Origin: Armatimonadetes bacterium DC
Lineage (GTDB): Bacteria; Armatimonadota; Fimbriimonadia; Fimbriimonadales; GBS-DC
Direction of reading: 5' to 3'
Assembly (NCBI GenBank): GCA_001442985.1
Contig: LDYB01000016.1
Span: forward strand, 1-64,000
DNA: 64,000 nucleotides
Part shown: positions 1 to 64,000 of the stretch, one piece after another
Numbering within the stretch: position 1 is the first letter of the stretch
Layout: each line of letters starts with the position of its first letter
The notes under the pieces: generated by a model
What the model saw: the letters and a program-made list of their open reading frames with translations, nothing else
Database searches by the model: none
What the model was told of the DNA's origin: nothing
Made by a program: the position numbers and the translations under genes

Positions 1-95
1 GGGGGCACACTCAGCGACAACGACAACAGCGCAGCCAGCACTTTTCCGAACCCTGTGCGCCCTGTTCGGCGCAGTTGCTTCAGATTCAGCCTCAT
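1..95 (-). CDS. N-terminus of a secreted protein, cut by window edge
   Basis: Only the first 31 codons lie inside the window. Translation from the ATG at 95..93 gives a basic start (MRLNLKQLRR), then a hydrophobic run (VLAALLSLSLSV), which looks like a signal peptide, so the product is probably exported. A GGAGG Shine-Dalgarno sequence lies just upstream, and a perfect consensus promoter precedes it. Function cannot be judged from this fragment. Confidence 0.6.
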   Translation of the reverse strand, partial: MRLNLKQLRRTGRTGFGKVLAALLSLSLSVP

Positions 96-129
96 CGTGG
101 AACCCTCCGTTCCAGAAAAGTGTGGGGAT

Positions 130-159
130 ATTATAGCATGGAAAGGGGCGTTTTGTCAA
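130..159 (-). promoter_or_regulatory. Consensus sigma-70 type promoter for the left-edge gene
   Basis: Read on the minus strand, TTGACA (159..154) is separated by 18 nt from TATAAT (135..130), which is preceded by TGC, giving the extended -10 form TGCTATAAT. It points at the truncated secreted gene. The 181-nt gap between that gene and folP holds nothing else I recognise. Confidence 0.75.
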
Positions 160-276
160 GGGGGGTGGGGGGATTTCGCAGAAAATTTCTGTACGCAGGG
201 GGTTGGAAGAAGATTACAGGCACAGGAAAATCTTATCCACAACAAACTTGCGGTGGCTCTGGGGCACAATCACCTC

Positions 277-1134
277 TCAAGCGGAGCTTCCCCCTCTACA
301 CAACGCATCGGCAATCCGCACGGCGCGCACCGTCGCCAGCACATCATGCACGCGTACAATATCCGCGCCCCACGCCACGCTCAGTACGACCGTCGCCAGG
401 GTGCCCTCCAGACGCTCTTCAGGAGGAAGACCCCCCAGCAAGTGCCCGATAAACGACTTGCGGGAAGTCCCTATCAGCACAGGGTAGCCCAGCGCTTTGA
501 GGTCAGGAATGTGGCGCAGCAGGGTCAGGTTGTGTTCTACCGTTTTGCCGAAGCCGATTCCGGGGTCTATCCAGATATTTTCGCGGGGGATGCCAGCATG
601 CAGGGCACGCTCGATATGCGACTGGAGCGTGGCGCGCACCTCGGCGACCACATCAGTGTAGGTGGGGTTGAGTTGCATCGTGCGGGGCGTGCCCTGAATG
701 TGCATCAGCACGACGCCTGCGCCTGCTTCGGCGACGACTTCGGGCATGGCGGGGTCAAACTGCATGCCGCTGATGTCGTTCACGATGCACGCGCCGGCTG
801 CCAGCGCCTGCCGCGCCACCTCGCTCTTGGTCGTGTCCACCGAGATGGGGATGTCGTAACGCTGGGCAATCGCCTGAATGACGGGGATGACGCGCTCCAG
901 TTCTTCTTCGAGGGGTACTGGCTCCGCGCCGGGGCGCGTCGATTCACCCCCGATATCGAGAATATCCGCGCCTTCGGCAATCATCTGTTCGGCGCGGGCG
1001 AGCGCGCTCTGAAAAGTGGCGTAGCGCCCGCCGTCGTAAAAGCTGTCGGGCGTCGCGTTCAGGATGCCCATCACCAGCGTGCGCTTGCCCAGCTGGCTCC
1101 GAAGCGACTGCAGGGTTTCAGCAATACGGCGCAT
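277..1134 (-). CDS. folP: Dihydropteroate synthase
   Basis: The enzyme condenses p-aminobenzoate with dihydropterin pyrophosphate in the cytosolic folate pathway. The 285 residues match the usual length of this TIM-barrel family. Diagnostic motifs are in order: NATPDSF (26-32), DIGGESTRPGA (60-70), NDISG (119-123), HIQGTP (145-150), DPGIGFGK (190-197), TSRKS (223-227) and a terminal RVHDV. The start overlaps the 3' end of the upstream TPR gene by 17 nt, so the two are probably co-transcribed and translationally coupled. No other folate gene is adjacent. Confidence 0.96.
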   Translation of the reverse strand: MRRIAETLQSLRSQLGKRTLVMGILNATPDSFYDGGRYATFQSALARAEQMIAEGADILDIGGESTRPGAEPVPLEEELERVIPVIQAIAQRYDIPISVDTTKSEVARQALAAGACIVNDISGMQFDPAMPEVVAEAGAGVVLMHIQGTPRTMQLNPTYTDVVAEVRATLQSHIERALHAGIPRENIWIDPGIGFGKTVEHNLTLLRHIPDLKALGYPVLIGTSRKSFIGHLLGGLPPEERLEGTLATVVLSVAWGADIVRVHDVLATVRAVRIADALCRGGSSA

Positions 1135-1876
1135 AGCGGCGTTTTTTGGGGAGCGTGTCGCGGATGGCGTCGGGCAGTTGCGTAATCATCGTCTCGCCCA
1201 CAGGGCTGAACCGAAAACCGCGCTCGCGCGCCGCCTCTACAGGCTCCTGCAAAAAGCGCACCCGAAACTCGCTGTCGTCCAGCACCAGATGGAGCAACAG
1301 TTCCATCTGACGGAAGTCCAGACGCTCCAGCTCCAGCTGCGCAAAGAGCAACACCTCGAACGGCGTGCTGTCGCTATCGAACACGAGCCACTGGTAGTCT
1401 TCAATCGCTTCCATATAGCGCCCCATACGGTCCAGCAGCCGCGCGCGACGCATGCGGTAGTGCGGGGAAAGGGGCTGGAGTTGCACCAGCTGGTTGGCAA
1501 TCGCCAGGGCGTGTGTAAGGTCGTTCTGGCTCATGTAGGCGTCCAGCAGGTTCTCCAGCGGGATGGGGTGATCGGGCGACTCGCGGAGCCAGTTCTGGCA
1601 TTCGCGGATGGCTTCCTCATACTGGTCGGCGTTCAGGAGCGCTTCCACCAGTTGCTCTCGAATCTGTTCGGAGTTGGGGGCGAGAGTGCGGGCATGGCGC
1701 AACGCCCAGACCGCTTGACGCCACTCCCGTTCCTGCGAGTAGAGCTCCGCCAGGCGCAGGTAATCTTCCGCCGAGGCACGCCCTTGTTGCATGGCACGCT
1801 TCAGCAGGCGGATTGCCTGCTTCACTTGCCCTCGCTGGGCATATTGCTCCGCTCGTTCGCGTAGAGCCGACTTCAT
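1118..1876 (-). CDS. Tetratricopeptide-repeat protein
   Basis: This 252-residue soluble helical protein carries about three to four TPR-like units in its first 150 residues (for example AEDYLRLAELYSQEREW and the following pairs). Its C-terminal 100 residues hold no motif I recognise. I chose the ATG at 1876..1874 because GGAG lies 10 nt upstream and a promoter with its -10 at 1921..1916 falls inside the longer possible reading frame. Such proteins scaffold protein-protein contacts; no partner is evident. It is the first gene of a likely operon with folP. Confidence 0.7.
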   Translation of the reverse strand: MKSALRERAEQYAQRGQVKQAIRLLKRAMQQGRASAEDYLRLAELYSQEREWRQAVWALRHARTLAPNSEQIREQLVEALLNADQYEEAIRECQNWLRESPDHPIPLENLLDAYMSQNDLTHALAIANQLVQLQPLSPHYRMRRARLLDRMGRYMEAIEDYQWLVFDSDSTPFEVLLFAQLELERLDFRQMELLLHLVLDDSEFRVRFLQEPVEAARERGFRFSPVGETMITQLPDAIRDTLPKKRRYAPYC

Positions 1877-1915
1877 CGGTGCGTTCTCCGTTTCGCCTGC
1901 GCCATGGGCTTGAGC

Positions 1916-1945
1916 ATTATAGCACAAACCCCGCGCGGGCGTCAA
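1916..1945 (-). promoter_or_regulatory. Promoter for the TPR-folP operon
   Basis: Minus strand: TTGACG (1945..1940), an 18-nt spacer, then TATAAT (1921..1916) with TG one base upstream (TGCTATAAT). The predicted transcript starts near 1909, leaving a short leader with an SD before the ATG at 1876. Confidence 0.7.
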
Positions 1946-1951
1946 TCCGAT

Positions 1952-4078
1952 TTATGCGGTATTTTCGAGCGCCACCGCCCGATTCCTGCCAGTACGCTTC
2001 GCTTTTTCGAGGGCAGAATCGGCTAATTCCAGCAATTGTTGTGGGTCTTCGGTGGTCTCTGGATAGGCGGCGATTCCGATGCTCAGCGTGATGCTCAGCT
2101 CGGGCTGCCCGGCAGTGGTGGAGAACCGCGTGCCGGAGACCGCCTGAAGCAGTCGCCCCGCGGCGGTTTGCGCCCCCTGCAAGTTTGTGGACGGCATCAG
2201 CACCACGAACTCATCGCCGCCATAGCGTGCGATTAGCTCGGTGGAGCGCAGAGTGCTTTGCAACACCTCCGCCACCTGCATCAGCAAATAGTCGCCTTCC
2301 AGATGCCCATAGCGGTCGTTGATTTGTTTGAAGTTGTCGAGGTCTATCAGCATCAGCGCCAGCGGGTGGCGATAGCGTTTGACGAGGCGCACTTCCTCTT
2401 TGTAGCGCTCCTGAAAATAGCGATAGTTGTGCAAGCCTGTTAGCCCGTCGGTGATGGCGAGTTGCTCCAGATGAATCAGCAGCCGCGCGCGCTCCAGCAC
2501 CAGCCCCAGATGCGCCACCAGCACCTGCACCATCTCCGTCTGCCCCTCCGTGAAAAAGTGCGGCTGGGAATGCCCCAGCGCCAGCACGCCTGCAGGACGG
2601 GCGCCGCTTTGCAGGTTAATCAACAGCAAGCTTCGGATGGGCGCAAGCGCCGCAGGGTCGGGCACATGGGGGCTTTCGTGGGTATCGGTGATAGAGAGCA
2701 GATGCGTTTTCTGCTGAAGCCACCCCTGCCAGCCACACTCCTGACCGAACTGGAGCATCGGCAGGATTTCGGCGAACGCGGGGAGCGACGCATGGAGCGT
2801 CAGCTGTTCCTCGTCGGGCAGATACAGCTGGGCGTACTCGAAGGGCACAACGCTTTTCAGCACTTCCAGCGCACGGCGCGGAATCTCGGTGGGCGTTGCC
2901 ACAGTGAAGAGCAGGTTATCCAGATCGTGCAACGCTTGAATCTCCTGCAGGCGCAAGCCCATGACCTCAATCTGCTCATAGAGTTGCACCAGCGCCAGCA
3001 GGTGGGGCAGGAAGGCGTGCAGGCGATTCTCGGTGGCGGTGTCAAACCCGTCGGGGTTGCGTGCCACCAGGGTCAGCATACCCAGCAGCCGCTGGGGCGT
3101 GCGCAGGGGAAGTGTCAGCAGGCGCGGGTTCGCCCCAGCCCCGATGGCGTGGGCATCCTCCCCCGATTCGGGGACGCGCTCGCACAGGGTCTCAAGCGCC
3201 TGCCGCACCTGTTGCTCGACCGCCTGGCGCGCGCTTTTGCGGGGCGCATCCACACGCACCGTGCCTTGCAGGCGCGCGAGGCTCCCCACGCCGAGCGCCG
3301 CACGCAGGTGGAAGCCCGTTTCGTCCGCCAGATAGAGCGCCGCGCCCGACGCCCCAAAGCGGCTGCGCAGTCGCTCCAGAATCAGGCGATACGCTTCTGT
3401 GGGCGTGGTTGCCTGACGCAGGGCGGTAAAGAGCTCCACCACATCGTTGAGGGTTTCCAGATTCTCCTGCAGGCGTCGGTAGTGGTGTGCCAGTTCGCGG
3501 TAGCTGTGGCGCAGCTCACGATGGGCGCTTTCAGTTTGCTCCAGCACGCGCGTAACCTGCTCCATCACTTCGGGCGAGGGTGTTGTGGCGGGGCGATAAG
3601 CGACCCACGCGAGCGCGAGATGTCCGCCCAGCAAGCCTGCGCCCCAGCCCCAGAGCGTCGCCGTGTCGGCGAACCGTTCTGGCGCCACGCTGGCAATCAC
3701 GCCCACCGTCAGGGGAGCCAGAAACGCCCCCATCAGCGCGTGCCACGCCGCATACTGCCGCGCGGCGTAGATAGCGGGCACAAACAATAACCACCATGCT
3801 TGCGGATGCGCCAGAAGCCACACGCCCACCCCTGCGAGGGTCATATCATAGAGTAGCCCCAGCGCTCCCAGCCACTCTGCCTGAGAGGAGCGCCGTTCCA
3901 GCCAGAACAGGGCAACCCACGCCAGCAGCGCGCCCACGCCCCCTGCGAGCAGCAAGGGCGACTGCAGGAGCCACTCTTGCCCCGCCCACCCTAACGCTCC
4001 GAGCGCCAGCAGGCGCACCCACCTCCAGAGAATTCCGACCTCGCCTCCTGTCTTCCCCTCACTTGAGGGAATGTGCAA
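1952..4078 (-). CDS. Membrane GAF-GAF-GGDEF diguanylate cyclase
   Basis: The first 160 residues form five to six hydrophobic helices, followed by a coiled coil (about 170-225), two GAF-like sensor domains (about 215-355 and 385-535) and a C-terminal GGDEF domain (about 545-700). The catalytic signature is intact (ARYGGDEF), as is the Mg/GTP-binding DLDNFKQIN. It should make cyclic-di-GMP from GTP in response to a ligand or membrane signal. The allosteric I-site, normally RxxD five residues before GGDEF, reads RSTE, so product inhibition may be weak. The best start is TTG at 4078, nine nt after a TACAAT hexamer (4093..4088), which implies a leaderless mRNA. There is no SD. Confidence 0.9.
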   Translation of the reverse strand: MHIPSSEGKTGGEVGILWRWVRLLALGALGWAGQEWLLQSPLLLAGGVGALLAWVALFWLERRSSQAEWLGALGLLYDMTLAGVGVWLLAHPQAWWLLFVPAIYAARQYAAWHALMGAFLAPLTVGVIASVAPERFADTATLWGWGAGLLGGHLALAWVAYRPATTPSPEVMEQVTRVLEQTESAHRELRHSYRELAHHYRRLQENLETLNDVVELFTALRQATTPTEAYRLILERLRSRFGASGAALYLADETGFHLRAALGVGSLARLQGTVRVDAPRKSARQAVEQQVRQALETLCERVPESGEDAHAIGAGANPRLLTLPLRTPQRLLGMLTLVARNPDGFDTATENRLHAFLPHLLALVQLYEQIEVMGLRLQEIQALHDLDNLLFTVATPTEIPRRALEVLKSVVPFEYAQLYLPDEEQLTLHASLPAFAEILPMLQFGQECGWQGWLQQKTHLLSITDTHESPHVPDPAALAPIRSLLLINLQSGARPAGVLALGHSQPHFFTEGQTEMVQVLVAHLGLVLERARLLIHLEQLAITDGLTGLHNYRYFQERYKEEVRLVKRYRHPLALMLIDLDNFKQINDRYGHLEGDYLLMQVAEVLQSTLRSTELIARYGGDEFVVLMPSTNLQGAQTAAGRLLQAVSGTRFSTTAGQPELSITLSIGIAAYPETTEDPQQLLELADSALEKAKRTGRNRAVALENTA

Positions 4079-4176
4079 CTCGTCTATATTGTACCTGTTG
4101 ATTTCCTTTGATTTCGAAGTTAGGGGCTCATAAGTCTGCCTCCAACCTGTTCAGCTCCCGCCTTTAGAGCCAGCGC

Positions 4177-5850
4177 CTATGAGCCCTTCAGCTCTTGCAG
4201 GAACTTGTTCGCTGTTCTGGCAAGCAACTGCGATCGCTCGAACAAAAAGTCAAAGTAACGATCTACGCTCCAAGTTTCTTTTAGTCTTTCTCTCGGCTGG
4301 ATGAAGGAGTCGGGAATCAAATGACGGCGCAGTTCATCCTCTGGGATTTGGAACTGCAGTATGTAAGAACCTGGCTCTTTGCTTCCGAGCTTAGTCACAT
4401 TCGTGCGTTCGTTGAGCACGGTTATATTCGCCAGAGCATGTATCTCCTCGTCGGAGATACCTTTTTGCTTCAGGACTCGCCGAGGGTAAATATGGTGCCA
4501 GTGAGGCTCGAACCCTGCTGTTACCTCAGCGCCGCTTTTATCGTAACCAAGACGGGTTCCATCCACCCAGTCGCGTGCTCCTTTACGGAAAAGTATCAGA
4601 TACAATATCAACCGCATGAAACGGCTTCCAGCACGGTCAAAGCGATTCAGGAAAGCATCTTCAGGTATTTGTGAAAGCACTCTCAAGCGACTGTGGAGGA
4701 TTTCCAATGCCTGATCGTAGCCTTCCGCCTCAGCAATCGCCCGGACGTCTTCGTTGAGCGTAACGATTGGCGAGCCACTGTAGCGTCCGTCCCAGTTGGC
4801 AAGAAGGAACCAGTGCAAAGCTTTACCGAAGCGGTAACCGGGCTGATCTCCCCAGCGGTGGTGCAATACGAAGAGAGGTATCAGACTGTTCGTGGAAGGG
4901 AGAAGTTCTGAGGATGTTATACCGAACTCCGCTAAGTGTTTCAGAACCCCCATAATAGTCTTCTTGGTTTCGTTCCAGACCTTTGGCAAACTTTCTTGAC
5001 TCCAGAATTCCTTAGGCACTTCCATCAACCGCGCGCGCCCCCTACCGATGCCGGTCATGGTGCGAATAAAAACCCCTGCCTCGAGATCCCATCCTTTCTC
5101 TTCGAGCTCGGAGCAGAAGGGAAGGTACTCTTCTCGTACCCAACCACGGTTGCGAACAGCCGCTACCGCCAAAACTACATCGGCTTCTTTTACGCGGGTT
5201 CCCTCACGGTTCAAACGAGTAAATATTTCGGCAACATCGTCTACCCCGTGGTCAATCTTGATGATTGGAATATCTCGCTCGCGAATTTGCCAGAGACGCT
5301 GGAGATGAGCGTGCGCCAGTGCAAAGCACCGCATCATTTCGTCCGAATCTCGACTAACCTGCGATGCTATTTTCTGAGCGAGTTCGGTCAGGTCTTCAAC
5401 TCTCTCCCTGCTAAGTACACTGCGAATGCTGATCCAGCGGGGGTCGCGACGACGAACAGGGTTCGGCAGGGCGAACTCCAGGTAATCACCTGCTTGGTCA
5501 GGTAAGATGTTCACCATTACATCATAGCGCTCAAGGGCTTCGTTCCAATCGCGCGCGTCAGGCCACCAATATGGCTTTTGACCCAGCAGCAAACATAACG
5601 CTGTCGTGCGCTGCTGACCGTCCACAATCCACAGGGAGGCTTGTGTGCCCTGTGCTGTCTTAGATTCCTGATACTCGGCAGAGTCCCACAGCAAAAATGC
5701 CCCCACAGGGTAGTCACGGTACAGCGATTCTGCAAACAGTTTCACTTGTTCTGGGTCCCAGACGAATTCTCGCTGGAACTCAGGGATATCTACATTCTTA
5801 CTGACCGCTTGCTTTACGATTTCCCTGACTTTGAGTTGTTCAAGCGCCAT
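4177..5850 (-). CDS. gmrSD: GmrSD-type (DUF262 + HNH) nuclease
   Basis: The N-terminal DUF262 domain shows the ParB-like NTPase motifs IPEFQREFVWD (22-32), DGQQRT (77-82) and TRLNREGTRVKEAD. The C-terminal part has an HNH/DUF1524-like nuclease core starting at HWHHIYPRR (450-458), with conserved asparagines in NITVLNERTN. Families with this single-chain layout cut modified or foreign DNA in type IV restriction. The gene is solitary, has a good SD (GGAGGT, 7 nt from the ATG) and is visibly more AT-rich than its neighbours, which fits horizontal acquisition. The target is unknown; a BREX- or phage-defence-associated role is equally possible. Confidence 0.85.
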   Translation of the reverse strand: MALEQLKVREIVKQAVSKNVDIPEFQREFVWDPEQVKLFAESLYRDYPVGAFLLWDSAEYQESKTAQGTQASLWIVDGQQRTTALCLLLGQKPYWWPDARDWNEALERYDVMVNILPDQAGDYLEFALPNPVRRRDPRWISIRSVLSRERVEDLTELAQKIASQVSRDSDEMMRCFALAHAHLQRLWQIRERDIPIIKIDHGVDDVAEIFTRLNREGTRVKEADVVLAVAAVRNRGWVREEYLPFCSELEEKGWDLEAGVFIRTMTGIGRGRARLMEVPKEFWSQESLPKVWNETKKTIMGVLKHLAEFGITSSELLPSTNSLIPLFVLHHRWGDQPGYRFGKALHWFLLANWDGRYSGSPIVTLNEDVRAIAEAEGYDQALEILHSRLRVLSQIPEDAFLNRFDRAGSRFMRLILYLILFRKGARDWVDGTRLGYDKSGAEVTAGFEPHWHHIYPRRVLKQKGISDEEIHALANITVLNERTNVTKLGSKEPGSYILQFQIPEDELRRHLIPDSFIQPRERLKETWSVDRYFDFLFERSQLLARTANKFLQELKGS

Positions 5851-6128
5851 AGGTCAAACCTCCAGATACTACCCCTCTTCCTCCTGAAGAAAAGGGCAAC
5901 CTCGGCTATCGAGATACAATACTGAACTCCCCAGCTTCGGGTGCTACTGTACTGCATATTCGATGCCCTCTGCGGGATTCCTATTTTTTTTGCACTGTCA
6001 AGGAACCGCTCACAAGCACGCAAGAAGCTCCAGCATTTTTGCTACCTTTGGGGCATGGCATGATCGCTGTACACGGGGTATCCCTCAGAAGCCGCTGTGC
6101 GGAGCGATCTTTGGGTAAGATTCTCCTT

Positions 6129-6983
6129 ATGCAGATTCTCAAGACCATCGCCGAAGTGCGTCAGTGGGTTCAGGAGTGCCGCCGGGCTGGGGAAGCGATT
6201 CACTTCGTGCCGACGATGGGCTATTTCCATGAGGGTCATCTCAGCCTGATGCGTCGGGCGAAAGCCGATGGCGGGCGCGTGATAGTGAGCCTGTTCGTGA
6301 ACCCGCTCCAGTTCGGTCCGCAGGAAGATTTTGAACGCTACCCGCGCGATTTTGAACGCGATCGAGCGATGGCAGAATCAGTGGGCGTAGACGCGATGTT
6401 CGTCCCCGAAGCGAGCGAGATGTACCCACCCGACTTTCAAACGCAGGTGCGCGTGCAACGCCTGTCCCAGCCCCTTTGCGGACGCTCGCGACCGGGGCAT
6501 TTTGAGGGCGTGGCAACGGTGGTGTTGAAACTGTTCCACATCGTGACGCCCGACCGCGCCTATTTCGGCGAGAAGGATTATCAGCAGCTGCGCATCATCC
6601 AGCAGCTGGTGCGCGACCTGAACCTGACAGTGGAGATTGTGCCCTGCCCGATTGTGCGCGAACCCGATGGGTTAGCCATGTCGTCGCGGAATGTGTACCT
6701 GACTCCGGAAGAGCGCGCCGCGGCGACGGTGCTGTACCGGAGCCTCCAGTGGGCGCAGGAGCAGGTGGCACAGGGGATGCGCGACGCCCACGTCCTCCGG
6801 GAGCAGGTGCAGGCGCAGATTGCCGCAAGCCCCTATGCCCGAATCGACTATGTGGAAATTGTGGACGCCGAGACTCTGGAGCCGCTGGAAGTGATAGACC
6901 GCCCTGCGCGGATAGCCGTCGCCGCCTACTTCGGCAAAGCAAGGTTGATTGATAATATGGCGCTGAACCCACCTTCAGGGTAG
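6129..6983 (+). CDS. panC: Pantothenate synthetase
   Basis: The enzyme joins pantoate and beta-alanine with ATP, the last step of pantothenate synthesis. From the ATG at 6129 the protein has 284 residues, the normal length. Motifs include VPTMGYFHEGH with the HxGH nucleotide-binding signature, LFVNPLQFGP, GHFEGVATVV, YFGEKDYQQL and REPDGLAMSSRN. A longer frame back to 6039 exists, but it has no SD and the added residues do not align with the family. TAAGAT preceded by GGG (6113-6121) ends 7 nt before the ATG, so the transcript is probably leaderless. panB and panD are not in the window. Confidence 0.95.
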   Translation: MQILKTIAEVRQWVQECRRAGEAIHFVPTMGYFHEGHLSLMRRAKADGGRVIVSLFVNPLQFGPQEDFERYPRDFERDRAMAESVGVDAMFVPEASEMYPPDFQTQVRVQRLSQPLCGRSRPGHFEGVATVVLKLFHIVTPDRAYFGEKDYQQLRIIQQLVRDLNLTVEIVPCPIVREPDGLAMSSRNVYLTPEERAAATVLYRSLQWAQEQVAQGMRDAHVLREQVQAQIAASPYARIDYVEIVDAETLEPLEVIDRPARIAVAAYFGKARLIDNMALNPPSG

Positions 6984-6985
6984 GA

Positions 6986-7011
6986 GCGGGCAGGCACGGA
7001 TGCCCACCCGC
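6986..7011. terminator. Imperfect hairpin between panC and the aldo-keto reductase gene
   Basis: The arms GCGGG-CA-GGCA and TGCC-CA-CCCGC flank a 4-nt loop with a 2x2 internal mismatch. It lies in the only convergent gap here wide enough for a terminator and could serve both strands. Neither side has a U-tract, so the role is tentative. Confidence 0.35.
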
Positions 7012-7018
7012 CCACCGA

Positions 7019-7996
7019 TTACCACGCAAACGCTTCAGGCGCAGGTCCGCCCGGACCGGGGAAAATCTCGTCGAGCCGTTTGAGCGCCGCCTCGTCCAGT
7101 TTAATCTCCAGCGAGCGCATGATGTGGTCTAACTGCTCGACGGTGCGCGGTCCGATGATGGGCGCCGTCACAGCAGGCTGGTGCAGCAGCCACGCAATCG
7201 CGACATTGGCGGGATGCTCGCCCAGCTCGCGGCAGAACGCCTCGTAAGCCTCAATTTTAGCGCGGTTTTTCTCCAGCGCTTCCTGAATGCGCTCGGAGCG
7301 GCGCCGCTCGCCCGACGAGTCGCTCAAAATACCGCCCAGCAGCCCGCCCGCCAGCGGACTCCACGGAATCACGCCCAGCCCATAGGCTTGACACGCAGGC
7401 AGTACCTCCATCTCCACCATACGGGCGTTCAGGTTATACAGGCACTGCTCGGAAACCAGCCCCATAAAGTGGCGCTGCTTGGCAATCTCCTGCGCCTGCG
7501 CGATATGCCAGCCTGCGAAGTTGCTGCTACCCACATAGAGGATTTTGCCCTCGTAGTAGAGCTGCTCCATCGCCTGCCAGATTTCTTCCCACGGGCACTC
7601 GCGGTCGATGTGGTGCATCTGATAGAGGTCAATCCAGTCGGTCTGCAGGCGGCGCAGGCTGTCTTCGCAGGCGCGTTTGATATGGCGTGCTGAAAGGCGC
7701 GACTCGTTGGGCCAGTCGCCCATCACGCCATACACTTTGGTGGCAATCACCACCTTTTCGCGCCGTCCGCCTCCTTTGGCGAACCAGCGCCCGATAATCT
7801 GCTCCGTCCAGCCTTCGCCCTTGCGCCAGCCATACACATTCGCCGTGTCGAAGAAGTTGATCCCCAAATCCAGCGCCCGATCCATAATGCGGTGGGACTC
7901 TTCTTCGGAAGTGTGGGGACCGAAGTTCATCGTGCCCAAACAGAGTGGGCTAACGAGCAGTCCAGAACGACCCAGATGCCGATAGTTCATAGCCAT
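7019..7996 (-). CDS. Aldo/keto reductase
   Basis: This 325-residue NADPH-dependent oxidoreductase has an (alpha/beta)8 fold. The catalytic tetrad is visible: Asp50 and Tyr55 (FDTANVYG), Lys87 (ATKVYG) and His128 (YQMHHID). The late SxxxGxR-type cofactor-binding stretch is in PIIGPRTVEQLD. It resembles the YajO/YghZ-like branch that reduces sugar or methylglyoxal-type carbonyls; the substrate cannot be read from sequence. AGGAGG sits 5 nt from the ATG. It lies 3' of xylose isomerase on the same strand with a 47-nt gap, so a shared sugar-metabolism transcript is plausible. Confidence 0.9.
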   Translation of the reverse strand: MAMNYRHLGRSGLLVSPLCLGTMNFGPHTSEEESHRIMDRALDLGINFFDTANVYGWRKGEGWTEQIIGRWFAKGGGRREKVVIATKVYGVMGDWPNESRLSARHIKRACEDSLRRLQTDWIDLYQMHHIDRECPWEEIWQAMEQLYYEGKILYVGSSNFAGWHIAQAQEIAKQRHFMGLVSEQCLYNLNARMVEMEVLPACQAYGLGVIPWSPLAGGLLGGILSDSSGERRRSERIQEALEKNRAKIEAYEAFCRELGEHPANVAIAWLLHQPAVTAPIIGPRTVEQLDHIMRSLEIKLDEAALKRLDEIFPGPGGPAPEAFAW

Positions 7997-8043
7997 AACT
8001 CCCTCCTGCTGAAGCGATTCAACGCTGGGCAGGGGTTTCCTGC

Positions 8044-9207
8044 TCAGCGGATGCCCATCAACAGTTCCATCGTCAGCTGGTCTAAGCGTTCATACTGGTA
8101 GCCTTTTTTGCCCAGCGCCTCGCGGTCAAAGGGGTAGCTCTTGAGCCACGCCGCGTTTTCGCGCGAATACTGCATGCGCTCCTGCAGTTCCACATCCCAC
8201 TGGCGAATCTCGGCGAGTAGTTCCTGAATTTCGGGGTCCTGATTGAACCGCTCCGCCTTCTCCTTGAGAATCAGATAGGTGCGCATGCAACCTTTTGCGA
8301 ACTCCCACACGCCCTCTTCGTCTTCCGTGCGGTAGGCGTGGGCATCGAAGTGGCGCGGTCCGCTGTAGCCGTTGTCTTCCAGCAGCTTCACCAGGAAGAA
8401 CGCCCCTTTGATATCCTCTGCGCCGAAGCGGTAGTCCTGGTCGTAGCGCCCGATTTTCTGGGCGTTCAGGTCTATGTGGAAGAGTTTGTTGCGCTCAATC
8501 GCCTGGGCGACAGCGTGGACGAAGTTGAGACCCGTCATGGTCTCGTGTGCCACTTCGGGGTTGACCCCGCACATGCTGGGGTCGTCGAGGGTTTCGATAA
8601 ACGCCAGCATCGCGCCGACGGTGGGCAGGAAGATGTCGCCGCGCGGCTCGTTGGGTTTCGGCTCCAGCGCGAACCGCAGGTTGTAGCCCTGATCTTTCAC
8701 ATAGTGGATGAGGAAGTTCATGCACTCACGATACCACTGGAGCGCCTGCACGGGGTCTTTGGCGGCGTCGGTTTCGGTGCCTTCGCGTCCGCCCCAGAAG
8801 ACATAAATTTCCGCGCCGAGTTCCACTGCGAGATCAATCGCGTGCATACTTTTCTGCAGGGCGTAGGCGCGTACTTTGGGGTCGTTGCTGGTGAACGCGC
8901 CGTCTTTGAAAACGGGGTCATAGAACAGGTTGGTGGTGCCCATCACAAGGCGCATATTGTAGTCTTCCAGCGCCTTTTTGAACTCGCGCACGATACGGTC
9001 GCGCTCGGCGGGGGTGGCATCAATCGGCACGAGGTCGTTATCGTGCAGGTTCACGCCCCATGCGCCCAGCTCGGAGAGTTTCTGCACAATTCGGGTCGGG
9101 GGGATAGGGGGTCTCACGAAATCACCGAAGGGGTCGCGTCCGCGGTTGCCGACCGTCCACAGCCCAAAGGTGAACTTATGCTCCGGTTTCGGCGTGTAAT
9201 CTGCCAT
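8044..9207 (-). CDS. xylA: Xylose isomerase
   Basis: It interconverts D-xylose and D-xylulose (and glucose and fructose). The 387 residues from the ATG at 9207 match the short class I enzymes of actinobacteria and Thermus, which lack the N-terminal extension of class II. Motifs are [22 protein letters not shown] with the catalytic His, [26 protein letters not shown] and FDAHAYR with metal ligands. GAGGTG lies 7 nt before this ATG; the 42-residue upstream extension lacks such a signal and overlaps the neighbouring restriction gene. No xylulokinase or xylose transporter is seen nearby. Confidence 0.95.
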
Positions 9208-9278
9208 CCGAATCACCTCGATAAGGGGATTCGACGCAAGGGGGGGATTCCTGCTACGGTCATGGATCTGTGGCAGAT

Positions 9279-10592
9279 TCAGCCAGTCTCTTGGGCATGG
9301 CTCTCTAAAAGGCAAATCCAGTCCTGTACCCACTGATCTGCGGGTTCGTCGATGGGAGCGCGATCACGCCGGCGCTGGCAGAGTGACTCTATATAGGCAA
9401 TCATCCAGTCGGCTGCAATCTCCCCGCGAGCGTGTTGCTGATTCGTGCGCTCCAAATAAAACTCTATCCACTCTCGAAGGGAGAGGACTTTGACATCCAC
9501 TTCTGTAGTTTCTTTGATCTCCATAAGTCGCTGGCGTATGTCCTCTCGCAGGTCAGGCTCGCACTCGGTTACAAAGCCTGCTGTTTCAAGCATTCGGTCT
9601 TGCAGTTTGTCTTCCAGCTCGTACAGCTCGTCCATCAAGTAAGGTTTACCATACTTTGCGTCCCAAGCTTCAAGAACAACCTCTGGATCATCAAGGCTGA
9701 CAATCTCTATGTCCGCCACATTCCGGTGTTTTTTGTTCGCCGTTCGCATCTGGCATAAGGACAGGAGGCGCCCATTTAGCAGCTCCCTGTCTTCAAGCAC
9801 TTGCAAAAAGGCGTGCATGGATACTTCCAAAAGTCTTGCTGAATAAGAGGACCTGTTGACATGCTGAATAATGGTCTGAAATATCTCGTCAAAGCCTCCT
9901 TTTGTTTGGAGGAAGTGATGGGTAGCATCAAGAGCCTTTTCTGAAAGCTCTCTAAAACTTTCGGTGCGGTTGCGCAATACGGCAAGCATGTAGCGTAGGG
10001 CTGCCTCGCTATTTACCTCACCTGAGTCTACCTTATCAATCAATGTAAGCCATGCATCGCGTGCTCCACGAACTGATGCTTTGTAAAATTGTGAATAAGG
10101 ATAGTTCTCAGCTAAGCTGCGAGTCATAAAAACGCCATACTTGTTGAGTCGAATCAGGTCGTGCCTGCGGAGGAACGGCGTAACAAATTCTGAGTCCAGG
10201 CTTCGCATCGGAATGCCCTCACGCCAAGAGAAGTTGCCTCGTCCACCTTTGTGCAACCTGATGCTCTGTTCAGGTGCAAGACTCTTGACGACCAGCTGCA
10301 GAACCGTGAGACCTGCTACAGCGCGTCCAACCTCACTGGTTATGGAGTTTACAATCTGTTCAATAATTTCTCTGACAGAATCGTCAATTTCTACCTTCTC
10401 AGCAGAAGCAGGAAGGTCTTCAAAAAGCTTGTCCAACCAGCCATCCCTCAGGCGCTGCCTGATCCTGTCAAGGCGCTCTTTTGCCCCGGAGGTGGGTTGC
10501 CCTTCCCAAAATACCACCTCACTGCCATCTTCAAAAACAAGAACGCTCCTGTTTTTGAAAACCTTCAAATGAGGCTCCGTTTTGCGTTTCAT
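9279..10592 (-). CDS. Putative type II restriction endonuclease partner of the adjacent methylase
   Basis: This 437-residue protein starts one base after the stop of the m4C methyltransferase (TAA-C-ATG), so the two are translated together. I know no named enzyme that it matches. A PD-(D/E)XK-like arrangement is visible near the C-terminal third: Asp294 in NVADIEIV and the D-A-K triad at 311-313 in EAWDAKYGK. That, and its position behind a methylase, make a restriction endonuclease the most likely role. The gene is clearly more AT-rich than the flanking housekeeping genes. Recognition site unknown. Confidence 0.6.
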
Positions 10593-10593
10593 G

Positions 10594-11655
10594 TTATACA
10601 AAAAATTCCAGCAAACTTGGCTGGACAGCTGTCTCAGCAACTCGTTTCTGTGCTACCTCGCAGTATTGCGGATTGATCTCGAAACCGATATAGTGTCGTC
10701 CCATCCGTTTTGCAACCACCGCAGTGGTTCCTGAACCGATGAAGGGGTCTAACACGAGATTGCCTGGTTCAGTAGTCAGGTGGAGTAATTCCTGCACGAG
10801 GAATTCGGGATAGACGGCAGGGTGATTCGGCGACTTGACAGCGATCACAGGGCACTCTATAACATCACGCTTGATAGCTCGGTCATACATTCGGATAATG
10901 GTAAAGCCACGGTTCCGAAGATGGCTCTTGCGTCCTCCTTCGTAGCCGCCATAGGCTTCAGAATGGATTCCGCGAATTTTCATTCGGAAAGAAGCGATCT
11001 CGCCTCTCTGAACCTCTTCAATAGCTTGCTGAAGAGCCAGTCGCGCTTCCTGTTTCTGCTCAGGGGTCAGATCGGACTGCTCTATCAGTTCCAAATAGCG
11101 TTTGCCGATACCGTTTCCTGCCCTCACACGCGAGCGCATCATATCCCGATGCGCCATAAAACGCTCGTAGTGATATTGATAGTGGTCGCTTTTCACGAAA
11201 TGGAATATGGGTTCGGTGCTGCTGACAAGTCGCCTGCGGTACTGCCTTGGTTCTGGGTTGGGCTTGACCCAGGTAATTACATTAATCAGCTTCACGCCCG
11301 TGCGGCGAGTTGCCTCGTTCGCGAACAAGTATGGCACAAGGAGCAGGGAGCCATTCTCGTATTTATCACCAATATTGAAAAACAGGCTCCCTGTAGATTT
11401 GGTGCATCGTACACACTGCTCAAAAACTTCCAGCAAGTTCTCAATATATTCTTGAGGGCTTGACTCGTTTCCCATTCCCATCCCGCCATAATCGCGCTGG
11501 CGGTAGTAAGGCGGACTGGTGATGACCACATCGACACACTCATCGGGTAACTGACGGAGCAAGTGGCGACAGTCCCCTTGTACTATCTCATCCAGAAAGG
11601 GAATAGTAGCCTGATAGGATTCGCGTCCGAGCCACTCCGTTGAATGCATGCTCAT
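10594..11655 (-). CDS. Beta-class DNA methyltransferase (probably N4-cytosine)
   Basis: This 353-residue S-adenosylmethionine-dependent methylase has motif IV (TSPPYY, 46-51) before motif I (DPFIGSGTT, about residue 300), the beta-class order. SPPY is the form typical of N4-cytosine methylation, so it probably protects host DNA at the site cut by the downstream endonuclease. Residues between the motifs (about 190-240) should contain target recognition. TATTAT (11671..11666) ends 10 nt before the ATG and there is no SD, consistent with a leaderless mRNA; ATG codon 3 is an alternative start. It lies just downstream of rimM, so read-through is also possible. Confidence 0.9.
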   Translation of the reverse strand: MSMHSTEWLGRESYQATIPFLDEIVQGDCRHLLRQLPDECVDVVITSPPYYRQRDYGGMGMGNESSPQEYIENLLEVFEQCVRCTKSTGSLFFNIGDKYENGSLLLVPYLFANEATRRTGVKLINVITWVKPNPEPRQYRRRLVSSTEPIFHFVKSDHYQYHYERFMAHRDMMRSRVRAGNGIGKRYLELIEQSDLTPEQKQEARLALQQAIEEVQRGEIASFRMKIRGIHSEAYGGYEGGRKSHLRNRGFTIIRMYDRAIKRDVIECPVIAVKSPNHPAVYPEFLVQELLHLTTEPGNLVLDPFIGSGTTAVVAKRMGRHYIGFEINPQYCEVAQKRVAETAVQPSLLEFFV

Positions 11656-11707
11656 CCCGAATTCAATAATACCCCACGCTCATCCTTCGCAAAGAAGCCT
11701 GTCGACA

Positions 11708-12289
11708 CTAAATCTCCGGCAGGCGCACCACCATGCGCTTGCGGGGCACATCCACCTCACGGATGTATTCGCCCACGGCGGGGATGGTGTATTTGCCGAT
11801 TTCGTAATAGTCGTAGGCGCCGCCCGGAATAACGCGCTTCAGTTTGCCCACGCGCTCACCCGTTTCTGTAAAGACCTCCATGCCGATTAAATCGTCGATG
11901 TAGTATTCGTCTTCCCCAAGGGGCATACGCTCTTCTGGAGGGATGAGCAGCCACGCCCCCCGCAAGTTTTCGGCATGCGCAATCGTGTCAAAGCCTTCCA
12001 GTTTGATAATCAGGCGGTCGCCCTGCCAGCGAACCGATTCGATCACGCATGGTTGGGGCTGCATCGTGCGTGGGGGACGCTTTCGGTGTTTGGAGGGCGC
12101 AAGCGACTCTTCCCCAGGCGGCTCCGGCTTCGGGGGGAGCCACCAGAACAGACGCGCGCCGGGCACAAACCGCTCCGGAAAATCGGTCTCCGGGCGCACT
12201 CGTACCTCCCCGTGTAGCCCGAACGGACGGAGAACGACTCCGACCGTCACCCAGCGCTGGGCGATTTTGGGCACATAGGGCATCGCCAT
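11708..12289 (-). CDS. rimM: 16S rRNA-processing protein RimM
   Basis: RimM is a ribosome-maturation factor that binds uS19 in the 30S head. The N-terminal reductase-like barrel begins VGVVLRPFGLHGEVRV and the C-terminal PRC barrel contains DDLIGMEVFTETGERVG. At 193 residues it is slightly long because of a charged, proline-rich insertion (about 52-78). It follows khpA after 8 nt in an rpsP-khpA-rimM operon, the normal order. trmD and rplS, which usually follow, are absent. Two ATGs (codons 1 and 3) are possible. Confidence 0.93.
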   Translation of the reverse strand: MAMPYVPKIAQRWVTVGVVLRPFGLHGEVRVRPETDFPERFVPGARLFWWLPPKPEPPGEESLAPSKHRKRPPRTMQPQPCVIESVRWQGDRLIIKLEGFDTIAHAENLRGAWLLIPPEERMPLGEDEYYIDDLIGMEVFTETGERVGKLKRVIPGGAYDYYEIGKYTIPAVGEYIREVDVPRKRMVVRLPEI

Positions 12290-12296
12290 CGCGAGG

Positions 12297-12578
12297 TCAG
12301 GACTCTTCGGTCTCTTCGCTGGCGCTGGTGGTTTCCGAGTCGCGGTCGGTCACCACAATCACCTGCACGCGGGTGCGGTTTTTGGCGCCCACTGCCTCGG
12401 CGACGGTGCGCAGGGCGTTCACAATCCGCCCGTTTTTACCAATCACGCGCCCGCGATCCCCTTCCGCGACGATGATGCGATAGCGCAGCCGGGAGCCGTT
12501 GCGCTCTTCCTCAATCACGACCGCCTGCTGATCGTCCACCAGCGCTCGCACCGATGCCTCTAAGAACTCTCGTAGCAT
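12297..12578 (-). CDS. khpA: KH-domain RNA-binding protein KhpA
   Basis: This 93-residue single KH domain carries the GxxG loop in GRVIGKNGRIVNALR (about 43-57). The acidic and serine-rich tail (SASEETEES) is probably disordered. KhpA homologues bind RNA, often with KhpB/Jag, and affect cell division and translation. Its place between rpsP and rimM is conserved across many bacteria and supports the call. Confidence 0.93.
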   Translation of the reverse strand: MLREFLEASVRALVDDQQAVVIEEERNGSRLRYRIIVAEGDRGRVIGKNGRIVNALRTVAEAVGAKNRTRVQVIVVTDRDSETTSASEETEES

Positions 12579-12599
12579 GGCTATCCTCGCTTAAATTAT

Positions 12600-12878
12600 T
12601 CACTGCGCTGCTTTCGATTCCTTCTGACTCTGGAACTGTTGCCAGATGCCTGCGCGTTCCAGCAGCAGTTGCACCGTGTCGGTGGGTTGTGCGCCTGTAC
12701 GGAGCCAGTAGAGCACGCGCTCCTCGTTGAAGTTCACCTGCGCGGGGTCGGTGAGGGGGTTGTAGTGTCCCACAATCTCCACGAATCGCCCCGAGCGCGG
12801 CGCATTGCTCGGCGCTACCACTACACGATAGAACGGCTTCTTCTTTTTCCCTATGCGCATCAAGCGTATCTTCAGCAT
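12600..12878 (-). CDS. rpsP: 30S ribosomal protein bS16
   Basis: This 92-residue protein shows the family opening [20 protein letters not shown] and the downstream [13 protein letters not shown]. It is the first gene of the operon. AGGAGGCG lies 8 nt from the ATG, and a GGGTATAAT element precedes it. Confidence 0.97.
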
Positions 12879-12910
12879 CTGTGTTTTCGCCTCCTGCGTG
12901 TCGAGGGCAT

Positions 12911-12919
12911 ATTATACCC
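12911..12919 (-). promoter_or_regulatory. GGGTATAAT promoter element of rpsP operon
   Basis: Minus-strand TATAAT at 12916..12911 is directly preceded by GGG. No -35 hexamer is recognisable at the expected spacing. It gives a leader of about 25 nt carrying a strong SD. Confidence 0.55.
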
Positions 12920-12943
12920 TAATTCAGGGGTTCCGCAGGGGGC

Positions 12944-13513
12944 TTATCCCAAAATCTTTTGCAGATAGCGAATGGTTTCAGGGAACGGCGGCACACCTCC
13001 GTAGCGTTGCACATTGCCCGGACCTGCGTTATAGGCGGCGAGCGCAAGGCGCCGGTCGCCGAAGCGGTCTATCAGGTGGCGCAGGTAGCGCACACCGCCC
13101 TCGATATTCTGCACGGGGTCATAGGGATTCTGAACCCCCAGCGCCCGCGCCGTTTCGGGCATCAACTGCATCAGCCCAATCGCGCCTTTTGGAGAAACGG
13201 CATTCGGGTTGCCACCCGACTCGGCTTCAATAATGCGCAGGATGAACTCGGTTTCCAGCCCGTAGCGCTGGGCGATCGGCTCCACCAGCGGCGCCCAGCG
13301 TTGCACTTCGGGCGGGAAAGGGGCGCTGCTGCCTGTGGGTTGCAGTTCAAAGCCGGGGGGCAATCCGCCACTGGCAGGGAATCCCACAGGGGGCACCAGC
13401 TCGGTGAACTGGGGCGTACTCGCCTGAGGCAACCGCCCCTGAATCTGCTCAATGCGCGTCTGGATTTCCTGTATCCGCTGAAGGGTTCTCTGGAACGACT
13501 CGCTGATACGCAA
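12944..13513 (-). CDS. Lytic transglycosylase (SLT domain) coupled to fliJ
   Basis: This 189-residue protein has a C-terminal SLT-type lysozyme fold: catalytic Glu in IIEAESGGNPNAV, then GAIGLMQLMPETA and LALAAYNAGPGNV. It cleaves peptidoglycan glycan strands. The N-terminus is an amphipathic helix ([21 protein letters not shown]) and a proline-rich linker. No signal peptide is present. I start it at TTG 13513..13511, where GAGGTGG sits 6-7 nt upstream; the longer frame would overlap fliJ by 245 nt and has an implausible composition. The 65-nt overlap with fliJ suggests coupled translation and a job opening the wall for the flagellum. Confidence 0.78.
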   Translation of the reverse strand: MRISESFQRTLQRIQEIQTRIEQIQGRLPQASTPQFTELVPPVGFPASGGLPPGFELQPTGSSAPFPPEVQRWAPLVEPIAQRYGLETEFILRIIEAESGGNPNAVSPKGAIGLMQLMPETARALGVQNPYDPVQNIEGGVRYLRHLIDRFGDRRLALAAYNAGPGNVQRYGGVPPFPETIRYLQKILG

Positions 13514-13913
13514 GGGCGACCACCTCGTCCATCTCGGTTTGCAGAGCGCGCTGAAGCTCGGTCTGGAACTGCTCATAAGCGCGCTGGCGCAGGCGGCTGA
13601 GCGCCTCGCGCTCCCGACGCAGGTGTAGATACACCTCGCGGGCATGCGCCTCCTGCTCCTGTAGCAGGGGGAGCGTGTCCAGCAACCGCTCAAGGCGCGT
13701 CTGGAGCGCCATCAGCGTGCGCTCCCGCTCCACCCACTCTTCAGGGCGGAGCGAAGCTTCCGCCAGCGCCCGCATCTGCGCCCTCACCTGCTCGATGGCT
13801 GACTCATGTTCCACACGCTGGCGAACGGCATCTTGAAGCGCACGATACGCCGCCTCCTCACGGCTCTCACGATAGCGCAAGACACGCTCCAGACGAAACC
13901 GAAAGCGTCTCAT
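13449..13913 (-). CDS. fliJ: Flagellar export protein FliJ
   Basis: This 154-residue, almost wholly alpha-helical coiled-coil protein, rich in Arg and Glu, opens with the family-like [14 protein letters not shown]. FliJ is the stalk of the FliH-FliI export ATPase and escorts substrates to FlhA. The family has low sequence conservation. The call rests on length, coiled-coil character and the 4-nt ATGA overlap with fliI. Confidence 0.87.
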
Positions 13914-15238
13914 AGGGCGTCGGGTATATCATCGGTCAGCGCCATCAGTTGCTTTAGGGTCTCTTCAAAAGGCGTATGCTCCGCAGGCGTTTGCTGCAGA
14001 AACGCACGCATGGCGGGCATGCGTTCTGCTGCGATGTCCACGATGGGGTTTGTGCCTTTTTGATAAGCGCCGATCATAATCAGGTCCTCAGCGTCGCGGT
14101 AGGCGGCGAGCATGCGTCGCAGCAGGTTCGCGCGGCGCTGGTGTTCGGGTGCGACGATGTTGGGCATCACGCGCGAGAGGCTTGCCAGCACATCAATCGG
14201 GGGGTAGTGTCCTCGCTGGGTCAGGGCGCGCGACAGCACGATGTGTCCGTCCAGAATGGCGCGCGCGGTATCGGCAATCGGGTCGTTCATGTCGTCGGCG
14301 TCCACCAGCACGGTGTAGAAGGCGGTAATGCTACCGCGAGCGCTCGTACCAGCACGCTCCAGCAGGCGGGGCATCAGGGCAAACACGGAGGGGGTATAGC
14401 CGCGTGCGGAGGGCGGCTCGCCTGCCGAAAGCCCAATTTCGCGCTGTGCCATCGCCAGGCGTGTCAGGGAGTCCATCATCAACAACACCTGCTTCCCCTG
14501 ATTGCGGAAATATTCGGCAATCGCGGTGGCGGTGAAGGCGCATTTCTGGCGCACAATCGCGGGCTGGTCGGAGGTTGCCACCACCAGCACGGAGCGTTTT
14601 AATCCTTCTTCACCGAGGCTATCTTCAATGAACTCGCGCACCTCGCGCCCGCGCTCGCCAATCAGGGCAATTACATTCACTTCGGCGCTGGCATGTCGGG
14701 CGAGCATGCCCATCAGGGTGCTTTTGCCGACGCCGCTCCCTGCGAAGATGCCGATGCGTTGCCCCTGTGCGCAGGTGAGCAGGGCATCTATCGCTCGCAC
14801 GCCGGTAGGGAGGGGCGTGCGCAGCGGCGGGCGCTCCAGCGCCGAGGGCGCCTCCGCCATCAGCGGGTACCGCTGGGTACATCGGGGAGCAGGCTTGCCG
14901 TCTATCGGATTGCCCAGTCCATCCAGCACGCGCCCCAGCAGGCTCTCGCCCACCCCGACCTCTGCCGAGCGACGGGTGGGAATCACCTCGCTGTTGGGTT
15001 CCACACCCTCCATTGGTCCCAGCGGCATCAGCAGGGTGCGCCCGTGCCGAAAACCGACCACTTCCACTGGCAGAGGCGGTGTGTGGCGCCCCCGCTCTAT
15101 CAGGCAAATTTCACCCAGTCGGGCAGGCGGACCCTGCGACTCGATCATTAAGCCGACCGCGCCCATCACGCGCCCATTCACACGCACCGAATCGCAGCGG
15201 CGCACCCGTTCTTGCAGCTGGCGCCAGTCAATCGCCAT
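13910..15238 (-). CDS. fliI: Flagellum-specific ATPase FliI
   Basis: This 442-residue homologue of the F1 beta subunit powers unfolding of flagellar export substrates. The Walker A motif is GSGVGKST in [27 protein letters not shown] is the family signature, Walker B is [11 protein letters not shown], and the [10 protein letters not shown] segment is conserved in type III ATPases. It starts a likely operon with fliJ and the transglycosylase. fliH and fliG, the usual upstream genes, are absent. The start is 59 nt from the divergent wecG-like gene and has no clear SD. Confidence 0.96.
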
Positions 15239-15279
15239 CTCATGGGAGATTTTCGGCGTGAGAACCGTTCGGCTGGAGC

Positions 15280-15288
15280 GGGTATCCT
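15280..15288 (+). promoter_or_regulatory. GGGTATCCT -10 element of the WecG-like gene
   Basis: TATCCT preceded by GGG ends 9 nt before the ATG at 15298, so the start codon is about at the predicted transcription start. A minus-strand TATAAG (15292..15287) overlaps it and may serve fliI, making the region a compact divergent promoter. Confidence 0.5.
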
Positions 15289-15297
15289 TATAGCGTT

Positions 15298-16062
15298 ATG
15301 GAGAGTGCGGTGGCGGTTCCGCCTCAAGAACATCTGGAGCAGGCGACGATTCTGGGCGTGCCCGTGCATCGCGTGCGCATGGAGCAGGCGTTGCGCACAA
15401 TCGAGCAACTGATCGCCACGCGAACGCCGCATCTGGTGATTACCGCCGACGCGAACGCGATTCTGATTGCGCTGGACGACCCGGAGTTTCGCCAGCTGAT
15501 GACGGAGGCGGCGCTGGTAACGCCTGATGGCGCAGGGCTACTGTGGGCAGGGCGCTATAGCGGGCAACCGTTCCCCGAGCGGGTTTCTGGGGTGGACCTG
15601 GTGTGGCATCTCACCCGGTTGAGCCACGAGCGGGGGTATCGGCTCTTCTTTGTGGGGGCGGCGCCGGGCGTCGCGGAGCGGGCGCGCGAAAACCTGCTTC
15701 GCCAGTTCCCGCAGGCACAGATTGTGGGGGTGCATCATGGCTATTTTTCCGCGGAACAGGAGCCAGAAGTGATTACCCAGATTCGCGCGGCGCGCCCCGA
15801 TGTGCTGCTGATCGCGATGGGGATGCCCCGTCAGGAGAAGTGGGCGCATCGCCATCGCCACGCGCTGAACACGCCTGTGATGATCGGGGTCGGTGGGAGC
15901 TTCGATGTGTACGCAGGCGTGGTCAAACGCGCTCCCCGATGGCTGCAGCAGAGCGGGCTGGAGTGGCTGTGGCGCCTGATTCAGGACCCGCGCAAAATCA
16001 AAAAAGTGCGCAACCTGCCCCGATTCGTCTGGCGCGTGATGCGAGACGCTAAGAGAAGATAA
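15298..16062 (+). CDS. wecG: WecG/TagA/CpsF family glycosyltransferase (GT26)
   Basis: This 254-residue enzyme transfers N-acetylmannosamine-type sugars to lipid-linked precursors at the inner membrane face in teichoic-acid, ECA or exopolysaccharide synthesis. Motifs are VITADANAILIALDDPEF, VTPDGAGLLWAGR with the family Asp, MGMPRQEKW, and the C-terminal GLEWLWRLIQDPRK that contacts the membrane. No other polysaccharide gene is adjacent, so the polymer is unknown. It is predicted to be leaderless. Its 3' end overlaps mgtE by 14 nt tail to tail. Confidence 0.92.
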   Translation: MESAVAVPPQEHLEQATILGVPVHRVRMEQALRTIEQLIATRTPHLVITADANAILIALDDPEFRQLMTEAALVTPDGAGLLWAGRYSGQPFPERVSGVDLVWHLTRLSHERGYRLFFVGAAPGVAERARENLLRQFPQAQIVGVHHGYFSAEQEPEVITQIRAARPDVLLIAMGMPRQEKWAHRHRHALNTPVMIGVGGSFDVYAGVVKRAPRWLQQSGLEWLWRLIQDPRKIKKVRNLPRFVWRVMRDAKRR

Positions 16063-17419
16063 TAAGCTTCGCAATCCAGAAGTAGAGCAGTAGCCCTGCC
16101 GCGTCAATCAGTGTCGTAATAAAGGGCGCAGACATCACGGCTGGGTCTATGTTCAGCCGTTTCGCCAGCAACGGCAGCATCGCCCCGATGGTGGTCGCCA
16201 TCGTGATAATCGTCATTTGCGCCAACCCGACGGTGAGCGCCAGATCGATGCGCTGTTCTGTGGTGAGTGTGCCTGACCAGATAAAGGCGTTCAGTACGCC
16301 AATCACACCAATCATTAGTCCCAGCAGAACTCCCGTTACCATTTCGCGCCCCACCACTTTCAGCACCTGATTCAGGCGCACTTCGCCCAGCGCCAGCGCA
16401 CGGGTGATGGTGGTGGTGGTCTGCGAACCCGCGTTCCCCCCTGTCCCAATTAGCAACGGGATGAACCACGCCAGTGCGCTGAACTGCTGAATCTCTTCAT
16501 CGTAGTGGCGTAGCACCGTGCCTGTAAGACGCTCGGCGATAAACAGCAGAATCAGCCAGCGCACGCGCTTGCGCACCAGATCCCAGGGGGTTTGCGTGAG
16601 ATATGGCTCTTCGGTCGCTTCCACGCCTCCCAGTTTCAGCACATCTTCGGTGCTTTCGCTGACCAGGATATCCACCACATCGTCAATCGTCACGATTCCC
16701 AGCATGCGCCCCAGCTCGTCCACGACGGGCACGGCGAGCAGATCATACTTGGAGAGCAGCGAGGCGACTTCCTCCTGGTCGGTTTCGGGATGCACCACCA
16801 CGAGGTCGGTTTCCATAATCTGCTCGATGCGTTTGCTGGGGTCGGAGAGAACCACCTCGCGGAGCGAACAGATGCCCACCAGCCGCTGGCGCGTGTCGAC
16901 GGCGTAGAGGTAATAGATGGTCTCGATATCGGGTCCCACCTGGCGCAGGTAGTCGAGGGTTTGCTCAACAGTCCATTCGGGTCGCACGCGCACATACTGG
17001 CGCACCATAAGGCGCCCTGCGGTATTGGGCGGGTATTCGAGCAGTTCACGCACATCGCGGGCTTCGGGGGGCGCCATCTGGCGCAGGAGCGCCTCGGCTT
17101 TTTCGTCTTCTAACTGCTCCAGAATCTGCGCGGCGTCGTCGGCAGGCAGTTCCGAGAGCAGGCGCGCCGCCTTCTCGGTGGGGATATGCTCAAAAATCTG
17201 CTCCACCACCACAGGCTCCAGATAGTCCAGCACCTGCGACGCCTGCGCCTCATCCAGTTGCACAAGCGCGAGCGCCTGCTCGGCAGGGTCTTCCAGCAGG
17301 CTCAGCGCCTCGGCGAGGTCTTGCGGCGGAATTTCCTCTGCCAGCCGTGCCAGACTGCCGTCTGGAGTCTGCAGGGCTTCTCGAATCTGTTCGGCAAGGG
17401 CAACGGTTCGCTCTTGCAT
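16049..17419 (-). CDS. mgtE: Magnesium transporter MgtE
   Basis: This is a 456-residue Mg2+ channel. Order: an N-terminal helical superhelix (about 1-130), a pair of CBS domains (about 135-255), a plug helix, then five transmembrane helices (about 285-456). The pore signature IGTGGNAGSQTTTTITRALA and the ion-binding region DPAVMSAPFITTLIDAAG are intact. The cytosolic domains sense Mg2+ and gate the pore. GGAGGCG precedes the ATG by 7 nt, and a GGTATCCT element (17457..17449) lies 30 nt upstream. Confidence 0.96.
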   Translation of the reverse strand: MQERTVALAEQIREALQTPDGSLARLAEEIPPQDLAEALSLLEDPAEQALALVQLDEAQASQVLDYLEPVVVEQIFEHIPTEKAARLLSELPADDAAQILEQLEDEKAEALLRQMAPPEARDVRELLEYPPNTAGRLMVRQYVRVRPEWTVEQTLDYLRQVGPDIETIYYLYAVDTRQRLVGICSLREVVLSDPSKRIEQIMETDLVVVHPETDQEEVASLLSKYDLLAVPVVDELGRMLGIVTIDDVVDILVSESTEDVLKLGGVEATEEPYLTQTPWDLVRKRVRWLILLFIAERLTGTVLRHYDEEIQQFSALAWFIPLLIGTGGNAGSQTTTTITRALALGEVRLNQVLKVVGREMVTGVLLGLMIGVIGVLNAFIWSGTLTTEQRIDLALTVGLAQMTIITMATTIGAMLPLLAKRLNIDPAVMSAPFITTLIDAAGLLLYFWIAKLIIFS

Positions 17420-17506
17420 CGGCAGCGCCTCCGGGATTGGGTGGGTTAAGGATACCTTACTTGCTCCAAGCTCCAGAAGTTTCAGAAAGCCTACGAATTG
17501 AAGCCT

Positions 17507-18079
17507 TTAACCCCTGTAAGTCGCCTTATGAATAACGGAGAAGCGGTCTTTCTGACCAAAGTCTCGATACAATTCGTATGTTAGCGAACCATCCGGATAG
17601 TTCGTCTTTTCCTGTATAAAGATCAGCTCGCTCACCACAAGCAGGAACTCTACCCCAAATTCGCCAACATCATCCAGCCGCCGAAAACGAGCCGCATGAG
17701 CAGGATCGTAGACCTGTAAGGTAGGAGGATATTCGGTGACGGGTTTTACTTTGTCAAAAACCCAAAGTAGATGGTCGCGTAACTGGTGCGTGAGTTGTCT
17801 ATTGTATGCCTCCTTGACATAGAGCTCCACGACCAGATGAACATGTTTGGGAGTTCTCCAGCGTTTGCCGGGTTCCTTGTACTGCACGACAAAATCATAA
17901 GAAGATTGCGGCTTTTTGCCAGGCTTAACAGCAATCTCCACCCCGTCTTGAGTTGTGTGAATAATCGTAATATCCGCCAGCTTGAGTATCCAGCGGCGTA
18001 GCATGCGCCAGATGGAACCCCAAAGGGAAGAGAGGGCTCTGCCCAGAGTTTGTTCACTCAGGGTGGCTTGCTGACCCAT
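17507..18079 (-). CDS. Unknown protein coupled to a DNA methyltransferase (candidate restriction enzyme)
   Basis: I do not recognise this 190-residue protein. It overlaps the 3' end of the upstream methyltransferase gene by 26 nt and has its own GGAG 8 nt before the ATG, so the two are co-translated. It is predicted soluble and mixed alpha/beta. Conserved-looking stretches are SYDFVVQYKEP, RTPKHVHLVVELYVKEA and DVGEFGVEFLLVVSELIFIQE; acidic residues alternate with beta strands, but I see no clear PD-(D/E)XK or HNH signature. The context suggests a restriction endonuclease or other component of a small modification system. It is AT-richer than the neighbouring mgtE. Confidence 0.5.
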   Translation of the reverse strand: MGQQATLSEQTLGRALSSLWGSIWRMLRRWILKLADITIIHTTQDGVEIAVKPGKKPQSSYDFVVQYKEPGKRWRTPKHVHLVVELYVKEAYNRQLTHQLRDHLLWVFDKVKPVTEYPPTLQVYDPAHAARFRRLDDVGEFGVEFLLVVSELIFIQEKTNYPDGSLTYELYRDFGQKDRFSVIHKATYRG

Positions 18080-19010
18080 TTTGCATACTCCACTTAAACT
18101 GGTGCATTTTTTCGTTTATGTCGGGTTTACGAAAAACGAAAAGATGTTCATGGTAGATAAGCAAGAAGTCACGCACTTTGCCTCTACTCCACCGCTCGCG
18201 TGTCGATTTCATGTTCCACTGTACCTTAACAATGTCCTCGCGTAAGATGAATCCTGCTCTCAGAAATCGCTCCATCGTCCAGAAGGCAATCGGCACATAA
18301 TGTTTGTGCCGGCGCGTATCGCCCACCAGAATAGCGCAATGCTTGTTAGGCTTCAAGACGCGATAGCATTCTCGGGCGACCTGTTCTATTGCCTCAAGGA
18401 ACTTATCCACCGAGCGCATCTGCGAGAGGTCGCCTTCTATTGGCTCGCTTTTGGAGTAGCGAATAATCCCTGCATAGGGTGGGTGCGTTGCCACGAGGTC
18501 GACCGACTCATTCTCGATGAGGTTGAGACAGCGCGCATCCCCATGAAAGAGCCGTATGGAGGCGGGAGGCAATTCTTCATAGAGGTTTAATGGCTCAAAG
18601 TTGAGCCTATCGAATGCAAGCATGAGGGCGCTATAGTTGATGTCAACGCCTATCCCATTTCTCCCCAGAAGACGGCATTCCACCAGCGTTGTGCCACTAC
18701 CGACCATAGGGTCCAGGACGATATCGCCGGGCTGGGTATAGCGCAAAATAAGGTTTCTTGGAATCTGAGGAGCCCAATTGCCACGATAATTCCCCTGATG
18801 GGTTGCCCAATCTCCACGCTCAGGGAATGACCACACCGTAGTCGTTTCTTCCTCAAAATGTTCCGGTTGAAGTCGTGTTAGCTGCTTGCGCCCTGTTAGA
18901 GGAATGCGTACATCCTCTATGACGACAAAATTCGTCTGCCTGAGAAACTCTATATACTCCTCCCAGCGCACCTCGCGCATTAAGCCCGTGCTTATTTCTG
19001 CAGTGACCAT
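18054..19010 (-). CDS. DNA methyltransferase with HPPY motif
   Basis: This 318-residue Rossmann-fold methylase has motif I (DPMVGSGTTLVECRLLGRNGIGVD, shown here only as landmarks DPMVGSGTT) at about residue 95, before motif IV at about 180. Motif IV reads ATHPPYA, so the usual Asp, Asn or Ser of (D/N/S)PPY is His. Such HPPY enzymes occur among thermophile DNA methylases and Trm11-like proteins; target base uncertain. The coupled downstream unknown gene argues for DNA modification. The ATG at 19010 has only a distant GAGG; codon 11 (ATG) is an alternative. AGGTATAAT (19039..19031) is the promoter element. Confidence 0.82.
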   Translation of the reverse strand: MVTAEISTGLMREVRWEEYIEFLRQTNFVVIEDVRIPLTGRKQLTRLQPEHFEEETTTVWSFPERGDWATHQGNYRGNWAPQIPRNLILRYTQPGDIVLDPMVGSGTTLVECRLLGRNGIGVDINYSALMLAFDRLNFEPLNLYEELPPASIRLFHGDARCLNLIENESVDLVATHPPYAGIIRYSKSEPIEGDLSQMRSVDKFLEAIEQVARECYRVLKPNKHCAILVGDTRRHKHYVPIAFWTMERFLRAGFILREDIVKVQWNMKSTRERWSRGKVRDFLLIYHEHLFVFRKPDINEKMHQFKWSMQNGSASHPE

Positions 19011-19046
19011 GCTCTTGTCCGCCTCAAGGTATTATACCTGCTCTTG

Positions 19047-19055
19047 GGGTATACT
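19047..19055 (+). promoter_or_regulatory. GGGTATACT -10 element of the C26 amidotransferase gene
   Basis: GGG then TATACT (19050-19055), 8 nt before the GTG at 19064. With AGGTATAAT on the opposite strand at 19039..19031 it forms a short divergent promoter region. Confidence 0.5.
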
Positions 19056-19063
19056 TCCCCATC

Positions 19064-19780
19064 GTGAGCCATATGCGCAAGCCGCTGATTGGAATTACCT
19101 GCAACTGGCGCCTGCAGGACGATGAGGCGCTGGTGATGATGGAAGACGCCTACGCGCTGGCGGTGAGTCAGGCGGGCGGCGTGCCCGTGCTGATTGCCCC
19201 CAACACCGACGCCGAGGCGCTCGCTGAGATGCTGGATGGGCTGCTGATTCCCGGCGGCGCGGACATAGACCCCCGCCGCTACGGCGAGGAACCCCATCCC
19301 GAAACCCGCATCGTGAACGCCCCACGCTTTGAGCAGGAATGGAACCTGCTTCGCGCTTTCGAGGCGCGGCGTAAGCCTGTGTTGGGCATTTGCTACGGAT
19401 GTCAACTGCTCAATGTGTGGCGTGGGGGCAGCCTGTATCAGCACCTGCCCGATCTGGAGCATGTGCAATTGCGACATCAGCGTCGGCAGCGCGAGGAGAG
19501 CGTGCCGCGCCACTTTGTGCGCATAGAACCCCACTCTAAGCTGGCGCAGATACTCGGCATGGAGCAGACCGAAGTGGTCAGCGCCCACCATCAGGCGATT
19601 CGGGAGCCGGGCAAAAACCTGAAAGTGGTCGCCTGCTCGCCCGACAGCGTGGTGGAGGCGGTGGAAGACCCCAGTTTGCCCTTCTTTATTGGCGTGCAGT
19701 GGCATCCCGAGCGCGACCCCGATGCGCCCGCGACGCGCGCGCTGTTCAGGGCGTTCGTGCGCGCGTGCCTGGGGGAGTGA
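19064..19780 (+). CDS. Class I glutamine amidotransferase-like hydrolase (peptidase C26, PuuD-like)
   Basis: This 238-residue enzyme has the triad of gamma-glutamyl hydrolases: Cys110 in LGICYGCQLLNV, and His with Glu in VQWHPERD near residue 214. Family members hydrolyse gamma-glutamyl-GABA or folyl-polyglutamate. No polyamine genes are nearby, so the substrate is open. The start is GTG 19064 (leaderless, 8 nt after TATACT) or ATG 19073. The last 35 nt overlap tsaB tail to tail. Confidence 0.88.
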   Translation: MSHMRKPLIGITCNWRLQDDEALVMMEDAYALAVSQAGGVPVLIAPNTDAEALAEMLDGLLIPGGADIDPRRYGEEPHPETRIVNAPRFEQEWNLLRAFEARRKPVLGICYGCQLLNVWRGGSLYQHLPDLEHVQLRHQRRQREESVPRHFVRIEPHSKLAQILGMEQTEVVSAHHQAIREPGKNLKVVACSPDSVVEAVEDPSLPFFIGVQWHPERDPDAPATRALFRAFVRACLGE

Positions 19781-20438
19781 TGGAAGGGGGCTGCAGATAA
19801 AACGGCACCATCTGAAACGGCGAAGTGCGCTCCCCTGCCTGCCAGCGCACCCAGCCCACCTGCGCGACGCCCTCGGGCGGGGGGGCTTCTATCATGCGCC
19901 AGCGAAGCGCGGGCATCAGCGGCTCCAGCCAACCACGCGCTCTCGGGCTCCCAATCGCCTGGCAGCCCTCTCTTGCAGGGGTGGTCTGCTCCAGCCACGC
20001 GCTCAGGGCGTGCTGGAGCACCATCGCAGGCTGGCTCAACGGCTCCGGAATCGGTTTCGGCAGGAGCCATTGCACATAGAGCGCGTCGCGTCGGGCGGGC
20101 AACGCCACCAGTGTGGGCGTGCCTTCGGGCATCACACAGGCACACGCCTCAAATGCGCTCACGCCGACTAAATCCAGATTCAGCGCGTGTGCCAGAGTCT
20201 TGGCAATCATCACGCCAATCTTCAGCCCGGTGAACGCGCCAGGACCCACATCCACCGCCACTGCTCGAATCGCCTCGCGACTCAAGCCGTGTCGGTTCAG
20301 GAGCCACTCGGTCGCGTGCAGCAGGTTGCCCGAAAGGTTCTGTCCGTGCGCTATCTGAACGGCGCCCATCAGTTTCCCTGAGTGAACCAGTGCCACCCCC
20401 GCTAAGTTCGCCGTGCTTTCCAGCGCCAGCAGGTACAT
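19746..20438 (-). CDS. tsaB: tRNA threonylcarbamoyladenosine biosynthesis protein TsaB
   Basis: TsaB is the ASKHA-fold partner of TsaD in making t6A37 on ANN-decoding tRNAs. The 230 residues include the N-terminal LALESTANLAGVAL phosphate-loop strand and DVGPGAFTGLKIGV, the family signature GPGSFTGLR in variant form. The C-terminal part is divergent, as is common. The ATG follows the pstB stop directly (TAAATG). tsaE lies about 11 kb away at 31285. Confidence 0.92.
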   Translation of the reverse strand: MYLLALESTANLAGVALVHSGKLMGAVQIAHGQNLSGNLLHATEWLLNRHGLSREAIRAVAVDVGPGAFTGLKIGVMIAKTLAHALNLDLVGVSAFEACACVMPEGTPTLVALPARRDALYVQWLLPKPIPEPLSQPAMVLQHALSAWLEQTTPAREGCQAIGSPRARGWLEPLMPALRWRMIEAPPPEGVAQVGWVRWQAGERTSPFQMVPFYLQPPSITPPGTRARTP

Positions 20439-21248
20439 TTAGCCAAAACGCCCCCGAATGTAGTCCTCGGTCTCTTTCTTTTCGGGCATGGTGAAGATTT
20501 TGGCGGTTACATCAAACTCGTGAAGCACGCCGTTCAGGAAGAAACCTGTGAAATCAGAAATCCGCGCCGCCTGTTGCATGCCGTGCGTTACGATTACAAT
20601 CGTGTAGTCCTTCTTCAGCTCGGTCAGCAGTTCTTCGATGTAGTAGGTGGCGGTGGGATCCAGAGCGGAAGTGGGTTCGTCCAGCAGAATCACCTCGGGG
20701 TTGACCGCCAGCACGCGGGCGATGCAGAGCCGCTGCTGCTGCCCCCCAGAGAGCGCCAGCCCCGACTGCTTGAGCTTATCTTTCACCTCGTTCCATAACG
20801 CCGCCTGGCGCAGGCTGGTCTCCACAATCTCGTCCAGAATCCGCTTGTCGCGAATACCGTGCATGCGCGGTCCGTAGGCGACATTATCGTAAATGCTCAT
20901 CGGGAAGGGGTTGGGCTTCTGAAACACCATGCCCACTCGCTTGCGGAGGTCCACCACATCCACATCGGGGTCGTAGATATTTTTACCGTCCAGCAGCACC
21001 TCGCCCTGAATCTTGACGCCCTCGATCAGGTCGTTCATGCGGTTGAGACATCGCAGGAAAGTGCTTTTGCCGCACCCCGAGGGACCAATCAGCGCGGTGA
21101 TACAGTTGCTTTTGATTTCGATGGAGACATCTTTAAGGGCATGGAAGTCGCCGTAATAGAGGTTAAGCCTGCGCGTTTCCATGCGCGCGGGCAGTGCCTT
21201 CAGATCCGTTTTACCCTTGTCGAACAGTTCTACTGTAGAGCCATCCAC
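20439..21248 (-). CDS. pstB: Phosphate ABC transporter ATP-binding protein
   Basis: This 269-residue ATPase drives high-affinity phosphate import. Walker A is GPSGCGKST, the Q-loop lies in [23 protein letters not shown] (typical PstB text [10 protein letters not shown]), the signature is [16 protein letters not shown], and Walker B is [12 protein letters not shown]. The start is GTG at 21248. The pstS, pstC, pstA and phoU genes are missing from the window, so this copy must work with distant partners. CGGGTATCCT (21270..21265) lies 16 nt upstream. Confidence 0.96.
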
Positions 21249-21303
21249 CAGGATTCCCCGTATAAGGATACCCGCTCGCGATGTTAAGAGAATGTTAAGG
21301 GCG

Positions 21304-22422
21304 CTATGCGGCGGTGGTGAGGCGCTCCTCGTCGGTGGGGCTGCGTGCGCCTTTGAGGCTCATCACGGCGCCCAGCGCGGCGGTGTAGCGGTTCATGGCG
21401 TCGGGGTCTAAGTCCTCTGTGGGCACTGCCCAGCGCACGCCGCGGAACAGGTTGCCCGAGATGCAGGTCAGCCCCAGGCTGCGGGCGCAGTAGTTTGCCA
21501 GTCCTTTGAGCGCCGTGCCTTCGCCCGTGAGCAGGAAACTGTCCAGCAAGCCCCAGTAGCTGCCTTCGGGATAGCGCGAGCGCTGGAAATCCACAAGGCG
21601 CCGCATCTCGGAGGTGAGCGCATGCAAAAAGCCCAGCATCGAGAGGGGCGGCAGTCCTAACTCCTCAGAGAAATGGAGCGTGCCTTCCTCATCCAGCTGG
21701 GCTTGAAGCATCAGGGCTTCCGCTTCTTCGTGCGATGCGCCAAACGCCCGTTGCAGGGTTTCTATCGCATCGTTCAGCCCCAGTCGGAGCGTGCGGGCGA
21801 ACTCCAGCGCCGTTTCGCGGGCAATCGTCATCTCAGAGTAATCGTAGCGGATGCCCACAATCGCCGTCGCTTTGCCGCGCCACAGCAGGCTCTGGGGGCG
21901 ATGGTTCAGAGTCAGCACATAGGTAATCGCATCGGGTTCGGGCACAATCCCGATGGGGTTCAAACCTGCCCTCAGCGCAGCGTCCAGCCGCGAATGTACC
22001 AGCGCTTCGGGCACTGCCACCAGCCGTGCGGGCATCTGGGTTGTTTCGGCTCCCTCGGCAGGCGCACTGGAGGCGTCCGCGTGGGGCGTCCAGAAGCGAT
22101 AGAGCATCGGCTCTTTTGCGGGCGGCAGGTGGCGCGGGGCTTCCAGAGGGGCGGCGGCGTTCAGCTCCTCAAGGCTCATGGCGGGCACGACCACCCACTT
22201 GGTCATCACCTGTGCGCCGCCGACAGTCAGCACCACCTCGCGCTCGCGCAGGCGCATCGCCCGCAACAGGCGCTGAATGGCTTCGCCGACACGGCGTGTG
22301 TCCACAACCGCGCCCTCTACCACGCTGTCGGGCGGCGTGGGGTATTGCCCATACGCCAGCACACCCGAATCGCCGTAGCGCACCAGATAAATCGCTCGTG
22401 AGCCGATATCCAGTCCCAGCAT
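21304..22422 (-). CDS. pilM: Type IV pilus assembly protein PilM
   Basis: This 372-residue actin-like (ASKHA) ATPase sits under the inner membrane and recruits PilN. It opens [16 protein letters not shown] and has the later phosphate-2-like strand [15 protein letters not shown] followed by [16 protein letters not shown] low-complexity linker ([14 protein letters not shown]) is inserted at about 110-125. pilNOPQ do not follow. TAGACT (22437..22432) lies 9 nt before the ATG with no SD, so a leaderless start is likely. Confidence 0.87.
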
Positions 22423-22512
22423 AACAACTGGAGTCTATTTTCGGCAGGAAGCAGGTCAAATTGCAGAGAGGCGACTCTGGTGTCTTTTTCTGTGAGGTAT
22501 GCTTATAGCCCG

Positions 22513-25332
22513 ATGGTTGCGCGGCAGGAGGTGCTGAACACAGAGCTGGCGCGCCTGTTGAGACAGCAGGGGCTGGTGGCGCTGCCCGAACAGCGGCTTC
22601 AAGGGGGCGCTCTGCCTGACCTGCTGGTGTCGTTTCGCGGGCTGTTGATGATGATTGAGGGCGAGGTAGACGACCAGCCCCAAGCGGCAGAACGGGCATG
22701 GCAGAAAGCTGTCGAGCGGGTTCAGCAAGGACTGGCGCATCTTGCCCTCGCTCTGGTCTACCCTGCCGCGCTGCGTCAGCTGACGCCCGACCAGCTTGGG
22801 GACGCCCTGCGTCAGACGAATCTGCGCTTCAGCCTCGGCACACCCTCAATGGACAGACCCGACTGGCGCACGGGGAACCTGAACGCTCTCGCCGCCGCCC
22901 TGCAGCAAGCTTATCAGGCGATGGCGTCGGAAGACGAAGTGCGCCGCGCCGTGGAACAGCTCAAGCAGGGCATCAACACGCTGGCGCAAGCCCTGCTCGC
23001 CCTGCAAGTGCCCGACGCCCGACTCGCCGAGCCACTGGGGATTGATGCCCGCGCGATAGACCCCAATCAGATGGAGCAGACCACCGCCGTGCGCCAGATT
23101 GCCGCGCTGGTGCTGCTGAACGCGATGCTGTTCCACGAGGAGCTAACCCGTGAGGAGCCGCGCGTGCGCAACCTGCAACAGTGCAACGAGGCAGGCTCCA
23201 TGCACGACGCCCTGCTGGACGAGTGGGGCAAAATTCTCGCGGAAATAGACTACCACGCCGTGTTCCATCTGGCGCGTGCGATTCTGAGAGCGCTCCCTGC
23301 CGATTCGCTGTTGGATAAAGCGCTTCAGCAATCCGTGCCGATTGTGCGCGACCTCACGCGCCAGCGCGTGATGCTCCGACACGACCTGGCAGGGCGCATC
23401 TATCACCTGCTGCTGGGCGATATTGCCAAGCCGCTGGGCACTTACTACACTTCTGTGGCGTCGGCGACCCTGTTGCTGCGCCTCGCGCTCCAGCCCGAAC
23501 GCTGGCAGATAGACTGGGGCACCCCCGATGCAGTGGGCGCGTTCCGACTGGCGGACCTGGCGTGCGGCACGGGCACACTGCTGATGGCGGCGGTGCAGGC
23601 AATTGTGGACAACTACCTGCGGGCGTCGCCTGCGCCCAACCCTGAGGGGCGCACACGCTTGCTGAAAGCGCTGCTGGAAGAGGGTGTCTACGGGCTGGAT
23701 GTGCTTCAGTCGGCGGTTCACCTCACGGCGGCGACGCTGGCGTTGCCCATCCCCCAAGTGATGGCGCGCGGCATGCGACTCTACACGATGCCGATGGGGT
23801 TTGACCCACAAACCCAGGCGCCCCGATTTGGCAGTATAGACCTGCTGAGCGACGCCCCCGTCGCGCCCCAGCTCTCGCTCTACCCCGAATATGGGCACGA
23901 GGCGGAACGCGCCACCGACGCCCAGCGCGCCCCCGAATCGCTGAAACTGCCCCCGCTGGATCTCGTCTGCATGAATCCCCCCTTCACGCGCACCTGTGGC
24001 GATAACCTGCTGTTTGGCTCCCTGCCCGAAAAAGAACGCGAGAGTTTGCGAGAAGCGTTCGAGAAGTGGCTCCGCCAGCACAAAGCAAAAGCATCTATCA
24101 AAGCAGGGCTGGGTGCCATCTTTATTGCTGTCGCCGACCGCCACCTGAAACCCAACGGGCGACTCGCTTTCGTGCTGCCCAAAGCGCTACTGTCGGGCGT
24201 GTCATGGAAACCTTCGCGCGAACTGCTGACGCAACACTACACGCTGGAATACCTGATCGTGAGCCACGACCCTGAACGCTGGAACTTCAGCGAGAACACC
24301 GACCTCAGCGAAACGCTGTTTATTGCCCGCAAAACCTCCGAGAAATCGGGCACGCTCTGCCTCAACCTGTGGCGCAACCCCGACAACCCCGTCGACGCGC
24401 TGCTGCTTGCCGAAGCCGTGCGCCAGCTCCCGCCTGCAGGGACTCAACGCGCCGTGTTTGACCTTTGGCTGGGCGACTCCAAGTGGGGCGAGGCGCTCTT
24501 CCTGCCCCCAGGGGAGCTGGAACAACTGCCCCACTGGCTGATACCCTGCGCCTATGCCCAGAGCGACCTGACCGAAGCGCTGATTACCCTGCTTACTGAA
24601 CATCGCTACGGCATGGCAAAACTGCCCCTCGCGCCACTTCACACGCTGGGCGAGCTGGGACCCGATCGGCGCAACATTCACGATGTGTTCGTGGTTCTGA
24701 CTCCAAACAGCACGCCCACGCCTTACCCTGCGCTGTGGGGACACGACGCAGAGCAAGTCGTCACTCTGCAGAGCGAGCCGAATGCATACTTGAGCCCTAA
24801 AGCTAACCTCGTGCAGACGGCAAATGCGCTATGGCGTCAGGCAGGCACTATACTGCTGGCAGAGCGAATGCGACTGAACACTCAGAAGCTGGTCGCACTT
24901 CAGATGAATCAGCCTATGCTGGCAAATGTGTGGTGGCCGACGCGCCTGAAAGCCCCCCTGACGGTTGACCACGAGAAGGCTTTAGTGCTGTGGCTCAACA
25001 GCACCTTGAGCTTACTCGCGCTTCTGGGCAATCGGCAAGAGACAGAAGGAGCGTGGGTCAGTTTCAAAAAGCCCATCTGGCAATCGCTTCCTGTGCTGGA
25101 TGTTTCTGCGCTCTCATCGTCGCAGGTAAGCGCGCTGGCGCGGGCGTTTGACGCGCTCTGCAGCCAGCCCCTGCAACCTCTGCCGCAGATGGCAAAAGAC
25201 CCCGTGCGAGCGCAGATTGATGCGGCGATTGCGAACGCGCTGGGACTGCCCGACCTGTCGCCCTTGCGGGAGAAGTTAGCGCTGGAACCTGTGATTTGCC
25301 TGAAACCCCTGCGCCAGCAGCGGGGGCGTTAG
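22513..25332 (+). CDS. Type IIG-like restriction-modification protein / N6-adenine DNA methylase
   Basis: From the ATG at 22513 the protein has 939 residues. Numbering from the longer GTG start at 22480, an N-terminal domain shows a PD-type pair (LPD at 45-47, IEGE at 59-62) resembling a nuclease core in which Lys is replaced by Glu. A helical region follows, then a gamma-type methylase with GTYYTS (320-325), motif I DLACGTG (359-365) and motif IV NPPF (499-502). The rest may recognise the target. I prefer ATG 22513 because GGTATGCT ends 9 nt before it. The layout matches single-chain enzymes (Eco57I or MmeI-like) or a methylase-only relative. The gene stands alone. Confidence 0.8.
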   Translation: MVARQEVLNTELARLLRQQGLVALPEQRLQGGALPDLLVSFRGLLMMIEGEVDDQPQAAERAWQKAVERVQQGLAHLALALVYPAALRQLTPDQLGDALRQTNLRFSLGTPSMDRPDWRTGNLNALAAALQQAYQAMASEDEVRRAVEQLKQGINTLAQALLALQVPDARLAEPLGIDARAIDPNQMEQTTAVRQIAALVLLNAMLFHEELTREEPRVRNLQQCNEAGSMHDALLDEWGKILAEIDYHAVFHLARAILRALPADSLLDKALQQSVPIVRDLTRQRVMLRHDLAGRIYHLLLGDIAKPLGTYYTSVASATLLLRLALQPERWQIDWGTPDAVGAFRLADLACGTGTLLMAAVQAIVDNYLRASPAPNPEGRTRLLKALLEEGVYGLDVLQSAVHLTAATLALPIPQVMARGMRLYTMPMGFDPQTQAPRFGSIDLLSDAPVAPQLSLYPEYGHEAERATDAQRAPESLKLPPLDLVCMNPPFTRTCGDNLLFGSLPEKERESLREAFEKWLRQHKAKASIKAGLGAIFIAVADRHLKPNGRLAFVLPKALLSGVSWKPSRELLTQHYTLEYLIVSHDPERWNFSENTDLSETLFIARKTSEKSGTLCLNLWRNPDNPVDALLLAEAVRQLPPAGTQRAVFDLWLGDSKWGEALFLPPGELEQLPHWLIPCAYAQSDLTEALITLLTEHRYGMAKLPLAPLHTLGELGPDRRNIHDVFVVLTPNSTPTPYPALWGHDAEQVVTLQSEPNAYLSPKANLVQTANALWRQAGTILLAERMRLNTQKLVALQMNQPMLANVWWPTRLKAPLTVDHEKALVLWLNSTLSLLALLGNRQETEGAWVSFKKPIWQSLPVLDVSALSSSQVSALARAFDALCSQPLQPLPQMAKDPVRAQIDAAIANALGLPDLSPLREKLALEPVICLKPLRQQRGR

Positions 25333-25337
25333 CCTCC

Positions 25338-26537
25338 TCACAGCGGCATCACCACCGCCGAGAAGATGTTGGGGTTCGAGCGGATGGCGCGTAGCACCTC
25401 GGCAGATGGCTCGCTATCCAGCTGGATGCGCGCGACAGCCGCCTCTGCGCCCTCGAAGATGATGTTCTCGGTCTCCTGCACATTGATTTGCGCCTCGCGC
25501 AGGCAGTCAAACACATGCGCCAGCACGCCCACCCGATCCAGATGGCGCACCACCAGCAGGTATCGCGCGGGGGTACGCTTCGCGAGGTTCACCACATTGG
25601 GCACATGCCCCGTCTGCATGTAGGTGCGCACGATGTTCACGACCTCTTCGGCAATCGCTTCCTGCGCCTGGCGGGTGGAGGCACCGATGTGGTGTGTGCC
25701 ATACACATTCGGTAGATGCACCAGCGGGTTGTCAAACGCGCCCTCGGCGGCGGCAGGTTCGGTAGAGAACACATCCAGCCCTGCGCGGATGCCCTTCTCA
25801 CGCACCGCCCACAGCAGCGCCTCTTCGTCCACCACTTCGGCACGGGCAGTGTTGATGAAGTAGGCGCCTGGTTTCATCGCCTCAAAAAAGGCGCGTCCAC
25901 ACAGGTGGTGGGTTTCGGGAGTCAGCGCCACATGCACGCTCACGATGTCGGCTTCGAAGGCGACATCCAGCGGGGTGGCGCGATAGCCAATCTGGAGCGC
26001 TTCGGCGGTTTCGGGGGTCAGCGAGCGGCTCCAGGCGATCACGCGCATGCCGAACGCGCGAGCGCGCGGAATCATCTCCCTGCCGATGTTGCCCACGCCA
26101 ATCAGCCCCAGAGTCTGCCCTGCCAAGCCGCGCGCCTCGCTGAACTCTTTTTTGTTCCAGCGCCCCTCGCGCAGTTGCTGCACATTATCGGGAATGCGCC
26201 GATCCAGCGAAAGAATCAGTCCGAACGCCAGCTCCGCCACGGCAACCGCGTTTTTGCCGGGGCAGTTCGCCACATAGATCCCGCGTTTGGAGGCGGTGGC
26301 GACATCGATCGTGTTGACCCCTGCGCCCGCGCGAATCACAAGGCTCAAATCGCCCGCTTCCAGCATCGGTGCAGTAACTTTCGTGGAGCGCACCACCAGA
26401 ATATCGGGGTTATGCAGGCGCAACGCCTCTATCAGGCTCTCCTCTTTCAGCGAGGGGTCATAAATCACCTCACAGCCCAGCGCGCGTAAACCGTCCAAAC
26501 CGCTCTGTTCGAACTTATCTGCCACCAGAACCTTCAT
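25338..26537 (-). CDS. serA: D-3-phosphoglycerate dehydrogenase
   Basis: It oxidises 3-phosphoglycerate in the first step of serine synthesis. The 399 residues comprise the catalytic domain split around a Rossmann fold (GLIGVGNIGREM), the active-site NTARAEVVDEEAL and THHIGAST, and a C-terminal ACT domain (about 325-399, RYLLVVRHLDRVGVLAHVF) for serine feedback. The ATG at 26537 has GGGAGGA 7 nt upstream; a longer frame extends back over the nucleotidyltransferase gene but is composed of nonsense-like residues. Its GGGTATAAT element overlaps the 3' border of that gene. Confidence 0.95.
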   Translation of the reverse strand: MKVLVADKFEQSGLDGLRALGCEVIYDPSLKEESLIEALRLHNPDILVVRSTKVTAPMLEAGDLSLVIRAGAGVNTIDVATASKRGIYVANCPGKNAVAVAELAFGLILSLDRRIPDNVQQLREGRWNKKEFSEARGLAGQTLGLIGVGNIGREMIPRARAFGMRVIAWSRSLTPETAEALQIGYRATPLDVAFEADIVSVHVALTPETHHLCGRAFFEAMKPGAYFINTARAEVVDEEALLWAVREKGIRAGLDVFSTEPAAAEGAFDNPLVHLPNVYGTHHIGASTRQAQEAIAEEVVNIVRTYMQTGHVPNVVNLAKRTPARYLLVVRHLDRVGVLAHVFDCLREAQINVQETENIIFEGAEAAVARIQLDSEPSAEVLRAIRSNPNIFSAVVMPL

Positions 26538-26556
26538 CGGTGTCCTCCCAGGCAGG

Positions 26557-26565
26557 ATTATACCC
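26557..26565 (-). promoter_or_regulatory. GGGTATAAT promoter element of serA
   Basis: Minus-strand TATAAT (26562..26557) is preceded by GGG. It supports the serA start at 26537 and separates serA from the upstream nucleotidyltransferase gene. Confidence 0.55.
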
Positions 26566-26566
26566 A

Positions 26567-26863
26567 TCAAACTCCTATCAGGTCCTCCTGAACCGACTCC
26601 CAGAGCCAGGGTTTGCGCTTCAGAGCGTTTGGCGTGGTCAGGTCCACCCGGATTCCCAGAATCGCTTCCAGATAGTCGTGCAGGTCTACGATTTCCCATC
26701 CGATAGGGCACTCGAACTCCACGAGAATATCCACATCGCTTCGCGGGGTTGCTTCTCCACGGGCATAAGAGCCGAACACCGCGAGGCGCTTCACCTTAAA
26801 CCGCTCCCGCAGAAGGCTCTTGTGATGGCTCAAAATGTCCCGAATTTCATCAAGTGTTTTCAT
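26567..26863 (-). CDS. MNT-type nucleotidyltransferase (MntA-like)
   Basis: This 98-residue minimal nucleotidyltransferase has GSYARGEATPRSDVDILVEF (31-50), the GSxARG and DxD metal-binding motifs. In MNT-HEPN modules such proteins are antitoxins that AMPylate a HEPN RNase. No HEPN gene lies beside it, so it is either an orphan, or its partner is elsewhere. It begins 18 nt after the pyk stop and is probably read with pyk; the SD (GGGGGG) is distant. Confidence 0.85.
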   Translation of the reverse strand: MKTLDEIRDILSHHKSLLRERFKVKRLAVFGSYARGEATPRSDVDILVEFECPIGWEIVDLHDYLEAILGIRVDLTTPNALKRKPWLWESVQEDLIGV

Positions 26864-26881
26864 GTTATTGGCGTACCCCCC

Positions 26882-29622
<2,741 letters not shown>

Positions 29623-29642
29623 CTACGGAGGTTGTATAGAGA

Positions 29643-30569
29643 ATGAAAGTAGGCATTATTGGTGGCGGCGGGCGTGTCGGTTCGAACGCCGCATACGCCC
29701 TGCAGCTGATGGGTGCGGTTTCGGAAGTCGTGTTGTTAGATGTCAATCGTGAGGCGGCGGAAGGTGAAGCGCTGGATTTGCGACACGGCGCGGCGCTCTC
29801 ACAGCCCATTCGCTTCCGGGCAGGGGACTACGCCGACCTCGAGGGCGCCGAGATGGTGATTATCACCGCCGGTCTGCGCCGACGCCCCGACGAGAGCCGA
29901 CTGGAGCTGATTAACCGCAATGTCGGGCTGTTCCGCGATATTCTGAGCCAGCTCAGGCAGGTGAGCCTGCATCCGAATGTGATTTTTCTCGTCGTCTCCA
30001 ACCCCGTGGACATTCTGACCTATCTGGCGGTTCGGGAGTCGGGGCTGCCTGCGGAGCGCGTAATTGGACTGGGCACGGTGCTGGACACCTGCCGCTTCCG
30101 CTCTTATCTGGCGGAGTATTTCAATGTCGCGGCGACCGATGTGGACGCGCTGATTCTGGGCGAACATGGCGACTCGATGGTGCCCATCTGGAGCTGCGCC
30201 ACGATCGCGGGCGTGCCCCTCAAGGACTACCCCGGCTACAGCAAAGAGGCGATGGAGCAGATTTTCCAGCAGACCCGCAACGCGGGGGCGGAGGCGATTC
30301 GTCTCAAGGGCGGCGCAGGCTATGCCGTCGGCGTCTCCATCACGCAGGTGGTGAACGCGGTCGCCCTGAACCAGAACGCCATTCTGCCCGTTTCTACCCT
30401 GCAGACGGGCGCGCTGGGCATTCAGGATGTGTGCTTCTCGCTGCCCACGCGCGTTGGGCGCAACGGCGTCGCGGGCATTATTGAAATCGGCGTCAGCAAC
30501 GAGGAGCGCGACGCCCTGCAAAACTCGGCGAAAGTGCTGAAAGAGACCCTGCAGAAGGTGATTGGCTGA
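29643..30569 (+). CDS. mdh: LDH-type malate dehydrogenase (lactate/malate dehydrogenase family)
   Basis: This 308-residue NAD-dependent dehydrogenase has GIIGGGGRVG for the cofactor, Asp148 (VLDTCRF) and catalytic His175 (LGEHGDS). The overall text is closer to L-lactate dehydrogenases, including GEHGDS. The substrate-specificity position, Gln in TAGxxQKP of LDHs, is Arg80 in TAGLRRRP, the residue that selects malate/oxaloacetate. Malate dehydrogenase is therefore the more likely activity. It heads an operon with a zinc-ribbon gene, cdd and tsaE. Confidence 0.9.
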   Translation: MKVGIIGGGGRVGSNAAYALQLMGAVSEVVLLDVNREAAEGEALDLRHGAALSQPIRFRAGDYADLEGAEMVIITAGLRRRPDESRLELINRNVGLFRDILSQLRQVSLHPNVIFLVVSNPVDILTYLAVRESGLPAERVIGLGTVLDTCRFRSYLAEYFNVAATDVDALILGEHGDSMVPIWSCATIAGVPLKDYPGYSKEAMEQIFQQTRNAGAEAIRLKGGAGYAVGVSITQVVNAVALNQNAILPVSTLQTGALGIQDVCFSLPTRVGRNGVAGIIEIGVSNEERDALQNSAKVLKETLQKVIG

Positions 30570-30570
30570 T

Positions 30571-30909
30571 ATGCCGCTCTACGAATATCGCTGTGGAGCC
30601 TGCCGCAAGCGATTCGTAAAGCTGCTGAGTGTCGCTCAGCGGGATGACCCGCAGACCTGCCCGTTTTGCGGGCATAACGAGACGAAGCGGCTGGTCTCGC
30701 GGGTCGCCCGCCTGCGCACGGAAGATCAGATCTTAGACGACCTTGCCGACACGCTGGAGTTTTCAGGCGACCCTGACGACCCCGCGACCATGCGGCGCTT
30801 TATGCGCGAGATGAGCGCGGCGATGGACGAAGACCCCCACGAGATGGAGGCGATGTTCGAAGAGGAACTCGCAGGCGAGTCGACAGGTGGTGAGGAGGAG
30901 AGCGCATGA
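30571..30909 (+). CDS. FmdB-type zinc-ribbon protein
   Basis: This 112-residue protein has an N-terminal CxxC...CxxC ribbon (YEYRCGACRKRF, TCPFCGH) typical of the FmdB/CxxC_CXXC_SSSS family and a long acidic, methionine-rich tail (about 55-112). These proteins are thought to regulate transcription, but the role is poorly known. I start at the ATG 30571, one base after the mdh stop. The 3' end overlaps cdd by 4 nt. Confidence 0.85.
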   Translation: MPLYEYRCGACRKRFVKLLSVAQRDDPQTCPFCGHNETKRLVSRVARLRTEDQILDDLADTLEFSGDPDDPATMRRFMREMSAAMDEDPHEMEAMFEEELAGESTGGEEESA

Positions 30910-31307
30910 ACATCCCCCCTGAAGCCCAGCAGTTGATCGCGCTGGCGCGGGAGATGCGCCACCTTGCCTACGCGCCTTATTCGGGCTACGCGGTGGGCGC
31001 GGCGGTGCTGACCGACAACGGGCGCTTTTTCGGAGGGTGTAATGTGGAAAACGCCAGCTACGGGCTGAGCGTCTGCGCCGAGCGCACGGCGGTCTTCCGT
31101 GCCGTTGCGGAAGGCGCCCGTGCGATTGTGGCGGCGGCGGTCGTTACGCCTGATGGCGGCACGCCCTGTGGCGCATGCCGACAGGTGCTTGCCGAGTTCG
31201 CCGCCAACCCCAGCGAATGCCCCGTCTGGATAGCAACCCCTGACCACCTTGTGGGGGTCTACACCCTTGCGGAGCTATTGCCTCATGCCTTCCGACTCCC
31301 GCGCTGA
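30906..31307 (+). CDS. cdd: Cytidine deaminase
   Basis: It deaminates cytidine or deoxycytidine in pyrimidine salvage. The 133 residues match the small tetrameric class with three Cys zinc ligands: VCAERTA carries the catalytic Glu, and PCGACRQVLAEF the other two Cys. Substrate residues FGGCNVENASYG are present. The ATG overlaps the upstream stop (ATGA). Confidence 0.96.
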   Translation: MNIPPEAQQLIALAREMRHLAYAPYSGYAVGAAVLTDNGRFFGGCNVENASYGLSVCAERTAVFRAVAEGARAIVAAAVVTPDGGTPCGACRQVLAEFAANPSECPVWIATPDHLVGVYTLAELLPHAFRLPR

Positions 31308-31755
31308 GCGCGTGTGGCGCACCGAATCGCCCGAGGCGACCGAGCAGGTCGCCGAGTCGCTGGTGCCGCTGCTTCAGCCCGACACGCTGATCCTGCTGAA
31401 GGGCGAGCTGGGCGCGGGCAAGACGACCTTCGTGCGCGGGCTGGCAAAAGCGCTGGGCGTGGAGGAACCCATCCGTAGCCCCAGCTTCGCGCTGGTATAT
31501 GAATACACCATCCGCCAGCCCGAAACGCTGAAAGGGCTGCCCCTGCTCCATCTGGACCTCTACCGCCTCGAAACCCCGCAGGAGCTGGCGACTCTGGGGC
31601 TGGACGAACTGCTGGAGCGCGGCGGCGTGGTGGTGATCGAGTGGGCAGAGCGATTGGAAAACTTTCCTTACCCCTTGCATGCCCCGCATGTGTGGGAGAT
31701 TGCGTTTGAAGTGAACCCCGACGGGACGCGCGTGATTCGCTGGCGCAGGGTTTAG
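31285..31755 (+). CDS. tsaE: tRNA threonylcarbamoyladenosine biosynthesis ATPase TsaE
   Basis: This 156-residue P-loop ATPase drives the TsaB-TsaD cycle in t6A synthesis. Walker A is GELGAGKTTF, followed by IRSPSFALVYEY, HLDLYRL and VVIEWAERL, all standard for the family. The start at ATG 31285 lies inside cdd (23-nt overlap) with GGAG upstream. It is the last gene of the mdh operon. Confidence 0.94.
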   Translation: MPSDSRAERVWRTESPEATEQVAESLVPLLQPDTLILLKGELGAGKTTFVRGLAKALGVEEPIRSPSFALVYEYTIRQPETLKGLPLLHLDLYRLETPQELATLGLDELLERGGVVVIEWAERLENFPYPLHAPHVWEIAFEVNPDGTRVIRWRRV

Positions 31756-31766
31756 CCGCCTTGCCT

Positions 31767-34508
31767 TCACTCGCCTGAAAGCGCCACCAGGATCAGGCTG
31801 GCAACAGGGTCGGTTGCCTGAATCTGGAGCGTGCGCAGGCGTTTTTCGGGGTGGGGGTTCTGCCAGACCATCAGGCGAAGCTTCGCCCAGCGCCCGTCGC
31901 CCAGCGGCTGGCTCCAGAGCGGCGCACCCTCAAACGCGAAACCGTTCTCGTTCCACGCCCGCAGGTGAACGCCATACAGCAGCGGCTGCTCCACAACACT
32001 GCCGTCGTCGTACTCAAAGCGGTAGCGGGCGACCTCGGCGTTCATCTCCGTCGGGAAGGCGCAGGTGTGCAGAAAATAGAGCCTGCGCACGGGGCGGTCT
32101 ATCGTGAGGCGCACGACGCGGGGCGCGTCGGAAAGGGGCGCGAGGTAGCCCCCCAGCATGAGGGCACGCGGCGCTATCGCAAACAGATGCCCCCTGAGGC
32201 GCGTCTTACCCACCAGCGTCTCGCTGAGCGTGTCCAGCCAGTCGCTGAGAGGATAGTTGCCCAGCGCGCTCAAATCCGCAAGGAAGCCTGCCTTTGGCTG
32301 CAGGGGCACTGGCTCGCGCCGATAGAGCCGCGCGAACACCGCCTCCATATCGTAGGGCAGGTCTCTCGGCGCGGGCTGGTCGGTGTCCCATGCATAAAGC
32401 CCTGCATAAGCATACGCCACGAACTGCTGGTATTCGGTTTTGCGCAGGGTGTTCTCGTTGAGCGTGTAGCCTGCCCATGTGCTTTGCAACAGTCCCGCGA
32501 TTCGGCGTTCGCGTGCGGCGCGGGCGAAGGTGTAAATGTTTTGCGGGTTGAACCATGTGGTGGCGATAATCTCCTTGAAGCCTGCGCTTTGCAGAATAGG
32601 CACGCTTTTGTAGTTTTCGGGCTGGGTGGGGGTGTAGTGCCAGTCGCAGAGCGTGAGATGGGGCAACTGGCTGAGCTGGGCGCGCATCCAGCGGGCGTCG
32701 TCGGGGCTGGGGGCATTCGCCGAGCCGTCGTGCGCCTCGCCCGAAGCCAGGAGCATGTCCGACCATATCATGACCTTCTGCGCACCGCGACGGGTGAGCG
32801 CCTCATATGCCCAGCGGGTCTGCTCCACGAACAGCTCGGCGACCGACGCGCCCTTGCTTTCGGGGCTGTAGGGGAACCTGCCGCGCATGGTAACCTCGTC
32901 CATGCCGATATGGAAAGCGCGAGGCTGGAACACCTCGAACACTTCATCATAGATTTTTTCCAGCAGGGCGCGCGCTTCGGGGCGGCGGGGCGCAATTGCC
33001 CACGGGGTGTCGGGGTCTTCGGCTAATTCCCGAAACGCGCCGTTGCGGAACACCCAGCTCATATGCCCCAGCGACTGAATCAGCGGGATGGGCTCCAGCA
33101 TATGGGCGCGGGCGGTCTCCACGGCTTGCTTCAGAAGGGGTTTCGGCGCGGAAAACTCCACCCACGCAGGGCGAATCGCCTCCCACTGCGCATAGCCACA
33201 CTCGATAATCAGGTGATTGAACTTCAGCGGCGCAATCACATTCTGAATCAGCTTTGGCAGGAAGTCGGGGTCAGTGCTGGGGAACAGATGCACACCTCGA
33301 AAGCGCAGGTGGGGATAGTCCACAATCTGCACGGGGAGCGCCTGCAGGGCGTTTTCCGTCGGCTGGAGCCACTGGGTCAGGGTCTGCACGCCGTAAAACG
33401 CGCCCTCGACGCCATTCCCCACGATGGCGATGGCGGTGGGTTCCACACGCAGGCTGTAGGCGCCCGGCTGGGCAGGCACAGGGTAGCGCCGCTGGAGCGC
33501 GGGGCTACCCCCGATAAAAACCGCGCCACGCTGGGGTTTTGGGGAAGTTTTTACAGTCGCCCGCATCCCATACCGTGTGAGTTCGCGCTGGAGCGCGTCG
33601 GCGCAGGGGCGATAGGCATCCGATTCGATCAGAATCCGCACAGGGCGCGCGGCAGGCAACCGAAACGGCTCGCCCTGACCCCACCATATCACCTTCGGGG
33701 GCGGTATCAGCAGCGGCGCATCGGGCGTCGGCTTCCAGCGTTCAGGAGTCTCCTCTATCAGGGGCAGGCGCGCCTCCACCGTGCGTTCTGTGCCGGGCAA
33801 GGGTTTCGCCTCGATCTTCATACGGTAGCGCAAAGTGAGCGTTTTGCCCTTTGACAGGGGCGCCGCCAGCACGCCCAGCCAGAGCGAAGGAATCTCCTGC
33901 GACCACGCGCGGTTCGGGTTCCCCCGACCGTCCAGCACCACGAACGGCGTGTTCGCGTCCGCCTCAATCTCAATCCGTGCCAGCCGCGAGTCCACCACCA
34001 GCTTTTTGCCGCGAAAGAGAATGTCTCCCTCACGCGTGATGGGTTTGGGCGTCATCTGCTCCGTCGCCAGTTCGCCCTCGCCTGCCAGCGTTGCGCCCTG
34101 AAGCAGGTCGGTTTTCCAGAGACCGATACACCATTCGGCAATCGCGGGCGTCTCGCCGTTCCATTGGACTTCCAGACTCCACTCCAGTGTTTGCGGGTCT
34201 ATAAGGCGCAAGATTTCGGTTGCTTTTCCCCGTTCGCCAGGCGTGTGCACAAGGATGAGCATGTTATAGGGAACCGAAACGCGCGCCGGCGTGCTGTTGG
34301 ACGAGTAGTAGCCCGCCGACCAGTCAGGCTTGGCAATCTGAAGCGAGGAAGCGTAGCCGACCTGTGCGCCCCGAAGGCGCAGCTCCACGCCCTGCCCCGC
34401 GCGATAGCGCACGGACCAGCCAGAACCCTCCAGAACGAGGGGGCGCTCCTGTTGTGCAGACGCGAAAGCCATCGTCCAGACCCAGCACAGCACGAGAAGG
34501 TATCGCAC
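31767..34508 (-). CDS. Secreted GH20 beta-N-acetylhexosaminidase
   Basis: This 913-residue exported enzyme removes terminal GlcNAc/GalNAc. A signal peptide (MRYLLVLCWVWTMAFASA) starts at GTG 34508. The first 270 residues form a beta-rich region I cannot name. A GH20b domain follows (about 290-400, with GAFYGVQTLTQWLQ), then the TIM barrel from about 403 (FRGVHLFP) with the catalytic Asp537-Glu538 pair in FHIGMDEVTMRGR. The C-terminal 200 residues are again beta-rich. It follows recR by 33 nt on the same strand. Substrate-assisted hydrolysis of chitin or peptidoglycan fragments is likely. Confidence 0.92.
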   Translation of the reverse strand: MRYLLVLCWVWTMAFASAQQERPLVLEGSGWSVRYRAGQGVELRLRGAQVGYASSLQIAKPDWSAGYYSSNSTPARVSVPYNMLILVHTPGERGKATEILRLIDPQTLEWSLEVQWNGETPAIAEWCIGLWKTDLLQGATLAGEGELATEQMTPKPITREGDILFRGKKLVVDSRLARIEIEADANTPFVVLDGRGNPNRAWSQEIPSLWLGVLAAPLSKGKTLTLRYRMKIEAKPLPGTERTVEARLPLIEETPERWKPTPDAPLLIPPPKVIWWGQGEPFRLPAARPVRILIESDAYRPCADALQRELTRYGMRATVKTSPKPQRGAVFIGGSPALQRRYPVPAQPGAYSLRVEPTAIAIVGNGVEGAFYGVQTLTQWLQPTENALQALPVQIVDYPHLRFRGVHLFPSTDPDFLPKLIQNVIAPLKFNHLIIECGYAQWEAIRPAWVEFSAPKPLLKQAVETARAHMLEPIPLIQSLGHMSWVFRNGAFRELAEDPDTPWAIAPRRPEARALLEKIYDEVFEVFQPRAFHIGMDEVTMRGRFPYSPESKGASVAELFVEQTRWAYEALTRRGAQKVMIWSDMLLASGEAHDGSANAPSPDDARWMRAQLSQLPHLTLCDWHYTPTQPENYKSVPILQSAGFKEIIATTWFNPQNIYTFARAARERRIAGLLQSTWAGYTLNENTLRKTEYQQFVAYAYAGLYAWDTDQPAPRDLPYDMEAVFARLYRREPVPLQPKAGFLADLSALGNYPLSDWLDTLSETLVGKTRLRGHLFAIAPRALMLGGYLAPLSDAPRVVRLTIDRPVRRLYFLHTCAFPTEMNAEVARYRFEYDDGSVVEQPLLYGVHLRAWNENGFAFEGAPLWSQPLGDGRWAKLRLMVWQNPHPEKRLRTLQIQATDPVASLILVALSGE

Positions 34509-34541
34509 GGAGATGGTGATTCGACGAGGGGCGTGAACCTC

Positions 34542-35138
34542 CTACAGTTCGCGGCGCCCGCTGAGCGCGTAGCCGAGCGTGGCGCTGTCGGCGTAGTCCA
34601 GCTCGCCCCCGACGGGCATCCCGTAGGCGATTCGGGTCACGCGCACGCCCAGCGGTTTAATCAGCCGCGCGAGGTAGAGCGCGGTGGCGTCGCCTTCCAC
34701 CGTGGGCGGCGTGGCGAGAATCACCTCCTGTGGCGGCTCACGCTTGATGCGCTCCATCAGCTCGCGAATCTTGAGGTCTTCAGGCTGCACCCCATCGGCG
34801 GGCGAGATAAGCCCGTGGAGCACATGGTACAGCCCCCGATACTGGTCTAACCGTTCCAGCGAGACCACATCGCGCGGTTCCGCCACCACACAGAGGGTGG
34901 AGCGGTCGCGCGTGGGGTCCTGACAGATTTCGCACAGAGGCTGCTCACTCAGGAAAAAGCACTGTTCGCAGAGTCGGGTGAGGCGGCGGGCGTTCAGAAG
35001 CGCTTCAGCGAGCCGCTCGATTTCTTCTTCGGGGCGGCGGAGCAGGTACAGCGCGAGCCGCTGCGCCGAGCGCGGTCCAATCGTGGGCAGCCGCTCCAGC
35101 TGCGCAATCAACTGACGAAGCGAAGGTGGAAAGACCAT
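34542..35138 (-). CDS. recR: Recombination protein RecR
   Basis: RecR works with RecO and RecF to load RecA on gapped DNA. The 198 residues include the helix-hairpin-helix PTIGPRSAQRLALYLL, the four-Cys zinc finger CEQC...CEIC, the Toprim domain (LCVVAEPRDV) and the C-terminal Walker-B-like GELDYADSATLG. It follows ybaB after 4 nt, the conserved pair. dnaX, the usual third member, is absent. Confidence 0.96.
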   Translation of the reverse strand: MVFPPSLRQLIAQLERLPTIGPRSAQRLALYLLRRPEEEIERLAEALLNARRLTRLCEQCFFLSEQPLCEICQDPTRDRSTLCVVAEPRDVVSLERLDQYRGLYHVLHGLISPADGVQPEDLKIRELMERIKREPPQEVILATPPTVEGDATALYLARLIKPLGVRVTRIAYGMPVGGELDYADSATLGYALSGRREL

Positions 35139-35142
35139 CCCT

Positions 35143-35487
35143 TCAGAACGGCAACCCCAGGTCGCCCAATCCGCCCAGTCCGCCCGTGAGCTTCTGCATC
35201 CGCTCAGCGCGAATGTTTTCCGCCTGATTCTGCGCCTCGCGCACCGCGCTCACCACAAGGTCCTGCAACATTTCGGGGTCGCTGGGGTCAATCACTTCGG
35301 GCGCGATTTCCAGACTGATCAACAGCCCCTTGCCGTTGACCGTGGCTTTGACTACACCGCCGCCCGCGCTGGCTTGCACCTGAAGCGCGTCCATCTCCTC
35401 TTCAAACCGTTGCGCCTCTTCCATCATCTTCTGCGCCTGCTCCATCAGCTGGCGCATCTGTCCACCAGGGATTTTGGGCAGTTTCAT
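35143..35487 (-). CDS. ybaB: YbaB/EbfC family nucleoid-associated protein
   Basis: This 114-residue dimeric DNA-binding protein has the coiled N-terminal helix MRQLMEQAQKMMEEAQRF and the core GGGVVKATVNGKGLL...IDPSDPEMLQDLV. The C-terminal tail is glycine-rich (TGGLGGLGDLGLPF). GGAGG lies 9 nt upstream, and GCGGGTACAAT (35518..35510) is the promoter element. Confidence 0.94.
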   Translation of the reverse strand: MKLPKIPGGQMRQLMEQAQKMMEEAQRFEEEMDALQVQASAGGGVVKATVNGKGLLISLEIAPEVIDPSDPEMLQDLVVSAVREAQNQAENIRAERMQKLTGGLGGLGDLGLPF

Positions 35488-35574
35488 CGGTTGCGTGCCT
35501 CCAGAGAATATTGTACCCGCTGGGAACTCCCCAGAGAGATAGGGAGCTCACACGGCGGAGCGAACTCTAAAGAT

Positions 35575-36402
35575 ATGGCGCGTCCGACGATTGCCTGGAT
35601 GCCCGTGCGCCACCTGCACGCGATTGTGGAGGGGCGCATGGCGGTAGAGGCGTGGCTGGAGCAGGCGCCCGCTTTCGGGTTGCAGGCGGTGGAGATTTAT
35701 CACGGTTTTCTCAGCGAGCAGAACCTGCCTTCGGTGAAGCGCACGCTGGAACGGCTGGGTCTGCAGGTGAGCCAGATTACCTGCGCGCCCGACTTTACGA
35801 ACCCTGACCCTGCCGTGCGTCGGCGCGAGCAGGAGCAGATGCGCCAGCGCGTGGAGTGGGCGCAAACGCTCGGCGCGAACGCCGTGCGTACCACCGCAGG
35901 CATGCTTCACCCCGAACTTGCCGAAGAAGACGGCATCCGCTACGCCGTTGAAGAGATGGTCAAACTCGCCGAATACGCCGTGCCGCTGGGGGTCTACCCC
36001 TGCTATGAGAACCACTATCGCGACCGACGCTGGGATAAGCCCGATTTCTCATTTGAGGTAGAGCGCTTCCTGAAGATTTTTGAGCAGATTGAGCCGACCG
36101 AGGTGCGCGTGAACTTTGACTTCGCCAACCCCCTGATGACGGGCGCCGACCCTGTGGCGCTGCTGAAGCGCGTGGTGCATAAGGTTCACCATGTGCATGC
36201 GGGCGATCGACGCATGGGTGAGTATCAGCACTGTGTGCTGGGCGAAGGTCAGGTTCCCTTCCGCGAGTTGCTTACCATTCTGCGCGAACACGGCTACACG
36301 GGCTATCTGAGCGTGGAAGACGGTCAGGCGGAGGGCGACGAGGGCTTTCGGCGCTCGCTGGCGTTCCTCAGGCATGCGATAGAGGCGGTGTGGGGTGGTT
36401 GA
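35575..36402 (+). CDS. Sugar phosphate isomerase/epimerase-like TIM barrel
   Basis: This 275-residue member of the AP-endonuclease-2/xylose-isomerase-like superfamily shows metal-ligand motifs in the expected order: AVEIYHGF, YPCYENHYRD, VRVNFDFANPL, HHVHAGDRR and YLSVEDG. Such enzymes isomerise or epimerise sugars or inositols; the substrate is unknown. The ATG at 35575 follows the divergent ybaB gene. A longer frame back to 35374 would run through ybaB antisense and is rejected. GGAG is present but 14 nt away. Confidence 0.85.
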   Translation: MARPTIAWMPVRHLHAIVEGRMAVEAWLEQAPAFGLQAVEIYHGFLSEQNLPSVKRTLERLGLQVSQITCAPDFTNPDPAVRRREQEQMRQRVEWAQTLGANAVRTTAGMLHPELAEEDGIRYAVEEMVKLAEYAVPLGVYPCYENHYRDRRWDKPDFSFEVERFLKIFEQIEPTEVRVNFDFANPLMTGADPVALLKRVVHKVHHVHAGDRRMGEYQHCVLGEGQVPFRELLTILREHGYTGYLSVEDGQAEGDEGFRRSLAFLRHAIEAVWGG

Positions 36403-36549
36403 GAAGCTGCTTCCGAAACGGCTCCACCCAGTCCTTTGTGAGCCAGTCGGCACGCACCTTGATAAATCTTGCTCTGAACTTCCTGCCTGGTGTTGCCGAT
36501 ACTTATAAAGACCGCCAGCAGGCGGGCACAATGTTGCTGGAGGAATGGA

Positions 36550-37284
36550 ATGAAGCAAGCACACTACTCATGGCTCATATTGCTGATTGTGTTGACTGGA
36601 TGTGGCGGCTCGTCCACGCCGTCGCCCACCTATATCGCTTACTGGAAGCTGGATGAGACCCCCGGTAGCAGCACAATTGCGGATAGCATTGCTAATCCCA
36701 CCAACAACCATGGTGCGGCTCAGCCGGGTCCCGTAGCCGCGTGGGGAAACTTCACAGGTCCGACCACAGTGCCAGCCGCCGTGAACACAGGTCTCTACTT
36801 CCCCGGTGATGGGAGCATCCGTGTAGAAGTGCCGAACACAACCGACCTCAATCCCCCAGCGTTTTATCTGGAGGCGCGTGTGGCACCTGTCCTCTGTGGG
36901 GCAGGCGTTTTCTACCCCATCGTTGATACATGGGACTCCAACACGGGAACGGGTTATACCTTTTACCTTGAAGGCGAACCGGGCAATGTGGCGCGTCCCA
37001 AACTGCGAATGCTGGGCAGCACCTTCGCTGCCACTGCAACCGTGCCTGCGAATTACGACCCCACCACCAACTCTGGCACATGGACACGGGTGGGGGTGAG
37101 CGTGAACCTCAGTGCGGGCACAGGCGTCTTCCTGATTAACGGAAACCCTGCGGGCAGTTTCACTTTCGCGCCGCCCAGTACCCCTTCGCTACTGAGTCCC
37201 CTGGCTCTGTGGATTGGCGCCGCGCATACCCATCCCACAGCGATGTGGTGTGAAATCGGGCTGGACGAGGTATTTATCCAGTAG
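36550..37284 (+). CDS. Lipoprotein with LamG/concanavalin-like domain
   Basis: This 244-residue protein has a type II signal peptide (MKQAHYSWLILLIVLTGC, lipobox LTGC with Cys18), then a low-complexity GGSSTPSPT linker and one LamG-like jelly-roll domain: AYWKLDETPGSSTIADS..., YFPGDGSIRVEVPN, GTWTRVGVSVNLSAGTGVFLINGNPAG, and the final IGLDEVFIQ. Such domains bind carbohydrate on the cell surface. GGAGGA lies 6 nt before this ATG. It precedes a secreted glycoside hydrolase on the same strand. Confidence 0.87.
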   Translation: MKQAHYSWLILLIVLTGCGGSSTPSPTYIAYWKLDETPGSSTIADSIANPTNNHGAAQPGPVAAWGNFTGPTTVPAAVNTGLYFPGDGSIRVEVPNTTDLNPPAFYLEARVAPVLCGAGVFYPIVDTWDSNTGTGYTFYLEGEPGNVARPKLRMLGSTFAATATVPANYDPTTNSGTWTRVGVSVNLSAGTGVFLINGNPAGSFTFAPPSTPSLLSPLALWIGAAHTHPTAMWCEIGLDEVFIQ

Positions 37285-37315
37285 TATCCACGAGTCGCTC
37301 GTGGACGCGAATCTG

Positions 37316-37324
37316 TGCTATAAT
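37316..37324 (+). promoter_or_regulatory. Extended -10 promoter (TGCTATAAT) of the GH-A hydrolase
   Basis: TGC plus TATAAT (37319-37324), the same extended -10 as at 130 and 1916, lies 39 nt upstream of the ATG at 37363. There is no good -35. The gene can thus be transcribed separately from the lipoprotein gene. Confidence 0.5.
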
Positions 37325-37362
37325 TCCCCTTGAAGCGCTTCAGGGCGCGAGAGGGGAGAACG

Positions 37363-39267
37363 ATGCGACGCGCAATCTGGATTTTGGGGCTGGCAGGATC
37401 GCTGGTGAGCGGACTCTTTGCCGACGAACACGCCTACCTGCCCCTCTACCGCGACTACCCCGCAGGCGCATGGGACGACTGGTCGTGGGCGTCCCGCAAT
37501 ATGCAAAACACCAGCCCTGTCTATTCGGGGCAATATTCCATTCGCGCCGATTTGTACCCGTGGTCTGCGGTGCGCTTTCATCACGGTTCAGGGCTGGACG
37601 CAACAGGCTTCACGCATCTGGAGTTCTGGGTACACGGGGGCAACACGGGCGGACAGGTGTTCCACATTATGGCGAAGGTGAACGGTGTGGATCGGGCGCC
37701 CGTGCCGATTACCGATTACGCCACTGTTCGCGCCAACCAGTGGACGCGCGTGCAGGTGCCGCTGAGCGCGCTGGGAATCTCGGCAGGTCAGCGCGTGGAG
37801 GATATCTACTTCATCGAGCGGCGCGGGCAGAGCGTGCCCACCTTCTATCTGGACGAGATTCGACTGGTGCGCCCTTACAGCACCTCGGCGACTTTCACGG
37901 TGAACGCCGCCAGCACAGGGCGCACACTCACGCCCCTGCACTTCGGCATGAATGTCGCCACATGGGACTGGAACCTGACCAACTCCACGACCATCACGCG
38001 CCTGCGCCAGATTCGGAGCGGGCTGCTGCGCTTCCCTGGCGGTTCTACCAGCAACGAGTACGACTGGCGCACCAACCGCAACAAGCGCGACGGCACCACC
38101 TATGGCACGAACACGAGCCAGTTTCTCAGCGTCGCATCGCAGGTGGGCGCGGAGAAGTTTATCACGGTCAACTATGGCTCTGGCACGCCGGAAGAGGCGC
38201 GCGATTGGGTGCAGTACGCCAACCGCACGCTAAACGGCAATGTGCGCTACTGGGCGATTGGCAACGAGTGCTACGGCACATGGGAATACGACACGCACAC
38301 TTTCCGCCACGACGCCGACACCTACGCCACCTTCGCCCGCGACGCGATGAGCCTGATGAAAGCCGTGGACGCCACCATCAAGATTGGCGTTGTGGGCACA
38401 TGGTCAGAGACGGACTACCCGCAACGGTTTTTCGTAACGAACCCTCGCACGGGTCAGACTGTGAACGGCTGGTCGGCGGTGCTGTTGCAACGGCTGGCGT
38501 CGCTGAATGTGGTGCCCGATTTTTATGAGATTCACTACTACCCCCAGAACCCCGGTCGTGAAGACGATGCGTATCTACTGTTCTCGCCGCGCGAGTGGTT
38601 CACGATTGTTGCCAGCGCGCGCCAGATGCTCCGCGATTATCTGGGCACTGCGGGCGACAGCGTGATGCTCTTTGCGACGGAGAACAACGCGGTCTCTTAT
38701 AACCCTGGCAAGCAGACCACCAGCCTTGTGAACGCGCTCTATTTTGCCGAGTCATGGGGTCATGCGGTGCTGGCGGGGGTGGACGCTTTCGCGTGGTGGG
38801 ATTTACATAACTCGGCGGAGGCGGGCAACAATAACAGCGTGCTTCTTTATGGCTGGCGCAATGTGGGCGATTATGGCGTATTGGCTTCGGGCTATCCATC
38901 GGGCACGAGCGAGCCGCTGAACACCCCCTACCCGACCTTCTACGCCTGCGAGCTGGTGGCGCGTTTCGCCCAGCCGGGCGATACGCTGATCCCCGTTTCG
39001 GGGAGCCATCCGCTGGTATCGGTGTACGCCGTGCGTACCCTGAACGGGCGCATGAACCTGCTGATTCTCAACAAGGCGCGCACCACGCCGATAGACCTTC
39101 GGGTGGTGTTCAGCGGCTACACCTTGCCCAGCAGCGCGACGCTGGTCTGGTACGGTCCCAATCAGGATCAGGGCAAAAAGCCGCCCGCCAGCCGCACGAT
39201 TCGCCCGCGCTCGCGCGACCTCACGCTCAGGCTGGAGCCGCTTACCCTGTATGTGGTGCGGCTGTAG
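37363..39267 (+). CDS. Secreted GH-A clan glycoside hydrolase (alpha-L-arabinofuranosidase-like)
   Basis: This 634-residue protein has a signal peptide (cleavage near residue 20) and an N-terminal carbohydrate-binding jelly roll (about 25-172, FYLDEIRLVRP at its end). A TIM barrel follows: acid/base Glu302 in YWAIGNECYG and nucleophile Glu440 in LFATENNA, the clan A NE and E pair. LLRFPGGSTSNEYDW is typical of GH51/GH39/GH30-like enzymes. A C-terminal beta-sandwich ends the protein (about 545-634). The exact family is uncertain. GGGGAG lies 5 nt before the ATG. It probably debranches plant or microbial polysaccharide, in keeping with xylA. Confidence 0.85.
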   Translation: MRRAIWILGLAGSLVSGLFADEHAYLPLYRDYPAGAWDDWSWASRNMQNTSPVYSGQYSIRADLYPWSAVRFHHGSGLDATGFTHLEFWVHGGNTGGQVFHIMAKVNGVDRAPVPITDYATVRANQWTRVQVPLSALGISAGQRVEDIYFIERRGQSVPTFYLDEIRLVRPYSTSATFTVNAASTGRTLTPLHFGMNVATWDWNLTNSTTITRLRQIRSGLLRFPGGSTSNEYDWRTNRNKRDGTTYGTNTSQFLSVASQVGAEKFITVNYGSGTPEEARDWVQYANRTLNGNVRYWAIGNECYGTWEYDTHTFRHDADTYATFARDAMSLMKAVDATIKIGVVGTWSETDYPQRFFVTNPRTGQTVNGWSAVLLQRLASLNVVPDFYEIHYYPQNPGREDDAYLLFSPREWFTIVASARQMLRDYLGTAGDSVMLFATENNAVSYNPGKQTTSLVNALYFAESWGHAVLAGVDAFAWWDLHNSAEAGNNNSVLLYGWRNVGDYGVLASGYPSGTSEPLNTPYPTFYACELVARFAQPGDTLIPVSGSHPLVSVYAVRTLNGRMNLLILNKARTTPIDLRVVFSGYTLPSSATLVWYGPNQDQGKKPPASRTIRPRSRDLTLRLEPLTLYVVRL

Positions 39268-39268
39268 A

Positions 39269-39922
39269 CTAAAACTTCTGGGGTTTGAGCATCAGTTTAA
39301 GGAACAGCCACGCCAGCCCGCCAAAAATCGCGCCGATAATCCCGCCCAGGATGGCTCCTCGCCAGGGGGATTCAATCCCCCAGCCTGCGAGAATGGGTCT
39401 GACGAAAAGGAATACCGGTATCGTAAGGAAAAAAGCGATGGCGCCCGCGAGTAGAAGCGCAACGAAGTAGCGAACCCTCGTCTCGCGGTTCAGGTAATCC
39501 ATGCGGATGAAGTCTACAGATTCGCCCGCCACATAACGCGCCGATTCGGTGAGCTCCTGAATGAGCAGAAGGCGCTCTATCTCGTAGATGGTGTGCCCCG
39601 TTCGGTTCAGTTGCAGGTTGAGCGCCACCTCGGTGCCGTTTGGAGCAGGGTTCAGGGCGATTCGCAGTTCCGCCGCCAGCTGGCGTGGGGCGTAGAGGAA
39701 CATAGCACGCCACAGGGAGCCGCGCTTCATCACCAGTCTGCTGGGATCTGCAGAGACGGTTTCGTAGCCCAGCCGTCGGAAGTACTCCTGCAGACGCTGG
39801 CGTGTGGTCTCCACCGATTCGCCCGTATGAAACTGCCAGTGGAGTTCCATGAACTGTCCTGCACGCCGAACCGCCACTGAAGGCGCTTCCATCTGCGGCG
39901 TTGGCGGATTCACTTTGCTCAC
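39269..39922 (-). CDS. Unknown protein with two C-terminal membrane helices
   Basis: I do not recognise the family. The first 140 of 217 residues form a soluble alpha/beta region; the C-terminal part has two hydrophobic helices (YFVALLLAGAIAFFLTIPVFLF and GAILGGIIGAIFGGLAWLFL) joined by a short loop. The start is GTG 39922, 9 nt after TATAAT (39937..39932, preceded by AGG), implying leaderless expression. GTG 39913, 7 nt after AGAGGT, is an alternative. Its promoter lies in the 3' end of the MFS gene. Confidence 0.6.
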   Translation of the reverse strand: MSKVNPPTPQMEAPSVAVRRAGQFMELHWQFHTGESVETTRQRLQEYFRRLGYETVSADPSRLVMKRGSLWRAMFLYAPRQLAAELRIALNPAPNGTEVALNLQLNRTGHTIYEIERLLLIQELTESARYVAGESVDFIRMDYLNRETRVRYFVALLLAGAIAFFLTIPVFLFVRPILAGWGIESPWRGAILGGIIGAIFGGLAWLFLKLMLKPQKF

Positions 39923-41082
39923 CTCTTCTGGATTATACCTGTATATCGAAGCGCTATCAGGAGCGCAGCTGCTGCGCCGATTGCGCCGCCCCAGCCTGCA
40001 ACCGATTGCGCCACCAGCCAGCCTGCCAGCGCGGGTCCTGCCACATAGCCCAGCGAGTAAAAAGCGTGCAGAATCGCCAGCGCGCTGCCGCGCGCCGATT
40101 CGGGGGCATGCTCAAACGCCAGCAGATGCACCGCCGGGAAGGTCAGCCCGAACCCGACGCCGCCCAGCAGCGCCCACAGCCACGCGCCCGTCGGCATCGG
40201 GAGCGTTTCAAAAGCTATCAAGCCCGCCATCAGCAGCGCAACCCCCAGCACACTGCGCCCGAACGCGCCGCCCAGCACTCCACGCCGACGAACCAGAGCC
40301 ATACACAACATCGAGACCAGCGCAAATGCGCCCCAGATGCGCCCTCGATAGGCGGCGTCGTAGCCTGCTGATCCCATCTCCAGCGGGAGCGCCACGGTCA
40401 GCACGCCCATCGCGAAGGTCATTCCCAGTGTGAGCCAGAAACTGACAAGCACCCCCGCGGTACGCCAGAGCGCCCGCCATTCCACCTGCGTTCGTGCCTC
40501 ATGGGACGGCGCGTCTGCAGGCAGCCAGAAGGCGCACAGCCCTGCCAGCGCGGTCAGCACGCTCACGCCCACAAACAGCGTCGGCTCGCCGTAGGTTTTG
40601 ACCAGCATCCCGCTAATAGGAGGCGCCAGCATTGCCGTTAGCCCAATCAACACGCCAATTCGTCCCATCGCCCGCGTGCGGCTGGAGCCCCCATGCTCGC
40701 CTGTCAGCGCAAACAGCGCAGGCACAAACACCGCTCCCGTCGCCCCGTGCAACGCCCGAATCGCCATCAGCCACAACGGCGCGGCCAGCACTCCGTAGAG
40801 CCATATCAGCACGCTCGCCGAGAGCAAACTGAGCGCCATCGGAAGACGCCGACCCCAGCGGTCAATCAACACCCCGGAATAGAGATTCGCCATCAGGTTC
40901 GCCAGCGAGTAAAGCCCCACAATCCAGCCTGCCTGCGCTTCGCTGGCGCCCTGCGCCACCGCATAGGGAGAAAGGATCGGCACAATCGCGAAGGTATCCA
41001 GAAACGCCACCAGCGCCACAAAACTCAGAATCAACGCGGTGGGGCGCACCGCCGTCGCATCCGCCTGTGCTTTAGCCTCCAT
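39919..41082 (-). CDS. Major facilitator superfamily transporter
   Basis: This is a 387-residue, 12-helix permease. The loop 2-3 motif, GVLIDRWGRRLPMALSL, is the MFS motif A (GxxxDRxGRR). It resembles drug-efflux or sugar-efflux carriers, but the substrate cannot be set. GGGGTATCCT (41100..41092) ends 9 nt before the ATG and there is no SD, so it is predicted to be leaderless even though it overlaps the yihY 3' end by 11 nt. Confidence 0.9.
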   Translation of the reverse strand: MEAKAQADATAVRPTALILSFVALVAFLDTFAIVPILSPYAVAQGASEAQAGWIVGLYSLANLMANLYSGVLIDRWGRRLPMALSLLSASVLIWLYGVLAAPLWLMAIRALHGATGAVFVPALFALTGEHGGSSRTRAMGRIGVLIGLTAMLAPPISGMLVKTYGEPTLFVGVSVLTALAGLCAFWLPADAPSHEARTQVEWRALWRTAGVLVSFWLTLGMTFAMGVLTVALPLEMGSAGYDAAYRGRIWGAFALVSMLCMALVRRRGVLGGAFGRSVLGVALLMAGLIAFETLPMPTGAWLWALLGGVGFGLTFPAVHLLAFEHAPESARGSALAILHAFYSLGYVAGPALAGWLVAQSVAGWGGAIGAAAALLIALRYTGIIQKR

Positions 41083-41965
41083 CTGGGTTAAAGGATACCC
41101 CCTCTTCTGCCACCACCCCCAGAATCGCCCCCAGAAAGAAAACCTGCGCCGAGAAGTAGACTCCCAGCAGCAACACCACCACCGAGCCTGCCGAGCCGTA
41201 AAGCGTGGCGATTCCTGTGGTGGTGAGGTACCAGCTGACCAGCGAGCGCATCAGCACCAGTAAAACTGTTGCCACCAGCGCCGTGCCCATCGCCACACGC
41301 CAGCGCGGGCGCCGTGCAGGCAGCCACCAGTAAAGCAGGCTGATCCCCAGCCATAGCATCACGGGCAGCAGCGCACGGTTCGCCGCATAGCCCAGCCAGT
41401 AGCCAAGAGGCAGGTGATCAGGCACACGCTCGCGAATAGCCGCCAGTGCCAGCTCCAGCACCAGACTCGCGCCCATCAGCCCCACCAGGATTAAAATCGC
41501 AACGCTGGCAATCAGGCGCGTCAGGAGCCAGTTCAGCACGCCACTTTCGGCATGTGGCGGCGCCTGCCACACTTCATCCAGTGAGCTCTTGAGCGCCTGA
41601 AGTAGCCCCGACGCGCCCCAGAACGCCAGCAACAGCCCCACGAGGGTGGCGGTCGCGCCGGAGCCACGCTCCAGAGTCTGGGTCAGCAGCTGGCGCACCA
41701 GTCGCGCCGCGCCCGCGCCCAGAGTCTGCTCCAGCGCTTTGAGAATCTGCTCCACCACGCGCTCCGTGCCCAGCAGCGAACCCAGCACGCCCGTCAGCAC
41801 CATCAGCAGGGGCGCAAGGGTCAGTAAGGAGAAAAACGCAATCGCTGCCGCATGACGGGCGACCGCCACACGCCCCCAGAGGGCAGCGACTTTCAGCACG
41901 AAATGAAACCACGCTTGCCGATAAATCCAGGCGCCAAAGCGTGTCCACACTATCGTCGGGCGCAC
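41072..41965 (-). CDS. yihY: YihY/virulence factor BrkB family membrane protein
   Basis: This 297-residue protein has about six transmembrane helices. Family features are AAIAFFSLLTLAPLL near the N-terminus, LWGASGL-like FWGASGLLQALKSSLDEVW, and the late ATLYGSAGSVVVLLLGVYFSAQVFFLGA. It was once annotated as RNase BN, which is wrong for this family; the function is unresolved. The start is GTG 41965, overlapping the nlpC/P60 stop by 16 nt. Confidence 0.9.
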   Translation of the reverse strand: MRPTIVWTRFGAWIYRQAWFHFVLKVAALWGRVAVARHAAAIAFFSLLTLAPLLMVLTGVLGSLLGTERVVEQILKALEQTLGAGAARLVRQLLTQTLERGSGATATLVGLLLAFWGASGLLQALKSSLDEVWQAPPHAESGVLNWLLTRLIASVAILILVGLMGASLVLELALAAIRERVPDHLPLGYWLGYAANRALLPVMLWLGISLLYWWLPARRPRWRVAMGTALVATVLLVLMRSLVSWYLTTTGIATLYGSAGSVVVLLLGVYFSAQVFFLGAILGVVAEEGVSFNPDGG

Positions 41966-42588
41966 ACAAGACTGCGCCGATAGGTCGGATGGCTCAGGTG
42001 GTCAATCGCCACGCCCTTACGCGAGCGCGCGCTATGAATGAAGTAGCCCTCACCGATGTAGATGCCCGTGTGGTCAATCTCCCTGCCGTTGACCGCGAAG
42101 TAGAGCCTGTCGCCGGGGCGCAGGTCTTCAAAGCGGGTGATGGGCGTGCCGACTCGCGCCTGATCGCGGGCACGGCGCGGGAGCGACCGCCCGAACTGCT
42201 CGTAAATCAGCTTCACAAAACCCGAACAGTCCAGCCCGTCGCGCGGGCTATTGCCACCCCACTTGTAGCGCACGCCCAGATAGCGCATCGCCAGCTGGGT
42301 AATCCGATTGGGGTCTACCCCGCGTGGGAGGGTGTAGACCACCTCGTACTCGGTTACCTGAAGCGCCTGCAGCGGAATCCAGCCCAGTTTGCCGTTTTGC
42401 ATCAGCACGCCGCCCCACTGCCCGCGGCGCTCGCGCATCATCAGGTAGTAGCGCGCGGGCACATGCCAGTAGAGCGGCGCACGGGGGTCCGGTGCGCGGT
42501 GAATGCCCGTGGGGCGCTTCACCAGCACCAGTCGTCCCAGCCAGTGGCGCACATATTCTGGCTCACGCGGGTTCGGATTACGCGGCAT
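41950..42588 (-). CDS. NlpC/P60 family cysteine peptidase with SH3-like domain
   Basis: This 212-residue protein has an SH3-like beta domain (about 15-85, GVLMQNGKLGWIPLQAL) and a C-terminal NlpC/P60 domain. Catalytic Cys is in GLDCSGFVKLIYEQFG and His in EIDHTGIYIGEG. Such enzymes cut gamma-D-Glu-diaminopimelate bonds in peptidoglycan. No signal peptide or lipobox is visible from the ATG at 42588, which lies 1 nt after the gmk stop with GGAGCG upstream, so it may act on recycled muropeptides in the cytosol. Confidence 0.87.
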   Translation of the reverse strand: MPRNPNPREPEYVRHWLGRLVLVKRPTGIHRAPDPRAPLYWHVPARYYLMMRERRGQWGGVLMQNGKLGWIPLQALQVTEYEVVYTLPRGVDPNRITQLAMRYLGVRYKWGGNSPRDGLDCSGFVKLIYEQFGRSLPRRARDQARVGTPITRFEDLRPGDRLYFAVNGREIDHTGIYIGEGYFIHSARSRKGVAIDHLSHPTYRRSLVCARR

Positions 42589-42589
42589 C

Positions 42590-43231
42590 TCAGGCGCTCC
42601 GTGCTTCCGATTCAGCGACCGAAGTTTCCATCCGATGGCGCACCCTGTGGCGCTCGGCAATCAAAATACAGCGCAGGGTCTCCAGCGCGCGATTGATATC
42701 GTCGTTCACGACCACATAGTCGTATTTGGGGATATATTCCATCTCGCGCCGGGCGTTTTCCAGTCGGAGCTGGATGGCTTCTTCCGAGTCGCGTCCGCGC
42801 TTGCGCAGGCGCCGCTCCAGCTCCTCCAGCGAGGGGGGTGCGACGAAAATCAGAACCGCTTCGGGGAACTTCTCGCGCACCTGCATCGCGCCCTGCACAT
42901 CGATTCGCAACACCACATCGCGTCCCGCGTTGCGCAGCTCCTCCATCTTGTGCAGGGGCGTGCCGTACCAGTTGCCATGCACATTCGCGTATTCCAGAAA
43001 CGCCCCCTGCGCAATCATCTGCTGGAACTCCTCTTCGGTAACAAAGTAGTAGTCCAGCCCGTGCCGCTCCATGCGTGTTTGCGGGCGTGTGGTGTAGGTG
43101 ATCAGCCGGCGCACATTCGGTGCCACCAGCTGCCACTGCTCAATCAGCGTGTCCTTGCCTACCCCCGCAGGTCCCGAAAGCACAATCAACAGCCCGCGAG
43201 TGGGAGGTTTTAGAACCGTGTTCCAGTCCAC
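42590..43231 (-). CDS. gmk: Guanylate kinase
   Basis: It phosphorylates GMP to GDP. The 213 residues run from GTG 43231, where AAGGAGGTG lies 4 nt upstream; this SD decides the start over a frame reaching 43438. Motifs are the P-loop LSGPAGVGKDTL, TTRPQTRMERHGLDYYFV for GMP, FLEYANVHGNWYGTP, and LRIDVQGAMQV. It heads a collinear group with nlpC/P60, yihY and an MFS gene. A leader of about 120 nt separates it from its promoter. Confidence 0.95.
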   Translation of the reverse strand: MDWNTVLKPPTRGLLIVLSGPAGVGKDTLIEQWQLVAPNVRRLITYTTRPQTRMERHGLDYYFVTEEEFQQMIAQGAFLEYANVHGNWYGTPLHKMEELRNAGRDVVLRIDVQGAMQVREKFPEAVLIFVAPPSLEELERRLRKRGRDSEEAIQLRLENARREMEYIPKYDYVVVNDDINRALETLRCILIAERHRVRHRMETSVAESEARSA

Positions 43232-43355
43232 GATACACCTCCTTACGAAAATAGCCCGCCGCATCGGCACCGGGAGCGGCATTAAATACGCATGCGTCTT
43301 TTCCCTCTCCAGCGAGGGACAGCCCCTGTCAATTATCGGCAAAAGGCTTGTGTTT

Positions 43356-43364
43356 AGTATACCC
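43356..43364 (-). promoter_or_regulatory. GGGTATACT promoter element of gmk
   Basis: TATACT at 43361..43356 (minus) is preceded by GGG. It gives gmk an unusually long 5' leader of roughly 120 nt with internal inverted repeats. Confidence 0.5.
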
Positions 43365-43488
43365 CACCCGTTTTCGGTTTCCTGCGTTAACCCCACATGC
43401 CGGGGGCGTTTCGAGAGACTCGGGTTTCTCTCCGTCATCTAAAGGGTAAGCCATAGACTACCTGTCCAATTGAACACTGAGCAGACAC

Positions 43489-43518
43489 TTGACATAAAGC
43501 GGTAAAATGTGGTATAAT
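43489..43518 (+). promoter_or_regulatory. Perfect consensus promoter of the tubulin-like operon
   Basis: TTGACA (43489-43494), an 18-nt spacer and TATAAT (43513-43518). Transcription should start near 43525, about 30 nt before the ATG at 43555. It is one of only three TTGAC-type promoters seen here and suggests strong constitutive expression. Confidence 0.8.
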
Positions 43519-43554
43519 GTATGCCACTGATAAGCATTGAAGGGGATGGTGCTT

Positions 43555-44790
43555 ATGAGACGCTGGCGACTATGTGTGCTTGTCGTGTCGCTATGGGTGA
43601 TTCTGGTGAATGCTCAGGGGGAGGAGAACCCGATTGAGGTCATCGCACCGCGACCGAGTGCCGTCTACGGGTGGGGGCGACAAGCACCAACCGTGCAGCT
43701 GAAAGTGCGTGCCCGTTTTGCCGAGCCGACGCGGCGTGTCTTTGTGACTGCTATCCTCTACAGCCACAGAGGGGAACTTATCCAGCGCGTTCCGTTACGA
43801 GACGACGGACAATTCGGCGATGCGGTTGCTGACGACCGGGTGTTTGTGGGTGAATATATCCCCCATGCACCGCAAATATATCGTATTCGCTTCAAAATGG
43901 AATGGCAGTACAATGGGATCTCAAAGCAACACTATTCTCCCTTCCACTCGTTTGAGGTCGTTCGCGTTCCTTACGCCCGCTTCAGAGATAAGCTGAAACA
44001 GTCTCAAGCGCATGTGGGCGCTGCAACACGCCAGACCGTGGTATTGCTTATAGGGGACTCTGAGAAACGCTACACAGGTTCCATGGACGGCATCGTGATC
44101 CAGGCATATGCTGAACCTAAAGCGCATGTCGAGTTATCAGAACCCCCTGCACCTGAAAACTCCATTACCTACCGGTTTGAAAAGCCAGGGCACTACACGC
44201 TCTATGTGAGGACTGTTTTGAATTACAAAGGACAGCAAATTGCCACGGAACCTGATATGATGAGCGTGGCGTATACACAGCCGTCCCGATGGTTGTTGTA
44301 TGCCCCTTTGATTGCGCTTTTAGCGTTCATACTCCTCCCGCCCCGCCAAATACCCCTGTATCGTCATTTCCTTTCCCTCAGGGACCGACGCCTTGATCTA
44401 ACCTACGAAGTAGAGGTAGCGGGCGATGAGAGCATAAGCATTGGTCCTCAGGGCTCAGACCATCCCATTCTCGGCTACGAAGGTGAAGCCATCGAACTGC
44501 AGGCGCGTCCAGGGGAAGACAGAGTGTTTCTTATCGCTGGTGAACTCCGAAACGCAACTGGCACGCAGGAAGTGGTTCCCCTCAATAGCCCTCTTATGCC
44601 AGAGCAAGAGTATCTCATTGGAAACATTGCGGTCTTAGAGTACAAGGAAGTTTTGCGCAACGGTAGCAAGCGAGGAAGCCGGCTGATGCCCAACACGGTT
44701 CTTAAGATGCTGGCTTTAGCCGTGGCTTTGCTCGTAGCGGCTTTGTATTTCTATCAACAACACCAGCTTCAGCAGCTGGCGCAGCTTTAG
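43555..44790 (+). CDS. Signal-anchored membrane protein of the tubulin-like operon
   Basis: This 411-residue protein has a signal peptide (1-20, MRRWRLCVLVVSLWVILVNA), an extracytoplasmic beta-rich region (about 25-240), a transmembrane helix (about 246-262), a predicted cytosolic beta-rich domain (about 263-381) and a second transmembrane helix at the C-terminus (382-400). The segment LRDDGQFGDAVADDRVFVGEY (81-101; core DDGQFGD) resembles the choice-of-anchor X type domain often fused to von Willebrand A proteins. No MIDAS DxSxS is visible. The cytosolic part has an FHA-like look (ISIGPQGSDHPIL), but I am not sure. It is the first gene of the operon; AGGGG precedes the ATG. Confidence 0.75.
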   Translation: MRRWRLCVLVVSLWVILVNAQGEENPIEVIAPRPSAVYGWGRQAPTVQLKVRARFAEPTRRVFVTAILYSHRGELIQRVPLRDDGQFGDAVADDRVFVGEYIPHAPQIYRIRFKMEWQYNGISKQHYSPFHSFEVVRVPYARFRDKLKQSQAHVGAATRQTVVLLIGDSEKRYTGSMDGIVIQAYAEPKAHVELSEPPAPENSITYRFEKPGHYTLYVRTVLNYKGQQIATEPDMMSVAYTQPSRWLLYAPLIALLAFILLPPRQIPLYRHFLSLRDRRLDLTYEVEVAGDESISIGPQGSDHPILGYEGEAIELQARPGEDRVFLIAGELRNATGTQEVVPLNSPLMPEQEYLIGNIAVLEYKEVLRNGSKRGSRLMPNTVLKMLALAVALLVAALYFYQQHQLQQLAQL

Positions 44791-44801
44791 GAGGAACAGC
44801 C

Positions 44802-47800
44802 ATGCAGAACCCTATTGCAGTGGAATATCATGAGCGCGGTGAAGTACGCCCCACTCTGGTAGTGGGATTAGGCGGCAGTGGTGTGTATACGGCGCGTCGG
44901 CTCAAGCGCCTCATTCAGGAACGCTACAGCACCGAGGGGTTGATTCGATTCCTGTATGTGGACACCGATCAAGGGCAGTTTCAGCATGAGCCAACCCTGG
45001 CGGATGTGGAACCTGAAGAGATGGTGCCGCTGGCGATTGCCCATCCAGAACAGATTGTAGACGAGTGGCGCCGCAACAAAGACCTTCACCCTTACCTGGA
45101 TTTTTTGAACGGGGATGTGAATGTCGGTCTGTTGCGAAACGCGGACGGCGCTGCAGGGATTCGTCCAATAGGACGGTTCGGTTTCCACGCCTCCTTTGAC
45201 CACATCTATCCGCGCTTCCAGCATGCGGTCCAGCGAATCATGCAGGTGGAAGAGCAGGTACGCGCGCTCATGGCGACCGTACCCTACAGTGTGGAAGTCG
45301 TGAGTAGCCAGCCACGCATCTACCTCATCACCTCGCTTTGCGGAGGCACAGGGTCGGGAATCTATTTTGACACCGCGCTGGTGCTACGCGAAATCCTGCT
45401 GAAACAGAACCTCGATGGCGAAATTATCGGGATTTTCTACCTGCCCTCGGTGTTTCAAAATGAGGCGGGTATCTCCCGCTCGATGCGCGAAGTGATTGAG
45501 GCAAATGCGTATGCCGCCCTGATGGAGCTGGAGTACTTCTGCAACGCGAACCATCTGTCTTCGCAGCAGTGGGAAGTGAAGTACCGCATGATCCCGCCCA
45601 TCGTGATTAAGGAACCCCTTGTGGACGAGGCTTATGTGGTGGAGAGCGCAAACGCTGCAGGGCGTTCCCTCGGCTCCAAGTACGAAGTTTTCGAGATGAT
45701 TGCCCGCAGCCTCCTGATGGATATCGGCTCCCCACTGGGAGCGCGGGCACGCAGCGCAAAACGCAACTCCCTGGCGATTATAGACGCCATCCGTTGCCCT
45801 GAAACAGGCGAGCATCGCCTTCTTTCGAGCCTTGCGGTTGCCAGTATCGCCGTGCCCATCCAGGAACTGACGGAGTATTGCTGCCTGCGTGTGGCGCACG
45901 CGCGACTCAGGCAAAAATTTTCGGGAACCGCACAACACGACTTTCACGAAGAAGCACAGAACTTTTTACGGACTAACGGGCTAACCGCCGAAGACATCCG
46001 TAAAGATTTCAACCCTATCCTTGCTGCCTCGGGCAAAGTCAATTTGGACCCCGATGACCCCAAACGCGGCCTCGATCGTGCAAAGCAGCGAGCCATTGAA
46101 CAAGAGCAAAAGCTGGAAGCCTACGAGAAACAGGTTCGGAAAGAAGTGCTGAACAAGGCTAAAACAGCTTTGGAAACGCGCTGTCAACAACTGGAACAGG
46201 AACACGGCATCGAGGGGGCACGCCTATTTCTGGAAGCCTTGCTAAGATGCATCGATCAGGAGAGCAAATCGGCTCTCCAGAACAGCGAGCCCGTGCCTCC
46301 GCTCTCGTGGGACGAGGTTCTTCAGAAAATTGAAGGTAGTTCAAGGGGACTTCGGATACCCATAACCCTCGGTGGAGCAAAGCAACGCCGTGTCAGGGAG
46401 CAAGAAGTGCGTGTACAGAACTATCTGGAACGCAAGGGTGCCAGTGAAGTCCTGCAGAAAGTCGCGGACATTCTGGGGGCAGACACCGATTCTATGGCTG
46501 CCCTTGTCCGACAAGAGCGTAGCCGTCGCGCTGACGAGTACTCAGCCACCGAGCAGATTATCCGCGCCATCGAGGAACGCCTGCGTGAGATCGAAAACCC
46601 TGAGTATGGCAAATCGGGAACGGCGTATCCTTTAGAACAGCTGGCATGCCTACGACGCCATTTCAAGCAATTCTACGACACACACGGCGCGCAGTTCGAG
46701 AAACCAGTGGACATCTATGTCTCAGGCAACACGATTGTGGTGCGTAGCAGTGGGCGCAGGGAAGGCAAAGTTTACTGGGTCTCGAATATGGCGGAGCTCC
46801 TCAATCGGCTGGTTCAGCTGGTGGCAGAGGCGATTGCTCGCCAAATTCGTGAGGCAGCCAATGTGATGGAGTTCCTCAAGCCTGTCTACGAAGAGGAGCA
46901 GACAAGCAATACTGACGATAAAACTTATTTAGAGCGCAAGGTCGAGTACCTCCTTCAAGTTGCGCGCCCGTTCTGGAGCGCGGCACAGCCGCCAGGCAAC
47001 GCCCGGTTTGAGGAGTTCATCGCTGTGAGCGTTCCTCTATCTCCTGAAGATTACAACCGTGCTGAGGAAGCCAGACGCCTCGACGAGGCCGTGGAGAAGA
47101 TTACCCGGCTGGCTGGAGTTGCGTGCGAGCGTGTGCGCGATGGCTATCCGTTCGCCCTGACGGTGCTGAATCGTACCTATGGCGCTCGCGCCTACTACTT
47201 GAAGAGCGTGCCAAAGCTGGAACACAGCTACCGCACGCGGATTCGTAATCGTCAGGTTCAAGCCCACCTGCATCTGGATGCGCGTTTTGCGCAACTTCCG
47301 AAGCTGACACCGCCCGACCCAGAAGCCTACCTCTGGTGGACAGTCGCCCTCAACCTTGGATATGTGGCTCAAATAGACGGGAGGTTCTATTTCGGTGTCG
47401 ATGCAACCGGTCCTCACGCGGTCCCGCGCCCCAGGTATCAGACCCAGCGCGAAATACGCCTTCCTCTCACTGATGAGGCGGGCAACAGCCTTCTGGAGGG
47501 CATCTATCGCGGAGGCGACCCAGAGGCTCTATTGGGCGAGGACTACACGGTTGCTCAGCGTATCTTCATGGATACCCCAGAATATCAGGAGCAAACGAGG
47601 TCTGCCTTTGAAAGCATTAAGCGCGCCGTGGGGCGGGAGAGTCTGATAAAGTCGCTGGAGGAGCTGGAGAAACGGTTGCGGGAGGCAGCCAATCGCGCCG
47701 ATGAAGAAAGCGTTCACTGGCTGCGCAATGAACGCGATCGAATATCCAGTCTCATAGCCTCGCTGAAGGAGGAAAGCAATGTTCTATCCCACAATGGTCG

Positions 47801-47813
47801 TCGCGGTTGGTGA
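44802..47813 (+). CDS. Tubulin/FtsZ-superfamily protein (Tubulin_2-like)
   Basis: This is a 1003-residue protein. The N-terminal GTPase-like region shows a T1 loop GLGGSG (22-27) after strand PTLVV, an acidic T3-like VDTD (53-56) and the tubulin signature loop T4 CGGTGSG (180-186) followed by helix IYFDTALVLREILL. An activation-like domain runs to about 380. A charged coiled coil (about 420-470) and a long C-terminal region (about 640-1003) without known motifs follow. The catalytic T7 NxDxxD is not obvious. AGGAGG lies 7 nt before the ATG, 11 nt after the upstream stop. The family is known only as large bacterial tubulin-like proteins of unknown function. GTP binding is likely; polymerisation is inference. 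Confidence 0.82.
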   Translation: MQNPIAVEYHERGEVRPTLVVGLGGSGVYTARRLKRLIQERYSTEGLIRFLYVDTDQGQFQHEPTLADVEPEEMVPLAIAHPEQIVDEWRRNKDLHPYLDFLNGDVNVGLLRNADGAAGIRPIGRFGFHASFDHIYPRFQHAVQRIMQVEEQVRALMATVPYSVEVVSSQPRIYLITSLCGGTGSGIYFDTALVLREILLKQNLDGEIIGIFYLPSVFQNEAGISRSMREVIEANAYAALMELEYFCNANHLSSQQWEVKYRMIPPIVIKEPLVDEAYVVESANAAGRSLGSKYEVFEMIARSLLMDIGSPLGARARSAKRNSLAIIDAIRCPETGEHRLLSSLAVASIAVPIQELTEYCCLRVAHARLRQKFSGTAQHDFHEEAQNFLRTNGLTAEDIRKDFNPILAASGKVNLDPDDPKRGLDRAKQRAIEQEQKLEAYEKQVRKEVLNKAKTALETRCQQLEQEHGIEGARLFLEALLRCIDQESKSALQNSEPVPPLSWDEVLQKIEGSSRGLRIPITLGGAKQRRVREQEVRVQNYLERKGASEVLQKVADILGADTDSMAALVRQERSRRADEYSATEQIIRAIEERLREIENPEYGKSGTAYPLEQLACLRRHFKQFYDTHGAQFEKPVDIYVSGNTIVVRSSGRREGKVYWVSNMAELLNRLVQLVAEAIARQIREAANVMEFLKPVYEEEQTSNTDDKTYLERKVEYLLQVARPFWSAAQPPGNARFEEFIAVSVPLSPEDYNRAEEARRLDEAVEKITRLAGVACERVRDGYPFALTVLNRTYGARAYYLKSVPKLEHSYRTRIRNRQVQAHLHLDARFAQLPKLTPPDPEAYLWWTVALNLGYVAQIDGRFYFGVDATGPHAVPRPRYQTQREIRLPLTDEAGNSLLEGIYRGGDPEALLGEDYTVAQRIFMDTPEYQEQTRSAFESIKRAVGRESLIKSLEELEKRLREAANRADEESVHWLRNERDRISSLIASLKEESNVLSHNGRRGW

Positions 47814-49740
47814 TATTGCTCACCGCGCTCTGCTGGAGACTCATGCTCTGCTCGAGGCGTTTCGTTCGCCCGCACGCCATATCACGGCGCTTGGCGCGTA
47901 CCATCATGGCAACTATCACGCCATTGCAGTGCCCCCCTTCGGCGATACAGATCAGATGGACAATGCTCTCACCCCATGGCTTTATGCAACACGGCTGGAG
48001 CAGAACATTCATCGCGCACGCTTGGAGGGGATGGAGGTAGGACCACCCTCGGGCTATCTGCTGGAACAGATTGTGCTGATTGTCGACAGCAACGCCTACG
48101 AGAGCGCGCTGGAAGTTATGCAGGAACTGCACGGGATCTGCGAGCGTGCGAACGACCTGGTGCCTGCGCGTCTGTACTGGCTGGTGCTTCATCCCTTCTA
48201 CGATGTCCCCTTGCCCGCTGCCATCTGGCGCGACCATCTGGAGCGCGCGCGCCGACTCTCTTCTCTGCAAGAAGGCACAATGTACCTCTTGCGGTTGGTG
48301 CGCTCAGACGGCTCTAACATGACGCAGGAACAACTCCGGGAAACAACCGCGTACCTGCTTTTCGCAGCGCTTCACCCGGCGGAGTTTGTGGGCGAACACT
48401 GGTTCTTCCGCAGTATCACCCATGTTGATAGCGCCCCTCACACAATCGGATGTGGTTTTCTCACGCTACCGCTCCACAAAATCATCCAGTGTCTTCAAGA
48501 TAAACTGGTGGCTGAGGCACTGGAAACATTACTGATTGGCAACGGCGAAATGCCGGCGTTCTCCCTGCCCAGCGAAACCCAGTTCTGGGAGCGCATTATC
48601 CATCAAGCTGCCCAGGAGTGGGGTCAGGGAGGTGCGGCACGAATTCAAACCCAAGGCTCTCTGGATATGACAGCTACCATCCCTGTGCCTGTGCCTGCGC
48701 CGCGCGCAATGACCACAGCCAGCCTCGACGCCATTACGGAGTGGGAAAACCAGTGGAACGAACAGAGGCTACCTCAGTGGCGCAGCAGCGTCGTCCGTGC
48801 CGCTCAACAGGTGGTTAACGAGTATCGCGAGAATCTGCAAGCAGGAATCCAGCAATACCTCCAGACCTCCGAAGTTTCTCTCGAGGCGCTCAAAGCAAAA
48901 ATGGAAGCACTCGAACGCGAGATTGAAGCATGGCAAGTCCACACCCTGAATCCTGTATCCCCCACGCCTGAGCGGAAAACCGCAATGCGCTCTCGACTGG
49001 AGAAAACCCTCAAAGAGGCAGAGCAACAGAGAAGGAGGCTGTGGCGCCGCCGTATGACCCCAGACGAGGAGATCGTCAGTGCGTATGCGCAATCCCTTCA
49101 GGACTACTATGCCCAGAGCTTGCGGGCAGAAGCTCAAAAAGCAGCCCGCTCAGCCGCCTCCCAGATCCGCGAGGCGATACAACACCAAACTCACACGCTC
49201 AGCGTCGTTCTTGAGCGCATCCAGACCGAGTTACGCGAACGGACGAATCGCGTGCAAACTTTCTATTTGCCGGCGCTTCCGTGGCTGAAGCCAATCGTCT
49301 CCCACTGGGAGCATCTGGCACCCGTGGCTCATTCACTCTGGGGCGATCGCAACCTTCGGGCGCTTGTAAGGCAGTACATAGACCCCAAGCGCGATTTGCG
49401 AGAGCAAATTCCATGGATTACCGAGCAGATGGAGCAAAAACTCCAACAGTGGATGACAAGGTATTACCGGAAATTTTCTTACTATCTGAAAGAGCGGTTT
49501 CCAAACCTACAGAAGCGTGTTTTGTGGTACAACGATAGCATGGCGGCGATGCGCTTTCAAGCAGAGCGGGTTCTGTGGCATACCGAGAAGACAGTGCCCA
49601 TTATGTGGCGTGCAATACCCCCTGAGGAACACAGCAGCCTGTCTGTGAATGCGGACGCCCCCCTCCATGACTGGATTAACGAGGGGGTCATGGGCTACAT
49701 CGCCGTTATTCCGGAAGCGATACTGGAACCCGACTCCTAA
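47779..49740 (+). CDS. Coiled-coil partner of the tubulin-like protein, with degenerate T1-like N-terminus
   Basis: This 653-residue protein is of unknown family. Its first residues YPTMVVAVGDIAHRAL line up by eye with RPTLVVGLGGSGVYTARRL of the preceding tubulin-like protein, but lack the GGxG glycines; no GGTGSG loop is present. Residues 325-480 form long charged coiled coils (TEWENQWNEQRLPQW onwards), followed by a helical Arg/Lys/Trp-rich C-terminus. No signal peptide or membrane helix is seen. It overlaps the tubulin-like gene by 35 nt and has a strong AGGAGG 6 nt from the ATG, so translation is coupled. It may be a non-GTP-binding pseudo-tubulin that regulates or caps its partner. Confidence 0.65.
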   Translation: MFYPTMVVAVGDIAHRALLETHALLEAFRSPARHITALGAYHHGNYHAIAVPPFGDTDQMDNALTPWLYATRLEQNIHRARLEGMEVGPPSGYLLEQIVLIVDSNAYESALEVMQELHGICERANDLVPARLYWLVLHPFYDVPLPAAIWRDHLERARRLSSLQEGTMYLLRLVRSDGSNMTQEQLRETTAYLLFAALHPAEFVGEHWFFRSITHVDSAPHTIGCGFLTLPLHKIIQCLQDKLVAEALETLLIGNGEMPAFSLPSETQFWERIIHQAAQEWGQGGAARIQTQGSLDMTATIPVPVPAPRAMTTASLDAITEWENQWNEQRLPQWRSSVVRAAQQVVNEYRENLQAGIQQYLQTSEVSLEALKAKMEALEREIEAWQVHTLNPVSPTPERKTAMRSRLEKTLKEAEQQRRRLWRRRMTPDEEIVSAYAQSLQDYYAQSLRAEAQKAARSAASQIREAIQHQTHTLSVVLERIQTELRERTNRVQTFYLPALPWLKPIVSHWEHLAPVAHSLWGDRNLRALVRQYIDPKRDLREQIPWITEQMEQKLQQWMTRYYRKFSYYLKERFPNLQKRVLWYNDSMAAMRFQAERVLWHTEKTVPIMWRAIPPEEHSSLSVNADAPLHDWINEGVMGYIAVIPEAILEPDS

Positions 49741-51326
49741 AACAAACTCGGCACGGTGGGGTCAATCCACACATCGAGCAGGGTGGGCTGGCGGCTGGCG
49801 AGCGCACGCGGAATCGCCTCTTCCACCTGTTCGGGGGAGGTCAACCGCTCAGCGGGAACCCCCATGCCCTGCGCCATCGCTACGAGATCGAGGTGGGGCA
49901 CATCCAGCCCTTCGCGCATGCCCGCGCCCGGATAAAACGCCATCGTGAAGCTCTTGAGGATGTTGTAGGCGCGGTTGTTCAGCACCAGAAACAGCACGGG
50001 CGCGTTCTCTTCGCGGGCGCTCCAGAGCGCCTGCACCGAATACATCGCCGAGCCGTCGCCCACCACGCACACCACAGGGCGGTCGGGTTGTGCCATCTGG
50101 ATACCCACCGCGGCAGGCATCGCCCAGCCCAAGCCGCCGCTGGCGGAAGTGTAGTAGTCGTTCTCGCGCCCCAGCCGCACAAACTCCCGCAAGCAGAGGC
50201 TGGAGGAAACCGCCTCGTCCACCACCACGGCATTTGGAGGCAGGTGGCGTGCCAGAGTGTGAAGCACAAAAAACGCGCCCATTTTGCTCCGTGCGCGAGC
50301 CGCCTCCGAGCGGCGACGCGCCTCCTCCACCGCACGCGAGGACATCGTGTAAGAGCGAGCCGGGGCGTTTTCTGCAAGCCACGCCAGCGCACGCCCCACA
50401 TCCCCCACGAAAGCGCGCTCCACAGGGGCGCGAGTCGCCGCGGCAGGGTCGTCCGTAATCAGCATCGCACGCACGCCAGGCGGCACAATCGGTCCCGCAA
50501 AATAGGGATAGAGCAGAAACACAGGCGCGCCCACCACCAGCACAAAATCATACTGGCTCAGCGTCTGCAGGATTCGGGGCACGGCGGGCAACAACATCCC
50601 CTCATATAGGGGGTGATTCGTGGGGAACGCCATGCGCGAGTTCAGCGGCGCGTGATAGACAGCAAACCCTACTTTCTCCGCGAGCGCAATCGCAGCGTCT
50701 ATGGCGCCTGCGCTACCCACGCCCGCCCCCAGCACCAGCGCGGGTCTTTGCGCCGTGCGCAACGCCTCGACCACTGTCTCCAGCCCCTGCGGCGCGTCGG
50801 GTGTGTGAACTGCGCGCAGGCGCGGCGGCTCCGCAGGCGCATCCCAGAAATTCATCGGAATGGACACGAACACAGGACCACGCGGCGGCGTCATCGCCAG
50901 ATGATACGCCTGCTCCAGCGCGTCGGGCACATCGCTGGGGTGAACCACCTCGTAGGCATACTTTACTACAGGACGCGCCATGCCCACAAGGTCTGCCGAA
51001 AGCAGCGGCTCATGAAACAGGTGGCGCGTGTCCTGCTGCCCGCAGGTCACAATCAGAGGCGCGCCGTTTTTGAACGCGGTGAACAGCACACCCATCGCGT
51101 TGCCCAGACCAGGCGCCACATGCAGATTCACCACCGCAGGCTTGCCCGACGCCTGCGCATAGCCATCCGCCATCGCCAGCGCCACGCTCTCCTGCAACGC
51201 CAGCACATAGCGCACCCCCTCGGGCAGGTTCACCAGAAACGGCAACTCTGTGGAACCAGGATTCCCAAACAGATAGCGGATGCCCCGCTGCGCCATCCAC
51301 TCAAAAGCCGCCTCGCGAATGTTCAT
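49737..51326 (-). CDS. ThDP-dependent decarboxylase, benzoylformate decarboxylase-like
   Basis: The 529 residues have the pyruvate-oxidase/decarboxylase fold: PYR domain with Ser25 (FGNPGSTELPF), Glu46 (ALQESVAL) and His69 (NLHVAPGLGNA), then a middle domain, and the PP domain with the ThDP/Mg motif GDGSAMYSVQALW ... NNRAYNIL. Ser, Glu and His match Ser26, Glu47 and His70 of Pseudomonas benzoylformate decarboxylase. The second catalytic His of that enzyme (His281 in GAPVFRYH) aligns with Tyr273 here (GAPVFLLY), so the substrate may differ. GGGGG precedes the ATG. It is tail-to-tail with the tubulin operon (4-nt overlap). Confidence 0.86.
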   Translation of the reverse strand: MNIREAAFEWMAQRGIRYLFGNPGSTELPFLVNLPEGVRYVLALQESVALAMADGYAQASGKPAVVNLHVAPGLGNAMGVLFTAFKNGAPLIVTCGQQDTRHLFHEPLLSADLVGMARPVVKYAYEVVHPSDVPDALEQAYHLAMTPPRGPVFVSIPMNFWDAPAEPPRLRAVHTPDAPQGLETVVEALRTAQRPALVLGAGVGSAGAIDAAIALAEKVGFAVYHAPLNSRMAFPTNHPLYEGMLLPAVPRILQTLSQYDFVLVVGAPVFLLYPYFAGPIVPPGVRAMLITDDPAAATRAPVERAFVGDVGRALAWLAENAPARSYTMSSRAVEEARRRSEAARARSKMGAFFVLHTLARHLPPNAVVVDEAVSSSLCLREFVRLGRENDYYTSASGGLGWAMPAAVGIQMAQPDRPVVCVVGDGSAMYSVQALWSAREENAPVLFLVLNNRAYNILKSFTMAFYPGAGMREGLDVPHLDLVAMAQGMGVPAERLTSPEQVEEAIPRALASRQPTLLDVWIDPTVPSLF

Positions 51327-51374
51327 AGCCCCCGCTTTTCGACGCGCCGTTCGAAAATCCTCTCGCGAACGGGC

Positions 51375-51380
51375 TATAAT
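51375..51380 (+). promoter_or_regulatory. -10 element of the subtilase gene
   Basis: TATAAT in GGGCTATAAT ends 7 nt before the ATG at 51388, leaving no room for an SD. It supports this start rather than one further upstream. Confidence 0.5.
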
Positions 51381-51387
51381 TAGGGCT

Positions 51388-53388
51388 ATGGAACTCCTGC
51401 TTGGCGCATTACTCTTCTGGTTCAGTGGCTGGATGCGAGAGGAGATGCCAATCTTGACCTCGCAATCGCGCGTGCTGGCGTCGCCGACCCGTATTCTGGT
51501 ACGCTTCGTGGACGAAAACGCACGCCAGCAAGCCGAGACGCACGGCTACACCGTCCTGCGCGACATCCCCGAAATCGGCTACACCGTCGTGAGAGTGCCC
51601 TGGGGGCAGGTGGACGAAACAATCGCCCTCATGCGCCAGCGTGGCTGGGTAAAGGAAGCCCATCCTGACCGCGCCTATCAGCCTGCCTATGACCCCAACG
51701 ACCCCCTGTTTCCCAATCAGTGGAACCTGTTCAAAATGCAGGTGCCGCAAGCGTGGGACTGGACTCGCGGCACGCCCCAGGTGGTGGTGGCAGTGCTGGA
51801 CACGGGCGTGGACTACACGCATCCCGAACTCGCGCCGAACCTGTGGGTCAACACGGCTGAAGTCGCCGGTAACGGGGTAGATGACGACAGCAACGGCTAT
51901 GTGGACGACTATCTGGGCTACGATTTCGCCTATAACGACGCCGACCCGATGGACGACCACGGACACGGCACCGCCTGCGCAGGGATTGTGGCGGGCGTGG
52001 GGGACAACGGCTTCCAGCTGGCGGGCGTGGCGTACAACTGCCGAATCATGTGCGTGAAAATTGGGCTTTCCAACGGCTACAGTTACGATTCCATGTTTGC
52101 GCCTGCGGTGATCTACGCCGCGAACATGGGCGCGAAGGTGCAGAGCATCAGCTATTTCAGCGATGACCTAACGCCCGCCCTGCGCGCCGCAACGGATTAT
52201 GCGTGGAGCCGTGGCTCGTTGCTGGTGGTCGCGGCGGGCAACTATAACGAGCCGTTTCCCCTCTACCCCGCAGGGTATGACCGCGCCGTGGGCGTGGCTG
52301 CCAGCACCCAGACCGACCGCAAGGCAAGCTTTTCGAATCTGGGCAGCTGGGTGGATGTAGCCGCGCCGGGGGTCGGCATTCATGCAACGACGATGGGTGG
52401 GGGCTATACAACAGGCTTTGCTGGCACTTCCGCGGCGGCGCCGAATGCGGCAGGCGTGGCGGCGTTGCTGTGGAGCTGGATGCCGAATGCCCGCATCGAG
52501 ACCATCCGTGAGGCGCTGGAATATTCCGCAGAGGTGATTCCCGACCCGCTCGTGGGCGCGTATGTGAACTACGGGCGCGTGAACGCCAACCGTGCGCTCC
52601 AGTATCTGCGCGAAGCCACCTTCCTGCCCGACGGCACAGCGCTCTGGGCGCCTATCCAGCCCACCATCCACTGGATTAGCCCCGCGCGCATGTCCGCCAC
52701 AGGAGGGCGCCTGACAATCGCAGGGCGCTACTTCGGCTGGCGACCTGAGCTGGGGCGCGTGCTGCTGGGGAATCAGCCCCTGCGCGTGCTGGAGTGGACT
52801 GATGGCAAAATCGTGGTGGAAGTGCCGCCGCGATTCCGCCCCAACTGGCTCTGGGTGCGCGTGCGCGGCTATCCCAGCAATCGTCTGTGGCTGGAATCTG
52901 CCCGAACGGCACGCACGCGCCAGGCGGCTCCTGTAGACCGGCAGGTTTCAGGCTACACCGTCGGGGCGTTTGTGCAGGGCGGGTGGCGCGAGCTGCTGGA
53001 CGCTGACGGAAGCGTCATGACCGCCAAAGCACGCGATGACAACGGCAGGTTGACCCTTTTTCTGCTCGTGCGGGGGCTGGACAAGTACCGCACACGCGGC
53101 GCCCTCCGCATTACCTACCGACGCATGGGGCAGTCCATGAACACAGGCGCCACGGAAACGCTGGAACTTTATAACTTTGACAGCGGCAGCTATCCGTATG
53201 GCACTTTCACGGTTGCCCACACGGGCAGTGTGCCGGGTGCGTTCCAGACAGTTTCGGTGGTGCTGCCGGGTAGCCCCTCACAATACATCTCTTACGAGGG
53301 CGACCTGTTCGTGCGCATTCGGGTCCCCAACGCAGGCGCCAGCGGGCAGTTGCTGATAGACCAGTTGCGCATCGAGTGGGAGGAGTAG
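51388..53388 (+). CDS. Secreted subtilisin-like serine protease (S8)
   Basis: This 666-residue protein starts with a short hydrophobic signal (ELLLGALLFWFSGW) and an I9-like prodomain (about 25-100). The S8 catalytic domain follows: Asp138 (AVLDTGVDYTHPEL), His193 (DHGHGTACAG), oxyanion Asn285 (VAAGNYNE) and Ser348 (GTSAAAPNAAG). After it come an IPT/TIG-like immunoglobulin domain (about 428-510, SATGGRLTIAGRYFG) and a C-terminal beta domain. The start at ATG 51388 is leaderless; an extension to 51280 overlaps the divergent gene and would bury the signal. It is probably thermostable and extracellular, but no experiment is implied. Confidence 0.92.
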   Translation: MELLLGALLFWFSGWMREEMPILTSQSRVLASPTRILVRFVDENARQQAETHGYTVLRDIPEIGYTVVRVPWGQVDETIALMRQRGWVKEAHPDRAYQPAYDPNDPLFPNQWNLFKMQVPQAWDWTRGTPQVVVAVLDTGVDYTHPELAPNLWVNTAEVAGNGVDDDSNGYVDDYLGYDFAYNDADPMDDHGHGTACAGIVAGVGDNGFQLAGVAYNCRIMCVKIGLSNGYSYDSMFAPAVIYAANMGAKVQSISYFSDDLTPALRAATDYAWSRGSLLVVAAGNYNEPFPLYPAGYDRAVGVAASTQTDRKASFSNLGSWVDVAAPGVGIHATTMGGGYTTGFAGTSAAAPNAAGVAALLWSWMPNARIETIREALEYSAEVIPDPLVGAYVNYGRVNANRALQYLREATFLPDGTALWAPIQPTIHWISPARMSATGGRLTIAGRYFGWRPELGRVLLGNQPLRVLEWTDGKIVVEVPPRFRPNWLWVRVRGYPSNRLWLESARTARTRQAAPVDRQVSGYTVGAFVQGGWRELLDADGSVMTAKARDDNGRLTLFLLVRGLDKYRTRGALRITYRRMGQSMNTGATETLELYNFDSGSYPYGTFTVAHTGSVPGAFQTVSVVLPGSPSQYISYEGDLFVRIRVPNAGASGQLLIDQLRIEWEE

Positions 53389-53389
53389 C

Positions 53390-55489
53390 TTACGCCGCGA
53401 TGGCTGTGCCCAGTACTTCCGCTCGCGTAATCTGGTCCACGACCTGAATGTCGGTGCGCGGCGCAATCTCGTGATAGGCAATCACATGGATAGAAGGCAG
53501 CTCGCTGCCGAGCAGTTTGCGCACGGGCAGGCGCAGGTTGCCCGCGCACGCCAGCACAGGCAGATAACCCCGCGCGCTCATCTGCTGGGCATGCTGGGCA
53601 ATCGCCTGAAGCAGCGCCCGCGCCTGCGCTGGCTCCAGACTCAGCACCACGCCCTGGGGCGTTTGCTCCACGCGCTCCCGCAAATAAGCCTCCAGCGCAG
53701 GCTCAAACACCATCACATGCAGCTTGCCGCGCGGGTCCACGAGGCGATGTGTGATGGTGCGCGCCAGCCCCGCACGCACATATTCGCCCAGCACCTCGGT
53801 ATCGCGCGTGCGCCCCGCGTAATCGCCCAGAATCTCCAGAATCGTGACCAGATCGCGAATCGGCACGCCCTCGCGCAAAAGATGCTGTAGCACCTTCTGC
53901 ACCTCGCCGAGTGTGAGCAGGTCGGGCACGACCTCCTGCACCACGACGGGGTTGTGTTCCTTGAGGTTGTCCAGCAGTTGTTGCACTTCGGCGCGTCCAA
54001 GCAGGTCTGCAGCGTGCTGACGCACCACCTCGGTGAGGTGGGTCGCCACGACAGCAGAAGGTTCCACCACCGTGTAGCCGAGTCGTAGAGCCTGTTCGCG
54101 CGTGCGTGGCTCAATCCAGTACGCCTGCATGCCGAACACGGGTTCGGTCGTGGGCTGACCTTCAATCGGGGGCAGGTCGCTGGAGGAGGGCATCGCCAGC
54201 AACAGGCGCGGCTGCACCTCCGCCTGCGCCACCACCTCGCCCCGAATCCGAATCTGATACTGGTTTGCCCGCAGGCGCACATTGTCGCGCACCCGCACAG
54301 AGGGCATCACGAACCCCAGGTCGGTAGCCAGCTGGCGCCGAATGCCCGCGATGCGCTCCAGCAAATCGCCCCCCTGCGAGGAGTCCACCAGCGGCATCAG
54401 CCCGTAGCCGATTTCCAGCTCAATTGCGTCCACTTTCAGCAGGGGCAGCACCGCTTCGGGACCTGTGGGGGGTGGCGGCGCAGCGCTGGCTTCAGCAGAC
54501 GGTTTACTCTCTTCCTGTGCTGGAAGCAGGTTCACCCGACTGGCAAGATAGCCCAAGCCCGCAATCGCCAAGCCCACCACGATGAACTGCAACTTGGGAA
54601 AACCGGGCACCAGCGAGAGCAGCGCAATCGCGATTCCTGCGCCCATCAGCACGCGCGGATAGTTCAGCAACTGCGCCACCACATCCTGCCCCATCGCCTG
54701 CTCGGTGGAGGCGCGAGTCACCATCAAGCCCGTCGCGGTGGAAATCAGCAACGCGGGAATCTGCGCCACCAAGCCTTCGCCAATCGTGAGCAGGGTGTAG
54801 GTCTGAAGCACGGTCATCGCGTCGCCCTGACCTCGCAAAAAGCCCACGGCGAACCCGCCGATGATGTTAATCAGAATAATCAGCACCGCCGCGATGGCAT
54901 CACCCTTGACGAACTTGCTCGCGCCGTCCATCGCGCCGTAGAAGTCCGCCTCCAGCTCCACCATGCGTCGTCGCCGCCGCGCCTCTTCCTGGTCTATCAG
55001 CCCTGCGTTCAGGTCGGCGTCGATTGCCATCTGTTTGCCGGGCATCGCGTCCAGCGTAAAGCGCGCCGCCACCTCCGCCACGCGCCCCGCGCCGTTCGTT
55101 ATCACCACAAACTGCACCACCACCAGAATCAGGAACGCGACTACGCCCACCACGAAGTCGCCCCCGACCACGAACTGCCCGAAGGTCTCAATCACCTTGC
55201 CTGCGCTGCCCGTGCCCAGAATCAGCTTCGTCGCGACGATGCTCAGCGCCAGCCGAAACAGCGTGGTGACCAGCAACAGCGCGGGGAACACCGAAAACTG
55301 GAGGGGGTTCGTGATGTTGACCGCCATCAGCGCAATCACGATGGAGACGGCGAAGTTGAACACGATAAAAGTGTCCAGCATCCACTTGGGCATGGGCACA
55401 ATCAGCATCGTGACGACGACGAGGATTGCCAGCGCAATCATCAGGTCGGAGTTGCGCAACGCTCGCGTCAGCCAGTGCGCCCACGCCAT
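53390..55489 (-). CDS. flhA: Flagellar export gate protein FlhA
   Basis: This 699-residue protein is the major gate of the flagellar type III apparatus. The N-terminal half has about eight membrane helices and the FHIPEP-family signature LDAMPGKQMAIDADLNAG followed by LIDQEEARRRR. An acidic-proline linker (about 315-345) leads to the cytosolic FlhA-C domain (about 350-699) that docks chaperone-substrate complexes. flhB and flhF are not adjacent, in contrast to the usual order, although fliI and fliJ lie 38 kb away. No SD is evident at the ATG. Confidence 0.96.
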   Translation of the reverse strand: MAWAHWLTRALRNSDLMIALAILVVVTMLIVPMPKWMLDTFIVFNFAVSIVIALMAVNITNPLQFSVFPALLLVTTLFRLALSIVATKLILGTGSAGKVIETFGQFVVGGDFVVGVVAFLILVVVQFVVITNGAGRVAEVAARFTLDAMPGKQMAIDADLNAGLIDQEEARRRRRMVELEADFYGAMDGASKFVKGDAIAAVLIILINIIGGFAVGFLRGQGDAMTVLQTYTLLTIGEGLVAQIPALLISTATGLMVTRASTEQAMGQDVVAQLLNYPRVLMGAGIAIALLSLVPGFPKLQFIVVGLAIAGLGYLASRVNLLPAQEESKPSAEASAAPPPPTGPEAVLPLLKVDAIELEIGYGLMPLVDSSQGGDLLERIAGIRRQLATDLGFVMPSVRVRDNVRLRANQYQIRIRGEVVAQAEVQPRLLLAMPSSSDLPPIEGQPTTEPVFGMQAYWIEPRTREQALRLGYTVVEPSAVVATHLTEVVRQHAADLLGRAEVQQLLDNLKEHNPVVVQEVVPDLLTLGEVQKVLQHLLREGVPIRDLVTILEILGDYAGRTRDTEVLGEYVRAGLARTITHRLVDPRGKLHVMVFEPALEAYLRERVEQTPQGVVLSLEPAQARALLQAIAQHAQQMSARGYLPVLACAGNLRLPVRKLLGSELPSIHVIAYHEIAPRTDIQVVDQITRAEVLGTAIAA

Positions 55490-55555
55490 ATCGGCTTCAA
55501 TTGTCGGCGCGGATGAGGCTGTTCTGCAGGGTGCAGGGGGTGAGACACTCGCCCC

Positions 55556-57409
55556 TCAGCGAATCGCTTCCAGCACGGTCTCCACAATCGCGTTCGCATT
55601 AATGCGATACGCCGCCAGTAGCGTTTCGGGCTTGCCCGAACGAGGAACCTCCCGCACCGCCAGCGAAATCACCCGAATACCGTGCCCCTGCACCGCCGCG
55701 GCGACCGCTTCGCCAATCCCGCCTTCGGGGTAGTGGTCTTCTACGGTGATGATGCATCCACCTGTTTCCTGCCCGCACTGAATCAGCGTCTCGCGATCCA
55801 GGGGCTTCACCGAGTAGAGGTCTATTACCCGTATCGCAATCCCCTGCTCGCGCAGAATCTCGTAGGCTTTGAGCGCCTCGTGCAGGGTGATGCCCGCGCC
55901 CACCACCGTGGCGACATCCTGCCCGCTCTGGCGCAGCACCTTGCAGCCGCCAATCGGGAACTCCTCGCGGTTGTCGTAAATCACGGGGGTTTTGGGGCGC
56001 GTCGTGCGCAGGTAGGCGATACCGGGGTAGATTGCCATGCGCTCCACCAGTTTCACGGTGGCGACCGCATCGGCAGGGTACAGCACGACGGAGTCGGGGA
56101 TGGCGCGCATCATGGCGATATCTTCCAGCCCCATCTGCGAGGGACCGTCCTCGCCGATGGAGACGCCTGCGTGCGAGCCACAGAGTTTGATCGGCGCGCG
56201 CCCAATCGCCGCCATGCGGATAAAGTCAAACGCACGGGTCAGGAAGCAGGCGAACGAGGAGGCGAAGGGGATTTTGCCGCAGTCGGTCAGCCCCACCGCG
56301 ACGCCCACCATGTTCTGCTCAGCGATAAAGCACTCCACGAACCGCTCCGGGAAGACGGCAAGGAACTTTTCGGAGAAGGTGGAGTTTTTGACATCGCCGT
56401 CCAGCGCGTACACGGTGGGGTTGGCTTTGCCCAGCGCGACCAGCGCGTCGCCGTATGCCTCGCGCGTGGCGACCTGCTGACCCAGCGTGTAGGTGGGCAG
56501 GGTGGGCGTGCCCGCGGCAGGTTCTTTCCACTCGGCGGACACCGGGGGTTGCACACGCAGGGCGCGAGCGCGCTCGATCTGCTCGGGGGTGGGCATCAAC
56601 TCGGCAATCGCCTGCTCTGCCATATCGGGGGGCAGGGGTTTGCCGTGCCAGCCTTCCTTGTTCTCCACAGCGGATGCGCCTTTGCCCTTGAGTGTACGCG
56701 CCAGAATCGCATAGGGGCGCTGCACCGTTTCGATGCGCTCGTAGGCATTCAAAATCTGCTCGAAATCGTGCCCATCAATCGTGGCGACTTCCCACCCGAA
56801 GGCGCGGAACCGCTGGGCATAAGCTTCCATATCGTGCTGAAGCATGGTCGGCTGGCTCTGCCCCAGTCGGTTCACATCCACAATCGCAATCAGGTTATTG
56901 AGCTGATAGTGGCTGGCGAAGGCGCAGGCTTCCCACACGGCGCCTTCGGCGGCTTCGCCGTCGCCCATCAGGCAGTAGACCCGCGCAGGGATTCCGTCGC
57001 GTTTCAATCCCAGCGCCATCCCCGCGGCGATGGAAAGCCCCTGCCCCAGCGAACCTGTCGCCGCGCCATACCAGCGGAATCGGGGCGTGGGGTGTCCTTC
57101 TAAGTCGCTGGTGAACTCGCGCAGGGTGTCTAAATGCTCTACAGGGAACGCGCCTGCCTCTGCCCACACGGCGTACAGCAGGGGCGCGGCGTGTCCTTTG
57201 GAGAACACCACGCGGTCGTTGAAGGGATTACGGGGGTTGGGCACATCATAGCGCAGGCGCGTGAAAAAGAGCGCCGCCACTAAATCGGCTGCCGACATGC
57301 AGGTGGTCGGATGCCCGGACCCCGCGCGTGTGGTGGAACGAATGGAATGAATGCGTAAAAGGTTCGCCTTTGTCTGCAACGCCTCAATCAGCTGCGGGTT
57401 CACCATCAT
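55556..57409 (-). CDS. tkt: Transketolase
   Basis: This 617-residue ThDP enzyme of the pentose phosphate and Calvin pathways transfers two-carbon units. Motifs are RAGSGHPTTCMSAADL, VFSKGHAAPLLY, MGDGEAAEGAVWEA with ThDP-Mg ligands, IVDVNRLGQS, and SHAGVSIGEDGPSQMGLED in the PYR domain. It is single-chain and shorter than the 660-residue E. coli type, as in many archaeal-like and thermophile enzymes. CGGAG precedes ATG 57409, with GGGGTATACT 17 nt upstream. It follows tpiA by 28 nt. Confidence 0.95.
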   Translation of the reverse strand: MMVNPQLIEALQTKANLLRIHSIRSTTRAGSGHPTTCMSAADLVAALFFTRLRYDVPNPRNPFNDRVVFSKGHAAPLLYAVWAEAGAFPVEHLDTLREFTSDLEGHPTPRFRWYGAATGSLGQGLSIAAGMALGLKRDGIPARVYCLMGDGEAAEGAVWEACAFASHYQLNNLIAIVDVNRLGQSQPTMLQHDMEAYAQRFRAFGWEVATIDGHDFEQILNAYERIETVQRPYAILARTLKGKGASAVENKEGWHGKPLPPDMAEQAIAELMPTPEQIERARALRVQPPVSAEWKEPAAGTPTLPTYTLGQQVATREAYGDALVALGKANPTVYALDGDVKNSTFSEKFLAVFPERFVECFIAEQNMVGVAVGLTDCGKIPFASSFACFLTRAFDFIRMAAIGRAPIKLCGSHAGVSIGEDGPSQMGLEDIAMMRAIPDSVVLYPADAVATVKLVERMAIYPGIAYLRTTRPKTPVIYDNREEFPIGGCKVLRQSGQDVATVVGAGITLHEALKAYEILREQGIAIRVIDLYSVKPLDRETLIQCGQETGGCIITVEDHYPEGGIGEAVAAAVQGHGIRVISLAVREVPRSGKPETLLAAYRINANAIVETVLEAIR

Positions 57410-57426
57410 CCTGCTCCGTCGGGGGT

Positions 57427-57435
57427 AGTATACCC
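57427..57435 (-). promoter_or_regulatory. GGGTATACT promoter element of tkt
   Basis: TATACT at 57432..57427 (minus) is preceded by GGG. It lies in the 28-nt gap after the tpiA stop, so tkt can be transcribed independently. Confidence 0.5.
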
Positions 57436-57437
57436 CA

Positions 57438-58244
57438 TCAGTGCGTTCGGGCGCAGTAGGTGATCTGCTCGAACTCTTCGGCGTTCAGGCTCGCGCCGCC
57501 CACCAGCGCGCCGTCAATCTCAGGCTGATGGAGCAACTCATGGGCATTAGACGCCTTGACGCTCCCCCCATACAGAATGCGCACATGCTCGCCGAGTTCG
57601 GGTTCAAAATGGTGCGCCAGCCACTGGCGAATCCAGCCGCAAATGCGGTTTGCTTCAGGCGCGTCGCATACCTGACCCGTGCCGATTGCCCACACGGGTT
57701 CGTAGGCAATCACCAGCTCATAGAGCTCATCGGCGACCAACCCCTCCAGCGCGCCCTGCAGCTGGCTTTCAATCACCTTCTCGGTTTGCCCCGCCTGACG
57801 CTCCTCCAGCGTTTCGCCCACACACAGGATGGGTTTCAGCCCGTGCGGAAGTACGGCGCGTATCTTGCGGTTGAGCGTGGCTTCGTTTTCCCCAAAATAG
57901 CGCAGAATCGCGTCGGTGAAGGTGGGGTCGGGCGTGCCGAAGCGTCCGCGCGTTTCGGAGTGCCCCAGAATCACATACTCGCAGCCCACTGCCACCAGCA
58001 TCGGCGGCGAAATTTGCCCCGTGTAGGCACCCGAATCTGCCCAGAACACATTCTGGGCGCCGAGTTTCATCTCGCTCCCGCGCAGGGCGTCCGCCACTGC
58101 AGGCAACGCCACAAAGGGGGGGCACAGCACAATCTCAATATCCGTGCGCATGCCGATTCGCTGGCGCAGGGTGTTTGCCAGCGCGCCCCCTTCGGCAGGA
58201 GTCAAATGCATTTTCCAGTTGCCTGCAATCAAACAGGTTCGCAT
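57438..58244 (-). CDS. tpiA: Triosephosphate isomerase
   Basis: It interconverts glyceraldehyde-3-phosphate and dihydroxyacetone phosphate. The 268 residues have Lys11 (GNWKMH), His95 (LGHSETR) and Glu182 (AYEPVWAIGTG), followed by ILYGGSV for phosphate. GGTGAG lies 6 nt before the ATG. The leader (58245-58367) contains G-tract/C-tract inverted repeats and the shared 9-mer GACAGGGGC. Confidence 0.97.
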   Translation of the reverse strand: MRTCLIAGNWKMHLTPAEGGALANTLRQRIGMRTDIEIVLCPPFVALPAVADALRGSEMKLGAQNVFWADSGAYTGQISPPMLVAVGCEYVILGHSETRGRFGTPDPTFTDAILRYFGENEATLNRKIRAVLPHGLKPILCVGETLEERQAGQTEKVIESQLQGALEGLVADELYELVIAYEPVWAIGTGQVCDAPEANRICGWIRQWLAHHFEPELGEHVRILYGGSVKASNAHELLHQPEIDGALVGGASLNAEEFEQITYCARTH

Positions 58245-58303
58245 TGGAATCTCACCATCTCTCTAATTGCTCGGGGAGGCGAATCTTCCTGCAAGGGGGG
58301 TAT

Positions 58304-58312
58304 GCCCCTGTC
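58304..58312 (-). repeat. Shared leader motif GACAGGGGC (copy 2 of 3)
   Basis: The 9-mer occurs in the tpiA leader; other copies are at 43322-43330 (gmk leader) and 63833-63841 (ftcD leader), all on the minus strand. The tpiA and ftcD copies share one more base on the left (AGACAGGGGC) and both are followed by CCCCTTGC and a purine-rich stretch. They may be parts of a dispersed intergenic repeat. Confidence 0.35.
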
Positions 58313-58367
58313 TGGGGGTGTCCCCGCGTGTGCCCCCTTTGTGGCAAGGTGAATAAGCGAAGAATCT

Positions 58368-59930
58368 CTACCCCCCCTTCTTCCCCAATCGCGGGAAGAT
58401 GGGTTGTGGGGGTTGCAGGGTGTGCCCGGCAGGGAGAGCGCCAATCTGGCTTGTCGCGTCCCACTGAGGTACCCCAGGCAGGTTCAGCTGGCGGGCGATC
58501 TCCTCCGCGACTTTGGGCATCGCGGGGGCAATCAGCGCGCTCATGAGGCGCACCGCCTCCAGTCCGCCGTAAAGCACCTGCGCCGCGCGCTCCATGTTGC
58601 CCGCCTTCGCCAGCGACCAGGGCGCCTGCTCGTCGTAATACCGATTGATGGCGGCGATAATCTCCCACGCCTCGCGCAAGCCCTGTGGGAAGTCCACCGC
58701 CTCATACGCTTCCGCCACACGCGCCACCTGCTGCTGGAACAGCGCCGCCAGCCCCTCGTCCACATGCACGCCATCGGGCAGGCGCCCCTCAAAATAGCGA
58801 TGCCACATCGACAGCGTGCGATGCACCAGATTGCCCAGATCGTTCGCCAGGTCGCCGTTATAGCGCGTCTCAAACCCCTCCAGACTGAACTCGGCGTCGG
58901 AGTCGGTGGGCATTTCGCGGAGCATAAAGTAGCGGAAGGCGTCTATGGCGTAGGGGAGCGCGCAGCCCGACGCCTGACTCAGCTCCTGCGCCACCTCCAG
59001 CGGCTGATACACATTCCCCAGCGACTTGGACATCTTCTGCTTATTCACAATCCACCAGCCGTGCCCGTAGAGCGTTTCGGGCAGGGGCAGCCCCAGCGCC
59101 ATCAGCATCGCGGGCCAGATGGTCGCGTGGAACCGGGGCAGGATATCCTTGCCCATCAGCTGCAGGTTTGGAGGCCATATCTCCAGATAGGCGTCGCCGC
59201 GCTCCAACCAGTCGGTGGCGGTCAGATAGTTCAGCAGGGCGTCAAACCACACATAAATCACCGCGCCGTGGGGGTCATCGGGCACGGGGATGCCCCACTC
59301 CGTGCCAGAGCGCGAGACGGCGACATCCTGCAGCCCTTCCGCCATAAAGCCAAGCGTCTCGTTGCGTCGCACTTCGGGCAGAATGAAGTTCGGGTGGCTC
59401 AGAATATACTCCCGCAGGGGTTCGGTGTAGCGCGACAGGCGGAAGAAATAGCATGGCTCGTCGCGCCACTCCAGCGGCTTACCGCAGTCGGGGCAGGTGC
59501 GCTCCGCGCCCACCTTGCTCTCAGCGAAAAAGGTCTCACACGAAATACAGTACCAGCCCGCATAGCGCCCTTCGTAAATATCGCCCTGCGCCCGCAGGCG
59601 CCGGAACACCTCCGACACCACTTTGCGGTGGCGCGCCTCCGTCGTGCGGATGAACACATCGTACTCAATATGCAACGCCTGCCAGGTGCGGGCGAAAACC
59701 TCCGCCATCTCGTCCACAAACTGCTGGGTCGGCTTGCCCTGCTGCTGGGCGACCTGATGCACTTTGGGCGCGTTTTCGTCCGTGCCGGTCAAAAAGTAAA
59801 CCGCCTGCCCGCGCTGTTTGCGATACCGGGCGCAGGCGTCCGCCACGATCGTCGTGAGGGCGGTGCCGATATGCGGCACACTGTTGACATAGTAAATCGG
59901 CGTCGTGATATAGTAATACCGCGTGCCCAT
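58368..59930 (-). CDS. metG: Methionyl-tRNA synthetase
   Basis: The 520 residues contain the class I motifs PHIG (19-22) and KMSKSLGN, and a single zinc knuckle (Cys128, Cys131, Cys146, Cys149). The anticodon-binding helical domain follows. The C-terminal dimerisation (EMAP II-like) domain is absent, as in short MetRS forms. CGGGTATACT (59948..59940) ends 9 nt before ATG 59930, so a leaderless mRNA is predicted. Confidence 0.97.
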   Translation of the reverse strand: MGTRYYYITTPIYYVNSVPHIGTALTTIVADACARYRKQRGQAVYFLTGTDENAPKVHQVAQQQGKPTQQFVDEMAEVFARTWQALHIEYDVFIRTTEARHRKVVSEVFRRLRAQGDIYEGRYAGWYCISCETFFAESKVGAERTCPDCGKPLEWRDEPCYFFRLSRYTEPLREYILSHPNFILPEVRRNETLGFMAEGLQDVAVSRSGTEWGIPVPDDPHGAVIYVWFDALLNYLTATDWLERGDAYLEIWPPNLQLMGKDILPRFHATIWPAMLMALGLPLPETLYGHGWWIVNKQKMSKSLGNVYQPLEVAQELSQASGCALPYAIDAFRYFMLREMPTDSDAEFSLEGFETRYNGDLANDLGNLVHRTLSMWHRYFEGRLPDGVHVDEGLAALFQQQVARVAEAYEAVDFPQGLREAWEIIAAINRYYDEQAPWSLAKAGNMERAAQVLYGGLEAVRLMSALIAPAMPKVAEEIARQLNLPGVPQWDATSQIGALPAGHTLQPPQPIFPRLGKKGG

Positions 59931-59939
59931 GATGTGTAT

Positions 59940-59948
59940 AGTATACCC
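59940..59948 (-). promoter_or_regulatory. GGGTATACT -10 element of metG
   Basis: TATACT (59945..59940) is preceded by GGG and ends 9 nt before the start codon. A plus-strand TATAAT (59962-59967) for the divergent small gene lies 16 nt away. Confidence 0.55.
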
Positions 59949-59961
59949 GCCCCGACTGCAG

Positions 59962-59967
59962 TATAAT
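59962..59967 (+). promoter_or_regulatory. -10 element of the small membrane protein gene
   Basis: TATAAT in TGCAGTATAAT ends 7 nt before the ATG at 59975. There is no SD, so the start codon is about at the transcription start. Confidence 0.5.
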
Positions 59968-59974
59968 TACCGCT

Positions 59975-60367
59975 ATGCAGGAAAATGAGACCCACGCCCT
60001 GCAGGAGGAAGAGCCAGCGCCTGAGGAGGAAAACGGAACCCTCGCGCATGTGGAAGGAATGATTCGGGTAGGGTTCGTGGGCAGCCTGATGAAGATAGAG
60101 CCGTTTGAAGAGCTGGGCTGGCTGCTGCGAATCTTCTACTTCGTGATTGCCTACTTCATTGTTTACTACTTCCAGCAGTTCCTGCTTTACATGGTGGCGG
60201 GGGTGTACAGGAATTGCTATCACTCGTGGTTCTGGCGATGGCTCACGGCGCTGTTGGCGGGGCTAACCGTCGTGTTGGGAATCGCGCTGGTGGATGAGTC
60301 GATGGACAATCAGAAAGCTGCTGAGAGAAGTGCCGGGGAGATTCTGCGTGTTTGCAGAGGAGGGTAA
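59975..60367 (+). CDS. Small unknown membrane protein
   Basis: This 130-residue protein has an acidic N-terminus (about 1-25), two or three hydrophobic helices (FYFVIAYFIVYYFQQFLLYMV and WLTALLAGLTVVLGIALV) and a short polar tail. I do not recognise the family. Because of the divergent arrangement with metG it has its own TATAAT and is predicted to be leaderless. The codon pattern is that of a real gene. Confidence 0.6.
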   Translation: MQENETHALQEEEPAPEEENGTLAHVEGMIRVGFVGSLMKIEPFEELGWLLRIFYFVIAYFIVYYFQQFLLYMVAGVYRNCYHSWFWRWLTALLAGLTVVLGIALVDESMDNQKAAERSAGEILRVCRGG

Positions 60368-60430
60368 TTCTGCATTCAAAGGGGCATCTTTGCAACAGAG
60401 CAGGTTCGCCCCACCGGAGTGCGCGAGGAT

Positions 60431-60490
60431 TTCCTGCATTGTTTCTGAAACGCGCCTGCAATGTGGTTTGAGGCGCGGGACATGCAGGAA
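60431..60490 (+). other. Nested inverted repeats upstream of aroA
   Basis: The outer arms TTCCTGCAT (60431-60439) and ATGCAGGAA (60482-60490) are perfect over 9 bp. The inner arms CGCGCCT (60451-60457) and AGGCGCG (60471-60477) are perfect over 7 bp with a 13-nt loop. An alternative 5-bp pairing (CATTG with CAATG) would compete with the outer stem. The element ends 31 nt before the aroA ATG. It looks like an RNA leader or operator; no known riboswitch is recognised. Confidence 0.45.
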
Positions 60491-60521
60491 TTGAGTGCTT
60501 GAGTGGGAATCGGGAATCACG

Positions 60522-61832
60522 ATGGCGGATTGGGTCATTCGGCGGGCGCGCGCGGTACGGGGACGCTGGACACCCCCAGGCGATAAATCCATCTCCCATC
60601 GCGCGGTGATTCTGGGCATGCTGGCGCAGGGGCGCACCGAGATTCGGGGCTTTCTGGAATCGGACGACTGCCTGCGCACAGTCGCCATCGCGCGCCAGCT
60701 GGGGGCGACCGTAGAGCGCACGGCAGAAGGGGTGTGGGTGGTGGAGGGGCTTGGCGGGCGCGATTTTCAGGAGCCGAACGATGTGCTGGATGCAGGCAAT
60801 TCGGGCACGACGGCGCGGTTGATGGCAGGTGTGCTGGCGTCCGCGCCGATTTTTTCGGTGCTGACAGGCGACGAGTCGCTTCGCCGCCGCCCAATGCGCC
60901 GTGTGGTGGAACCCCTCCAGCGCATGGGCGCCCATATTGACGGCAGGCAGAACAGTTCGCGCCTGCCACTGGCAATTCGTGGGGGCGATTTGCGGGCGAT
61001 TACCTATCAAACGCCGGTTGCCAGTGCGCAGGTCAAATCGTGTGTGTTGCTGGCAGGGCTGCGCGCCTGCGGAGTCACGGAGGTGATTGAGCCAACCCTC
61101 TCGCGCGACCACACGGAGCGCATGCTCGCCGCCTTCGGAGCCACGATTGAGTCGGCAATCGGGAACCATCACAACCTCCACCGCGTGCGGCTGCGAGGGG
61201 GGCAAACGCTCACAGGGGTGGCGCTGAGCGTGCCGGGCGATTTCTCGTCCGCCGCGTTCTGGATTGCCGCCGCCCTGATGTTGCCTCAATCCGACCTCAT
61301 TATTGAGGGCGTGGGCGTAAACCCCACTCGAACAGGCATGCTGGAGGCACTCGCAGGGGCGGGAGTGCATCTCCGCTGGGAGCAGGTGGGCGAGTCGGCA
61401 GGGGAGCCTGTGGCGACTCTGCGTGTACAACCACAGCCCCTGCAAGCGATGCGCATCGGCGGCGACCTCATCCCCCGACTGATTGACGAAATCCCCATTC
61501 TGGCGGTGCTGGCAACGCAGGCGTATGGCATCACCGAAATCTGCGATGCCAGCGAGCTGCGGGTCAAAGAGTCCGACCGCCTCGCCACCATCACCGAAGA
61601 GTTGCGCAAGATGGGCGCCCGAATTGAGTGCCTGCCCGACGGCTTGCGGATTGAGGGTCCCACGCCCCTGCACGGCGCGCATGTGCAGAGCCACGGCGAC
61701 CATCGTATCGCGATGGCGCTCGCGATTGCAGGGCTGATTGCCGAAGGCGAAACCCGTATCGAGTCGGTGGAGTGCGTGCAGACCAGCTTCCCCGATTTTG
61801 AGCGCACACTGAGCGAACTGGTGGTCTACTGA
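60522..61832 (+). CDS. aroA: 3-phosphoshikimate 1-carboxyvinyltransferase (EPSP synthase)
   Basis: This shikimate-pathway enzyme adds phosphoenolpyruvate to shikimate-3-phosphate. From ATG 60522 it has 436 residues. Motifs are PGDKSISHR (19-27), LDAGNSGTTARL (89-100), SRDHTERML, SVPGDFSSAAFWIAAA, and DEIPILAVLA with LRVKESDRL. A frame from 60495 adds nine unrelated residues and is not used. The SD is weak. Its 3' end overlaps the ypdA-like gene by 7 nt. Confidence 0.95.
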   Translation: MADWVIRRARAVRGRWTPPGDKSISHRAVILGMLAQGRTEIRGFLESDDCLRTVAIARQLGATVERTAEGVWVVEGLGGRDFQEPNDVLDAGNSGTTARLMAGVLASAPIFSVLTGDESLRRRPMRRVVEPLQRMGAHIDGRQNSSRLPLAIRGGDLRAITYQTPVASAQVKSCVLLAGLRACGVTEVIEPTLSRDHTERMLAAFGATIESAIGNHHNLHRVRLRGGQTLTGVALSVPGDFSSAAFWIAAALMLPQSDLIIEGVGVNPTRTGMLEALAGAGVHLRWEQVGESAGEPVATLRVQPQPLQAMRIGGDLIPRLIDEIPILAVLATQAYGITEICDASELRVKESDRLATITEELRKMGARIECLPDGLRIEGPTPLHGAHVQSHGDHRIAMALAIAGLIAEGETRIESVECVQTSFPDFERTLSELVVY

Positions 61833-62803
61833 GACTCGCGCACCCGGGCCGCGATGGCTTGAATCGCCTGCCCGACACGCTCCCGCGCTACATAGACGAA
61901 TCCGTCCCGACTGAGCGCCCCCGCCACAAAAATGCCCGGCACGGGCGTTTCGTAAGTTTCGGGGTCATGCAGGGGCTTGCTCGCCTCGTCTAACGGCACG
62001 CCCAGCGGGGTTAGCAGGCGTGTGTCGGGTTCCAGCCCAATCAGCGTCAGCACGAAGTCCACAGGCAGGCTGAGCTCGCCTTCCGCCCATGTGAGATGAA
62101 CGCAGGTCGGCTCAATCTCTTGAATCACGGCGCCTGGCAGGGGCGTGATGCGCTTCTCGTCCACCCGAATCTGCACCTCACGCAGGATAAAGGGGCGAAA
62201 TCGCGCCGCCTCCAGCGTGTCGGTTTCCATCGCCAGCCAGACATAGGCGTCGGCATCAGCGAGTCGGATTGCTGCCTCGCCCGCCGAGTTGCCCGTGCCC
62301 ACAATCAACACGCGCTTGCGCCAGAAGCGAATTGGCTCGTCGTAGCGTGCCAGCACATGGGGCAGGTCGGCGCCCGGCACCTGCAGGCGTCGGGGCTGAC
62401 CCCAGATGCCCGTCGCCAGCAATACCGTGCGCGTGGCGTACTGTTTTCGCGGCGACTCGTGGGGCAGGCAAACCGTATGGACTGCAAACCCACCTTCGGC
62501 AGGCTCAATCCGCTCCACGCGCTCGTAGGTGTGAACCGTGAGATTCTCGGTGGACGCCACCTTGCGGTAGTAGTTCAGCGCCATCTCGCGCGTGGGTTTC
62601 TCATCATGGGGCGTGGGGAACGGGTAGCCCCCAATCGCCAGCTCGTCCGCAGGCGAAAAGAAGCGCATGCCAATCGGGTACTCCACCAGCGACTGGCAGA
62701 GCGTGCCCTGTTCCAGAATCAGATAGTTCAAGCCCGCCCGCCGCGCCTCGATTCCTGCGCAGATGCCGATCGGTCCTGCCCCGACGATAATGAGGTCGTA
62801 CAT
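61826..62803 (-). CDS. ypdA: YpdA-like FAD/NAD(P)H oxidoreductase
   Basis: This 325-residue two-dinucleotide-fold flavoprotein has FAD motif GAGPIG (8-13) in IIVGAGPIGICAGIEA and NADPH motif GTGNSAGE in VLIVGTGNSAGEAAIRL. LLATGIWGQPR and FVAGALSRDGFVYVARE are typical of the YpdA bacilliredoxin/bacillithiol disulfide reductases. No CxxC is present, unlike in thioredoxin reductases. Bacillithiol genes are not in the window, so the physiological thiol is uncertain. AAAGGAAG precedes the ATG, 9 nt after the ftcD stop. Confidence 0.87.
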   Translation of the reverse strand: MYDLIIVGAGPIGICAGIEARRAGLNYLILEQGTLCQSLVEYPIGMRFFSPADELAIGGYPFPTPHDEKPTREMALNYYRKVASTENLTVHTYERVERIEPAEGGFAVHTVCLPHESPRKQYATRTVLLATGIWGQPRRLQVPGADLPHVLARYDEPIRFWRKRVLIVGTGNSAGEAAIRLADADAYVWLAMETDTLEAARFRPFILREVQIRVDEKRITPLPGAVIQEIEPTCVHLTWAEGELSLPVDFVLTLIGLEPDTRLLTPLGVPLDEASKPLHDPETYETPVPGIFVAGALSRDGFVYVARERVGQAIQAIAARVRESQ

Positions 62804-62812
62804 CGTCTTCCT

Positions 62813-63739
62813 TTACAGGATACCTGAAGCCACCAGCTGCGCTACTTGCAGGTCGGCGTTTTGCAGGGCGTCCCGAAGCGCCTGTATTGCGTCTTCTGCC
62901 AGAATCACGCCAATCAGCTCGGTGCTGTGAATTTGTGTTCCCAGCGATTCTGCCTGTGCCTGCACATAGCGTAGCACGCGCACGAGGCTTGTGCCCGTTT
63001 CGCCGGGAGCAAGTGTTCGGGCAGTGCGTGTGAGATTGAGCGAGACCTGCACCAGCTGGCGCGTGGGGAGCCACAGCCCCAGCGCCCGTACGCCGAACAG
63101 GTCGGGGTTGTGGTCGCGTTCCTCGCGGATTCGTCGGGCAATCGCTTTCGCGAGGTTCACATCTTGCGTTGCGAGGTTCACATTGAACGCAATCAGCGGG
63201 TCGCGCACGCCCATGACGGTCGCGCCAGCAGTGGGATGGAGTTGCGCGGGTCCGTAGTCGGGGCGGCGGACGCCTTCCAGCGGGCGCCCCACCCACCCCT
63301 CGAACTGCCCCCTGCGCAGAGTAGGCAAATCGCGGATACGCCCCTCGCCTGCGGAATATTCGTACATATACACAGGGACGCCCAATCGCCGCGCAAACGC
63401 CCGCGCTACCTGATGGGAAAACGCAACTGCCTGCTCCAGAGTCAGCCCCGAAAGGGGCACAAAGGGCACCACATCCACCGCGCCGATTCGCGGGTGGACC
63501 CCCTGATGCACGCGCAGGTCAATCCGCGCTATTGCTTCCGCGCCTGCCCGAAGCACTGCGCGTTTCACCTGCGCGGGCGTGCCTGAAAACGCCAGCACCA
63601 TCCGATGATGGTCGTAATCCCACGAGAGGTGATGGATGAGGACGCCTGCCTCGCGCACTGCGTCCGCAATCGCCTGAATCGTCTCTGGGTTACGTCCCTC
63701 CGAAAAGTTGGGCACACACAGCACTCGCGCTGAACGCAT
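62813..63739 (-). CDS. ftcD: Glutamate formimidoyltransferase
   Basis: This 308-residue enzyme transfers the formimino group of formiminoglutamate to tetrahydrofolate in histidine breakdown. Features are VPNFSEGRN, YDHHRMVLAFSG, HPRIGAVDVVPFVP with the catalytic His, GPAQLHPTAGATVMGVRDPLIAFNVNL, and the C-terminal domain to SGIL. The cyclodeaminase half found in mammals is absent. Histidine-degradation genes hutHUI are not in the window. The upstream leader is about 220 nt. No SD is visible at the ATG. Confidence 0.93.
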   Translation of the reverse strand: MRSARVLCVPNFSEGRNPETIQAIADAVREAGVLIHHLSWDYDHHRMVLAFSGTPAQVKRAVLRAGAEAIARIDLRVHQGVHPRIGAVDVVPFVPLSGLTLEQAVAFSHQVARAFARRLGVPVYMYEYSAGEGRIRDLPTLRRGQFEGWVGRPLEGVRRPDYGPAQLHPTAGATVMGVRDPLIAFNVNLATQDVNLAKAIARRIREERDHNPDLFGVRALGLWLPTRQLVQVSLNLTRTARTLAPGETGTSLVRVLRYVQAQAESLGTQIHSTELIGVILAEDAIQALRDALQNADLQVAQLVASGIL

Positions 63740-63911
63740 CAGGCGAGTTGTTTCGCGAGGGGAGCGGAATTCCTGTTGGCGGTGAAGCGGTTCTCCCCGC
63801 TTCGCAAGGGGAACATGGGTAGGCGCACAAAAGCCCCTGTCTCAGTCCTCTCGCATGCGGGGGAACCGAGACGCCCTCTCAAGCGTCTTTGCGACGGAGG
63901 GGTAGGCAGTA

Positions 63912-63933
63912 GGGGCGCACGGCTGTGCGCCCC
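63912..63933. repeat. Perfect 9-bp inverted repeat with 4-nt loop
   Basis: GGGGCGCAC (63912-63920), loop GGCT, GTGCGCCCC (63925-63933). On the minus strand it lies in the ftcD leader, preceded by TTTTT. On the plus strand it is followed by AAAAA, so it is not an intrinsic terminator on either strand. It resembles palindromic intergenic repeats. Confidence 0.5.
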
Positions 63934-63964
63934 AAAAACGCCACGCCTCCCAACCCCTTTGGAA

Positions 63965-63991
63965 AGAATATCAGCAAGTCTGCGCTGTCAA
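63965..63991 (-). promoter_or_regulatory. Possible promoter of ftcD
   Basis: TTGACA (63991..63986) and TATTCT (63970..63965) with a short 15-nt spacer on the minus strand. If used, it gives a leader of about 220 nt containing the inverted repeats. Confidence 0.35.
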
Positions 63992-64000
63992 CCCTGCCGT

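Follow-up and report, generated by a model that had tools for sequence, protein, structure and literature searches.

Organization of the locus

The locus described here lies within a 64,000-nt stretch of DNA that was analysed as a whole (the window) and consists of three consecutive genes preceded by a promoter (Table 1). The host is a hot-spring bacterium of the Fimbriimonadales (Armatimonadota), a placement based on its nearest named relatives, which are MAGs of Armatimonadetes and Fimbriimonadales. Perfect matches to the promoter consensus were found twice in the entire window, against 0.01 expected by chance. A match at 12 of 12 positions was also present 5' to gene 1 at the orthologous loci L030, L027 and L024, with the same 18-nt spacer, and at L028, where the spacer is 19 nt; the DNA around the conserved element is mostly different between the orthologues. 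Given the low chance expectation, and because the same element recurs in differing surroundings, the promoter is not a chance match. The perfect consensus promoter reported in the preliminary description of this DNA was thus confirmed, and it is conserved in four other members of the family.

The longest ORF for gene 1 extends from 43537 to 44790, and the probable start is the ATG at 43555, with AAGGGG located 9 nt upstream. Genes 2 and 3 are preceded by strong Shine-Dalgarno sequences, AGGAGG and AAGGAGG respectively. These signals, the three ORFs and the overlap of genes 2 and 3 were all found as first described. The upstream flanking gene, for guanylate kinase, is divergent, and the downstream flanking gene, for a TPP enzyme, is convergent. 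Since both are on the opposite strand, the operon of the trio is self-contained. The earlier proposal that the three genes are driven as a unit is supported. The neighbours of the trio in the window encode guanylate kinase, an NlpC/P60 protein, the TPP enzyme and a subtilase; no OmpA, GTPase or protein-kinase gene was present among the neighbouring genes checked.

Table 1. Coordinates of the promoter, genes and protein features of the trio in the window
Feature	Coordinates	Strand	Basis
Promoter TTGACA-18-TATAAT, TG before -10	43489..43518	+	Consensus match 12/12
Gene 1, membrane protein, 411 aa from ATG 43555	43555..44790	+	ORF; orthologues in the same place
Gene 1, choice_anch_X domain	43789..43896	+	NCBIfam NF041940, 2.2e-6, above cut-off
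Gene 1, cytoplasmic beta domain, possibly degenerate FHA-like	44341..44694	+	Weak profile match to L102 vWA protein
Gene 2, FtsZl1 / Tubulin_2, 1003 aa	44802..47813	+	Pfam PF13809, 3.6e-54
Gene 2, T1 loop GLGGSG, residues 22-27	44865..44882	+	Motif; G24, G27 97% conserved (54 FtsZl1 domains)
Gene 2, VDTD motif, residues 53-56	44958..44969	+	Motif; FtsZl1 domain alignment
Gene 2, T4 loop CGGTGSG, residues 180-186	45339..45359	+	G181, G182, T183 100% conserved (54 FtsZl1 domains)
Gene 3, partner protein, 653 aa	47779..49740	+	ORF; 35-nt overlap with the 3' end of gene 2
Gene 3, N-terminal region, probably a degenerate FtsZl1-like domain lacking GTP-binding loops	47779..48543	+	Profile comparison; intermediates
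Gene 3, VDSNAYES at FtsZl1 T4-loop position	48082..48105	+	Alignments, register by eye

Gene 2 encodes an FtsZl1 protein

Gene 2 is the sole Tubulin_2 gene of the genome. The Pfam profile matched residues 19-366 with 184.8 bits, compared with a curated cut-off of 27, in agreement with the earlier assignment to Tubulin_2 and the FtsZ superfamily, and the tubulin-like T1, VDTD and T4 loops named at that time are present. The accompanying statement that such proteins are known only as domains of unknown function proved incorrect or incomplete: the family is FtsZ-like 1 (FtsZl1) of Makarova and Koonin, 2010 (PMC2875224), and the equivalence of Tubulin_2 and FtsZl1 is stated in PMC9871819. Residue conservation was evaluated in a set of 54 FtsZl1 domains, almost all of them from Armatimonadota. 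Among the near-invariant residues are G24, G27, R121, G181-T183, D190, E242 and P352; gene 2 has all of these. A T7-like catalytic loop was not recognisable in the 54-domain alignment, and the sequence NxDxx[DE] is absent from the core of gene 2, its one match, at residue 414, lying outside the Pfam domain. By the account given in the 2010 paper, T6-H7 of FtsZl1 could not be identified there either (PMC2875224). Given the lack of a recognisable T7-like loop, FtsZ-like filaments may not form.

In the Pfam search, PF00091 scored 0.0025 with gene 2, below cut-off, and no FtsZ_C match was obtained. A canonical FtsZ is encoded separately, on contig C26 of the same genome; thus, division has an FtsZ of its own. 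A structure model of gene 2 (7 sequences) had a pTM of 0.36, too poor to judge the fold. At this low overall confidence, it showed long helices at residues 420-493, 525-558 and 565-598, with a C-terminus that is mostly helical.

Gene 1 resembles the vWA membrane partner

From hydrophobicity, the gene 1 protein is predicted to have a signal segment (residues 4-22), a periplasmic Ig-like region, a membrane segment (244-262), a cytoplasmic domain and a C-terminal membrane segment (381-399), in this order. The preliminary description had presented it as a signal-anchored protein; the signal segment was correctly recognised but the two other membrane segments were missed. These segments support the membrane link proposed at the same time.

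The choice_anch_X domain is found in the orthologues of gene 1 at 1e-9 to 5e-14, and at 5e-23 in L081, a vWA-containing FtsZl1 partner that gene 1 also matched in profile comparison (E 2.8e-9, prob 96). Neither Pfam nor NCBIfam detected a vWA domain in gene 1, and the only DxSxS string of the protein, found in its cytoplasmic part, shows no conservation. Because gene 1 shares the choice_anch_X domain with L081 and matches it in profile comparison, gene 1 can be considered kin of the vWA partner minus the vWA domain, and it is probably a vWA-less version of the usual FtsZl1 membrane partner. The cytoplasmic domain matched the corresponding region of the vWA protein of L102 weakly (E 6.6e-5, prob 64), and the L081 counterpart of this domain matched Pfam FHA at 0.014, below cut-off; an FHA-like nature is weakly suggested by these scores.

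Gene 3 is probably a degenerate FtsZl1-like partner

No confident family was identified for gene 3 in Pfam, NCBIfam or PADLOC. The coiled coil for which the protein had first been described is present, but that description did not account for the first ~255 residues, which look like a degenerate FtsZl1-like domain. The N-terminal sequence (F)YPTMVVAVGD, followed by a helix and a strand, resembles PTLVVGLGGSG of gene 2, and a strand-loop-helix-strand is found at the place of the FtsZl1 T4 loop. Among 18 second genes, none had a GGTG or G.G[GST].G string in its N-terminal part.

Profile-profile comparison of the gene 3 family with FtsZl1 using hhalign gave a score of 42 (E 1.5e-4, prob 51), whereas the best score among 100 column shuffles was 22; the confident part of the alignment joins the C-terminal ends of both cores. 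Scores of the gene 3 family with single FtsZl1 sequences reached 37, with a median of 25, compared with 25 or less for 120 unrelated neighbours. When an HMM of FtsZl1 was used, members of the gene 3 family had E values from 0.005 to 1 and most outscored 544 decoys, but the gene 3 of the window itself (E 0.97) was not above these decoys. Comparison of gene 2 with gene 3 by BLAST detected the coiled coil only, as did a shallow profile comparison. The second genes located directly after FtsZl1 in L105, L102 and L034 matched an FtsZl1 profile built without these sequences at 4.6e-10, 4.3e-8 and 6.9e-4, respectively, and that of L105 also matched Pfam Tubulin_2 at 2e-5. These three genes seem to represent the same arrangement at a less advanced stage of decay.

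AlphaFold modelled gene 3 (5 sequences, pTM 0.49) with an N-terminus of the alpha/beta type and with long helices spanning residues 313-361 and 430-493. In a Foldseek search of the PDB there was no match below E 0.001; the tubulin relative CetZ2 appeared at rank 8 among generic Rossmann folds (E 0.13, prob 0.80), which is not significant, and nothing useful was obtained from BFVD. Most gene 3 proteins of the distant family f19, and that of L034, have extra hydrophobic segments in the coiled-coil region. Taken together, the comparisons make it probable that gene 3 is a degenerate FtsZl1-like partner that lacks the GTP-binding loops.

Conservation, gain and replacement of the trio

PF13809 was found in 15 of the 113 class genomes and in 7 of the 18 family genomes. 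Gene 3 accompanies FtsZl1 in all seven of these family genomes and is missing from the other 106 members of the class; across the phylum, 16 of 291 genomes have it. The window and loci L027, L028, L029 and L030 all show the order gene 1-gene 2-gene 3, as do L025 and L024/L131, both of which are cut by contig ends. In the family genome G110 there are two FtsZl1 loci, and one of these lacks gene 3. The trio is found again in family f19 (L074-L077), and no relatives of it were found in viral contigs. Thus, the neighbours of gene 2 co-occur with it in other genomes; a lack of such co-occurrence had been named in the preliminary description as one of two refuting outcomes. Conservation of the trio as a unit, together with its promoter, in two distant lineages of Armatimonadota appears to be new.

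Comparison of sites in f19 showed how the trio comes and goes. In two genomes of genus g92 (G186 and G179; loci L139 and L140) the site is empty: the two flanking genes adjoin directly, with ~58 and ~113 nt between homologous blocks. At the same place L076 carries a 6.6-kb block (4238-10844) consisting of the promoter and the trio. The ends of the L076 cassette have a 9-bp inverted match, for which ~0.1 would be expected by chance. At the same site, L100 contains an FtsZl1 system of the ExbB/OmpA type beside a remnant of gene 3, a scar of ~190 nt of its 3' end (74% DNA identity, E 6e-31) that was recovered by two independent searches. The simplest reading is that a different FtsZl1 system took the place of a trio here. 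L078 carries broken copies of all three genes, as would be expected if the unit had come under joint relaxation. For the window locus and L029/L030, the empty-site comparison gives no information, because the flanking genes stand apart in other genomes. The trio behaves as a movable cassette, which also appears to be new, and its blockwise coming and going points towards an optional machine with a protective or envelope role, not towards one for cell division.

Types of FtsZl1 operon

Other FtsZl1 operons in Armatimonadota combine a vWA-like membrane protein with an OmpA protein and a MotA/ExbB-type protein that weakly resembles ZorA. When FtsZl1 domains were placed in a tree, these ExbB/OmpA systems formed one clade (support 100/99), and another clade (87/94) contained all systems with a second tubulin-like gene, gene 3 or a Thermales origin. 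Partner type thus follows FtsZl1 phylogeny. Plasmids of Meiothermus, Thermus and Allomeiothermus carry rows of vWA, FtsZl1, hypothetical and BrxL genes, near HmaC, DUF1156, helicase, CRISPR or methylase genes. The third protein of these rows has a length and position like those of gene 3, but its similarity to gene 3 was not significant (score 24, shuffle maximum 26). Some FtsZl1 genes are plasmid-borne, and one is near parAB.

Proposed function of the trio

We propose that the trio is an accessory FtsZl1 module of a 'two-tubulin' kind, forming a membrane-tethered, GTP-switched polymer or scaffold; we would give this proposal about an even chance of being correct. The gene 2 product would be an FtsZl1 protein of the cytoplasm that binds GTP and carries a long coiled-coil tail, and the gene 3 product its dedicated partner, which would not bind GTP but would keep the layout of core, coiled coil and C-terminal domain. 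Protein 1, with its Ig-like periplasmic part and cytoplasmic domain, would act as a membrane receptor or anchor, standing in for the vWA membrane partner of other FtsZl1 systems minus the vWA domain. Proteins 2 and 3 would co-assemble through their cores or coiled coils into the GTP-switched polymer or scaffold, which would sit at the inner face of the membrane, held by protein 1, and protein 1 may relay an envelope signal to them. We infer the GTP-dependent assembly, the complex of proteins 2 and 3 and the membrane tether, and likewise that the module serves defence or protection of the envelope and not division.

A narrower functional reading, compatible with this anatomy, is that of an anti-phage or anti-plasmid module in which protein 1 senses envelope events and the GTPase pair 2-3 is the switch or effector, with the ExbB/OmpA-type FtsZl1 systems as a motor-driven alternative. 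The exchange of one FtsZl1 system for another in the same slot with a scar left behind, the empty sites, the Thermales relatives in rows with BrxL near HmaC, DUF1156, CRISPR and methylase genes, and the ZorA-like MotA/ExbB and OmpA proteins of the alternative type all favour it. However, PADLOC models gave only weak, coiled-coil-level matches to the trio (best 0.006), none of them convincing, no effector domain was recognised in the trio, and the Armatimonadota trios inspected lie among housekeeping genes, with no obvious defence islands. The literature searched held nothing on FtsZl1 in defence. This reading is possible but, on balance, doubtful. Rather more speculative, and in our estimate improbable, is the extension that FtsZl1 systems are interchangeable defence machines, linked to the envelope and driven in one of two ways, by a GTPase with a 'dead' tubulin or by a GTPase with an ExbB/OmpA ion-driven motor, and that the two kinds swap at the same site.

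A second alternative is a membrane-remodelling or vesicle machine, in which FtsZl1 polymers deform the inner membrane in normal physiology while gene 3 serves simply as a coiled-coil adaptor. Membrane remodelling was proposed for FtsZl1 from genome context in the 2010 paper (PMC2875224), and it is consistent with the membrane segments of gene 1, with the hydrophobic segments added in most f19 gene 3 proteins and in L034, and with a strong, conserved promoter, which fits an abundant structural protein. A patchy, swapped and decaying trio is nevertheless a poor fit to a core physiological machine, and the N-terminal region of gene 3 matches FtsZl1 above shuffles and decoys, so we consider this alternative unlikely. 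A cytoskeleton of the TubZ kind for plasmid or chromosome segregation would agree with membership of the tubulin superfamily and with the FtsZl1 genes on plasmids, one of them near parAB, but is very improbable for a single-copy trio with housekeeping genes on both sides, a membrane protein as partner and no DNA-binding partner noted.

FtsZl1 proteins occur widely among bacteria and archaea; the literature searched contained no experimental study of the family. With its promoter, its dedicated and probably catalytically dead partner and its history of gain and swap, the compact trio offers a small, tractable set for a deep branch of the tubulin superfamily, and it makes a defence role directly testable. 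Besides the conservation of the trio, the probably degenerate gene 3 partner, the vWA-less gene 1, the cassette swaps and the BrxL and defence neighbours in Thermales appear to be new.

Comparison with known systems

Gene 2 is like the published FtsZl1 proteins (PMC2875224) in its core domain, its T1 and T4 loops and its size, and also in the adjoining membrane-protein gene. The systems described in that paper mostly have a vWA partner, and OmpA, GTPase or protein-kinase genes beside FtsZl1-vWA are frequent, though not universal; the window trio has none of these. It has instead a dedicated, probably degenerate tubulin-like partner of a type absent from the main text of PMC2875224. The Thermales rows belong to the same FtsZl1 clade and have a similar layout, a membrane partner, FtsZl1 and then a protein of ~680 aa, but they differ from the window in their true vWA protein, in BrxL downstream and in their defence-gene surroundings. 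The ExbB/OmpA-type FtsZl1 systems, as distinct from the window trio, share with ZorAB of Zorya a MotA/ExbB and OmpA pair and a long helical tail; they differ from Zorya in that no ZorC/D was noted and that FtsZl1 and a vWA-like protein are present. BtubA/BtubB and alpha/beta tubulin resemble the window trio in the idea of two paired tubulin-superfamily proteins. In both of those pairs the nucleotide-binding sites are kept in the two partners, whereas the second protein of the proposed window pair, gene 3, appears to have lost the loops. If gene 3 is a degenerate tubulin-like partner, the trio would represent an independent active/inactive pair in the superfamily.

Occupancy of the trio site

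At the genomic site shared by four related loci, the place of the trio (membrane protein, FtsZl1 and its partner, gene 3) is empty in L139 and L140 and is taken in L100 by the system listed in the table. In L076, where a 6.6-kb block is inserted, a 9-bp inverted match, TGTTTCAGG, lies near both ends of the block, around 4259 and 10850; this match may be due to chance.

Features in the window and in related loci
Feature	Coordinates	Strand	Remark
Second perfect TTGACA-TATAAT promoter	window 130-159	-	sequence match
Protein with PADLOC mad3 match, 2.5e-34	window 20442-21248	-	~22 kb from trio
ExbB/OmpA-type FtsZl1 system in trio's slot	L100:6063-12962
Gene 3 scar, following this system	L100:13092-13284
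Protein with zinc-ribbon-like start and Hsp70/actin-like ATPase signature; 5' of FtsZl1, ExbB/OmpA-type operon	L032:2613-4904		read from sequence; no Pfam match
As preceding row	L033:13844-16423		read from sequence

Stops or frameshifts break all three trio genes in L078, from a 7-contig genome. In L027, of the same family as the window, a TGA lies in frame close to the gene 3 start (4942-4944), and the rest of the trio is intact.

FtsZl1 on plasmids and a Tubulin_2-like stretch in a phage record

On the Thermales plasmids L125, L126, L134 and L137, rows of the form (vWA-)FtsZl1-hypothetical-BrxL are located amid defence genes. In L137, from T. thermophilus, a 263-aa ORF alone precedes the partner and BrxL, full-length FtsZl1 being absent from the annotation. 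On an Azospirillum plasmid (L135), FtsZl1 adjoins genes annotated as caspase-family and OmpA. GenBank MT836542.1, a sequence of 9.8 kb obtained from human faeces and labelled 'Bacteriophage sp.', encodes a Tubulin_2-like stretch (25% identity).
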